The notes under the pieces are model-generated. The model had not been told where the DNA came from and searched no databases. It saw nothing but the letters and a program-made list of their open reading frames with translations. Below are positions 1 to 64,000 of a stretch of DNA of 64,000 nt, piece by piece. Every line of letters begins with the position of its first letter. Within the stretch, counting starts at the first letter, position 1. Source of the stretch: Dendrophyllia cribrosa (taxonomy: Eukaryota > Cnidaria > Anthozoa > Scleractinia > Dendrophylliidae); assembly GCA_024195265.1 (NCBI GenBank), contig JAJLRJ010000014.1, positions 14,882,459 to 14,946,458 of the forward strand. The letters run 5' to 3'. The position numbers and the translations under genes are program-made.

Positions 1-1410
1 TTGCGTTCCCTTAGCGTTCCAGTTCAGTAAAATGGAACGCGTTCCCTTGTTTTCTTTCAGAACGCGTTCTTATCTACACTAACAGTGTGCAGTCTAGAGT
101 CTGGAACGGCTTTGGTGCTGTCTGAAATATGCGAGACAAAAATATATCGCCATAACGTTAATTTGCACCAGTGTGGAAAAATCCGGTGGGAAAATGTACG
201 TAGAAGACAATTATAAATGAATATAAAATGTGGACAGACCAACAGTAAGTTTTTTCTTGCCATGCTTTAACAAACCACGAACTGGACGAAGCAAAAAACT
301 TGTCATCCGACATTTAATTGACAGAGACCGAATGAGCTGATTCTGCGATCGAACTTGCTCGCATTTTGGAGTGGATCATTGATCATCTGAACAATTGTTG
401 TTGTTTTTTTGTCAGGCTCAAAAATGTGATAAAATATAAATGGCTGAAGAATCCTCAATAAAAAGTCCTAGCTTGCTTTTTCTTTGTTCCGATGTTCCTC
501 CTTTTAATATTGTCCTGCAAAGGAATTCTTTAAAACGTTTCCGCAACAGTTTTCCCGTAAAAGTTTGTTGCGTGCAACATGTAATTTAATCGATGAAAAC
601 AACTTTCAATTGAATGTAAAAATAACATCTAACCAGAATGAAAGTGATTTCAGTCTTTATAATATCTTAAAGATGTGTTAAATTATTTTTTAATTTGTAA
701 TTTAGGCCGAGGCATGAAATGCATGAAATGTTTTTATGCAAATTTGTGTGAAATGTAATTTGATCTGGTGTTTTTCAAGCGCTTGAATCCAGTTGAATGT
801 AAATAAAAACTTGACATTCACGAACGAAAAATGCATTTTCGTGAATGAAACCTTCTATCACTTGAATGAAAAAATTGTACCTGATAAAACTCTAATCAGA
901 TTTTGTGTTTTTTAAGTCTCCCTGATCTATTTGGTTTTTGAATGTAATTAACATGAATTAAAGCAAAAATATATCTCTCAGTGCAGACAGCTGAGCTGTA
1001 ATTTATTTCAAGAACACATTGAGAACAGCCAATTCTAAACAGCAAAACATTTTCTTGGTCTTATATTCTCGGCTACTAATAACTTTGGGGAATTGAAAAC
1101 AACAGGACATTTTGAATTGAAATTTCGTCGCGTTAACATGAGTCATACGCAAATAGTCATGAATCAATGAATTTTGCGAATTTATTACCTTTCGCGGTGA
1201 CCAAGTAAGCGAGTTCTCCGTCGTTTTTTAAGAGAGTTTGTATTTTATTTCGAGAACGCGTTCCCCTAAAAATTTGGAAGTTGTGTAGTGTTCCATTTTG
1301 CGTTCCTTTGGCGTTCCATTTTGCGTTCCCTTAGCGTTCCATTTTGCGTTCCCTTAGCGTTCCATTTTGCGTTCCCTAGCGTTCCTTCAAGTTCCAAGAA
1401 CGCGTTCCCC
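1..1410. repeat. Repeat-rich stretch with GAACGCGTTC motifs and a 23 bp minisatellite
   Basis: No gene is recognised here. At 1290-1385 a unit of about 23 bp, GTTCCATTTTGCGTTCCCTT plus AGC, is repeated about four times with small changes, and the window opens inside the same kind of sequence (1-50). The palindrome GAACGCGTTC recurs near 34, 60, 1253 and 1400, so the same motif brackets the stretch on both sides. The AT-rich middle (100-1250) shows no long open frame. It may be a separate repeat inserted into the gypsy element that follows, but its left boundary lies outside the window. Confidence 0.5.
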
Positions 1411-1790
1411 TGTTAGGTTACTTCTGTCCGGTACTGTACCCTAGTCATGTTTAACAAAACAGAGCTGAAACCTCTAGGATGTGTGACCCTTAACCCAAAG
1501 AATGAACAGTGTTTCCTCATGGAATACACCGTCCATCGTACCAGAAGGTCACACAGCACTCCCAGGTGCTGAATCAGTCCAGCAGTTTGGTCTCATCACA
1601 GTCAATACTGACAAAATCATGTTTCTCTCGGATGCACCTCCCAAACTGCCAGATATAGTGAGCGAATTTGAAGATGTATTCTCAGGAGAACGAAGCAAGA
1701 CGAAAAGCTTCACCTAGAGATTGACAAATCTGTACCAGTGGCACTCCCAGTGAGGAAAGTACATTTTACAGTGAAGGAGCCCCTAAAACA

Positions 1791-2640
1791 GGGGAACCAC
1801 AGGGAGCCCAGGCTCACAACAGGAATCCTCAACGACAAAAATATAAGGATTTCTATGGGATTTTATCGTGAGTTTGATAAAAATTAATATCAAAATTGAA
1901 AACAAACAGCCATTAAAGTGTTCATACCTCATCAAATAATGTCTGTCTGTTGTTTTTTGGCGGCTATATGGCTTCTTTATGGCATTTTAGCAAGTTTTGG
2001 TATTCTGGTTTGACTTTACCTAAAAGAAGTCAAGGGAGAACTCGCAATTTCAAGTCACTCCAACGAAAAGCGACAAAAATTACCTTCAACTGTTTCCAAT
2101 CACTCTAAAACTTCACTCGAGTAAAGAGCGAGTCCTTCTTTTCTATGCATTTCACATTTAGGTCCAAAACCGCAGTCATCATCAACCGTTCCAATGGCTG
2201 CTGTTAGCCGTTAAAAGAAATCTTCACCCGTTTGAACGGCTATGGTAATCCGCGGAAAAAAATATTCAGCCGTTCGAACGGCGAATGTTAGTATCCGTAT
2301 AGGATAAAAGATTTCCAGCCATTCGAACGAAAATCAAAAGGGCTCTAGTGTTTTGGCCAGTGACTATTTGGTTTATTTATTTTTGCTCACCACGCAATTT
2401 GCATATGTTCGAAAGTAATTTGAAACCTTTTCAATATAAACATCTCGCAATTCAAAAGAGAAACACATTAAGAATCTCCGTAGCGAAGTTTTAACGAAGC
2501 TTTACAATATCTACAATATTAAATCATTTGGATCTTCTGCTTTAGGTTTTCTCCGTACACAGATCTATATTTGCCATACTTGCTGCAAGCTAGCGTGAGC
2601 AGGCAAGTTCCCGGGAAAAGTTATTTTTCACATGTAATAT
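1791..2640. other. Unrecognised insert replacing most of the gypsy RT domain
   Basis: Between the gypsy linker (ending near 1790) and the RT thumb (starting near 2650) the sequence does not read as RT in any frame. It contains several short motifs built on GTTCGAACGG and CCGTTTGAACGG around 2220-2340. No terminal repeats were found, so it may be a deletion scar filled by other repeat sequence. Confidence 0.35.
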
Positions 2641-3971
2641 TTTTCACACCCACCAGCAAGCAAGATGTCAAGCGACTTCTCAGCATGGTTATTTACCTAC
2701 AGAAATTTGCGCCTAATCTGTCTGAAGTTGCTGCCCCAATGAGGGACCTATTGAAAGAAAGGAACCAGTTCCACTGGGATGAGCAAGTACAAGCTGGACA
2801 CAGCTTTAAGCAGATTAAGGAGATACTTTCAGCTGCCCCCGTCCTCAAGTTCTTCGACCCCAAAGAAGTAGAACTGCAGTGCGATGCATCTGACAGAGGC
2901 ATCTGACAGAAGTTTGACCTCCTAGTGTCCTACAAGAAAGGAACTGAAAGGTACCTGGCGGATACACTAAGTAGAGAATATCGAGTGCACAAGAACACAA
3001 GAACAGATGCATCAGAAGATGTGGTGTACATCGAGGAGATAAGAGGAAACACAGAAAGAGAGCTAGAATGTATCAATATGACACAGTATCTGCCCATATC
3101 AGAAGCAACACAAACTGTCATCCAGGAAGCAACCGAAGCAGATGCTACCCTGCGAGAGCTGAAGACATCAATCAAACAAGGTTGACCAGCTAGCATGGCA
3201 GAAGTATAAGAAAACGTCAGAGATTACTTTTCCTTCCAGGAAGAGCTATCGTTGCAGAATGAACTTGTCTTCAAAGGTGAAAGATAAGTTATCCCCGCGA
3301 TTATGAAAAATGACATGTTGGCTAAGATCCACGCAAGGACCACATCGGTATTCAAGGGTGTATACGCAGAGCCAAAGAAGTAGTCAATTGGCCAGGAATG
3401 AACAAGGACATTGAAGATTACGTAGCAAAATGCGCTGTTTGCAACAGCCATCAGCCAACAGAATGTGGGAAGGAGCCAATGATGTCACCAACTACCTAGT
3501 AGACCATGGGAGAAGATTGCAGTGGATCTCTTTGATCTGAATGGCATAGAGTTCATGGGTACTGTCGACTATTATTCAAGCTTCTTTGAAGTTGACAGAT
3601 TGACAAGCAAGACAGCAGAAGAAGTTGTGAAGAAGTTGAAAGCCCATCTAGCATGACATGGAATCCCAGACCAGCTAGTATTGGACAATGGGCAACCCTT
3701 TTCTTCTGCCAGGTTCCAAGAGTTCACAAACAGTTATGGCTTTGAACATGTAACAAGCTCTCCAACATATGCTCAGTCAAATGGGAAAGCCGAAAATGCG
3801 GTGAAGACAGCAAAAAACCTCTTAGAGAAAGCAGTAAAGTCAGAGCAGGACCCATATCTTGCTCTCCTGGACTGGAGGAATACTCCCACAGAAACACTCA
3901 ACTCGTCACCTGTTCAGATATTATTCGGTGGGAAAACAAAGACCCTACTTCCAACCACAAACCTGTTTTAA

Positions 3972-4499
3972 CCCTATTCCGCGCTAACTTTCAACGTTCA
4001 TAACTTCTTTAATATGTATTCAAACGCCATCAAACTTTGTGACTTTTCCTAAAATTTATCTGGCAACAATTTCATATGACAATTTTTTGATCATGTGACT
4101 TGACGTTTCCATGGCAACAAGATTTTGACAGCCATGTTTTTAGAAATTTGCATATTTATACCTTTGAATGAAGAAAAACAATGTTTATTGGTATAACTTT
4201 TGTATTTTTACGTCATTTAGCGTTTATTTATTGGTTTTGATTAATTTTGCGTCAATTTGGACGTTTTTTGAGGTTTTAAAAAAATTCAGAAATCCAAGAT
4301 GGTGGATCCAAGATGGCAGCCGTATAACTAATTACCTAATAACTACGTCATATGACGTCATCGTTCCATTGGGCGGACCGCAAAGGAGACAGTTTTGGAC
4401 GTACTATGTACCCTCTAGGTTTCATTGTCATAGCCTTAATGTTCGTGAAGTTACGAAGGGGGGGCTCAGGAACTCAAAAAAAGCCCAGGCCGAATAGGG
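3972..4499. mobile_element. piggyBac-type MITE inside gypsy integrase (TTAA target)
   Basis: The 528 bp element starts CCCTATTCCG and ends CGAATAGGG, giving short inverted ends that begin CCC. It is flanked on both sides by TTAA (3968-3971 and 4500-4503). Removing it and one TTAA joins the interrupted integrase frame, so this is an insertion with a clean target duplication. Elements that start CCC next to TTAA are typical of piggyBac. No transposase is encoded; open frames that run through it are accidental. Confidence 0.85.
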
Positions 4500-4813
4500 T
4501 TAAGCCAAAGCTACCACAGAAAGTCGATGAGAAGTTGAAGCTACAGAAGGCTAGACAAAGCTTCTACTACAACAAGGGCGCCAAGGAGCTGGAGGTGCCT
4601 TGCCCGGGAGACATAGTTCAGTTGCAGCCACAAAGGTCCCAGATTGGCAATAAGGATTGGACCCAAACTAGAGTCGAAGGCAAAGTTGACATAAGGTCCT
4701 ACCAAGTGCGAACAGAAGATGGACGAGACTATAGAAGGAACAGGAGACACCTGAGAGGCACATGCGAAGTTATGCCTAACAGTGAGCCTGGGATGAGACT
4801 ATTTCCCGGACCA

Positions 4814-4933
4814 GGGGTCAATTTAATAAAACTTTTACAAGAGTAATTTACAAGTGTAGCTATTGTTTTCAATCTCTGAAACAATGGCTACACTTGTAAA
4901 TTACAAGTGTAAAAGTTTTATTGAATTGGCCCC
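4814..4933. mobile_element. 120 bp foldback MITE in the gypsy tail
   Basis: The left half GGGGTCAATTTAATAAAAC is answered by GTTTTATTGAATTGGCCCC at the right end, and the two halves pair along nearly their whole length around a loop near 4875. It interrupts the C-terminal coding part of the gypsy pol remnant, which resumes at 4934. No clear target duplication longer than 2-3 bp is visible. Confidence 0.75.
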
Positions 4934-5203
4934 AGTACCCATTCCTGCAACTGCAAATGCTGGTGATGGAATGCTATTGGTGCCACCGGCCACACCAAGT
5001 AGCACTGTTAGTAACGATCAATGTGACACAACACTAATGCAGATGGACAAGTCACAAGTAGAACAGCCAGTTCAGACTGCACAAAGAAAGCAGGAGCTCT
5101 CCCCACCTGTGATGACAACTCAATGCAGACGAGTCATCCGACCACCAACACGTTACCAGTGATTCACTATCCATCAAGAAAGGACATGACAAACTTTTCT
5201 TAA

Positions 5204-6338
5204 CCCACTGACTCCTACACAGGCCAAACCGGCCGTAAATCACGCGTGATTATCCGCATGTACGCGAACCCCCCCCCCCCCCCCCCCCTGCCTCCCCTAG
5301 AAAGTTCTTTTGGTCCCCTATTGTTATAAAAGGCTTCAGGAAAGTTTAACCAATCAGAATCCATCTTCTACGCATAATGTTTGGGTTTTAGGGGGGATTA
5401 GAGAGAAGCGGTTTGTCACTCGGAGAAGAAGACCAGATTTCAAACAAATGTGGCTGCTCGTGTACTCCACGCTATAATATTTCAGACGTTCATTTTGCAT
5501 AACCGGAATCAAAACATACCTTTTAAGACTTGAAATGGAAAGAAAAAGTCCTTAAGAAGATTTTTATGCATTTAAAGCGGTGGTAAGATGGCTGAAAGCG
5601 ATGAAATCATCCTTTGAGGATCACCATCGATTTATTGCAAAGTGAGGGCATGTCTTCCTTCAATATTCACACTTGAAGCAGCAAACTTTATTAAGAATTT
5701 TCAAGCTTTCCTGGGAAACTACGGTAAAGAAAATAACATTTTTTAATGTGGATTTACATTTTAAGAAACATTTCATTGACTGTTTCTTCGTGTTATCAGT
5801 AGTTTTGAGTAATTTTTAGAAAACTTGACCACATTCGGTCCAGCAATTGTGCAAGAAATTTGTCATGTGCATACCAAATTTTCTTGCGTGGACAATTTCC
5901 TTGATGCAATTACTTAACATGTTTTGCTTTTGAGAGTACTCTAATAATATTTGAGTAAAAATTTTAACTCTAAACTGAGAGAATTTGTTATCCTTTTTCC
6001 TGTGTTTGTAATTTGAGTAATTCGTCTGGGAAGAGATCTTTTGTAAACAAAACCGGATTTGCATTTCGCAGTTATTATTTTCCTTGCATCGCAAAATCCA
6101 AAATGTTTGCATAATTTTTAATATTTTGACTTTCAAGTTAGTTTTTCAGGTTATTTTTTATACGGAACTGACATTTTTTATTTAAAAATCATTGACACTA
6201 ATTATTCTAGGCTGAGGAGATGTTGTTTTTTCAAGTCTGAGCTTGCTCTTATTCTTGTGCGCATTGCCCAGTTTATTATCGTTACTTGATTCACGTTGAT
6301 TTGTTTAAAAACTGAGAAATCACGCAGGAGTCAATGGA
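5204..6338. mobile_element. TTAA-flanked non-autonomous DNA transposon
   Basis: The left end CCCACTGACTCCT and the right end AGGAGTCAATGGA match as inverted ends at 11 of 13 positions. Both sides carry TTAA (5200-5203 and 6339-6342), suggesting piggyBac or a related TTAA-targeting family. A 20-C run lies at 5269-5288. No transposase was recognised inside. It sits just after the stop of the gypsy pol remnant and before the polypurine tract and LTR. Confidence 0.7.
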
Positions 6339-6421
6339 TTAAAAAAAAACTTATTTAAAACTATAGGACAGTGACATTTAGTTATCTTCATAGCATTTTC
6401 TTTTTTGGTAAGAAGGGGAGA

Positions 6422-6655
6422 TGTAACAATATTGCTGTTATTCAGTTTATTTTCATTTCACTTCCAGTCCACATGCTTACGTCATCTCTACCATGGCAAC
6501 GGAACTTTTGGACCATGCTTTCCGGTTTTGCATTCTTTTGCTGAGTTTTGATTAAAAACGGAATTCAGTCCAAAGAGTTCTTCTATTGTTCTTCTCTCGA
6601 ACAAAGCCACAACTTTATACCCATGATTGCAGGATTAAGACACAACACAATCTCT
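6422..6655 (+). repeat. Probable 3' LTR of the gypsy element
   Basis: A purine run AGAAGGGGAGA immediately precedes TGTAACAATATT at 6422, which is the expected order of polypurine tract and LTR start downstream of a + strand pol gene. The right end is uncertain; a CA near 6655 is plausible. No matching 5' LTR is visible in the window. Confidence 0.45.
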
Positions 6656-7644
6656 GAAATCAACATGCAATCACGTTTGATTACTGGAATTTTTGTGAGT
6701 AATCATGAATAACAGTCATATAATATAAACCCAACTGAGAGACTCACGCCTCAAGTGACTGGGTTAGAATGTAATCGATTGATTAAACGATCGACAATAG
6801 TAACGCTGAGTAACGTCTGTCTCCTCTGAAATTATAAAGAGGGTATTAGAGATCTCGAGACAAAACCAATTTGGGCAGCATCTTGAATAATCACGCTATA
6901 CACTTTGGAAAACTGATAAGATGTTTATGCTCTTTCCGAAAGTTGCAGTTAAAAGTAAAGAAAGCATGAGAAGACTAAGCTTAATTGTATAAAATTCAGC
7001 TGGATTTAGTTTGAGGTTAATAAGCTTAAATGTGTCTTACCGTCAGAGGAATGCATGCAGAAAAATCGACAAGCTACGAAGAAAATGAAGCCACGAGAAG
7101 GCAATCACCGCTATGTTGACGTACAGACATAATGAAACGCTTGGTGAGAAGATCAAGTCAGCCCATGATTGCAGGACTTACAAGTCAACAGCTAAAAGTC
7201 GAAAATTCAAACTCAAACTCCACCAAACTTAGCTTCGCGGGTCTGGGGTTCCGCCTTCTGATATGAAGCGTCTTCCTTGGATGGACTCTTGGGTGTGTTT
7301 TCATTCATTGGTCGAATAGAGTCACATGACTGTCACGTGCAAGTAAATTTCTTTACAGGAAGTGCAGGAGCTAGGAGTCCTACAAATTTTATATTCGCCC
7401 AAGCTTCTACGGTTTGTATGACCCATTCACTGATTTTCATTGCTGTTCGTATGGAGAAAGATACCTGGTTAAAAAGGAAGAGTTATTTTCTGAGTTACAG
7501 TCGAATCTCCCGTCACGTTTCGGAGGTGAACAGAACAGAAGGGCTAAGAGGTACATATTTTATGTACATTGCATGTAGTTATTTTCTAAACCGCAAAGAC
7601 GCTGTTCTGGCCTTAGGTACGTAAAAAGAAACTATCGATGAGTG
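6656..7644. other. Stretch with no recognised gene
   Basis: I see no supported gene. The phrase CCCATGATTGCAGGA occurs both near 6630 and near 7165, hinting at a partly duplicated repeat. A 115-codon open frame at 7277-7624 has no recognisable domain and is probably accidental. Confidence 0.4.
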
Positions 7645-7872
7645 TGTCGGAAATCGGTCCATGTCTAACCGCATGACAGATGTCAACAGACAAAAAAGGA
7701 CATTGTCATTGCTTATGTTTAAAATAGGATTAGGTTGCGGAGTATTCGGGGAGTGAACGCGAACAGGGAACTTGGTGATTTTGGGATCGTGATCTGTGCT
7801 GTGATTAAAGTATTTTGATCAACCATAGTGAATTGTCGTGGATTTCTTAAGACAAGGGAGCCGTTCGCGACA
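7645..7872 (+). repeat. BEL/Pao 5' LTR (TGTCG...CGACA)
   Basis: This 228 bp segment begins TGTCGG and ends GCGACA, giving inverted LTR tips TGTCG/CGACA. It closely matches 33880-34110, for example in the shared block GATGTCAACAGACAAAAAAG and the shared 3' third, with two indels of about 30 bp. It is followed three bases later by TGGCACCTCCGACGGGAC, in the position and with the TGG start expected of a primer binding site. The indels leave open that the two LTRs came from different insertions. Confidence 0.65.
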
Positions 7873-8539
7873 AAGTGGCACCTCCGACGGGACTTCTGGA
7901 TCAAGCAGTAGTCTATCCCAGATGCCTGGGACAATTTTATTCATATATGCAGCAGCCCTGAGTTAATGAGGTTGGCTCGGTCAAACCGGTTTTGAACGGT
8001 TCGGTCGGGAGATAATGAGATGCAAGCCGTATAGGTAAAGGAGGGGTTTAATGACATGCAGGTCGTATGGGTGGAGTCATTAAGGATGCATTAAGAGAGA
8101 AGTGTATGGTACGATGTGTTGGTACGTGTCCACCCAACCAGCCGGGTGGTGGTTTCAATTTAAAGGCAAAAGAACAAAGGACGGGTCATGAACCAATGAG
8201 AACACATTGACGTCATGGTCAAACCAGTTCATACCAGTTGGTCAAGAGGTATATTATTCAAAATGGTCACTCTCTAGAAAAACGAGTCAAACCGGTTTTG
8301 TTCACCCTTGTTAAGTATTCAAAATGACTTATAAATGACACCCAGAAAATGAATACGACACAATATTTGATGTTGTCAAAAATTATTTTATTAAGTAAAC
8401 AAAACACAATGATTACAAACAGTTCTGTTTTGTTACAAAGAGTGTGATGTTTATTTTACAAGCCATCTGCAATTAATTGTCCAAGATTTCTTTAACATTT
8501 TGATTTATCTATTCTGCTAAATTGTCTCTGAAGTGTAGG

Positions 8540-8740
8540 TCATTTGATCTTGTCTTGATTTTTAATCACCACGACATTCGCTTCAGTTTCTGTTGGTTTG
8601 TACACTGGAGGACCAAAGACATCTGTAGGAAATTCATCAGCCCATTGAAAGTACTGACACTTTTCCTTTTGACTGCACATGAAGTATGGTCTTTGACCAA
8701 GCGCGATAAAAACGAATGGCGATTTGGAATATAACTCCAT
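8540..8740 (-). CDS. GRF zinc-finger protein, left-arm copy
   Basis: This is the mirror copy of the gene at 19613-19813 and encodes the same 66 residues. Residues 10-31 or so read FIALGQRPYFMCSQKEKC then QYFQWADE, matching the second half of a GRF zinc finger (G-R-x-F/Y-F-x-C-x6-C-x-[FY]-F-x-W). A C-x-C pair lies in frame upstream of the ATG, so the finger may start before it. Known GRF fingers bind single-stranded nucleic acid in repair and topoisomerase proteins; the role here is inferred only. An AATAAA signal lies downstream (TTTATT on the + strand at 8387-8392). The gene points toward the left end of the element. Confidence 0.6.
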   Translation of the reverse strand: MELYSKSPFVFIALGQRPYFMCSQKEKCQYFQWADEFPTDVFGPPVYKPTETEANVVVIKNQDKIK

Positions 8741-8989
8741 CCCAACTGCATTACAGATACAATGTAAGAAATACTTTGCTTTTTAGTTAAACAAGAAGGA
8801 ATGCTGATAGAGAAACGTAGCGCACTGCAATACGTAGCGCGGGTTTCTTTGACCAGTAAATAGTCTTAAATATCATAAAAACAAAACTCCAAAACTCAAC
8901 TGGACAAGGCGGCAGCGATCAGCTTTAACCGATTGTTTTAGTTGCTCGGTACTTCGATTAGTTAACATTAACGAACATTTCTTTCGAGC

Positions 8990-10075
8990 ATTTGCATTCA
9001 AGTGTGTTCTTGAATATAAATGACTTATAGCTTTTGAAGAAACACTCTTAAGAAACAATAAATGTAATTACCTTTTGTTAACACTCACTCGACCACGAGC
9101 GAAGCGTAATTCAAACTTGAACGTATTGTAATATTAATTGAAGAAACTGATCACATGAAAAGAAAAATCAGACGGTGAAATTGTTTTCAGCAACTGACAT
9201 TTTAAAGCAATGTTTGCTTTTCAAACGCGAAAATACGCTTATCTAGAAAGCAAAATACCGCATAAACTTTTCTTTAAACTTACTGAGCGTCAAACCGAAA
9301 ATATCAGCCCATCTACTATGCTAATGTTCACTGTTAAAAACACAAGTAAATGTGCGCTGCATTGTTTAGCAATTTGTTTTAGTTCTTCGAATTATATTGA
9401 GCGTTAAAGACTTTAAAATTCAAGTCAGAACGAATAGAGATTTTAAATTTAACTCGCAATCCACTGATTCACAGAAATGTCTCACGTTTAAGTCAAACAA
9501 CGGGCGAAGCTATTGGAATTTAGCGCGCTTCAAAGTGTAGAATTCAAGTGTGTTCTTGAACATAAATGAAAAAATAGCTTTTGAAGAAAAACTTTTTAGA
9601 AACAATAAATGTAATTACCTTTTGTTATAACACTCAGTCAACCACGAGCGTAGCGTAATTCAAATTTGAACGTACTGTAATATTAATTGAAGAACTGATC
9701 ACATGAAAAGAAAAATACGGTGAAATTGTTTTCAGCAACTGACATTTTAAAGTAATGTTTGCTTTTCAAACGCAAAAATACGCTTATTTAGAAAGCAAAA
9801 TGCCGCATAAACTTTTCTTTAAACTTACTGAACGTCAAACCGAAGATATCAGCGAATCTACTATGTTTATGTTTAGTTGAAAACGCCAGTAAACTTGCGC
9901 TGAGTTGTTTAGCAATTGTTTTAGTACTTCGAATAATGGTGAGCGTTAAAGACTTTAAAATTCAAGTCAGAACGAATAGAGATTTTAAATTTAACTCGCC
10001 ACCCACTGATTCACAGAAATGTCTCATGTTTAAGTCAAACAACGGGCGAAGCTATTCGAATTTAGCGCGCGACAA
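8990..10075. repeat. Tandem duplication of about 546 bp (left arm)
   Basis: The sequence from ATTCAAGTGTGTTCTTGAA near 8996 recurs from 9542, an offset of 546 bp. The repeated part contains shared blocks such as GTAATTACCTTTTGTTA, GAAATTGTTTTCAGCAACTG and GGGCGAAGCTATT. The same two copies occur in mirror image in the right arm (about 18290-19375). The copies differ by many small changes, so the duplication is older than the copying of the arms. Short open frames inside are not conserved between the two tandem copies and I do not call them genes. Confidence 0.7.
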
Positions 10076-11219
10076 TAATTTACTTTCAAGTCAAAACGAA
10101 TAGAGATTTTAAATTTAAATCACAATCTAATGATTATCGAATTTAGCGCGCGTATAGTCCGAAAGTTTTTGTTTGAGCAAAGCGTATACGCAAGCGTCGC
10201 TTCAAAACATAACGAAAACATGTCGCATGGAATGAAAAAATATAACCTAGTGATATTTTACGTAGAGAAACCTAGCGAGCGCTCTGTTTATTTATCTCTA
10301 TTTGACAACGACCGATACGGCGATTTTCACAAATGAAAATAAACAATCCATTCAGACCATTCATCATACGAAAAGTCTATCTTCGAACTAAAAGCTTTTT
10401 CTGCAGTATGATTAGAAAATCGAAAAACCCAAAACAAAGTTGCATGTCCAAACGAATAACAACAAACAATGTACCCGCTCTATAATTTACCAATATACAC
10501 CGATCACAAGTTTACTTTCGGAGAAAGAAAAGTAACTGGGCTGCGATTCTTTTAAACGGTATAACGAATTAAGGGTCAATTAATGATAACAGTTTTGGAA
10601 CGAAGTAACAATACTTTTCTTAAAGTCAAGGATTGTTTGGATGCGCGGCGCTCATTCGCGTACTAAAGAGAGAAACGACACAAGTTCAATTTCAATTAAC
10701 TTGTCCAAAGGGTAAATGAACTACTTTCATTTGTATTTATTTGCATACTGTCGAAAACATGAGATTGTAATAAGACATCATGTAATGTTTGTGTTAACAT
10801 ATATGAATTAATTTGTTGCTCCGTATTACCTTATGAGTCTTATGACACTAAATGTTTGCGGGTTCTAATCAGTTTTTATGATGCGTTCCTGCCAATTATG
10901 ATTACAGTCAGTAACCATACAGTACTGGGTACGAGTAACATCGTTTTTCATTGATCGTTTAATAGGACTGAAGAGTGCACCCCACGAAAAACTTTCTTTG
11001 TTTTCACAATCGCGACAAGCGTTCGTTATTTAAAACTACTGAAACGATAAACAATAGATTGAAGTAATTCGGGGATTCAAGAGCAATTTACACCGACCCC
11101 TTGGAGTGGCTCATTGTAACTCAAAATAACTCAGAGCATTTGGAGTGAGTGAGAAACTCGTAGCACTTGAGCGAGCAACTAAGAGCATTTGAGTGAGCAA
11201 CTCGGAGCAGTTGAGTGCC

Positions 11220-11998
11220 CTGCCAACTTAGAACAACACAGAGTAACATAAAACAACTCAGAGCAACTCAGAGTATTAACTCAGAGCAACTCAGAACAAC
11301 TCAGAGCAACTCAGAGCAACTCAGAGCAACTCAAAGTATTAACTCAGAGTAACTCAGAGTATTAACTCAGAGCAACTCAGAACAACTCAGAGCAACTCAG
11401 AGCAACTCAAAGTATTAACTCAGAGTAACTCAGAGTATTAACTCAGAGCAACTCAAAGTATTAACTTAGAGCAACTCAGAGTATTAACTTAGAGCAACTC
11501 AGAGTATTAACTCAGAGCAACTCAGAGCAACTCAGAGCAACTCAAAGTATTAACTCAGAGCAACTCAGAGTATTAACTCAGAGCAACTCAGAGTATTAAC
11601 TCAGAGCAACTCAGAGCAACTCAGAGCAACTCAGAGTATTAACTCAGAGCAACTCAGAGCAACTCAGAGCAACTCAAAGTATTAACTCAGAGTAACTCAG
11701 AGTATTAACTCAGAGCATTAACTCAGAGCAACTCAGAGCAACTCAAAGTATTAACTCAGAGCAACTCAGAGTATTAACTTAGAGCAACTCAGAGTATTAA
11801 CTCAGAGCAACTCAAAGTATTAACTCAGAGCAACTCAGAGTATTAACTCAGAGCAACCCAGAGCAACTCAAAGTATTAACTCAGAGTATCTCAGAGTATT
11901 AACTCAGAGCATTAACTCAGAGCAACTCAAAGTATTAACTCAGAGCAACTCAGAGTATTAACTCAGAACAACGCAGAGTATTAACTCAGAGCAACTCA
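11220..11998. repeat. AACTCAGAG satellite, left arm
   Basis: Simple mixed tandem array of the units AACTCAGAGC and AACTCAGAGTATT, about 780 bp long, with variants such as CAAAGTATT and TTAGAGC. It ends sharply at 11998 before unique sequence leading to the arm's poly(A) signal. The right arm has the same array in inverse orientation but longer. Confidence 0.95.
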
Positions 11999-12194
11999 CG
12001 CGATCATGTTATAGGGTCGATAACAGATGCTTCTTGTCGATCTGTGTCTTGTCAGTTTGACATAAGACCAATCACAACAGAGGTCAAAAACAACAATACT
12101 TAATATTTCAAGAATGTCATTTATTATTGACAATTGCAAAATAATACATTACAGAAAATTCACTCGCATTCTAATTCATTTTCCAAGGAATTGA

Positions 12195-12533
12195 TCACGT
12201 ATAAAAACTATCGTAATATTTTCTCTTTCTTGCTGTGTAAGTCAAGTCTTCATCTTCATTCGACGTTTCTTTAGGCAGGTCCTCTTGGTCAAACAGTCTG
12301 TTCAATAAATATTTTCGTGTATTGACTGCTGCTTCAGCGGCCTCCGCATAATCCATGTCACCATCTTGCATAAAGCTATGTAATGTTTTCATGACCTTTT
12401 TATGCAGTGGGTCTGTTCTAAGATCACGATACCACTTAAGATAGTGCAGATACAACCTTCGTAGCCTCTTTCTGTAAACAGGGAGTAAAAGATTGGATGC
12501 TTGAACCTCCGCAACGTCTTGTGGCAAACCCTG
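12195..12533 (-). pseudogene. 3' fragment of the finger/acidic protein gene (left arm)
   Basis: This is the reverse-complement copy of the last 110 or so codons of the gene at 15248-16069, identical in translation from PQDVAEVQASNLLL to the stop. It lacks the zinc finger and acidic region because the inverted repeat begins inside the gene. It lies directly downstream of the Rossmann-like gene (12535-13206), on the same strand but in another frame. It therefore probably serves as the 3' untranslated region of that gene, supplying the poly(A) signal at 12120-12125 (TTTATT on the + strand). Confidence 0.8.
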
Positions 12534-12534
12534 T

Positions 12535-13206
12535 TCAGACGTCTTTGAATCTCAGTCCTTGTAAAGCCTTATCCATTTGTTGGATGTCCTGATCCAAACA
12601 AAAGGTTCTTCGAAAGAGATCTCTTAGTTCTTGCTTAGTATTTTCTCCTATGTAACGGGAACCAATTATGGCACTGGATTTATGTAGGGTTGGATAACCA
12701 TGTAGCGGTTGAAAGCCAAATTCTTTTACCCAACGACCTTCACCATTCCAGCGAAAGAAAAAGGGTTGGTACCAATTCTTACTAGGAATGTCGTAGACAT
12801 ATACCTCTTTGTTTAAATCCAGCGCCAATTGGACAGACAATCCCGTTCCACCATTGACTTGATTTTTTTCTGCATTCAACTCGCCAAATGCATACACGAT
12901 GCGAACATCCTTGACAATAAAAAAGTTTCTTTGAAAGAGTTCTCGCGCGTAACTCTTCTCTGTCATGTTGAATCGTCTATCGAGTGATTTGCAGGCATGA
13001 TGCAAATAAGGGTTCGCTTGGATCAACGTTTCTCTCGGTAACGGTGTGATAGTCTTGGCCCTGAGATGACGTGGCCCTATCTTGACCTCTACTTGAAAAC
13101 CATACTTTCGACCCAATCCTTCCGCCAAAAGATCTAACCCACCGCAACCATCAATGTATAACACATAGCCTGTTCCGATGGGACAGTCCATGGGTTCTTC
13201 CTCCAT
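12535..13206 (-). CDS. Rossmann-like glycine-rich protein, possibly SLOG-type
   Basis: The 223-residue frame starts at ATG 13206 (context AAAGATGG, sequence MEEEPMDCP). An upstream GTG in the same frame was not chosen. Residues 16-23 or so read YIDGCGGLD. A second core segment has a hydrophobic strand VRIVYAFGELNA, then NQVNGGTGLSVQLALDL and the strand KEVYVYDI. The order strand, acidic/polar turn, GGTG loop, helix, strand resembles nucleotide-binding SLOG/LOG/DprA-type folds, in which a GG-x-GT loop holds phosphate. This is a fold guess from pattern only. The gene ends exactly at the edge of the left inverted repeat. It diverges from the 266-residue gene across a duplicated promoter region. 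A TATA-like GATAAATA lies at 13239-13246. I do not recognise it among standard Polinton genes. Confidence 0.65.
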   Translation of the reverse strand: MEEEPMDCPIGTGYVLYIDGCGGLDLLAEGLGRKYGFQVEVKIGPRHLRAKTITPLPRETLIQANPYLHHACKSLDRRFNMTEKSYARELFQRNFFIVKDVRIVYAFGELNAEKNQVNGGTGLSVQLALDLNKEVYVYDIPSKNWYQPFFFRWNGEGRWVKEFGFQPLHGYPTLHKSSAIIGSRYIGENTKQELRDLFRRTFCLDQDIQQMDKALQGLRFKDV

Positions 13207-13766
13207 CTTTGTTGAAAATAAAATGAAACAGCGCACCCTATTTATCTAAACTAAGAACCAATCAGAAGATTGTGCAAACCAGATGAACAACGTCATTTTA
13301 CCACAAAACAGCTAGAAAACCAAGTTTAATCACATACCTCTCATGTCGTTTTCACAAAACTAGTTTGACCACGTCGTCTTGGTTTTGGATTAAAAAAAAT
13401 ATGTGTCAACGTTTTAGCGTCTGATTCAGTGAAGGATAATCATATTCGTGAAGCCTCTCTCAATATGTATGATGTTGCAAGCTACATGTACAGTGCGTTA
13501 TCGTTCGACGAAAACATTCTTCATTTTATCTCAACTAAGAACCAATCAGAACATTGTGCAAACCAGTTTGACTGAATCATCTTACCACAAGACAGCTAGA
13601 GAACCGAATTTAATCAAATATCTTGTCATTTTAACAAAACCAGTTTGACCGCGTCCTCTTATCTTTTTTATCATTGATTGGTCAGATTTTGTAAGGAAAC
13701 GTGATTGCTTCACGTAGAACACATAAGAAGTTAAAGCGACTCTCAATTTGTGGATTCAGTGGAAAG
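13207..13766. promoter_or_regulatory. Divergent promoter region with duplicated CCAAT module
   Basis: Between two divergent genes, a block of about 130 bp occurs twice in direct orientation (about 13252-13385 and 13543-13665). Each copy contains GAACCAATCAGAA (a CCAAT box), a TTGTGCAAACCAG segment, TTACCACAA, CAGCTAGA and TAGTTTGACC or CAGTTTGACC. A further CATTGATTGGTCAG lies at 13670-13686. The TTTGACC/CAAACC motif resembles the CAAACCGGTTTG palindromes near the element tips (8270-8310 and 20050-20140), suggesting a shared recognition motif. Function is inferred from position and repetition. Confidence 0.55.
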
Positions 13767-14567
13767 ATGGAACAGTCCAAAGTTGATCACGCTACGAAGA
13801 GAAAGCCCACTCGTCCAGCCAAGGTTCCCTCAGGAACCAAACCTAAAAAGAGAAAATCAGACAAACATATCGTGAAATGTAGTGAAAGTATTGATACTGT
13901 CTGCGAAGGCAAATGTAAAGGAATCCACTTCAATGAGGATGACGATCCCAACTTTATAGAGATGGTAAAGCAGGGACTTGATTATATACCTTTCAAACTT
14001 GATAACAGTTCAGAAAAAACAGATATCGAAGTCCTCAAAACAGGAGAGATTGCGACTCAAGAAGAAGAACAAGCTCTACACGATTTGTTGCGCGAGCTGA
14101 GGTTCATGAATCAAGCCACCCAGACAGATCCTCTTCCTCCATTTGAAATGCCGCCAGAAGAATTCCATCCTGTGGTGTCTCAAATTGATAGTGAATGCCT
14201 TACACCTAAGCAAAGAGAACAATGTCTTGACAAGGAACTGAAAAAAAGAAATGCTGAACAAGCGACTAAACCCCTCACACTGCATCCGTTTCCACCTCGT
14301 TGGAACCCAAATTTCTTTAATGGGCGTTTAGAAGAAAACATTCAGAAAAGAAATTCTAAAACCGAGGAGGAGCCTGATTCCATTAAATTTGACCGTCCAG
14401 GAGAATACTCCAAGACTGGCAGGCAATACGTTGTCACCGACCGCAACAATACTATCATAACCCCTTCTCAGTTGAAAGGGCATGTTTATGATGATGCGAT
14501 GGTACGCAGTTGGTTGAAAGACCATCCTGATGAAGCCACTTTCAGACCTGGCTGGGTGAACTTTTGA
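13767..14567 (+). CDS. Unknown 266-residue protein of the Polinton-like element
   Basis: The start ATG at 13767 has a good context (AAAGATGG); the frame is open further upstream but without an ATG. The N-terminus is strongly basic and lysine-rich (TKRKPTRPAKVPSGTKPKKR), like a nuclear localisation or nucleic-acid-binding tail. The middle is acidic and proline-rich (PPFEMPPEEFHPV). The C-terminal 70 residues look folded, with YVVTDRNNTIITPSQLKG and SWLKDHPDEATFRPGWVNF. A poly(A) signal variant ATTAAA is at 14651-14656. I recognise no family. Its central place and lack of stops suggest it is maintained; a minor structural or regulatory role is possible but unsupported. Confidence 0.65.
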   Translation: MEQSKVDHATKRKPTRPAKVPSGTKPKKRKSDKHIVKCSESIDTVCEGKCKGIHFNEDDDPNFIEMVKQGLDYIPFKLDNSSEKTDIEVLKTGEIATQEEEQALHDLLRELRFMNQATQTDPLPPFEMPPEEFHPVVSQIDSECLTPKQREQCLDKELKKRNAEQATKPLTLHPFPPRWNPNFFNGRLEENIQKRNSKTEEEPDSIKFDRPGEYSKTGRQYVVTDRNNTIITPSQLKGHVYDDAMVRSWLKDHPDEATFRPGWVNF

Positions 14568-15170
14568 ACAGTATTGACCCATCTGTTGCTTGTTAATAGC
14601 TTTCTTGCATTGTTATTATAAATGTTTGTAAATGTTTTTCAACATTTATTATTAAAGATGCTTGACATACCTTCCATCCTGTGTGATAATATTCATTCAT
14701 TCATTCATTCATTTATTTTGTCATTAACCACATTAAAAATATATATATAATAATAATAATACAATACACTAGGAATTTATAATAACTTAAAAGACGATAG
14801 ACTAGAAATGGGTACGATGGAAATTGATCTTTCATTTTTATTTTGTGGAGACGTCTCTAAACACAACGTTGATTTCCGGAAAACGTTTTCTGTCCTGTAT
14901 CAAGACCATTTGTTATAAAATTAATCTCGTTAAATCGTTAATGGTTAGTTGTAACCATAGGAAATCTATCAGATACGGTTAATAAGATTGTGGCAGTTAT
15001 AGGTTTGACAGCTTTGTCTATTATATTTTTTTCTTGGAACGAGTTGTACTGGTTTTACTTGTTTGGTGTAAGGTTTCACAATTTTTATTTTAGGCTAAGG
15101 TCAAGTACAATTGATCTTGTTTGTAACAAATGAACATACTAAATTAACAAAAACCCCTTTGAGTGACTCA
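14568..15170. other. Spacer inside the Polinton-like element
   Basis: About 600 bp of AT-rich DNA between the 266-residue gene and the TATA box of the next gene. It holds a short CATT tetranucleotide run (near 14692-14712) and a TAATAA run (near 14748). No gene is seen. Confidence 0.6.
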
Positions 15171-15172
15171 GC

Positions 15173-15180
15173 TATATAAA
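15173..15180 (+). promoter_or_regulatory. TATA box of the finger/acidic gene
   Basis: TATATAAA lies 68 bp before the ATG of the finger/acidic gene, at a suitable distance for a short leader. GAGTGACTCA, an AP-1-like palindrome, lies directly upstream (15161-15170). Confidence 0.55.
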
Positions 15181-15247
15181 TGAGTAAGGCGATGTGGCCG
15201 TACTCATTTTACAACAAGTCAACATCGAGTAACCATCGTGGATCAAT

Positions 15248-16069
15248 ATGCATTCTTGTCAATTCTGTGAAAGAGTATTTAGCCGAAAATACAACAGAGA
15301 TAGGCACAAAAGGCAATGTTGTAATAAACGTTCAGAGCAACAACAAGAAGAGATGACCAGCCAGTATAGAATGGGAGAGGATTCTCCAGATACCTGTTAT
15401 GATGGAAACCCATTTGAGGAATATGAAACGGCAATGCGTCGGATGGAGAAAGAAGAACAAGAAGAAGAAGAAGAAGAACAGAAAAATGGTGATGATTCTG
15501 ATGATGACGCTGCTGATGATGATGGTGATGGTGATGATGATGATGATGATGATGATGGTGATGGTGATGGTGATGGTGATGGTGATGGTGATGGTGACGA
15601 AGACGAAGACCAGAAAAGCATAGCTAGTGACGCCGAAAATGATGATACTGATCCTTGGGATAAGTTACGTGAGGAAGTTATTAATGATCTTAGCTCAACC
15701 TGGGAAGAGCAGGTGAAAGAAAACACAATGCAGGGTTTGCCACAAGACGTTGCGGAGGTTCAAGCATCCAATCTTTTACTCCCTGTTTACAGAAAGAGGC
15801 TACGAAGGTTGTATCTGCACTATCTTAAGTGGTATCGTGATCTTAGAACAGACCCACTGCATAAAAAGGTCATGAAAACATTACATAGCTTTATGCAAGA
15901 TGGTGACATGGATTATGCGGAGGCCGCTGAAGCAGCAGTCAATACACGAAAATATTTATTGAACAGACTATTTGACCAAGAGGACCTGCCTAAAGAAACG
16001 TCGAATGAAGATGAAGACTTGACTTACACAGCAAGAAAGAGAAAATATTACGATAGTTTTTATACGTGA
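15248..16069 (+). CDS. Zinc-finger/acidic-repeat protein of the Polinton-like element
   Basis: A 273-residue frame starting at ATG 15248. Residues 4-24 hold one zinc finger of C2HC type (C-x2-C, then H and CC in HKRQCC). Residues about 60-125 are an extreme acidic low-complexity region with alternating Asp/Gly encoded by a GATGGT repeat. The C-terminal 110 residues are a helical, basic-aromatic domain (YRKRLRRLYLHYLKWYRDL, later KYLLNRLF and KRKYYDSFYT). The inner edge of the inverted repeat (15731) cuts the gene just before that domain, so only the C-terminal part is copied in the left arm. An AATAAA signal is at 16139-16144. A nuclear, DNA-binding role is inferred from the finger. I recognise no named family. 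The reading frame is intact. Confidence 0.75.
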   Translation: MHSCQFCERVFSRKYNRDRHKRQCCNKRSEQQQEEMTSQYRMGEDSPDTCYDGNPFEEYETAMRRMEKEEQEEEEEEQKNGDDSDDDAADDDGDGDDDDDDDDGDGDGDGDGDGDGDEDEDQKSIASDAENDDTDPWDKLREEVINDLSSTWEEQVKENTMQGLPQDVAEVQASNLLLPVYRKRLRRLYLHYLKWYRDLRTDPLHKKVMKTLHSFMQDGDMDYAEAAEAAVNTRKYLLNRLFDQEDLPKETSNEDEDLTYTARKRKYYDSFYT

Positions 16070-16262
16070 TCAATTCCTTGGAAAATGAATTAGAATGCGA
16101 GTGAATTTTCTGTAATGTATTATTTTGCAATTGTCAATAATAAATGACATTCTTGAAATATTAAGTATTGTTGTTTTTGACCTCTGTTGTGATTGGTCTT
16201 ATGTCAAACTGACAAGACACAGATCGACAAGAAGCATCTGTTATCGACCCTATAACATGATC

Positions 16263-17110
16263 GCGTGAGTTGCTCTGAGTTAATACTCTGCGTTGTTCTG
16301 AGTTAATACTCTGAGTTGCTCTGAGTTAATACTTTGAGTTGCTCTGAGTTAATGCTCTGAGTTAATACTCTGAGATACTCTGAGTTAATACTTTGAGTTG
16401 CTCTGGGTTGCTCTGAGTTAATACTCTGAGTTGCTCTGAGTTAATACTTTGAGTTGCTCTGAGTTAATACTCTGAGTTGCTCTAAGTTAATACTCTGAGT
16501 TGCTCTGAGTTAATACTTTGAGTTGCTCTGAGTTGCTCTGAGTTAATGCTCTGAGTTAATACTCTGAGTTACTCTGAGTTAATACTTTGAGTTGCTCTGA
16601 GTTGCTCTGAGTTGCTCTGAGTTAATACTCTGAGTTGCTCTGAGTTGCTCTGAGTTGCTCTGAGTTAATACTCTGAGTTGCTCTGAGTTAATACTCTGAG
16701 TTGCTCTGAGTTAATACTTTGAGTTGCTCTGAGTTGCTCTGAGTTGCTCTGAGTTAATACTCTGAGTTGCTCTAAGTTAATACTCTGAGTTGCTCTAAGT
16801 TAATACTTTGAGTTGCTCTGAGTTAATACTCTGAGTTACTCTGAGTTAATACTTTGAGTTGCTCTGAGTTGCTCTGAGTTGTTCTGAGTTGCTCTGAGTT
16901 AATACTCTGAGTTACTCTGAGTTAATACTTTGAGTTGCTCTGAGTTGCTCTGAGTTGTTCTGAGTTGCTCTGAGTTAATACTCTGAGTTACTCTGAGTTA
17001 ATACTTTGAGTTGCTCTGAGTTGCTCTGAGTTGCTCTGAGTTGTTCTGAGTTAATACTCTGAGTTGCTCTGAGTTAATACTCTGAGTTGCTCTGAGTTGT
17101 TTTATGTTAC
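16263..17110. repeat. AACTCAGAG satellite, right arm (inverse)
   Basis: Array of the reverse-complement units GCTCTGAGTT and AATACTCTGAGTT, about 850 bp, mirror of 11220-11998. It is longer by several units than its partner, the expected behaviour of a tandem array. Confidence 0.95.
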
Positions 17111-18289
17111 TCTGTGTTGTTCTAAGTTGGCAGGGCACTCAACTGCTCCGAGTTGCTCACTCAAATGCTCTTAGTTGCTCGCTCAAGTGCTACGAGTTTC
17201 TCACTCACTCCAAATGCTCTGAGTTATTTTGAGTTACAATGAGCCACTCCAAGGGGTCGGTGTAAATTGCTCTTGAATCCCCGAATTACTTCAATCTATT
17301 GTTTATCGTTTCAGTAGTTTTAAATAACGAACGCTTGTCGCGATTGTGAAAACAAAGAAAGTTTTTCGTGGGGTGCACTCTTCAGTCCTATTAAACGATC
17401 AATGAAAAACGATGTTACTCGTACCCAGTACTGTATGGTTACTGACTGTAATCATAATTGGCAGGAACGCATCATAAAAACTGATTAGAACCCGCAAACA
17501 TTTAGTGTCATAAGACTCATAAGGTAATACGGAGCAACAAATTAATTCATATATGTTAACACAAACATTACATGATGTCTTATTACAATCTCATGTTTTC
17601 GACAGTATGCAAATAAATACAAATGAAAGTAGTTCAATTACCCTTTGGACAAGTTAATTGAAATTGAACTTGTGTCGTTTCTCTCTTTAGTACGCGAATG
17701 AGCGCCGCGCATCCAAACAATCCTTGACTTTAAGAAAAGTATTGTTACTTCGTTCCAAAACTGTTATCATTAATTGACCCTTAATTCGTTATACCGTTTA
17801 AAAGAATCGCAGCCCAGTTACTTTTCTTTCTCCGAAAGTAAACTTGTGATCGGTGTATATTGGTAAATTATAGAGCGGGTACATTGTTTGTTGTTATTCG
17901 TTTGGACATGCAACTTTGTTTTGGGTTTTTCGATTTTCTAATCATACTGCAGAAAAAGCTTTTAGTTCGAAGGTAGACTTTTCGTATGATGAATGGTCTG
18001 AATGGATTGTTTATTTTCATTTGTGAAAATCGCCGTATCGGTCGTTGTCAAATAGAGATAAATAAACAGAGCGCTCGCTAGGTTTCTCTACGTAAAATAT
18101 CACTAGGTTATATTTTTTCATTCCATGCGACATGTTTTCGTTATGTTTTGAAGCGACGCTTGCGTATACGCTTTGCTCAAACAAAAACTTTCGGACTATA
18201 CGCGCGCTAAATTCGATAATCATTAGATTGTGATTTAAATTTAAAATCTCTATTCGTTTTGACTTGAAAGTAAATTATTGTCGCGCGCT

Positions 18290-19375
18290 AAATTCGAATA
18301 GCTTCGCCCGTTGTTTGACTTAAACATGAGACATTTCTGTGAATCAGTGGGTGGCGAGTTAAATTTAAAATCTCTATTCGTTCTGACTTGAATTTTAAAG
18401 TCTTTAACGCTCACCATTATTCGAAGTACTAAAACAATTGCTAAACAACTCAGCGCAAGTTTACTGGCGTTTTCAACTAAACATAAACATAGTAGATTCG
18501 CTGATATCTTCGGTTTGACGTTCAGTAAGTTTAAAGAAAAGTTTATGCGGCATTTTGCTTTCTAAATAAGCGTATTTTTGCGTTTGAAAAGCAAACATTA
18601 CTTTAAAATGTCAGTTGCTGAAAACAATTTCACCGTATTTTTCTTTTCATGTGATCAGTTCTTCAATTAATATTACAGTACGTTCAAATTTGAATTACGC
18701 TACGCTCGTGGTTGACTGAGTGTTATAACAAAAGGTAATTACATTTATTGTTTCTAAAAAGTTTTTCTTCAAAAGCTATTTTTTCATTTATGTTCAAGAA
18801 CACACTTGAATTCTACACTTTGAAGCGCGCTAAATTCCAATAGCTTCGCCCGTTGTTTGACTTAAACGTGAGACATTTCTGTGAATCAGTGGATTGCGAG
18901 TTAAATTTAAAATCTCTATTCGTTCTGACTTGAATTTTAAAGTCTTTAACGCTCAATATAATTCGAAGAACTAAAACAAATTGCTAAACAATGCAGCGCA
19001 CATTTACTTGTGTTTTTAACAGTGAACATTAGCATAGTAGATGGGCTGATATTTTCGGTTTGACGCTCAGTAAGTTTAAAGAAAAGTTTATGCGGTATTT
19101 TGCTTTCTAGATAAGCGTATTTTCGCGTTTGAAAAGCAAACATTGCTTTAAAATGTCAGTTGCTGAAAACAATTTCACCGTCTGATTTTTCTTTTCATGT
19201 GATCAGTTTCTTCAATTAATATTACAATACGTTCAAGTTTGAATTACGCTTCGCTCGTGGTCGAGTGAGTGTTAACAAAAGGTAATTACATTTATTGTTT
19301 CTTAAGAGTGTTTCTTCAAAAGCTATAAGTCATTTATATTCAAGAACACACTTGAATGCAAATGCTCGAAAGAAA
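18290..19375. repeat. Tandem duplication of about 546 bp (right arm)
   Basis: Mirror image of the left-arm duplication at 8990-10075, with the same internal differences between tandem copies. This shows that the duplication existed before the arms were made alike. Confidence 0.7.
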
Positions 19376-19612
19376 TGTTCGTTAATGTTAACTAATCGAA
19401 GTACCGAGCAACTAAAACAATCGGTTAAAGCTGATCGCTGCCGCCTTGTCCAGTTGAGTTTTGGAGTTTTGTTTTTATGATATTTAAGACTATTTACTGG
19501 TCAAAGAAACCCGCGCTACGTATTGCAGTGCGCTACGTTTCTCTATCAGCATTCCTTCTTGTTTAACTAAAAAGCAAAGTATTTCTTACATTGTATCTGT
19601 AATGCAGTTGGG

Positions 19613-19813
19613 ATGGAGTTATATTCCAAATCGCCATTCGTTTTTATCGCGCTTGGTCAAAGACCATACTTCATGTGCAGTCAAAAGGAAAAGTGTCAGT
19701 ACTTTCAATGGGCTGATGAATTTCCTACAGATGTCTTTGGTCCTCCAGTGTACAAACCAACAGAAACTGAAGCGAATGTCGTGGTGATTAAAAATCAAGA
19801 CAAGATCAAATGA
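19613..19813 (+). CDS. GRF zinc-finger protein, right-arm copy
   Basis: A 66-residue frame from ATG 19613. The finger reads G-Q-R-P-Y-F-M-C, six residues, C-Q-Y-F-Q-W-A-D, the hallmark second half of a GRF zinc finger. In frame upstream, with no stop until 19568, lies HCICNAVG. Its C-x-C would complete the four zinc ligands, so the true protein may begin in an upstream exon; a possible acceptor AATGCAG sits at 19602-19608. An AATAAA signal lies 148 bp after the stop (19961-19966). The sequence is the same in the left arm. Nucleic-acid binding is inferred from the family. Confidence 0.65.
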   Translation: MELYSKSPFVFIALGQRPYFMCSQKEKCQYFQWADEFPTDVFGPPVYKPTETEANVVVIKNQDKIK

Positions 19814-20498
19814 CCTACACTTCAGAGACAATTTAGCAGAATAGATAAATCAAAATGTTAAAGAAATCTTGGACAATTAATTGCAGATGGCTTGTAAAAT
19901 AAACATCACACTCTTTGTAACAAAACAGAACTGTTTGTAATCATTGTGTTTTGTTTACTTAATAAAATAATTTTTGACAACATCAAATATTGTGTCGTAT
20001 TCATTTTCTGGGTGTCATTTATAAGTCATTTTGAATACTTAACAAGGGTGAACAAAACCGGTTTGACTCGTTTTTCTAGAGAGTGACCATTTTGAATAAT
20101 ATACCCCTTGACCAACTGGTATGAACTGGTTTGACCATGACGTCAATGTGTTCTCATTGGTTCATGACCCGTCCTTTGTTCTTTTGCCTTTAAATTGAAA
20201 CCACCACCCGGCTGGTTGGGTGGACACGTACCAACACATCGTACCATACACTTCTCTCTTAAACACGTTATTAATATTCAATAAAATCTCAGTGTACTTC
20301 TCTCCCAATGCATCCTTAATGACTCCACCCATACGACCTGCATGTCATTAAACCCCTCCTGTACCTATACGGCTTGCATCTCATTATCTCCCGACCGAAC
20401 CGTTCAAAACCGGTTTGACCGAGCCAACCTCATTAACTCATGGCTGCTGCATATATGAATAAAATTGTCCCAGGCATCTGGGATAGACTACTTCAAGC

Positions 20499-20716
20499 AG
20501 ACGGGATTCTCTATTTTATGTACATCAGGTCAGGGTTTGAGCAACCAAACGGCACCTACCTTCCCAATCTTGAAAAACACTACCCTCCTCCTCTCCAACC
20601 CCACTAAAAATGAATCAAAGTGCCTTGTGGGCTATCTCCTGTAAGTTTTTCCCCATCATGCAATGCTGTCAGATTATGTCTAGATATTGTTTTGATGTTG
20701 CAATTGGACTTTTAGG
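20499..20716. other. BEL 5' internal sequence resuming after the Polinton-like element
   Basis: The sequence directly after the second TCAAGC should continue the BEL element's leader. No coding homology is visible here, and the next recognisable BEL part is gag at 24369. Confidence 0.4.
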
Positions 20717-20945
20717 TTAGAGTGCGTGGTTTCTTGACTTCAATTTCTCTTTCGACAAGAAAGTTTCCATGTTATTGGTAATGGTTATGCAGTCCTCTTG
20801 TCTTGTGTCTGGAGCAAGTTTCAGTACTTTCAACTCGTCTGGATTTTCACCTGGTTTATTATCAAGAGCTTCATACAAACATTGTGTTACTGTTGCCTTC
20901 CCTAAACCCACGCCACTACTTAAAGTGTCAATTGATTCTCGTCGT
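20717..20945 (-). pseudogene. Fragment of a Pif1-like helicase
   Basis: Read on the - strand, the sequence gives SSGVGLGKATVTQCLYEAL followed by PDELKVLKLAP. This matches the start of a Pif1-type superfamily 1 helicase: a Walker A loop (G-x-G-x-G-K) and the segment after it. Homology then stops and the frame runs into unrelated sequence. Pif1-like helicases occur in host genomes and in mobile elements such as Helitrons. Nothing here shows which, and the fragment is far too short to work. Confidence 0.55.
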
Positions 20946-20949
20946 TTTT

Positions 20950-21699
20950 AACAGAGAGTAACATATGGTAAAAAAAAAACGCCATTTGTTCTCTGTTGAA
21001 AGATTAAACAAGTTCTCTATAACTGTTATCATCCATACGATTAATTACTAGCTTTTCATTATCAATTTTGCTGTAGAAAAAATTCCAGCATTACTTTAAA
21101 AAAGATTGGTCCCTTGGTGATTGTTATCTAACTCATGAGTTAAAACAACCAAATAGTTCCCTGTACAGTATCTAACTGATCACGTTCCTTATTTTCAGGA
21201 TCTCCCATAACTTTATGTAAGAGTTCTCCTTGCTTTTCTTTCAAATATAACATGTTTTATTTGCTCCAGTATAGGAACATGATAGGAGCTTATTACTCCT
21301 GAACGTGATTGCATTTTCATTCTTAGATTTTTAATAGATACTTACATCCGTGATCAAAAAACACTTTCTAACAAGTCTTGCACGCGGCAGGCTGTGGACA
21401 CATACATGTAATCACGGCCTATTTACTGATCCTAATATGTCCACAGCGGTAACATAAACTTCAGCCGATTGCCATTTATTTTGCAACACGAGTCAGCCAA
21501 AGAAACCCTAACAGTATATGCCAGGACAGTGCAGCGAATACATAGAGAAATCCTCCGGGATCGTGTCATCAGAGAAATTATCCAAAGATCAATGGGTCAA
21601 TATTATCGAGCAAAGTAGATAGATAATTGCGACTTGTCACATCCTAACAGTGATCTACACTGTATAGCAAGGAACAAATACCTCGTAAACTTACTTGGG
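20950..21699. other. Stretch with no recognised gene
   Basis: AT-rich sequence between the helicase fragment and the LINE fragment. No open frame, terminal repeat or RNA gene was recognised. It is presumably flanking material carried by these nested fragments. Confidence 0.4.
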
Positions 21700-21703
21700 A
21701 AAG

Positions 21704-22085
21704 CTATTTTAAAACAGAAAAGTCATTAGCAAGGATTAGTGTGGTGTCATCGTCATACTGTGACACTTTGCTCTGTTTGTTATTCGAGCCTGGGATTTGA
21801 ATTCCCTCAATGCTCGGTTCCCGGCGAATAGCTTGGCCTAGAGTCTCGGCTACAATGAGAGGCGACAAAGGATCGCCCTGTCTAACTCCCCCTTCAAGAA
21901 CAAACGCTGGCGAAAACCAACCGTTGTTCGTGACAACTTTAGTTATGTCTGTGTAAATAACTTTAAATTGATTACCCATCGCCGGAAATGCGGTCCCAGG
22001 TTAAAGCGATGTAGCACACGTTGTAAGAAATCGTAATTCACGCGATCGAAAGCCTTTTCCTGATCGAGACTGATCAATTTTCTTT
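21704..22085 (-). pseudogene. L1/Tx1-like LINE reverse transcriptase fragment
   Basis: The - strand reads [18 protein letters not shown], then FVLEGGVRQGDPLSPLIVAE and YDDDTTLIL in place of the usual YADDTTL. These are RT palm motifs of non-LTR retrotransposons; the DQEKAFDRV form is typical of the L1/Tx1 group. Both ends are missing. It lies inside the nested region of the BEL element. Confidence 0.75.
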
Positions 22086-22401
22086 GCATTGTACAATTTA
22101 AAACAAGCAGCGATGTCTGCTATTAAAAACACGGGTATTGAGAAGAATCGGCGATTAAATTTGAGATAAGTCGATATATTAAAAGCAAAACTTTCTAGAA
22201 TTCTCTAGAATAATATCTTAACTTCCTAGGATCATATTTCATATCTTTAATCTCTTGTCCAGAAGAATAAGCATTTTAAAACTCGTTGGCGTAACGCCAC
22301 GAGTAATGAAGAATGTAAAACAGTCAACGGATTCTTCGATTGTGGAGCAGTTACATTATTGGGGCTACATGTATGCTTCGAATTCTTAATTTCTTATGTA
22401 C
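22086..22401. other. Stretch with no recognised gene
   Basis: About 315 bp of AT-rich sequence with a TTCTAGAATTCTCTAGAA partial palindrome near 22195. Nothing else was recognised. Confidence 0.35.
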
Positions 22402-22409
22402 GCTTAAAG

Positions 22410-22957
22410 AGGGTGGTAAAAGGTTTTTTCGTGATCTGTGAAAGGCCTTTTTTTTATCCCGTGAATTGTGAAATGGCTATTTTTTTCCTCGTGAAACGTG
22501 ATTTGGTTACATACCCGTAAACCGTGAATGAACTTTTTTTCATGAGCACTGCAAAATGACTGTTGTTTTTTTTCGCGTAAAATGCTACTTAAACCGTGAT
22601 TCTTTCTTCCTACCAAAAAAATTATCCAGTAAGCGTTTAACTACGCCGGTGGTAAATTGCGTGACGAATGCATGACCGTGACTGATCGTCATTCTGGACC
22701 CCAGGTCACTCTACAAGGTTAGGTAATTTTACACAACATCAGCAAAACAAAGAACTCAGCTTTCTTTTTACATCAGGAAGAACGAGGAGTGGACGGTCGG
22801 TGAAGACAACAAACAAAGCTGTACTTTGGATGTAATTTTATTAGCAAAAAGTAAGGAATGTTTTTTTTCGTGAAATGGCCATTTTATTCTCCGTGAAACG
22901 TGAAATGACAATTTTATTTTTTGTGAAACGTGATCCAGACCCCCCCTTTACCACCCT
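22410..22957. mobile_element. hAT-type MITE, copy 1
   Basis: The 548 bp element has ends AGGGTGGTAAA/TTTACCACCCT and is flanked by GCTTAAAG (22402-22409) and CCTTAAAG (22958-22965), an 8 bp duplication with one mismatch. The inside repeats a motif like TCGTGAAACGTGAAAT several times. A second copy at 28842-29403 shares the ends and interior and has a perfect 8 bp duplication, which supports the hAT assignment over a TTAA-type one. No transposase is present. Confidence 0.8.
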
Positions 22958-22965
22958 CCTTAAAG

Positions 22966-23287
22966 CCCGGTTTCACAAATGGTAGAGTTTGCTATCTTTT
23001 ATGACCTTGAAGTTCCGGTTATGACAAGTGATATGACGTCACTTTGTGGTCAGTTTTATCTGTGAATGCGGTCAATACGCGAAGCAATCAGTATGGAAAA
23101 TTAAACCGATCTGTGGACTTCAAATGGATTTTTCAACACTTCCATGAACGCTACACCATGATATAAATGTGAAGTCATTCGAGAAAGCGCCAGCCTTATA
23201 ATTAATTCATCTATTCTTAATCTCAAAAACACTTGAAACAGAAAAACTTGTCCGCAGGTTACTAACCACTTCTCGCCAAACTTAAAA
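22966..23287. other. Stretch with no recognised gene
   Basis: Short non-coding stretch between a MITE and a fragment of the G-rich foldback family. Nothing was recognised. Confidence 0.35.
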
Positions 23288-23437
23288 CCGGGGGAGATAC
23301 TCTATATACTTTTTGGGGAGCATGTGCCGCTGGGACTCTAAAACCCTTACCCTATACAAAACCATACCCTTCACAGCCACACATACCTATATACCTTACA
23401 ATAAAACTACCCCCCCCCCCCCCCCGGAAAAAGGGAC
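23288..23437. repeat. Fragment of the G/C-tract foldback repeat family
   Basis: The left side CCGGGGGAGATACTCTATAT and the right side ending in a 16-C run (23410-23425) then GG resemble the foldback at 28301-29592. That element also has TACTCCCTTATATACG, a CATGTGCCGC-like phrase and terminal homopolymer tracts. This copy is short and diverged. Confidence 0.5.
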
Positions 23438-24368
23438 ACACGGCCAATTTTTAGGTCGGGCTGCTTCGCTAAGCCTGACCAACAAAACATCATTGTAAAT
23501 GCATACCTCAAACTCTCTTTTCCCTTTCTTTAGAACGTAGTGCTATAAATAATACCAAAATAATTATTAATGTCCTGAAGCAACTAGTTTGACAGTTTGA
23601 CAATCCAGATTGGACAAACATTAAAACACATCGTAAAGGATATTAGCCAAGCGTGCTTCAGCGTGCCAAATATCTGACCAAAGTCTACATTAGGTCAAGA
23701 TAACATTACGTAACACGTTTTGACGCTCGATACAATTACCTACATGCTTCAAGCAACATGTTCCCCAAAAAACATAGAATTCATAATCGTAAGCCTTAAA
23801 AATCATTGCTATGCACGAGAGACATTAAACAGTAAGAATGTTACCTAACCGAAAAAATATATATACCGAGGCATTTTTCAAAACTGCGTGTATATGAAAT
23901 TTAACACGCATATTTTTTTAGATTAAGGTCGAGTCAAGAAACCACTGTATTGAAATTATTGAAATAGTGAGAGCTTGAATTTTTGATAAAATACGGCCAA
24001 ATAAATTGCTCTCTCATCTAAAATCTCAGTTAACTAAATCAACCTATGAATATATGGCTTTGTCAGGCCACAATCGTGCGCTCGCTAAACAGCTTTCAAA
24101 AAATATCCCACTCGACTCTTGTGTTCTTATTGATAGCATCTAACAAAAATGTGCTAACAAAAATGCAACAAGAATGTCCCCACAAATTCACTAAAAAGTC
24201 TATTAATAGTATCTAACAAAAATTTTGCTAACAAAAATACACAAAGAATGCATGTTAGACCACATTATACTCCTGTAAGTTAAACATTAACTTACAGGAG
24301 ATAAAAACATGAAACAAAAAATTTAAACTCCAGTCCAGAGTCCAGTCCAGATTTTCCAACTGGCCCAA
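23438..24368. other. Non-coding stretch with short repeats and a perfect hairpin
   Basis: No gene is recognised. A motif TCTAACAAAAATGTGCTAACAA is repeated in slightly changed form near 24138 and 24214. A perfect inverted repeat, CTCCTGTAAGTTAA, loop ACA, TTAACTTACAGGAG, lies at 24270-24300. Confidence 0.5.
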
Positions 24369-24916
24369 GTGAACGGAAACGTATCAATGACACTGGACAA
24401 ATTACCGGCTGTTAGAGGCGGCCTCGTTCGCACGGACGACAACTGGGAAAACTCGGATTTTGTGAAGTTTGTGAAGCCCTTCGTCTATGAACAAGACGCA
24501 ATCCAATTGATGTCAATTCATCTGAGAAGCCTGATTCGTCCCCTCGCCGGCGAGAGAAGTTTTTCAATGCAAGAATGCAAGATCACAGACAAACAAAGTG
24601 CCTGCGTTTATTGCGATGACAGGTCACACGCTGCGTGGGAGTGCCCGAAGATATCATATCAACATGTGATGAAAGGAAGCGATTTCTGGCTCAACACCGC
24701 CTTTGTTTTAATTGTACCCGAAGAAACCATCCAGCCTCGAAATGTGGAAGCAAAGCTTCTTACCAGCGATGTGGTCGCCGACATCACACTTCAATCTGCG
24801 AGCAAACAGAGCCACCAAAACAAGAAGTTGCCTTGACGTCAGGACAACAAGGGGATGGTACAACAACAACTTTATTTAGTATTACCATTTCTATACATGG
24901 TGTTACCTATAGTTAA
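24369..24916 (+). pseudogene. BEL/Pao gag 3' part with zinc knuckles
   Basis: Two overlapping frames hold parts of one gag. The first shows LDKLPAVRGGLVRTDDNWEN and CVYCDDRSHAAWECP. The second, after a frameshift, has DERKRFLAQHRLCFNCTRRN, then HPASKC and RCGRRHHTSIC. These are the repeated C-x2-C...H...C knuckles placed at the gag end in BEL/Pao elements. The protease that should follow is absent because a LINE inserted at about 24900. The frameshift means no working protein. Confidence 0.8.
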
Positions 24917-27900
24917 ATAATTGTAATAAACAATTATAAAGCTAATAATTAATGAAGAAGAAAAGCAAATAATAACATGATAATGGTAATTTCTAGTTAT
25001 GATTGTTTCTTCTTTCAGTTGCTTGAAATATAAAAGTAGCAGTTATCCTGCTAATAAATTGGTCAGTGTTGTTGAAAAGAAAAAACAGTTTTTCGTGTTT
25101 ACTAAAATTTGTAAATAATTTGTTTCGTTCAATAGTCTTTATAAAAAGAGTGTTTCTAAGGTCATTATATAATTTACAATCAAATAAAAAATGCATTTCG
25201 TCTTCAACTGAATTTTGATCACAGTGATTACAAATTCTGAGGTTTTCAGGAGTTTTAGGGATTGTAAATCTTCCATTTTCAATTCTTAAGTTGTGATTTC
25301 CTATCCTGAATTTAGACGTTATTCTTCTATGTTCAGGATTCTTAATATGATTGATGAAATCGGAGTGTTTTGTTTCATTTTTGAAAGTGGAGTAAAATTT
25401 AAGTTTTTTATTTAAATTTATTTGATTGAGTTGATGATTTTTGAGTTTTACTAACAAATTGCTTTTTGCCTTTAATAAGAAAGTAGATGGGTTGATCAAA
25501 TCTATTGATTTCTTGTCAATATTCAGTTGTGTACATAACAGATTAATCCTGTTGATCAAACCAGTTTTGTTTTCTTGAGCCATTTTGTCAGACATGTTTA
25601 AGCAAAGTTTAGCGATACTATCAGGAGGTTGATTTTCAAGATGAATCCAAAATTTAAGAATATTCATTGAAATTTGTAATTTTAAAGATAATCTTCCAAG
25701 TTCATTTCTAGATGCTACATTTGGTGAACGTTTGTTTACCCCTAAACACATCTTACAGAAATAAATATGTGTTTTCTCAATAGGATCCTTTTCCCAGCTG
25801 TTATTATCACATTTGTCATAGATGCCCCACATTTCGGAACAATATGTTAAAATTGGAAGAAATAGTGTATTAAAAAGTTTGTTGTCGACGTTGATTGGTA
25901 GTTGTAAGAAATCAAGATAACGCCGTGTTGCGAAAAAGGATCTTTTAGTTTTTTCTTTCAGTTTTTCTTTATGACAAGTGAAACTTCCATTAGTAGAAAA
26001 ATTCACACCAAGATAAGTGTAATTATCAACAATTTGGATATGTTCATCATTAACAATAAATTTATATTTGTCTGCTATTGTTTTCCTGCTTTTCTTTTGG
26101 AATATACTGAATCACTTTTGTTTTAGATGAATTTATCTTAAGGAGCCAATCTTGACAATACTTTGATAATCTGTCAAGACTTTGTTGTAGTCCTTCTGGA
26201 GAATTGGAAATTAAAAGTAAATCGTCTGCATAGAGTAAACAATTAAGGTGAGAACCATCTGGTAGTATTATAGGATCTTTGGCATTGTTGTTTAAAATGT
26301 ATGGTAATTCATTTAAATAAAGATTAAAAAGTAGCGGAGAGAGAATACAGCCTTGTCTAACTCCTTTCTCATAGTTAAAGAATTCAGATCGATTGTCACC
26401 ATCTTTCACGCAACATTGTGATTGTGAATACATATTAGAAATTACTTTGTAGAAGGTACCACCTATTTTATATTTTAATAATTTATGTAATAAACCTTGG
26501 TGCCAAATTGAGTCAAATGCTTTTTTAAAGTCAACAAAACAAGTATATAGTTTACCTCTGGGGTATGAGTAACATGTTTGTCAATTAAAGTTTTTAAAGT
26601 GAAAATATGGTCGGACGTGCGATGACCCGGTAAAAAGCCGATCTGAGAACGATGTATTATGTTATGTTTGTTTAAGAAATTGTGTAATCTTGCATTAAGA
26701 ATTGAGCAAAAAAGTTTTCCAAGGCAACTACTAATACAAATACCTCTATAATTGGAAGGGTCATCTTTGTTTCCTGATTTATGTAGCGCAGTAATTATAC
26801 CATCACTCCAAGATGTAGGGAATACTCCAGATTTTAATATAAGTGTAAAAAGTTTTGCTAGTGAGGGCCTTATGAATCTTGAGCTCGTTTTTATCATTTC
26901 ATTGCGTATTTTATCAAGACCAGCAGCCTTCTTGTTTTTAAGCCTTTTAATCGCCTTATCGATCTCATCAGTGGATATTGAATCATCTAATTCAGGTTGT
27001 AAGTGCTTGTTGTTCTCTAAACGTTTTATTTCTTCAAGAACATTTAGCTGAAATGTTGATAAGGTGTTATGTTCAGATGCTGAGTGCAGTTTTTTAAAAT
27101 GATCATAGAGTTTTGTAGTCGGGGATTCATTATCACTATTAATTATATTATTCTCATTCATTGACTTTAGTGTATCCCAAAATTTGTGATTGTTTTCATT
27201 GTTAACTAAATCATCAATTTTAGAATCAAAGAATAGTTGCTTTTTACGTTTAAGTAGTTTTTTATAGGTTTTACTTTGGGCATGATATTGCTTTCTTAAT
27301 TCAGTGTCTAGAGGATTGCGATGTTTTTTGTTAGATAATTGTTTAAGAGATTTCCTTAAAGCCTTGCAATCATGATCAAACCATTTCTTAGTTAAATGCT
27401 TTCTTTTAGAATTCCTTTGACAACTTAATTTAAGTGAACATTTTGCCGCTTCATGCATAATATTTGTAAACTGAGTAGTAGCTTGATCAATGCCTGTATT
27501 ATTTAATTCAAAGGTCGAGTCTTCAAAAGTTTGTAACCGAGACAAAATATCAGGAGATTGAAAGGTCTCAGTGAATTTTGTTGCCGAAGTTTCATTCCAG
27601 ATATATTGTTTTGGGAGTTTAATTTTGTTTTGTTCTTGAAATTGATTGTTGTTAATTAGGTTAGATGTACCAATTTTTATCCAGCAGACAAGTTGAGAGT
27701 GGTCTGAAAAAATATTTGGTTGTTTTACGACGAACCCTTCAATTGAAGTAAATAGAGTATGTCCAACAATAATATAATCTACAGTACTTACTCCATTACT
27801 GGAGCCGTGATAAGTGGATTTTCCTAAGGTATCTCCTTTAGTTCGTCCGTTTAAGATCCTTAAATCGCAAGATTTGCAGAGTTCAAGTAACTGTTTTCCA

Positions 27901-28290
27901 TGATCATTAATATTGTTATCAAAGTTCTGTCTATTAGGAAGAGCAGATGGTACAGGAATATTATCTCCAGGTATAAAGTTAGAATTGTCATCGACTATAA
28001 AATCATTTGCTTTGCCTGTTCTTGCATTGAAATCACCAGCTAACATAACAAAACCTTTGTTGTGAAAAAATGCGATATCTGTTTCCATATCAACGAATAA
28101 TTCAGGATCAAAATAAGGAGAATCTCGGGGAGGAATGTAGAGAGCACATAAGTAAATATCTTGTTCAAAGCTAAAAAAGCTGTGATTTAGTTTACACCAA
28201 ATGTAATTAGTGCTCGATTTAACTAAAGAGATACCATTTTCTAAATGTTTTTTATAGGCTAGAACAAGACCTCCCGAAAGTCATTTTCCT
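24917..28290 (-). pseudogene. 5'-truncated LINE with endonuclease and reverse transcriptase
   Basis: On the - strand the frame starts near 28283 inside the apurinic-type endonuclease (SGGLVLAYKKH) and includes LAGDFNARTG and SDHSQLVCW, both endonuclease signature segments. RT follows: SNYRGICISSCLGKLFC and IGFLPGHRTSDHIFTLK. After a frameshift near 26470 come GVRQGCILSPLLFNLYLNEL and LLYADDLLLIS with an intact YADD. A second shift near 26060 leads to a C-terminal part with a CCHC-like knuckle (CNHCDQN...HFLFDC) ending at 24993. It is cut at its 5' end by the G-rich foldback. The clade is not resolved. It lies antisense to the BEL element it interrupts, and its two frameshifts make it inactive. 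Confidence 0.85.
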
Positions 28291-28300
28291 GTCGTGAACT

Positions 28301-28301
28301 C

Positions 28302-28343
<42 letters not shown>

Positions 28344-29592
28344 AGGGGGGGGGGGGTAATCCCGACAATTTAGGATGGGTGTGTGCCGCCAAGGTTCTCA
28401 ATCCCTGACGCTATTTAAGGGTAGAAAATCGAGATTTCATACCCTTTTTAAGGCCCAATTCAGGCGTGTAGTACAGTTTTAACGGTCATATATTTTTCGT
28501 TTTGCGCGTTGGGGTGGATACAAACTGCAATTTAGTGACCCTATCTAAGGAATATCTAAGGATCACAATACCACAAATACCAAAAAGGATACCCTATTTA
28601 AGCACTGAGCACCTCAAAAACCCTACCCTATCGGGCGGCACATACCTATAAACCTCGTTTTCTGGTGCGCGTGGTTCTTGGCGCTGGAGGGGGGGGGGGT
28701 ACTCCCTTATATACGCTATATAGGTATGTGCCGCCCGATAGGGTAGGGTTTTTGAGGTTCTCAGCCCTTAAATAGGGTATCCTTTTTGGTATTTTTGGTA
28801 TTGTGGTCCTTAGATATTCCTTAGATAGGGTCACTAAATTGAGGGTGGTAAAGGGGGGGGGGGGGGGGGGGGGGGGGGGTCTGGATCACGTTTCACGAAA
28901 AATAAAATTGTCATTTCACGTTTCACGGAGAATAAAATGGCCATTTCACGAAAAAAAAAACATTCCTTACTTTTTGCTAATTAAATTACATCCAAAGTAC
29001 AGCTTTGTTTGTTGTCTTCACCGACCGTCCACTCCTCGTTCTTCCTGATGTAAAAAGAAAGCTGAGTTCTTTGTTTTGCTGATGTTGTGTAAAATTACCT
29101 AACCTCGTAGAGTGACCTGGGGTCCAGAATGACGATCAGTCACGGTCATGCATTCGTCACGCAATTTACCATCGGCGTAGTTAAACGCTTATATACTTTT
29201 ATGGGAGGAAGAAAGAATCATGGTTTATAGTAGCATTTCACGAGAAAAAAACAACAGTCATTTTGCAGTGCTCATGAAAAAAAGTCGATTCACGGTTTAC
29301 GGGTATGTAACTAAATCACGTTTCACGAGAAAAAAAATAGCCATTTCACAATTCACGGGAGAAAAAGGCCTTCACGGATCACGAAAAAACCCTTTACCAC
29401 TCTCTAAATTGCAGTATCCACCCCAACGCACAAAACGAAAAAGATATGGTCTGTTTAAAACTGGGCCTTAAAAAGGGTATCAAATCTCCATTTTCTACCC
29501 CTAAATAGGGTCAGGATTTGAGAACCTTGGCGGCACACACCTATCCTACATTGTCGGGATAACCCCCCCCCCCCCCCCCCCCCCCCCCCGGG
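28301..29592. mobile_element. Large G/C-tract foldback element
   Basis: The outer ends are CCC followed by a G run (28301-28356, broken once by TA) and a C run ending CCCGGG (29563-29592). The sequence from 28357 to about 28665 is repeated inverted in 28700-28841 and 29412-29562, for example CCTATCGGGCGGCACATACC against GGTATGTGCCGCCCGATAGG. The right arm is split by a hAT-type MITE at 28842-29403. No protein is encoded. It sits at the junction of the LINE 5' end and the BEL pol remnant. Confidence 0.75.
28842..29403. mobile_element. hAT-type MITE, copy 2, inside the foldback arm
   Basis: The 562 bp element runs AGGGTGGTAAA...TTTACCACTCT with a perfect 8 bp duplication CTAAATTG on both sides (28834-28841 and 29404-29411). 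The opposite arm of the foldback still carries the uninterrupted target (CTGCAATTTAGTGACCCTAT at 28529-28548, reverse sense), so the insertion and its duplication are proven within the window. A G run follows its left end. Confidence 0.9.
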
Positions 29593-30686
29593 AGAATATG
29601 CAAGAATCAAGACCGAAAATCGGCTACTCATAGGAAAAGATGGAGAGCCGGTCGCCGAGCTAACCAAACTAAGCTGGTTCATTATGTCTCCTGGGCAAGA
29701 ATTCGAAGGGTGCGCATTTTTGTGGACTCGGCGTTTTCCCGTACTACTGGCTTGTGTGGGATGTGGAATTCAACCCCCTGTGCTGGCTTGTCGGCCTTCT
29801 CGATAACTCCTTGTTCCCTCTGCTCTCTTATTATGATGTCATACTGTTCTATTCGTTCCTCCCGATGCAATTTGCGAGTTAAAGAGCGCAGCCGTTGTAG
29901 ACTTCCATGAACTTCCGTGCTCGTTTAATACTCGGCAGAGATGACCGATCTCCCTTCCTCACTAGTTGTTCCTTGAACTCGCTGTAAACCGCTTACTGCG
30001 TTAAGGGCGTTGTCTGCTAGTCCTAGAACGTCAAGTCGGCAAAGCTCTTCGTACTACACTTGGCTCGTCTGAGTTAACATCATTGAGTTTGTCTACGACG
30101 CGTCTGCTAGAGCTCATCAGTCAGTGAACATCTTTGAACGATTGCCTACTGAAATGCTGGTCCTCCGCTACAGAACAAGTTATGGAATGTACTTGTTCGC
30201 CAGCAGTCTTACCCTGTTGCAGTGACCGGAGATTTGAAGAAAGCATTCCTTCAAGTCCTTAAAGAGCAAGACAGGAACGCGCTCAGATTCCGTTGGAGGA
30301 AAGACGCTGAGAATTCGGAGCTCGAAACACTAAGGTTCACCAGAGCGCTCTTTGGCCTGACGTGTTCGCCATTTCTGCTTGGGGGAGTCATAGAGTACCA
30401 CCTTTGAACGTGGGAACCAAAGATGCCAGAGTTGGTACCAGAGCTCCGGAAAAACCTGTACGTGGATGACTTGCTATCGGGAGGGGCGACAGTACAGAAA
30501 GCAAAGTATCACAAGGAACATGCCATTGAAATTTTTGAAGATGCAAGTTTCACTTTACACAAGTGGCATTCGAATGTCCCAGCACTGGTAGGAGAGAAGG
30601 AAGACAGCAAAAGTAAAGATACAGAGTTGGGGACGTTTGCAAAGCAGCAGCTCCAGCAGCCAGAGGAAGCAAAAGCCAGCATGTTG
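29593..30686 (+). pseudogene. BEL/Pao reverse transcriptase, part inverted
   Basis: The + strand gives LLIGKDGEPVAELTKLSWF and MSPGQEFEG up to about 29711. The next block, to about 30085, reads as BEL protein only on the - strand: CRLDVLGLAD, then QREQGVIEKADKPAQGVEF and HKPVVRENAESTKM. After that the + strand resumes with VYDASARAHQ, VTGDLKKAFLQV, LFGLTCSPFLLGG and NLYVDDLLSGG, with the RT catalytic pair in YVDD. The inverted block is exactly the part missing from the + strand order. Frameshifts and a stop also occur. The RT runs to MLQ at 30686, where a MITE interrupts it. Confidence 0.85.
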
Positions 30687-31520
30687 CAGGGGCGGATCCA
30701 GAATTTTTTTTATAGGGGGTGGCTACGGGTATATGCCTAAGTCTATAATTGTTGTTTTTTTTAATTGTTGCAATTAAAAAAAACTGTTAAAACCGATGCA
30801 GGGATTTTATTAAGGTCCATTGAGATTTTGAACAGGAGGGCAATGAGTTTGAGCAGGTGGACACATGATTGGAGGGGCTGAAGGCCCATCCTCTGTAGGG
30901 GGTCCGGGGGCATGCCCCCCCGGGGAAATTTTTAAATTTTAGTCTCCCGGAGATGCATTTTCCTGCATTTTACAGCACGAACTTAAGCATCTTACTGTTG
31001 CTTAAAACATTGTATTTTGTTTGTTCAATCAACTGAATACAGATATCTGTAGTCGTGGACATCAAGTTATCAAGTTGAGTACAAAAATATTGTTTAATCG
31101 ACCGTTCTGACCTGTTTCCGGTCGCCATAACACACATGGAACTTGTTTGCAACTCAGTGACATCATACAAAACATAATGCAGAGCACTAAGCTGGCAATG
31201 CATTGTGGGCGATTTCAGTTGTTTGTCACGTTTGTTCTGTACAGGGAGCAACGGGAGGTAAATAAGCAATAACCTCGTTGTTTTTTAAATTGAAATATGC
31301 TTTATTTTTTAGAACACACATTAAAAAGGCCAAGTTAGTAAATTATTTAACTTGTTGGTGACAAAAATAAGGTTTAGATGTTCAATGCAGCCGGGCAAAA
31401 TTGTGTTCACAGCCGGTCAATTTGCCCGTTGCCCGACTGCCCGGCCCTTAATGAAACCCCTGCCAATGGTCTAAAGGGGGTGGCTAGCCACCCAATCCAC
31501 CCCCCCTGGATCCGCCCCTG
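30687..31520. mobile_element. 834 bp MITE with CAGGGGCGGATCCAG ends
   Basis: The ends CAGGGGCGGATCCAG and CTGGATCCGCCCCTG are perfect 15 bp inverted repeats. The flanks TGTTG (30682-30686 and 31521-31525) form a 5 bp direct repeat, and removing one copy restores the BEL reading (SM then LGLGW). CAGGG ends with 5 bp duplications fit the hAT5 type described for animals. No transposase was recognised; the interior has G-rich patches around 30895-30925. Confidence 0.85.
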
Positions 31521-33879
31521 TGTTGGGACTTGGTTGGGCCGGATAAAGGAAGAGATGAACTGAGCGTGAAATTTCCAATTGAAGACGTCCAGCCAAAGAA
31601 GTGTCAGTACCAAAGTCAATTACAAGTGTCACAAGCTTTCAAGAACCCTTACAAGATATCGAGCTGCACAGCATTGGTGACGGGAGTAAGCTAGGAGTAG
31701 GCACCACAGTCTACGTAGTGGTGAAACAAGCGTCGGGAACAACGCAACGACTAGTAGCCGCTAAGGCGCGCCTAGCAAAGGAAGGCCTCTCCATACCCCG
31801 CCTTGAACTGGTTGCTGGCCATATGGCGACAAACTTGCTGACGAATGTGAGAGAAGCTATGGAGGGATTACATATCTCGAACGTATACGGGTGGTTGTAC
31901 AGCACCGTTGCCCTGCATTGGATACGGGGAGGAGGAGAGTACAAGCTGTTCGTCCAGAACAGGGTAGCAAAGATAAGGGCACATGCAGACATAGAGTGGC
32001 GGTACCCAGCCGACCTAGCTACCCGAGGGGGTCCGTGAGTGGATCATCGCTTTGGTGGAATGGACCTACGGTGGTTAGCTAACGGATAAGAGTGGCCACA
32101 CAACCTAGTAACCTCGGCCTCCCCAGTGACAGAAGTCGAAGCCAAAACCATGCGAAAAGTTTTATCAGTTGCACAGCCTACAACGTCAAGTGAGCCATTT
32201 GAAGAACTGCTAGAGAAGCATGAGCTCAGACGCGCATTGAGGAGTGTTGCATGGGTCAACAGGTTTATAGCCAATTGCAAGACACCCAAAAGATTGTCAG
32301 GTCCATTAACAGCTGAAGAGTTAGAGAGTGTGAAATTGCAGCGGATCAGACGTGTGCAACAAAAAGCCATGAAGGAGACAAACTATCAACAAATCAAGAG
32401 CAGCTTAAACCTGCAACTAAATGATGACGGGCTTCTGGATTGCCGAAGGCGTATTCAGGGCAAATACCCCATTTACCTACCAGAAGACGCCGTGTTTACC
32501 AAGAAGCTAGTACGACGGGTGCACTGCGAGACGCTACACGGGGTAGTGGGCCTAACGATGGTTGCAGTCCGAGAGAAGTACTGGGTCCAACGATTGCTAC
32601 GCCTAGTGAAGAAAGTGACGAAGGAGTGCTGGGGATGTAAGAGATTCCAGGCATCAGCAATTGCGGCCAGCAATTGCAGCACCCCCTCCCGGTCTTCTGC
32701 CAACAGATCGGACCGAAGGGACCACAGCGTTTGAAGTCGTTGACGTTGATTTTGCCGGTCCCATCCGCTACCGCAAGGGATATCGAGAAGGAAAAGTGTA
32801 CATCGCCCTGTTTCCCTGCCGTTTAACGCGGTATTGCCAAGCCTAGAAACGGAGAAGTTCATACCATGCCTGAAGCGGTTTATTGCAAGACGGGGCCGAC
32901 CGATCGAAGACGCTATACTTGGACAACGGGCGAACCTTTATCAAAGTAGCTAAGTGGTTGAAGACGAGAAGGTGCAGGTGCAGGGATACCTTGAGCAAGA
33001 AGAGATCAAGTGGAAATTCAACCTTCCCCGAGGTACCCGAGCACCATGGTGGGGAGGGCAATTCGAACGCCTCATCGGTGTAGTGAAACGAGCTTTTCAA
33101 CAAGACCATCGGAGCAGCAACGTTGACCTGGGATGAGCTGAACGACGTCATACTGGACGTAGAAGTCCAGATTAACCGTCGCCCGCTGAACTATGTGGAA
33201 GATGACGTCGAATTCCTACATTGACGCCATCAGCATTCTTATTCCAGCGCTCAAACCTGTTGCCAGAACAAGAGCCTTGGAGGGAGGAGACACTGGACTT
33301 GAGAAAGCGTGAAAAATATCTCAAGTCCAGCAAAGATCAGCTCTGGCGTTGCTGGACAAGAGAGTACTTGACGGCTCTGCGGGAGAGACAACTTAAACCA
33401 CAAGCAGAAGAACTTCCAGGTAGCAGTGGGAGATGTTGTCTTCATTAGAGCTGATCATGACGAGAAGAATCGTTACAAGTGGCCAATGGGCATGGTGAGA
33501 CAACTGCACCCGGGACGTCGGGGTGCGAGCAGTACAAGTGGACAAGGGCAAAAGACAGCTTGACAGGCCTATACTCTGTATCCTCTGGAGCTGAGCTGTG
33601 ACAGAGAGATACCTTGTCCACCTACACTGAACCCAAAGCAGACGTTTTCCGCCCACGTCGAGCAGCCGCAGCCGTGGCCACAAACGGAATTAGAGCTGCC
33701 GCTCTGCATGAAGAGTTGGACTCTGAGATTTTTTGTTTCTTAAGTTGAACATTGACATTATTAATTTCACGATGAGATTCAATCAGGATTTCAATCAAGC
33801 ATTGTCGAGATGATAGTTTCAATGGTATTTAGATTTCCTTTAGAACATATACCTCCGAGGGGCCTATATGGGGGGAGAG
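31521..33879 (+). pseudogene. BEL/Pao RNase H and integrase, decayed
   Basis: RNase H-region motifs come first (31601-32038): SIGDGSKLGVGTTVYVV, LVAAKARLAKEGLSIPRLEL and YGWLYSTVALHWIRGGG. The integrase zinc-binding part follows (32126-32650) with VHCETLHG and KECWGCKRFQ. The catalytic core lies at 32700-33110 in shifting frames: VVDVDFAGPI, YLDNGRTF and APWWGGQFERLIG, giving the D, D and E positions. The end reads VQINRRPLNYVEDD then TPSAFLFQRSNLLP (to about 33450). At least three frameshifts and several stops make it inactive. A purine run GGGGGGAGAG just before 33880 is the polypurine tract. Confidence 0.85.
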
Positions 33880-34110
33880 TGTCGACAATCGGTCCATTTG
33901 TTGTTTGCTTATCTTTAGTTTTTTAGCCAAGAATGTGTAACCGCATGACAGATGTCAACAGACAAAAAAGGACATATCATTGCTTATGTTTAAAATAGGA
34001 TTAGGTTGCGGAGTATTCGGGGAGTGAACGCAAATGCTGTGATTAAAGTACTTTGATCAACCATAATGAATTGTCGTGGATTTCTTAAGGCAAGGGAGCC
34101 GTTCGTGACA
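33880..34110 (+). repeat. BEL/Pao 3' LTR
   Basis: The 231 bp repeat runs TGTCGACAATCGG...GTTCGTGACA, starting right after the polypurine tract. It matches the 5' LTR at 7645-7872 over most of its length, apart from two indels. No clean target duplication was found: the bases after it are GTGTC and those before the 5' LTR are GAGTG. Confidence 0.75.
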
Positions 34111-34918
34111 GTGTCTACTTTTGCGGTTCCCTGATCTTAGTTCTCTTAAGATATCCGACACCTTGGAATCGAAATGACTTGTTTCCTTTCATGATATTCA
34201 ACCTTTATTCAAAATTCCATAGTTCTGCAAGGGGCGACCATCACGCAAGACATAATTTAAAAATTAAAAGTAATAATAAATAATAATAAAATAGGTATCC
34301 TACGATAGATTATTTAAAAATATAATTAGGTAAGATTAAATCACTGACTAAAATAGTCGAATAATGCCTTTTTGAACTGGTCAGTGGACTCATGAAACTG
34401 TACTGTTCAGACTCACACTTCGCTTTTGTTTTAGCCTGTTCCAGGCTTCAGATAGTAGGGGCGAGCGAAAAATGTTGGTAGCGAAGAATAAACGAGTGGG
34501 GACTGGGGTTGGAGGGGCGGGGGTGGGGAGAAGAAGAAGGAAGGAACAGGCTACTTTTGTTTAGGTCAAGCATAATTAAAACTGAACCTATTTTGCTAGA
34601 AATTTTCTCCATATCGTTTACTGTCCGCTTACGGGAGGTTATTTTAGACTCTGTGTACCACGAATAGGTGTCCGTGTCCGCTTACGGGAGGTTAAAAAAT
34701 GTAGTGTTGAAGAGGATAAATCGCCGGGACCGCGGTTTGGTGTCCGCTTAAGGGAGGTGTGCGTTAGTGTTGGTTCGACTGTACTTCCTTCCTACCGTAT
34801 AGAGCGTTTTCACTCACGTGACCTTCAGTCCCGTGGGACTCAAATGACAAAGGCCATGGCAGCCATGTTGGTGTTCCTAACAAAAGAAGTTAATTAAAAT
34901 TCTTTTGTACGGGAACAC
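34111..34918. other. Gene-poor flank with short tandem motifs
   Basis: No gene recognised. A motif TGTCCGCTTACGGGAGGT recurs near 34622, 34675 and 34741 with small changes, suggesting a degenerate tandem repeat. An AT-rich microsatellite-like patch lies near 34267-34300. Confidence 0.45.
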
Positions 34919-34923
34919 CAATA

Positions 34924-35209
34924 CAGGGCTGCAAATAACAGTCGGTCATCGGACAATGGCCGACCAAAATTTGCCAATATCCCACGAAATCGCAACCGTG
35001 GTCGGACATTATGTCCGGAAAACTTGCAAATGGCTGACTGTGTTTGAAATCGCCCTATAATGCATCGCAAACCCTTGAGCATTGAATACGTCAAGTATGC
35101 CCGCATGTTAAATAATGTGATGTCCGACCAAATTTTTCGTTTGTCCGATCAAAATGGTGCCCAAGTCAGACATGTCCTTTCGAGAAAAAAATAATTATTT
35201 GCAACCCTG
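34924..35209. mobile_element. 286 bp MITE with CAGGG ends and 5 bp target repeat
   Basis: The left end CAGGGCTGCAAATAA pairs with TTATTTGCAACCCTG at the right (one mismatch). The direct repeat CAATA flanks both sides (34919-34923 and 35210-35214). The CAGGG tips and 5 bp repeat match the style of the 834 bp MITE at 30687 and suggest hAT5-type mobilisation. Confidence 0.8.
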
Positions 35210-35214
35210 CAATA

Positions 35215-36940
35215 TGGCGGCTATGACGTCAAGTGAAGAGGGGCTTATTAGAGAGCGGGATAAAGGGAGGAGGGGTGGGGGTTATTATAACTTAGGGAAA
35301 GTTCCAAACTTATCACACGTGGATAAACGTCCACAAGGCATACTTTAAATGATCAATGAAGTGTTACACATCCATGATAACCGTAATTACGATTATTTTT
35401 TCCTACCAGTAGCGGTAATATTTGCCCCAAAGCTCGCGAGCACTATATGTGAACTTTTGCCCGGATTGGTACGGTAAAAATGTACCCGTTATTCAGTCCG
35501 TTATTTATTGTTCTGGTGAAAAAGGGAGAAGGGGGTTGGAAGGGCTTAAGAGAGAGAGAGGGGGTCGGGAATTAATAAAATTCTTGCTGGGAAAAAAGGA
35601 GCCGTGGGGTTTGAACTGAGTAATGAGTAATGATGCGAAGCTGACTAATAACTTGTATCGCATTTCTGGAAAGCACCCCCCCTCCACCGGCTGGAGTGTA
35701 GTAGATGGGATGGGTGACAAACGGCGAGTAAAACATTAAAATAATGGTGTTGAGAGGAAAGAGTTTCCATTAATTGTGATTTGGGGGGATCCAGTTTCCT
35801 GCATATTCTTGTATTGCAAATTCGTTATTCAATATTGTTTTCTTGGAAAAGGGGAGAGAGAGAGCGACTGTACACAGGCTATGAGGACATCTGCATTGGG
35901 GGGGGGCTAATGGAGCCTCAGGAAAAATACAAGAAAAGCAGACTCGGCTGCCATTCAGTGGATAAACATTTCACCCACAAACACAAAACAAACGCCATTT
36001 TACATGATTATAAAATTTAATTGCACATAGCTGTTCATATCAATCATTTCAATACACTGCTAAGCGACACTGCCAAGCCTGACTAAAAATACCTAAAATA
36101 TTTTGGCTGCTCTGCATTTTTCAGCCTGCCACTTGGCAGTCTATACAAAGACAATGATTCTAAGCGAGAGAGAAAACAAGCAAAATAATATAACACAGTC
36201 AATCACGAAGTCACGCAACAATTCGTTACTCGCGTCATGCAACGCTTTGCCGGAGGTGACACGCATGGCGTTTGTAACACATCACTGCGTGAAGACTGCA
36301 GTAACAGCTGCCTACAAAACTACATAAGAGGAACATACAAAAGTTCGAACTAAAGAAACAGTTTCCACCTTAATTTCTCTGATCCAAAAACAAAATATAA
36401 TATTTAACAAAATGTACAAACAGAGGTCTCGAGGTTTTGTGTATACCATGAAAACACCAACATTGCTGAACTGTAACTTAGTGAGGTTCTGTTGTTTGAA
36501 ACAATTTTTTTAAATTTGGGCTTTCTTTGAAATGGTAAAGAGAAAGCTCCTGTTGGTATCCTCACTAATTACAATGCTTTTGAAGCTATTCCCATTACGT
36601 CAAACAATGAAAAGAAGTTAGGAGACACAGAAAGCGGGAGATTGAGATTGCCCGCAGTCAGCCTTATTTCAACCGTCCTCGCTCTTTCTTTCTCAAAGAG
36701 GGAGGAAAAGAAAGGACCCTGAGAATGCGGTTGGGCCAGTAGTAAATTTCTGTACAACAATATCCAAGGCAAAAGGTTCCAAAAAAAACAAACAGATTCA
36801 AGATGGAGAAAGTCCACTGAAACCTCTATTACAAGTAAACATAAATAAAACAATGTAACTCCATGGAGAAATGCTTTGTTCTTTCTATGATCAAATTTGG
36901 AAGGTTTAAAAATCTGATAAGAAAAACTGACAATACAAGC
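35215..36940. other. Intergenic stretch, no recognised gene
   Basis: Purine-rich patches such as GAAAAAGGGAGAAGGGGGTT (35518-35537) and GGGGAGAGAGAGAG occur. No domain, RNA gene or terminal repeat pair was recognised. The part close to 36940 could belong to a longer beta-catenin 3' untranslated region. Confidence 0.4.
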
Positions 36941-36946
36941 TTTATT
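36941..36946 (-). terminator. Candidate poly(A) signal of beta-catenin
   Basis: TTTATT on the + strand gives AATAAA on the - strand, 490 bp after the beta-catenin stop codon. It is a good candidate by position; other weaker hexamers further on cannot be excluded. Confidence 0.45.
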
Positions 36947-37435
36947 CTACACACTGCTCTTAAAATAATATATCCCATCCAATGGGAGAAAAGCTTGGTA
37001 GTAGAAATTTGCTGCAATAATGCTTTCCACTTATTAAACTAATAAGAACTACTTACATGTCCATTAAACTGAGAAGAAAATGAAAGAAACAGAAGGGCTA
37101 TTTTTACAAAGGTCTTCCACCCCTGCGACTGTTTGTGTAGAGAATTTTTTTAGAACACCTGATTACAATAGCTGAACATCAACTAATGATGCTTCTTGTA
37201 CTTCAGACTAGAAAGTGAGTAACTTGCAATACAATATATTGTTGTTAACTAGAAACTTTAAAATGGAGAATCTGCAAGAAATTATTTCAATTACGACTCT
37301 TGCTTCAAAGTATCATAACACTGTTTAGGTCCGCACCACAGTGACTGAAGGAGGTGTCGAGAAAATCTTAGGTTCAAAACCTACTGTCAAAGGTTTGTAT
37401 TATTTAAGTCTTTGGTACAAGGGTCCAGTCCCTTC

Positions 37436-45761
<8,326 letters not shown>

Positions 45762-45769
45762 GGTGAAAA

Positions 45770-48700
45770 CTGCAACAAACAACAAAGGAACTCACTTTAA
45801 GTTTAACAATTACAAACTCAAACTTTTAGGGCGAGACTTTTTGTTTGTCTGGGGAGGTAAGAACTGAATCAATGTACTTTGAATTTTTAACCCTTTTGTA
45901 TACGGAAATCAAGAAAAAAAAAAACTGAACAATATTTGGACCTGTTTTCTCAAGAAAGACAATTATAATGAACACAAACACAAACTTTGTTTAACCAAAA
46001 TGTTCTCAAAATAACTCTGGGTTTATAAACCTGAACTACAAACAATTTTTGCCTCTGGTTTGTACAACAGAAATAGAACAATTGATGGGGTCCCAACAAG
46101 AACATCCTAAGTATGTTTTTGGTAACTTTCACTAACATTGTATGTTTTTGGCCTTTAAAAGCACAGTTTTGTTAAATTAATGATTTATTATTGTTAAGGT
46201 ACTTAAAACAGATCCAAAATGGGGAAGAAAATCCACATCTTTGAGAAAATGTTTTGGGCCCCTATGACACCCTATGGCCCCCATATTCTGTTCGAAGATA
46301 GAAGATTTGTTCATCTGGTTTAAATCCTTTCAGTCATATTTACATGATCCAGTCATAATTTTGGCAAGTGAGTCTTTTTTGAGGCTAAAAATATAAGATT
46401 TCAGTGAAAATTTTCCAAGAACGTACTTACAATAATCAATTAGAGAGAATAACAATATTGAAATCACAATTAAATTGCAATTTCACAAAAAGGTTTTCAA
46501 AAACATGTTTTTGTTTCAATTTCTGACGACCTTTAAGTGACAAATGAGAGAAATGGGGTACAACATTATATGAATGACATCATCTTGTGATATTCAACCT
46601 CCTGTGTCAATGAATTCAATATTTTGTCGGTTTTACAAACATATTGAAGTGACCAACATAAAGTATTTTACTTTTCATTTTGACCACTCTGAATTTGAAA
46701 TATAAATGTATACACTTATTTAGAACACAAACAACTTTGTTATTACAATGTATCCTAAGTTGTGAATGGGACACCACAGATACTGTATCTTTTTCTTAAC
46801 AAAATTAAATGATAGAAGTACTCATGCATAAATTGTTAAATTTATTGACTTGTCCAAAATGCTAAGAAAGCTAATATTATAAGCTTGTTTTCTAGAACTT
46901 TTTGAATTCCTCCTTATGAAAAGGGTTAAGGTTTAAGAGTATAGTTTCTCATCCCAAGCTTTGGTTGGTGATCAAACACACAACAACAACAGCAGCAGAG
47001 AAAATATTTCTTTTTGTTTAATAGTCTGTTGTAAATATACAGTTTGTCCCCAGTCACTGCACCCACAGCATTGTTTTAGTGGAATACTTGTTCAGAAAGC
47101 TTAGTCACCTCTGAGTTTTGCATCTGAGTCGTGGTCCATACTGTTTAGAGTCAGTTTTACTCAGTGGATAAATCCTTTAACAGCAGAATCGTTTAATCTG
47201 CACAACTGCAATTTATCCACTGGATAACATTATCCACTTTTTTACAGATTCATTATTGAAAAAATACCACCAAATTATATTATAGCTAGCAGATACTTGT
47301 TCCATAGGTGCCCATTATAACAGAAGTTAGTTAATCTCGGAAATGTACATCTATACAGTTGTATCACCACAGCTCAAACCATATACAGGGGGAAAAAAAA
47401 GCTGTTCAAGATATTGTGATGCAAATATGTAAATTGTAAAGCCTAGTAATGCAGAGTTATTAAGGTTTACAAGAATTTACCTACAGGGTACTTGTACAAC
47501 ACAGGGGCACAACTAATCGAACCGAATCGAACATTCGATCAATGGAACTAATCACACGCAATCAAACCGACCATTCAACTGAGTTTAATTGGGTTCAATT
47601 GAGTCCCCCTACAGTTCAATGAGTTATGTCCTGGCTACAGTAGAATCCCAGTGGCTTAAACCATCAGAGAAAACACAGTACTGAGTCACTGAAAGTTCAA
47701 GTCATTGAGAGATAAATTATACAGTATATAACTACGTGGAGCACAGGAAACTGTATGGTTTAGAGTTAGGAGAAGTTTGAGTTTTATTGTGGAAGTCTCT
47801 TGATCTGTGTTTTTTTTACTAAAAGATCTGTGGTACATGTACAGTGTGTATATATATTAATGTACTTGATATTTAGGTTTTCCCAAAGTTTATACTTGTT
47901 GTTTTTTGGGGGTTAACAAGGAGTTTATGGAAAGAAAATCGAAACTAAATCCAATACAGTTAGTTGAACTTGGCCCACAATATTGCTACTGAAGAAGATT
48001 ACACACTAATTTGCATATGCCAGAAAAAAACACAACTAATGCAAAAGGAATTTCGCATTGATCGCTAATATACCCTGCTTGTGTTCATGTCACACATACA
48101 GCCATACATTCAACGAGCCCTTACAAACAAAACTAACATCCTTTTTAAGCAAGAACGCACAAGGCAGCGATCCATAAAAGATAAGAGGCAAAATAGACCA
48201 AATAAGTGAACCATGGACAAAACGATTCCTAATGGAACAAAACCAAGTCTCATTCAACCGCCCACGCGTCCCGAGTAACATGCAGTAAAGAAAAAAATCA
48301 AAATTATTACGCTTACCTTTTCACCGCGTCGATAGACCAAACCTAAGCTTCTACCGATCTCGTCTTGAAATTTTCCACAGGCTACGAGAATAGAAACTAC
48401 GAAGAATGAGATCATGTAAAACAGCTTCTCAATTAAAATGTCAGACAATTTCATTATAGTTTCCAAGGGATATTTTTTCCTTCGTTTACGATACGTGACT
48501 TCCGACGGAAAAGTAGTTCCAAAGCTTATCAAAGCATTCTTTGTCACCAAAGTAAACAACTGAACTACGTTGCGGACATGAAATGAATTTCTGTCCCACA
48601 CAAAAAAAGCGTGACAAAAAGGTTTTATTTTCAAATCGCTAAGAAGTTTAATAATAGTAATTCTGTAGCCTGAACCACTGCAACTAACGCTTAAAACTTG

Positions 48701-50076
48701 CTATCAACGAATTTTTAAGTTAAATGCTCCATTTATACGATCATTGTTACATAACAAAATCTTGGATTGAGTATATGTATAGCTATAAGGTATAAATGAT
48801 CACTTGTTTTTGCACTGTTATAATTACATTTTCAGTATATTTTCTTTCTTACCAACTTTTGCTCCTTAATATGGCATCTGCTAGTTGGGAATTCTAAATC
48901 TGCAAAACAAAAATCAATGTTACCAATTCAGCCATCTTGTAAGTTCTTTGCTTGTGTAAACTATAAACTCTACAATATACACAACTATGGAAGGCGAGCA
49001 AATATATAGCTTATGACTTTACAAGAACTGCGCGATCCACATACACATCACCATTGACATGCTAAAACTTTTTTTAGATGTCGGAAATAAGAAGGAAAAC
49101 GCTATGACGGTTGTCGCCATCCTAGAAAAGGTAGCTGCGAAAAATAAGCCCTGTGCCGAGTTCGAGCAAGCAATTGATCATTCGTTGAGGTACATTTCAA
49201 CCAAAATTATTATTAATTTTATCACAAGCGAAAAGGCTTTATTAGAATTTCCAGTTAAAAAAATACACCGAATCGTAAAATTTATTATCGGAAGTTTACA
49301 ATGCGCCTATAGTACAAATAATGGCATAAAATTTGCCGCTTTGACACAGCAAGTATTAAAGCTAAACATGACTGTAATATATATAGACAAGAACTCGGGA
49401 TAGGTAAATCGCGCTTGCAATACAACACGACCCGCAAAAATGCATTGAAAGTAATAAAACATTGGAATCGGCTCAGGAATATGTTGCTGTAACTTTAAAT
49501 TTAACTGTGTTGACACATTTTTTAACGAAGGAAATCTCGCGGCGGTGAAATTTATAAGCTTACTTTTGTAGCGGCGGTATAAACGCGCTGGCTTGGATTT
49601 GCCGAAAAAAATCAAAGAAAAGCGATTCTCAATATTTGTAAGGTATTAGATACAAACGGCTATTTGTGAGGCAACGAAAACTCACAAATCAAGCTTTCGC
49701 CGGCGAGATAAACGGTTCAAACACGCGGGATCTTGAACTGCCGAATTGAACGAGACGAAGTTTCGGCGTAAAAGAGCTCTATTGTTTGACAAAAAATCCC
49801 TGTCGTTCCGAAAACGATCATTCTTAATCGAAAAATAACATCATAAGAGCCTCCACAATGGAACAAAGCTAAACTTTCACCTAGTTTCGTCCATCCGACA
49901 GGTTGTTTCACTCACAAAAAGGCCGAATAAACCCCAAAATCTTCTGGCTGGTAAACAAGCGTTTACAACAATAAAGCCTTTTCAATATTAGACATGTCGC
50001 GTTCTGCAAGGCAACAAACGCGCCTCTAAATAATATTCCAACCGTTAGCCAGTTGAATTCTAGTAAATAACCTTAC
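45770..50076 (-). other. First beta-catenin intron(s), with candidate donors of 5' exons
   Basis: No conserved coding sequence is recognised. A strong donor CTACAG/GTAAGG on the - strand at 50077/50076 and another GAAAAG/GTAAGC near 48317 could each end a 5' non-coding exon joined to the acceptor at 45769. The second follows a 46-codon frame that could encode a signal-like hydrophobic peptide, MKLSDILIEKLFYMISFFVV, but there is no other support. A TTATCCACTGGATAA-type repeat lies near 47157-47245. Confidence 0.35.
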
Positions 50077-50200
50077 CTGTAGAACTAGCCCTATTTCGCT
50101 GTCCCTTTTCTCGATTACAGAACTCGTTTATAGTTGAAATGTTCACTGCACGAGAAAGAATTCTAAGTCTCGAGGGTTTGGCAGTGAACCGAGCTAGCGT
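50077..50200 (-). promoter_or_regulatory. Candidate beta-catenin first exon and start region
   Basis: On the - strand this stretch ends in a consensus donor (ACAG/GTAAGG). It lies in a less AT-rich zone with GAGAAAAGGGACAGCGAAAT. It is offered only as a candidate first non-coding exon; no TATA box is visible. Confidence 0.25.
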
Positions 50201-50994
50201 GGGGACGATTCGTCGCCTAAATTACCTGTCAATCATTCGCACACAAATATGCATCGTTTATCAGCAGCAATGCAAAATGAATTTTTATAAGATTGCGCCG
50301 AATTTACAGTCGATTTGAAGCGAAAATTAGATTTACTATTGCTAAAAACCACGACAATTCGCATAAATGTCAAATGATCATCATAAATACTTTATTTTGA
50401 GCACTGAAATGGAGAATAAGCTGACGAAAATACAACAAATCGTTGCTCGGTGTGCTGGTCTAATAGCAGAAGAATTTGACAGGCATGCTGTTAGCACTCC
50501 CCGGGGACTTCGTAGGACTCCTCCCAAATACTTTAACAATTTTCAATAAAACAAAAGCGAGCAGAATTAAGCGCTTTTTCTGTCTGCTGACTGCGCTGGC
50601 TACAATAGATCAAACTTTTGTTCTCTTCATCGATTTATTTCCACAAGTAATAAAAGAAGTGTTTCGCATCGGTGGGAATTTATTTATTTCTCTTTTGACC
50701 CGCGTGGGAAACGATAAGTCTTCCTCGCCGGGAGGTGCATGGGTGGACATTGTCTGACCCTCAGGAAGGGTGAAAGTATTAATCATTCTTCTGCCTCGTT
50801 GGGCCAGGTGAGGCAAAAAACTGGGCCCTCATCTTAGCGAGTTTTAAAGATTTATAGCGCAGTGCAGTGCAGCGCAGTGCAGCGACCGCCGTAATCAGAA
50901 AAACTGCACTGCTAGATTAAGTAATATTAATGCGACCAGACAAGTTCACTAAACAATAAATTGTTTGACAGCCTAGGACGCTTATTCGATCGAT

Positions 50995-51064
<70 letters not shown>

Positions 51065-51979
51065 GAGGGGGTGCTCTTTATAATGAGCTATTGGGGATGC
51101 TCCGTCCGAAAGGGGTACCTTTTTGAGGCTGGAGGTATATATATTCATTGAGGTAGGGATTTCACGGGATGAAATAAAGAAAAGGGTAGGGAAAACTGCT
51201 ATTTAGGTCGCTAGCTGGCAGGAGCCTATTACGTAATAGGCTCCTGATAACGGCTAATTAGATTCTAATTCGTCCATTAGAGTATTTTAATGTTTATGCC
51301 AGGATAAATACTGAAGAGAAAAATGAGTAAACGTTGCTCAGTTAGCAAGAAATGCTTCTTTTGTTTTTCCTTTGTCATTACAACATGTATCCGAGAGATG
51401 TAAGTCAGGGATGTCGAAGGCAACTAGGTATATGAAAGCGTTACCGTTTCTGTCAAAAACGGGGTTTGGACCTCGGGGCGGAGTATCCCTGTACCGCAAA
51501 ACTTTGTTGAGTACCCCCCCCCCCCCTCTCCCCCGAGGTGGGGCACCAACCCCGAAGGTAATACCCGTACCTTGAAACAGTTCCAAGTCTTCCAATTCAG
51601 ACACCAAATCAACCTAAAAAAATTGCGAAAGGTAATTTTGCTGGATAATTTTTGGCACCAAACAGCAATTCAACATGCAGTGTAATATGCGATCAGGAGC
51701 CCTTTTGTTTTTAATAATAATAATAATAATAATAATGACTTTATTACAGTATTTCCACTGAGAGGTGGCTCTTCATCAGTAAAATTTACATTAATATTAA
51801 AATGATGATAATAATAATAATAATAATAATAATAAGGCTTTGTAAAGGAATTTATTAAGTAATTAAGTAATTAATCAATTCAGTAATTAAGTAAATTTGA
51901 TTATCAATTTATAGTTATTGAAAATTATAATTATTGCTATTTTTAATAAAGTTTTTTCTTACTTTTATTAAAAAAAAAA

Positions 51980-52011
<32 letters not shown>

Positions 52012-53521
52012 TAATAATAATAATGATGAATTTGAAAACAGTGTCATCCAGTTTGATTAGTCACACTCAGTTTTGCTCACTGTGTATCCTGTCAGTCCCC
52101 GACACTAAGACTGTGGGGTCGGGGGACCCGCGGGGAAAACAAGCCCGGAGATCGTAGCGCCGCCTATCCTTCGCTCCCCACTTTCTGAACGCCTGAAATA
52201 GGCTACTCACAGGGTATTCAGATGGACAATTTTACGTGCGGGGCTAGGCTGGCGGCGGAGGGAGGAAGGGGGGAGGGTTGGGGAAGAAATAACAAAACTG
52301 TTTTCATGATCAATATCATGCCAGTTACATGTCTAGTTGCTCGGCTCTTACAATATTGAAGAAACTGTTAAAATACTTAATTAAGATATAATTCTTGGTC
52401 CATTTGCTTTTTTTTTGCCGAAAAGTTAAAGTAAATGGGTAGATCTGCAGTTGATACAGTCGTATAGTATTGCTAATGAAAAATAACCTGCGATCCAGTA
52501 CAAATTTAGCAGCACTCTTCAATATGTTCTCACTCTTATGTGGCCGGTCGCTTGCTCTATTTTTCGTTTCGCGTTTCCCGCAGGAAATGGGCTACCAATT
52601 CAAGCGAAACGAAGATAAAGTCCGGTCGCTGGTTATGCTAAAAATATTGTTCATACACGAAATGATTCTAAAATACCATCAGACTGAGTTCTTTGTAATC
52701 AGAATATTTTAGATAGAGATCTTTCAAAAATACCAGAGCAGGCAGACTTAAAAATAGTTGGGCTAACCTTTTTCAAACAATTGTAATCTATTTCAGATCC
52801 TGGCCATTCCCAATCACAGACCCGGGTACGAGCAAATTGATGTCAAAATTAAAAGTAAATTTTACAAAATTCTACGTTTCCTGGCATACCCGTTTGACGA
52901 TAAAAATAGCTGACATGATAGCTTTAATTTTTTAGCTTTATTACCCAAAAAAGCCTAAATTAGCTTTTCGCTCCCATAGTCTGAATTGCACTTGAGTTAA
53001 AAATAGCTATAAACCTTAATTAGTGTTATTTTATAATGTACAGTCGATGAACCGTTAAATTTTTTACGACCTGATTCACAGATTAAAATCACAAAACACG
53101 CATATTTTTTTTTTCTTAACTCAAGTATATTTGCTTATGCTGGCTTTTGCTTGGTGTTTTCAGTAACTCTGAGTTCAGAAACTCGGAAAGTTTATAAAAA
53201 TAGAAATAATCGTAAAAAAAAAACGTTTTCGCAATGTTATAATGTTATATAATGTTATATTTGTGTAACAAGGAAAAACAAGTGAACTGAAAAACCACAT
53301 TTGGACGTCTAAAATTATAAAATGTGGGCAAACCACAAGACAAAATATCGCATCCTTTACTGATAGCGGATCGACACTTTATTGTTGACGCCTAACAACC
53401 GGGCCACAACATTGAATAAGCAACTGATTTGAGCTATGTAACGGCCGTCTGTTACGTTTATTTAGAGTCAGCTGACTACACTCAAATGCTATTTATTTAA
53501 GGGGCTTGGGCCCGGTTCAAA
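50201..53521. other. Intergenic stretch with poly-G tract and AAT microsatellites
   Basis: No gene recognised. Contains a run of 68 G (50996-51063), a CCCCCCCCCC tract near 51516, AAT/TAA microsatellites at 51711-51736, 51804-51836 and 51979-52024, and a CAGTGCAGTGCAGCGCAGTG tandem patch near 50861. Confidence 0.5.
50996..51063. repeat. Homopolymer run of 68 G
   Basis: Uninterrupted G from 50996 to 51063. Its true length in the organism is uncertain because such runs are hard to sequence. Confidence 0.9.
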
Positions 53522-53615
53522 CGTCGAACTTCACATGTGCCGAATCTAATGCAAATGAGCAAAATCTATTGTTCTTGCTCATTTGCATTAGATTCGGCAC
53601 ATGTGAAGTTCGACG
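53522..53615. repeat. Perfect 41 bp inverted repeat (94 bp hairpin)
   Basis: The left arm 53522-53562 begins CGTCGAACTTCACATGTGCC; the right arm 53575-53615 is its exact reverse complement, with a 12-base loop between. The flanks do not pair. It may be a young foldback MITE or a hairpin transcript locus; the sequence alone cannot decide. Confidence 0.9.
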
Positions 53616-55814
53616 ATTGAGTGAGGGACCCGCAAAATCTACATGCATTTCTGTGGTTGAAACATATCATTCGAGCGGAAATTTATTAGTAAATCGGAGA
53701 CACCTTCAGCTGTCTAGTATCTTCCGCCGCAATTCTCAGAGAAACAACTCAGGCGCCGTCATTTATGGTAAAACAGTGTGGTAAAGTGAAATGACTGACT
53801 TTTTTTATTAGAAATTGAATGAGTCATTTCTGTACTGTCCACTGTAACAAACGTCCTAGCGACCTAACCGCAAAATATACTGAAAAGTGCTAAAACAAAA
53901 AAATGTCCGGAGCTGGAAAACTAGAATTGAAACAATGAAAGTTCTTTGGCAGCGTGTCAGGCTTGTGTTTCTTTAAAAATCAATAAATATTCCAGGAAAT
54001 GTAAATGATTAAAGTTGTGTTGACGGTAATCAGAAAGTAACATTTTAAAATGAAAATAAGCCACGGTAGTGAACCGTCATGAAGACAGCGAAACGCAGTA
54101 TCGTTTAATTTTCAGGCCTTATGCGTTAAACCGTCACTTTGACGGGTGGATGACGTAACGGATGGTACTATACGTCATCCAAATCACTACGAGTACACAG
54201 CACCCACTGTCATCATTACACATCATCCAACATCACCTTACGTCACTCTAGTGACAGTAGATGATGCGTGGTGATGCTGACCGGCTTCCTAAACCGTGCA
54301 AGGACCGCTCATACAGGCACACAGAGCAAGGGATACAAGCCGGATCTGTGTAGATCAGGATCAGTAATGGACTCGTTAAGCAAACTTTTAATAAAATGCA
54401 AAGCTAGTCGAACAGCTGAAATAGTGGGTTTTTTTATTGCGAAATATTTGTGATGACGTTAGATGACGTGTTGTGATGTTAGATACCGAGTGACCATTGA
54501 CAATGTGAAGGTACGTTTTATGATAGTTATACATGATGATGAAAATGATGTTAGGTGACACAAGGCAACGGTCTGAGTAACAAAAAAAAATAGGGGATGT
54601 TTGCTTTAGTGTACTTGTACACGAATGGATTAACCGTGATAAGGCGAGGAGTCCTGGGCGAATCATCCGAAGATCTTGATCTCGTACCCAAATCTTACTT
54701 GCGCTTGTACTGAATGGTGACCAATAATTAACGTACAACTTGACTGGGGACGTCACAAATTCTGTGAACGCTATAAATTTCTGCATTAGTTTTACAAGAA
54801 GTCACTGAATCGGGGGAATGACTCCTGTTTTTATCAGTTATGTTATCGATATTACAAGTGCTCTTCCGATTTACGTGGGAAATTAACTTGGTTAACAGTT
54901 TGCTAAAATGGAGCGTAAAATATCCAAGCAGAAATTCCGTTGGACGTGTTCTGGCGTTATTTGGGCACATCGCGCACTTGTGCCCCACCCTATTGAGCCA
55001 TTGAGCAATACTTTCCTTTGGTCCTATTGTGCTACACAACGTAGTTTTAATTAGCTCAACCTAAATTTGAATGAAATTTTAAGAGTTTTAAAGAAGGGAT
55101 AGAAGAAAGAAAACGATTTTTGGAACACTAACTGACAGTTGACACCCACGCAAGAGCACCCCAGGTTGCTAGTGGACTAACTTGGTGTCCATCTATTAAT
55201 TATTAACTAGAAGTAATCACAGATTAAAGTGCTTTTCCTTTGGTACCTCGTTGTGACATGGCATTCGCGTTTCAAGCATGTTTTCGGTTCAAAACATGCG
55301 CTAAGCATGCGGGATACTGTTGTGACGTTTGACAACGCGTTAAGCATGCTGGATACTATTGTGACGTTTTAAGATGGCGCAGATTTGGTACCGACGCGTT
55401 TCTCGATTCGTTCCGCCTAGCCGACAAGATTAGGAAGCGTCTCCTTCGTCGACGCAACTTTAAAACTCCACTCAATCTTCAATATTTCTTATTCTCTTAA
55501 TTTTACCAACCTTTGAGAAAAACTATTTCCTCCCAAACATACCCAAAAATTTACAAAACGCCCCATAACATAGCTTCATGGGATGGGCATAGTTTTTGGA
55601 TTGCTTGAAACGTGAACGAGATATTCCATTAAAGCCATGTCAAGTGGCGGAAAAATGGCGTTTAGGTTAACTCCCGCCTTAACTCGACTGTGAGCACATC
55701 GTAAATCATGAGTGAAAAAATTTAGATCAAGTTGACAAGGACACGCTCTTTTTTAATGGTTCAGTTTATTGTATATTCTTTTCCAATGGTTTTGGTTATT
55801 ATGTATAATATCTG
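53616..55814. other. Intergenic stretch, no recognised gene
   Basis: A 54140-54540 zone is rich in repeated ATGACGT/ACGTCA-like words. Near 55300-55380 a phrase with AAGCATGC(G/T)GGATACT then TTGTGACGTTT is repeated. No coding domain was recognised. Confidence 0.4.
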
Positions 55815-56003
55815 TTATAATTCAACACATTGATACACTGCCCAAATATGGTCAAAAAGTTATCGATATACGCTATGTCTACATGACGTATATCCAACGA
55901 TGGCGGTAAATTTCGCATTTTGACAAGAGAATGCAAAAATGACGGACCGGCCTCGATATTTTTTCTTCAAACTGTGCTTTGTTATCAATGTGTTGAATTA
56001 TAA
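55815..56003. mobile_element. Small MITE with TTATAATTCAACACATTGAT ends
   Basis: About 21 bp inverted ends, perfectly paired, at 55815-55835 and 55983-56003, 189 bp in all. A target repeat is not clear. Confidence 0.65.
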
Positions 56004-56127
56004 AACTATTATATATCACTTCTGACTCTCAGCATGATAATAACCTTTAGTGCCCCATTCAACCCAAATTGTTAAGGAAGCTTATAAATCTGTAGTTATG
56101 TGGTGGTGCGCCCTGCAGGCGATGCAC

Positions 56128-56586
56128 ATTTCCCTTTCGTAAACGGTCGATGCCATTTTAGCGACACTTAAAAAAATTTTCACGAATTTTAGAATTATTT
56201 TTTCTATCAGAAAAAGAAAAATGCAATTAATTACCTAGAATCGAACCCGGAACCTCTGCATGCTAACATCTCTCCTTTACTACTAGACCACTGGGTTGAT
56301 CCGGCAAACCCACGAAAAATTTAATTATAAAAGATGCTTTTCTTAATATATATCAATAACGGGTCACCCTAACCCTAAATCTTACCTAACCGCGAATCTA
56401 GCTTAGATCTAATAATCGCTTTACCTAGGCCCAATTTTATCTAATAATGATAGCCTATTTTCGTCCCAATCCAGGCATAAACTAGAGAGAAATAGCATCG
56501 ACCATTACAAAAGGCTTGGTTACTAATGAATGCTAATGATGGCATCGACCGTTAAAAATGGCATCGACCGTTTACGAAAGGGAAAT
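56128..56586. mobile_element. 459 bp MITE with long inverted ends and a tRNA-like core
   Basis: Ends ATTTCCCTTTCGTAAACGGT...ACCGTTTACGAAAGGGAAAT pair perfectly over about 32 bp. The core carries a tRNA-like segment on the - strand (56228-56302). A target repeat was not found. Confidence 0.7.
56228..56302 (-). repeat. tRNA-like sequence, probably SINE-derived
   Basis: On the - strand GTGGTCTAGTAGTAAAGG resembles an A box and GGTTCGATTCT a B box, correctly ordered and spaced for a tRNA-type promoter. The acceptor stem does not close well, so a SINE or tRNA pseudogene is more likely than a working tRNA. Confidence 0.5.
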
Positions 56587-56713
56587 CAGCGCAGGGGATA
56601 CCATAGCTAAGTGTAACGACCACGTTAAATAAATTGTCTATTGTGCATTGTCTCAGGCAACATTGTTCTTTCTCGCAACGGGACAAATAACGGTGTTTGT
56701 ACGCTTGATTTAA

Positions 56714-57048
56714 AGGGATGGTTTCACGGTTCGGCGCATGTGCACAGATTAAAATGCTTTATTCGCTTTCTTACCAATTTTATCGCTTAAAAACCCATTT
56801 ACATTTACTTCAATAATCACATACTATAGATAGTCCAAACAAAGCGAAGGATGACCAAAATTCACAGAAAATTTCGACGGATTGCACCGACAAAGTCAAC
56901 ACATCCATTCAATCAGCTGATTGACAGCGACCTTTTCACGGACAAATTTCCCGCCAGAGTCATCTACTCGCTTCCGATTGGTCTAAACAGTAACATTAAA
57001 TGAGTTACGTCATAGCTTGCACATGCGCCGAACCGTGAAACCTTTTCT
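56714..57048. mobile_element. 335 bp TTAA-flanked MITE
   Basis: Inverted GGTTTCACGGTTCGGCGCAT and ATGCGCCGAACCGTGAAACC lie just inside TTAA on both sides (56710-56713 and 57049-57052). The outermost few bases differ between the ends. piggyBac or Kolobok type. Confidence 0.7.
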
Positions 57049-57052
57049 TTAA

Positions 57053-57590
57053 TCCTCACACATCAACCAGGAGTTTGGAAAGAAAAAGTTGTACAAGTCA
57101 TCCCAGATCCAGGATCAAGTTATACCTGGTATAACCTGATTTTAGATCCAGGCTAACTGGTCAGCCACTTGATCAGCGAAGCTCGAGATCAGGCCCTCGC
57201 TGGTTAAGAAAGACGAGCGGCTCTGGGAACGTGAGTATTGGTGGACAAGTGCCTTTTCGGCCAAATCTTCCGAGTCCACAGGTTTCGGCAACACGACGGT
57301 GAGATGCTGACATGACAACGCTAATTGCCCGAGCTATCTCTGAATGGAATGTCGGAAACTCCTCGGGTCAGCCTCGGGTCCTTTCGCGATAACTTTCGGA
57401 TTGCTCGGGTTATTTCTTATCGGACAATACGATTTACCAGACATGATACTTAACCGACATCAAGTCCCGTAAATTTGAAGAATGATTCCGTTTTCGTTTC
57501 GCTTCTTTTGTTTCACCCATATGTAATGGTTCTCTACATCAGGCTGATTACTGCTTTGGGTTCCCGTGCGTGCATAAGCACGTAATAGAG
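57053..57590. other. Stretch with no recognised gene
   Basis: Non-coding sequence upstream of the CASD1-like poly(A) region. Small inverted words around GATCCAGG are present; no element was defined. Confidence 0.35.
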
Positions 57591-57596
57591 TTTATT
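57591..57596 (-). terminator. Candidate poly(A) signal of the CASD1-like gene
   Basis: TTTATT on the + strand, that is AATAAA on the - strand, 471 bp beyond the stop codon at 58067. Confidence 0.4.
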
Positions 57597-57775
57597 ATCC
57601 AAATTCCTTGGACAAAATTTGGTATAAATAGGCTGCCTATATCCTGTTAACTCCTCTTTGTCGTTAAAATGGCCGCTAGACGTCCGCTTGGCACCCCTCT
57701 TTTCTCCCCGCAGCGATGGCTTGCATCTTGTACATCTATTTTTAAGCTCCCCCTCCTTCTCGCCGCCGGGCTCGC

Positions 57776-58043
57776 TTCTTCCCATATTAATATAGCTTGA
57801 GGGCATTTGGGAGTGAGGGCACCCGGTGGCAATATATTACTGTCTGTGTCACGCTAATTTCGGCTTTGATCGATATGGTCTTGTTCCGACTTTTTTCGGT
57901 CATGTTGTCTCTTCTTCCCATATCTTATATAGCTTGGGGGCATTTGGGAGTGAGGGCACCCGGTGGGAATATATTACCGTCTGTGTCACGCTAATTTCGG
58001 CTTTGGTCAATATGGTCTTGTTCCGACTTTTTTCGGTCATTTT
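57776..58043. repeat. Two-copy tandem repeat, period 137 bp
   Basis: GGGCATTTGGGAGTGAGGGC and CACGCTAATTTCGGCTTTG occur in both units (starts near 57794 and 57931). A third partial phrase CTAATTTCGGCTTTGG at 58072-58087 overlaps the last codons of the CASD1-like gene, so the end of that coding region may share ancestry with the repeat. Confidence 0.8.
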
Positions 58044-58066
58044 GTCTCAACAATTCGCTCTTTACA

Positions 58067-60680
58067 TCAGGCTAATTTCGGCTTTGGATCATGATGCGTC
58101 TTGTGCCACCAGATGATTATTAACATGAAGATAAAAAACAGCACCCTCCGTATCATTGTCCTAATGTCTTTGGTGATAAGGGCGTTGGCCAGTACCCCTG
58201 ATACCTTGTGGATCTCATGACTGACGCACACAAACACAAACGTTGTCAAGACGACATTGAGAAAAGGTTGATCTGGAATCAGCACTAAAACACCTTTAGT
58301 ATCGTGTGCAAGCCAGATGTGGTACTGCGATATGAACAACTGCAAACAAACAAACAAAAAAACAAGTGTAAGTAACCGAGAAGGAGTCACGGATGGTGCA
58401 CACACCCTCCCCCCTTCCAGCGGGGATGCTTATCGGAACTTTCCAGAGAACCCCGGAAAGGTAACAAGATCTGGTATTACGGGTATGATTACTGTTTATA
58501 TATTTCTGAGAAACGTTGCCGTTTGCCGTCTGATAAGAAGAACCCAGAATTCATGGTGATCAGAGCAAAACCTACAAAAACTAAACAACACTAGATTTTC
58601 CCGCTTCAATTACTCGCACGTTCTCACGCGCGCGCACTTGTACCTCTTCGCGCGAGTGCTCCAACAACTGAGATCACTAAGTCCGGGACAAACAAAAGTC
58701 TGTAAACAGTCTAGTCAACACAGTTGATTCTGATTTGAACAGTACATCAGATTACTAACCTCAAGAGAAATAGTACCAACCCAAGCATAAAATCTACTGA
58801 ATTTAGATCGGAATGAACCAGGTACGTTTCTAAGGAGCACGAAAGCGGTGATCTGCAAACGAATTGGAAAATGAGTAATATCAAAACAGTTTATGTAATA
58901 AGCCAGATAATACGTGGTTCAGGGTAACCATTTACCAAGACAATTCTATGAAAACAAAAAAAGGGTTCTTATACCTTTATTTCATAATTGTTTTACTGCG
59001 CCTTTCAATAACATGCGGAATTAGAAATCCAATCTCCACTAACGGTTGCGTTATTCCCTGCCGTCAATCATAATTAATACGAAAGCCAACGGACCATGTA
59101 AAAAAGAAACAAACAAAATGGATCGAAATCTACCAATCATAATACAGGGACGTGACCTTTTGAACTCATTGAAGTGAAGATCTGTTTCCTGAGAGGTAAG
59201 CTAAGATGATTGACGGCAGTGTAAAACACAACCGTTGGTGGAAATTTGAATTTCAAATTCCACGTGTTATTGAAAGGCGCAGTAACGAGTATCACTTGAA
59301 TTCTATGAAAACAAGTTTCTTAATCCTTTATTTATTACCCTCGGTAAGTGTTTATAACAAAAATGCTAGTGGGACTGAGCATTCATAACTTGAAATCGAA
59401 CATAACAAGGTTAAGAATACCAACTGGCAGGAGGCCAACCAGTTGGCTATCTTACAAGAATGGCTGAGGAGTTCAACCCGGGTCTTGAACCCGGGAACTC
59501 TGGATTTCAAGCATGACGCCCTAACCATTCAGCTATGCCAGCTCAAAGTGTCAGTCATTCTGACAAAGGATGAACTCTGGAGTATTACAAGAAGATGGTG
59601 GAAGGAAAAGAAAAAGGGAAACTAAATAATATACTTACAGGTACAAATGACACTACAGAATGAGCGTCGTTACAAGAAAATTTTGAATTACACGTAGACG
59701 CTTGGATAGCATAACCCTGAAAATAAGAAAGAGCAAGAAGTTAGTTTGTGTGAGTGAGTTAACATTAACTAGCCTGCGAACAAGCTCTTGGGCTCAGGGG
59801 TTGGGATAAGGGGAGGGGGTTGGGATAGGGGGAGGGGGGTTGGGAAAGGGGGAGAGGGGGGTTGGTTTTTTGTTTTACTTCTGTTTGGTTGAGAAAGTGC
59901 CGCGAGATTTTTAGCCAATCACAAAGCATAGCAATGCAAAACCAAAACAATCGCAAAATTACTTTCTACAAACTGAGCAAGATTGGAAATGAAAAGGACA
60001 TACAGTCGACTCCCGATAACTCGAACCTTCCAGGGAAATAGAAAAAGGTTCGAGTTACCGGGAGTTCGAGTTACCAGGAGTTGAGAACAGATGACCGGAA
60101 ATAACGAAAAAACGGTATTTACTGTGTATTGGTGTTCATACAGTGAACGTTTTAATCAAATTTTATTACTGCATGTAATGGAACATTTTGAAGAAGGAGT
60201 TAAGTGGCAAAGCTTGATGAAGATACTAAGCTAGCAAAATCTGAACTGGACTGACACATTTTTTCTAATGCAAAAAAATACAGAATACACGGCTGCTTCA
60301 AAATAAATTCAATGTTTTTGGCTACAGTACTGTATTTTTTGACGTGTCACGTCTTGACAAACGTGGTTCGAGTTATCAAGGGTAGAATTATACAGAAAAT
60401 GACCTGAAGGGAAACGAAAATTGCTTCGAGTTAGCGGGAGGTTCAAATTATCAAGGGTTCAAGTTACCGAGGGTAAAATTACAGTAAATGTATGGCGGAA
60501 ATCCAGGGGAAATCAATTTTGTTTCGAGTTAGCGAGGGTTCGAGTTATCGGGAGTCGACTGTAATCCCTGAATGCCTCTGCAGATCAAGCACTTATAATA
60601 CATTGCATCTTTATAAAGCTGTGTGTAGATAACCTTGATGTTTTTGCATATATTTGAACTGCCGGGGGAAAACGGGGAAA

Positions 60681-60761
<81 letters not shown>

Positions 60762-61732
60762 AACTCCCATATAAATATAAAATTGACCGGGGTGACCGTC
60801 ATAAACTCTGAAAGTAGAAGGTACCAGAAACCCCTTTTATGGGTGTGGTTCACATTAAGTAATGCTCCACATAAGAACGATAGCAAGCTTCATTGTTCTG
60901 CGGCATTGGCTCTTTCCCACATAGAATATCTTTGATTTCAAGAATAGAGTAGGAGCTGATGGTTAATAATTATATTTCATTGTAAAAATAAAGAAAATCC
61001 ATTTGCGTCAAATAAATTTTAGGAAATGTTCGTGCTTAACCAATCAGAATAGCAGAAGACAATAGCTAATAATTTTGCTTCTTTGATGAAGTTCCCCAAA
61101 CACAATATCTTTTAAAAATTGCATGTTGTGCGATTGGGTCTCAAATTACTTAAAACCTAAAAAAAATTAGACAAAATGCACCTTGAACCTTAACTTTTTA
61201 GCGGTTTTTGAGTCTAGGCCAATGAGATCACTAGTTGTAACAATGAAAAAAGTTGACATTCCATCGTGCATTGCCGTTCATCGCTATCCTTATGCGGATC
61301 ATTACTTAATCTTTACCCCTAAGAGGTACCAATTCTTTTTGAAAAGTTTTTACTGTCCCTAAATAGTAACAGCATAACTCTAATAGTAGTCATTTTCGAT
61401 TCAAACACACTTAGTGACACCAAACCACTAATTTTAACCCCTAAAAGTACAACGAAGATCACCCCCGTCACTTTAATATGGGACCCCCTCCCCCCCACCC
61501 CTCCCTCTACCCCTCGGGATTTGAACGTGCGGTGTTCGGTTAATAAAACATTCGTTTCATTATCACTGGTTGAGTATCATATTTAACTTACCACAAGAGC
61601 TATGATAGCAAAGAAAACACAGACAACAGCAGCAGGACCAGAGAATAAGGATCTCTTGTTGTTGTCATCAAATAATTTAAGGTATTTAGCAGTACAGTAG
61701 ACTAAAGCCATAACCATTCCATAGAGAGCAAT
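58067..61732 (-). CDS. CASD1: CASD1-like sialic acid O-acetyltransferase, last four exons (5' part outside)
   Basis: Four exons on the - strand with correct borders and kept frame: 61732-61592 (47 codons), 59716-59639 (26), 58852-58760 (31), 58339-58067 (90 plus stop). They encode the C-terminal 194 residues of a multipass membrane protein. Key segments are FVLLRNVPGSFRSKFSRFY, WVGTISLE joined to LFISQYHIWLAHDTKG, and VLLIP-type membrane stretches with FVCVSHEIHKVSG. From memory of the family these match the CAS1 domain of CASD1, the Golgi enzyme that moves acetyl from acetyl-CoA onto CMP-sialic acid. The catalytic serine-hydrolase-like domain would lie in upstream exons beyond the window. 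Introns contain a MITE, a tRNA-like repeat, a mariner-type MITE and a 79-G run. Four of the true exons are certain by splice signals; the gene name is inferred. Confidence 0.82.
58993..59285. mobile_element. 293 bp MITE in a CASD1-like intron
   Basis: Ends TTACTGCGCCTTTCAATAAC and GTTATTGAAAGGCGCAGTAA are perfect inverted repeats; inner parts (CTGCCGTCAATCAT / ATGATTGACGGCAG) also pair. A target duplication is not clear. Confidence 0.75.
59470..59544 (-). repeat. tRNA-like SINE fragment in a CASD1-like intron
   Basis: On the - strand TGGCATAGCTGAATGGTTAG is A-box-like and GGTTCAAGACC B-box-like, at tRNA-like spacing. The body does not fold as a full tRNA, so it is called a SINE or pseudogene. 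Confidence 0.55.
60003..60561. mobile_element. 559 bp Tc1/mariner- or pogo-type MITE
   Basis: Ends CAGTCGACTCCCGATAACTC and GAGTTATCGGGAGTCGACTG are perfect, flanked by TA on both sides (60001-60002 and 60562-60563), the hallmark target of Tc1/mariner. Phrases such as GTTCGAGTTACCGGGAGTTC recur inside near both ends. No transposase. Confidence 0.88.
60682..60760. repeat. Homopolymer run of 79 G
   Basis: Uninterrupted G between CCGGGGGAAAACGGGGAAAC and AAACTCCC. It lies in the intron between the first two CASD1-like exons seen here. Proline- or glycine-only open frames across it are meaningless. Confidence 0.9.
60761..61591 (-). other. CASD1-like intron, no further feature
   Basis: Non-coding; contains a CCCCCTCCCCCCCACCCC stretch near 61485. 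Nothing else was recognised. Confidence 0.4.
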
Positions 61733-63309
61733 CTGCAGGAAAAAATGCAGACGATAAGCAAATTCTCCTTACCTGTCAGTAAGCATTTCTTTTTGGTCTA
61801 GTTCGGAGAAGTGCTCTTTTAATCTGTGTGAATCGACACTTTGCGCCTCTCCTTGTAAGTGTCAGTGCTTCGCGCGCCCCTCTCGAACTTAGATAGAAAA
61901 ACTGACTGTTCTGCAGTTTACCGAAAACCTTGATTATTTCCCTAAATGCACAAAAACAGCTGTATCCTGGGGGTTCTCCCGCATAAAAATGATGGGGTGT
62001 TCATTGTACCTTTTATGGGTCACAATAAGATTGGTACCGCTCAGGGTGCTAGAGCAGTTTTCAATTGAGTGCCGTAAAACCAAAACCAAAGTAAATGTGA
62101 TTACTATGACCAATCACAGAGGACGTAAACAATCCAATGAACCAATCAGAGCTCGAAGCAATTACATGTCGGCGGCGCCAAGCGCGGGAAAACGCGTGCG
62201 AACAAGTCACGATTGGTTTTGGTTTTACTTCTGATTGGTCGAGAAAGTGGTGCGAGATTTTTTAGCCAATCACAAAGCGTAGCAATGCAAAACCAAAGCA
62301 ATTGTGTAATTACTTTCGACACTTAATTGAAACAACTCTATAATCTATCAAAGGCTCCTGTGAGCCAACCCGTGAATAAGAAATGCTCTACACATCGCTG
62401 GCTCATATTTGAGCAACCACTCCTTGCAAAAAGGTGTCGAAATGTAGTTAAATAGAAATTTTGAATTTAGACGCGTTTTAATAGCCGATTTGGTTGAGTT
62501 CGTGGAAGCTTTATTGTATCAATTGACACTTTGCCAAATTTATCTTTTCAACGCGAAACGCAATGTACGGTATGTTTAAATTATAAACATGGCTCGATAT
62601 CTTTTAAAATACCGTCATCCACGATATGATATGTGTGATATTAAAGGTCTACATACACTGTTCAGTAGAAAAACGCAAGGATATATTATCACTTGAGAAC
62701 AGATCCACTGACGACATATGAAAGTTGACCTTTAGCGAACAAACGTGCCCATTTCTCTCCTATTTCAAACAATACGAATTTGTGTCACGCTAAGACATGA
62801 AAGACAAATTTGGTTTATTCATCAAAAAAGTCCAAAATAATGCGAAACATCTTTAAGCTTATTGTTGTTCAATTTCATTTAAAAAACTTAGTTATTGTTA
62901 TCGCTGGATTCACGTTGTTCTTGCTACACAACGCATTCAAAACAAAACTAATTAAAAACATTACGTGACAAAAAGTTTACAGCTGATGGAGCGAGCGAGT
63001 GAGTGAGCGAGCGAGCGAGCGAGTGAGTGAGTGATTGAGCGAGTGAGTGAGTGAGTGAGTGCTTATTTGCATATCTGTCCCTGTTGCCGATAACCCGTTC
63101 ATTACGCATGCGCGTATTCACGGATTAAAAATGACCACCGTGAGAATAATTGCAGTACCTTTTAGGGTACTGTGCCAAACAAATATGACAGAAACGTTTA
63201 GATTTGGTACCTCTTTGGGGTAAAAATCAATTAAAGTCACACCCATCAAACAAGATTCTGGTATACCGCACGTCTATCATATTTATTTGCCGTTCCGAGT
63301 TTGCGCGGG
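61733..63309 (-). other. Upstream CASD1-like intron with dispersed repeat and GAGT microsatellite
   Basis: No further exon was recognised. A block at 62215-62325 (GAGAAAGTGGTGCGAGATTT, AGCCAATCACAAAGCGTAGC) matches 59870-59960 in another intron of the same gene, in direct orientation. A GAGC/GAGT tetranucleotide array lies at 62990-63061. Confidence 0.5.
62990..63061. repeat. GAGC/GAGT tetranucleotide microsatellite
   Basis: About 18 tetranucleotide units alternating between GAGC and GAGT. Confidence 0.9.
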
Positions 63310-63724
63310 AGATTGGGTCAAGTTACATATCGCAAAGCATCATAGGGCTGTTTTGGGGGACGCTACTCTATAACTCGCGCTTTTGAGGAGTCATAGTCCA
63401 AGGAAATACCGAAGGAAGTTGCGTTCTGCACATTCTTTTTCTCCCAGGGAAGTAATCTCCACAATTCCCAGTGTTTTGTGTATCCACCTTCAAATTTTTG
63501 TTGCGTATGAGTTTTTTATACAAGCGCCTCGCTTTAGCATCACTCGGCAACGTTTGACACTTTATATCTGACGAGTTCCTCCAGTTATTTGTGCATCCTG
63601 GCACACAACAGTTAAATTTACCCATTTTACAACAACCAAAACACAAAGCTACGAGAAATTCAAGCAAATGGCGTCCCGCAAAACAGCCCTATGATGCTTT
63701 GCGACACGTAACTTGACCCAATCT
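63310..63724. mobile_element. Inverted-repeat element carrying a THAP-domain fragment
   Basis: Arms of about 53 bp (63310-63362 and 63672-63724) begin AGATTGGGTCAAGTTAC and pair with only a few mismatches. They enclose a THAP-like coding segment on the - strand. THAP domains are the DNA-binding part of P-element-type transposases and of host proteins, so a P-like origin is plausible. No target duplication was found. Confidence 0.6.
63368..63625 (-). pseudogene. THAP-type zinc finger fragment with a lost ligand
   Basis: From ATG 63625 the 85-residue frame reads MGKFNCCVPGCTNNWRNSSD, the C-x-VPGC start of a THAP domain, then QTLPSDAKARRLYKKLIRN and a TQLPSVFPW end like the family's AVPSIF box. 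The domain's second zinc pair should be C-x2-H-F. Here it is C-G-D-Y-F, so the histidine is replaced by tyrosine and the finger is probably broken. No transposase catalytic domain follows. Confidence 0.65.
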
Positions 63725-64000
63725 CGAAACGGCGAATATGGTCGTCCCCCGCCCCTCCTTTTCCCCGCACCGGGTACAGATGTTTTTGTGCATTTAGGGA
63801 AATAAGGGAAGTGGTCATAACAAGTATACTCGAAGAGGACCCACCTAACATAGTGGTAGGGGTGCTATGCAAGATACCACCTATCTGATGAGCCTAATAG
63901 ACAAAATTTATTGGCCTAAAAAAAATGAGATAAAACTTTAATATTCTGTGTGCATGAAGCTTGCATTGCTAGTAAGACAGCACAGGTTGGTTTGAATATT
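63725..64000. other. Window end, no recognised gene
   Basis: Short non-coding tail. The open frame on the - strand here runs through the inverted repeat and has no domain. Confidence 0.35.

What the first reader, a model, noticed from the sequence alone, without database searches (positions are those of the whole stretch)
7907..20492. A Polinton-like element with novel cargo and no core Polinton genes
The ends AGT...ACT, a perfect 6 bp duplication TCAAGC and multi-kilobase inverted repeats are seen directly and together match Polintons/Mavericks. Yet the 12.6 kb holds none of the hallmark genes I could recognise. It has four other apparently intact proteins: C2HC finger plus acidic repeat, Rossmann-like, an unknown of 266 residues, and GRF zinc finger. 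This could be an undescribed family of Polinton satellites that borrow polymerase, integrase and capsid from a helper.
Basis: partly seen in the sequence, partly recalled or inferred. Interest (0 to 1): 0.88.

Follow-up and report, generated by a model that had tools for sequence, protein, structure and literature searches.

The report
Mirror-image Polinton satellites in a coral
This is a mirror-image mobile DNA element that has the ends of a Polinton (a virus-like transposon) but none of its machinery; the same genome holds complete-looking Polintons with similar ends and families of mirror-image elements carrying related small genes, so it looks like a parasite of Polintons rather than a single broken copy.

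Summary
In detail: 7907-20492 has AGTAGT...ACTACT tips, 4.6-kb inverted arms (8 differences in 4,627 columns), a perfect 6-bp duplication and none of the core genes of its relatives. The 'GRF protein' is a broken remnant. The host genome (probably a stony coral) holds seven large siblings with related tips that encode pPolB and integrase and, named only by weak matches, capsid, protease and ATPase. In the parts read they lack the window's three genes. Those genes recur in other mirror-image elements: the window's fold-back junction is found at two more loci about 5.5% diverged, and neighbouring P0003 genes within 6 kb are divergent in 30 of 30 cases. A second, very young palindromic family has a P0001 relative in both arms and, in the one element read, integrase but no polymerase. 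Best reading: a fold-back lineage of non-autonomous Polintons, copied by protein-primed replication and integrated in trans, with two genes showing purifying selection. Trans-mobilisation is inferred. The genome-wide polymerase search never ran, so an unread autonomous parent carrying these genes is not excluded.

The parts
7901..7906 (.). target site duplication TCAAGC, left
20493..20498 (.). target site duplication TCAAGC, right
7907..12533 (+). left arm of the palindrome (inverted copy of the right end)
   Evidence: 8 substitutions in 4,627 columns
15731..20492 (+). right arm of the palindrome
12534..15730 (.). unique centre; its left edge is the fold-back junction shared with C21:14.589 Mb and C1:14.904 Mb
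12535..13206 (-). P0001, 223 aa; relatives give weak SLOG-superfamily signals, the window's own protein gives no Pfam hit
13767..14567 (+). P0002, 266 aa, basic N-terminus, no Pfam match
15248..16069 (+). P0003, 273 aa, N-terminal C2HC finger (Pfam zf-C2H2 0.12, below cut-off), acidic repeat, conserved C-terminal domain
12195..12533 (-). truncated copy of P0003 (residues 162-273) in the left arm
8459..8692 (-). GRF zinc finger remnant (residues 131-207 of 207, 2 stops), left arm
19661..19894 (+). GRF zinc finger remnant, right arm
11224..11998 (.). tandem array (10/23-bp units), left arm
16266..17129 (.). tandem array (10/23-bp units), right arm
18219..20492 (+). right-end region shared with four large siblings that encode polymerase and integrase (a fifth shares 20046-20492 only)

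Best explanation
The element is a non-autonomous, palindromic relative of Polintons/Mavericks and belongs to a replicating lineage of such palindromes. Shown: Polinton-type ends, 6-bp duplications, co-resident siblings with related tips that carry polymerase and integrase, several different fold-back structures, recurrence of one fold-back junction at three loci, arms far more alike than the lineage's age allows, and dN/dS below 0.5 for P0001 and P0003. Inferred: during strand-displacement copying by the protein-primed polymerase the growing strand folded back and copied itself, so one end replaced the other, core-gene end; the product still has two tips, so a helper's polymerase can copy it and a helper's integrase can insert it; pairing of the arms (panhandle) at each copying round makes them identical again. 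P0003 (finger plus acidic stretch) is probably a DNA-binding regulator and P0001 a SLOG-type nucleotide- or ligand-binding protein. A role against helper or host is a guess.
For: Tips and perfect 6-bp duplications in 10 of 10 family-1 elements with both tips read and 6 of 6 family-2 elements with both tips found. A sibling's polymerase (PF03175, 1.6e-46) and integrase (rve 4.8e-12, Chromo 4.4e-06) are firm; both give hits in all seven siblings. Four further palindromes of 9.2, 7.3, 6.8 and 4.9 kb, each with a different centre. Same junction in window, L030 and L031 with star-like distances 61/1117, 55/1000 and 58/1025, which puts the window branch at about 2.6%; arms that had evolved apart should differ by at least about 5%, but differ by 8/4627. 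P0003 neighbours under 6 kb: 30 divergent, 0 convergent, 0 same-strand, from all 143 rows merged to 130 genes; spacer exactly 486 bp at five loci. P0001: 16 divergent, 0 convergent, 0 same-strand, from the 51 best of 96 rows. dN/dS: P0001 0.24 and 0.40; P0003 0.25 and 0.43 (C-terminal half 0.10 and 0.20); P0002 0.55.
Against: Helper action in trans was not observed. The genome-wide polymerase search was asked 13 times and never answered (and later), so an autonomous Polinton carrying P0001-P0003 may exist; the P0002 search did not complete either. Of the seven siblings two were read only in part: C22:6.39 Mb lacks its outer 3.5 kb, C18:11.85 Mb was read for its first 9.8 kb only. Capsid, protease and ATPase of the siblings are named by sub-threshold Pfam hits (0.04, 0.0014, 0.0011), and PDB and PHROGs give nothing for them (capsid; the others). 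Of five dN/dS partner copies four are broken, and the counts are small. Seventy of 130 P0003 genes are not in a close pair. Ends of the P0003 divergent-pair elements were not read, the window apart, and the eight close ones do not lie at family-1 tips. L030 and L031 were read only locally, and the C21 element has the P0003 fragment and P0001 in both arms, so it is not the window's twin. Among the loci held P0002 occurs in only one other element, broken there.
Confidence: 0.7

Rival explanations
1. Fold-back derivatives of an unread autonomous Polinton lineage that itself carries P0001-P0003: defective-interfering-like genomes that arise repeatedly, not a satellite with genes of its own.
For: The one family-2 element read carries a P0001 relative together with integrase and capsid-type genes; different fold-back points in different elements; 70 of 130 P0003 genes are not in a close pair, and nearly all their contexts were not read.
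Against: The seven large siblings lack all three genes in the parts read, five of them read completely; fold-back forms are themselves multiplied (same junction at 3 loci; 486-bp spacer at 5 loci).
Confidence: 0.3
2. A single deletion derivative of a sibling Polinton with no family of its own.
For: Shares tips and the right end with siblings that carry the core genes. L024 is a 3.8-kb internally deleted copy, so deletion derivatives exist here.
Against: Payload not found in the siblings in the parts read, junction shared by three loci, 30 divergent P0003 pairs.
Confidence: 0.05
3. Assembly artefact: fold-back reads assembled as palindromes.
For: Fold-back chimaeras are a known long-read artefact (recalled).
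Against: The window's arms differ at 8 sites, palindromes with both tips read have their own 6-bp duplications, and the junction recurs on different contigs.
Confidence: 0.03
4. Arms kept alike by ordinary gene conversion in the chromosome, not by copying at transposition.
For: Long inverted repeats convert (recalled).
Against: Not excluded by any search. In L018 and L019 the arms are only about 94-98% and 96.4% alike over their longer stretches, so conversion in place is not keeping up there.
Confidence: 0.2

Closest known systems
Polinton/Maverick elements (autonomous)
   Same: (AGT)2//(ACT)2 ends and perfect 6-bp duplications, as stated for vertebrate Mavericks in PMC8097293 (passages seen); siblings in this genome with related tips encode polymerase and integrase and, by weaker evidence, the rest of the core set.
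   Different: This element has none of the siblings' core genes; its arms are 4.6 kb and made of one end only.
Palindromic defective genomes of protein-primed linear replicons such as adenovirus (recalled, not tested)
   Same: One end of the genome replaced by an inverted copy of the other; both origins kept.
   Different: Here the palindromes are integrated with target duplications, and at least some fold-back forms recur at several loci with open genes.
Virophages and satellite viruses (recalled; PMC11172284 seen in listings and abstract starts only)
   Same: Proposed dependence on a relative's replication machinery.
   Different: No capsid gene found in the window element; no particle or helper dependence shown.
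Teratorn (PMC6431247, passages seen)
   Same: A large virus-derived mobile element with long inverted repeats.

Membership tests
Polinton/Maverick (autonomous) | AGT-type tips in inverted orientation | tested here: met
Polinton/Maverick (autonomous) | 6-bp target site duplication | tested here: met
   TCAAGC in the window; 10 of 10 family-1 elements judged
Polinton/Maverick (autonomous) | protein-primed DNA polymerase B | tested here: not met
   no tblastn hit in the window, hits in seven siblings
Polinton/Maverick (autonomous) | retroviral-type integrase | tested here: not met
Polinton/Maverick (autonomous) | capsid proteins, protease, packaging ATPase | tested here: not met
   no tblastn hit of the siblings' proteins; those proteins themselves are named by sub-threshold Pfam hits
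Non-autonomous Polinton relative | shares ends with a co-resident element carrying the core genes | tested here: met
   18219-20492 shared in pieces at about 76-94% identity with four siblings, 20046-20492 with a fifth
Non-autonomous Polinton relative | moved in trans by that element | not testable with these tools
   inferred from tips and duplications only
Satellite with its own genes | non-autonomous form itself multiplies | tested here: met
   same junction at 3 loci; 486-bp spacer at 5 loci; ends of these other copies not read
Satellite with its own genes | genes absent from the helper and under selection | tested here: inconclusive
   absent from seven siblings in the parts read; dN/dS below 0.5 for P0001 and P0003, small counts; genome-wide pPolB search not answered
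SLOG superfamily (P0001) | match above a Pfam curated cut-off | tested here: not met
   window protein: 0 families; alignment members only sub-threshold: YAcAr in 4 of 5, cpYpsA best 0.0077, DNA_processg_A best 0.021, LDcluster4 0.23; two Kelch models are hit as well
SLOG superfamily (P0001) | Rossmann-type fold with the SLOG ligand site | not tested

The most novel reading that the evidence does not exclude
Corals host a long-lived lineage of palindromic Polinton satellites. They are marked by P0003 (several subfamilies, down to under 30% identity, often encoded once per arm) and by a SLOG-like protein, depend on Polintons for the polymerase and often for everything else, are re-made symmetrical at every copying round, and have lately thrown up a polymerase-less, integrase- and capsid-bearing form that has burst through the genome.
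Probability: 0.4. Interest if true: 0.85.

Novelty: new variant of a known kind. Interest (0 to 1): 0.7.

Why it matters
Whether Polintons live as viruses with parasites of their own is open (my knowledge of the field). A replicating family of symmetrical, gene-bearing, machinery-less elements with matching tips would be a fossil record of interference between Polinton genomes. If arms are re-copied at each transposition, the divergence between arms dates each insertion, as with retroviral LTRs. It also gives a direct prediction: symmetrical linear DNA with protein-bound ends in coral tissue.

Tried and rejected
Viral contigs: five scans, with P0001, P0005, alignments A1 and A3 and the family-2 capsid-type protein, found no relatives. 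PDB searches gave nothing convincing for P0001, P0003 or a sibling's capsid-type protein; PHROGs gave nothing for four sibling proteins. Structure prediction did not answer and was then switched off. Literature searches showed no description of such elements: six exact phrases such as 'non-autonomous Polinton', 0 papers; listings and starts of abstracts only, up to 20 papers shown each. Passages were seen in PMC6431247, PMC4028283 and PMC8097293. Paywalled work, including Kapitonov and Jurka 2006, was not seen. A first comparison of family-2 arms gave 6% or more because the loci ran past the arms into unlike sequence; it was redone on a 2.1-kb stretch. The first count of P0003 pairs used 108 of 143 rows and gave 32 divergent, 0 convergent and 2 same-strand before merging of split rows; the reported count uses all 143, merged at under 500 bp, next neighbours only. 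The P0001 count uses the 51 best of 96 rows; the other 45 were not typed in.
Full report
What is there. The element runs from 7907 to 20492 (12,586 bp) between two perfect copies of TCAAGC, with tips AGTAGTCTATCCCAG... in inverted orientation. It is a palindrome: the arms 7907-12533 and 15731-20492 differ at 8 of 4,627 aligned columns, with 135 gap columns. The unique centre, 12534-15730, holds P0001 (223 aa, minus strand), P0002 (266 aa) and the start of P0003 (273 aa). The left arm ends inside P0003, so residues 162-273 of P0003 lie again in the left arm.

Siblings. The window lies in a 627-Mb genome of 22 contigs. The host is probably a stony coral: two of the 53 P0003 relatives carry a host name, Montipora foliosa and Oculina patagonica. 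A tip pattern finds 80 sites against 0 for the reversed control, with 19 inward-facing neighbouring pairs under 25 kb against 0 outward-facing ones. Twenty pieces of siblings were fetched. Seven large siblings give hits to the polymerase, integrase, capsid-type, protease-type and ATPase-type proteins of one of them: C3:17.24, C20:8.35, C22:26.26, C17:8.11 and C22:24.40 Mb read completely, C22:6.39 Mb without its outer 3.5 kb, and C18:11.85 Mb for its first 9.8 kb. Pfam is firm for the polymerase (PF03175, 1.6e-46) and the integrase (rve 4.8e-12, Chromo 4.4e-06); the protease (Peptidase_C5 0.0014), the ATPase (AAA_16 0.0011) and the capsid protein (Capsid_N 0.04) are below cut-off, and neither PDB (capsid only) nor PHROGs adds anything. 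Their names therefore rest on weak matches, size and gene order. In the parts read none of the seven has P0001, P0002 or P0003. The C17 copy is degraded. All 10 family-1 elements with both tips read, the window included, have a perfect 6-bp duplication. C17:8.11, C22:6.39 and C18:11.85 Mb could not be judged because one or both tips were not read or not recognised.

Other palindromes with the same tips. L018 (9.2 kb), L019 (7.3 kb), L020 (6.8 kb) and L021 (4.9 kb) have both arms made of the window's right-end sequence, and each has a different centre. Arm identity is 99.6% (L020), 99.5% (L021), 96.4% (L019) and about 94-98% over the longer stretches of L018. Right ends of six large siblings were compared with the window: four match only from about 18219 outward, one (C22:24.40) only from 20046, and one (C22:6.39, outer part unread) not at all. 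The stretch 13756-18219 (P0002, P0003, tandem array) is found, whole or in part, only in the palindromes among the loci compared.

The palindromic form is copied. At C21:14.589 Mb (L030) and C1:14.904 Mb (L031) P0003 sequence meets P0001 at the same place as in the window (L031 has a one-base difference beside it). Distances are 61/1117, 55/1000 and 58/1025, nearly a star, so the window's own branch is about 2.6%. Arms that had evolved separately since the fold-back should differ by at least about 5%; they differ by 0.17%. So the arms were made alike again after the fold-back, by copying at transposition (my preference) or by gene conversion. Caveat: L030 and L031 were read only locally, and at C21:14.59 Mb both the P0003 fragment and P0001 occur in both arms, so that element is a relative, not a twin.

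P0003 and P0001 across the genome. P0003 has 143 matches, 130 after merging split rows; of the 30 full-length rows at the top of the list 26 have no stop. The tool scores only its best candidates (141 of 213), so these are lower bounds. Neighbours closer than 6 kb are divergent in 30 of 30 cases, the window's own pair among them; 70 of the 130 genes are not in such a pair. The spacer is exactly 486 bp at five loci, 492 at one and 288 at two. Fifteen of the 30 pairs are distant relatives (about 23-39% identity), 14 of these with spacers of 2.3-3.3 kb. Ends of the pair elements were not read, the window apart, and the eight close pairs are not at family-1 tips. P0001 has 96 matches; among the best 51, 16 of 16 neighbouring pairs under 15 kb are divergent, 12 of them 10.2-10.4 kb apart.

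Family 2. Of those 12 pairs, the six in which both tips were found have tips AGTAGTCTTATCGGCCC and a perfect 6-bp duplication, 6 of 6; in a seventh (L044/L047) no tip lay within the loci. One element, C19:19689361-19703288 (13.9 kb), was read completely in three pieces: a P0001 relative in both arms, an open frame for a basic 200-aa protein read in the right arm, integrase, capsid-, protease- and ATPase-type genes in the centre, and no pPolB, although its other core genes match family 1 at about 60-85%. The P0001 relative is open in 17 of 17 loci compared (the best-scoring ones; some lower rows have stops) and shows 0-2 differences in 714 bases from the reference copy in each of the 16 others. 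On a 2.1-kb stretch arms differ by 0.05-0.33% within seven elements, and copies by a median of 0.29%. This is a very recent burst. That the other copies also lack pPolB is inferred from their spacing.

Genes. The window's P0001 has no Pfam match; its five-member alignment hits six Pfam families below cut-off, four of them SLOG-type (that DNA_processg_A belongs there is recalled) and two Kelch. P0003 has a C2HC finger (Pfam 0.12, below cut-off), an acidic stretch and a conserved C-terminal domain found in 53 database proteins; one is labelled 'SDA1 homolog', which the alignment gives no reason to believe. P0002 has three relatives that share mainly its N-terminal part. dN/dS: P0001 0.24 and 0.40, P0003 0.25 and 0.43 (C-terminal half 0.10 and 0.20), P0002 0.55. 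Counts are small, and four of the five partner copies are broken; the P0003 copy in L018 is open.

Mechanism. A protein-primed polymerase starts at the tips and displaces one strand (established for this polymerase class; recalled). If the new strand folds back and copies itself, the result is a molecule with the same end twice. It keeps both origins and both integrase sites, so a helper can copy and insert it. Displaced single strands of such molecules are self-complementary, which would make the arms alike again. All steps after the anatomy are inference.

Comparison. Membership as an autonomous Polinton fails on polymerase, integrase and the other core genes. As a non-autonomous relative it meets ends, duplication and shared right end; movement in trans is untested. 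PMC8097293 (passages) gives the same end motif and 6-bp duplication for vertebrate Mavericks. I saw no paper on non-autonomous or palindromic Polintons in the listings, in an open-access library only; PMC4028283 (passage) mentions an earlier idea that Tlr elements are non-autonomous Polinton derivatives and argues against it.

Open. The genome-wide pPolB search did not complete, so an autonomous parent carrying the three genes may exist. This is the main doubt about the satellite reading.

Noticed in passing
L033, L049, L034 (G000 C19:19689361-19703288): Very young palindromic Polinton family: the element read has integrase and a capsid-type gene but no pPolB, and a P0001 relative in both arms; 6 of 6 pairs with both tips found have perfect 6-bp duplications.
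   Followed up: partly
L024:5915-9731: 3.8-kb internally deleted Polinton with both tips and duplication AATAAC; keeps the ATPase-type and left-end genes, some with stops.
   Followed up: no
G000 C19:7144972-7171189: Four family-1 tips in the same orientation within 26 kb, possibly nested or tandem insertions.
   Followed up: no
window 38680-39321: Armadillo/beta-catenin-like open frame on the minus strand (Pfam Arm 4.7e-06): probably an exon of a host gene near the insertion.
   Followed up: partly
window 24993-28280: Non-LTR retrotransposon remains on the minus strand (RVT_1 8.6e-05, below cut-off).
   Followed up: partly
window 31583-32734: Remains of a retroelement polyprotein with an integrase zinc-binding domain (Integrase_H2C2 1.5e-06).
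   Followed up: partly
P0014: A P0003 relative is named 'protein SDA1 homolog' in Montipora foliosa; probably a mislabel of a mobile-element gene.
   Followed up: no
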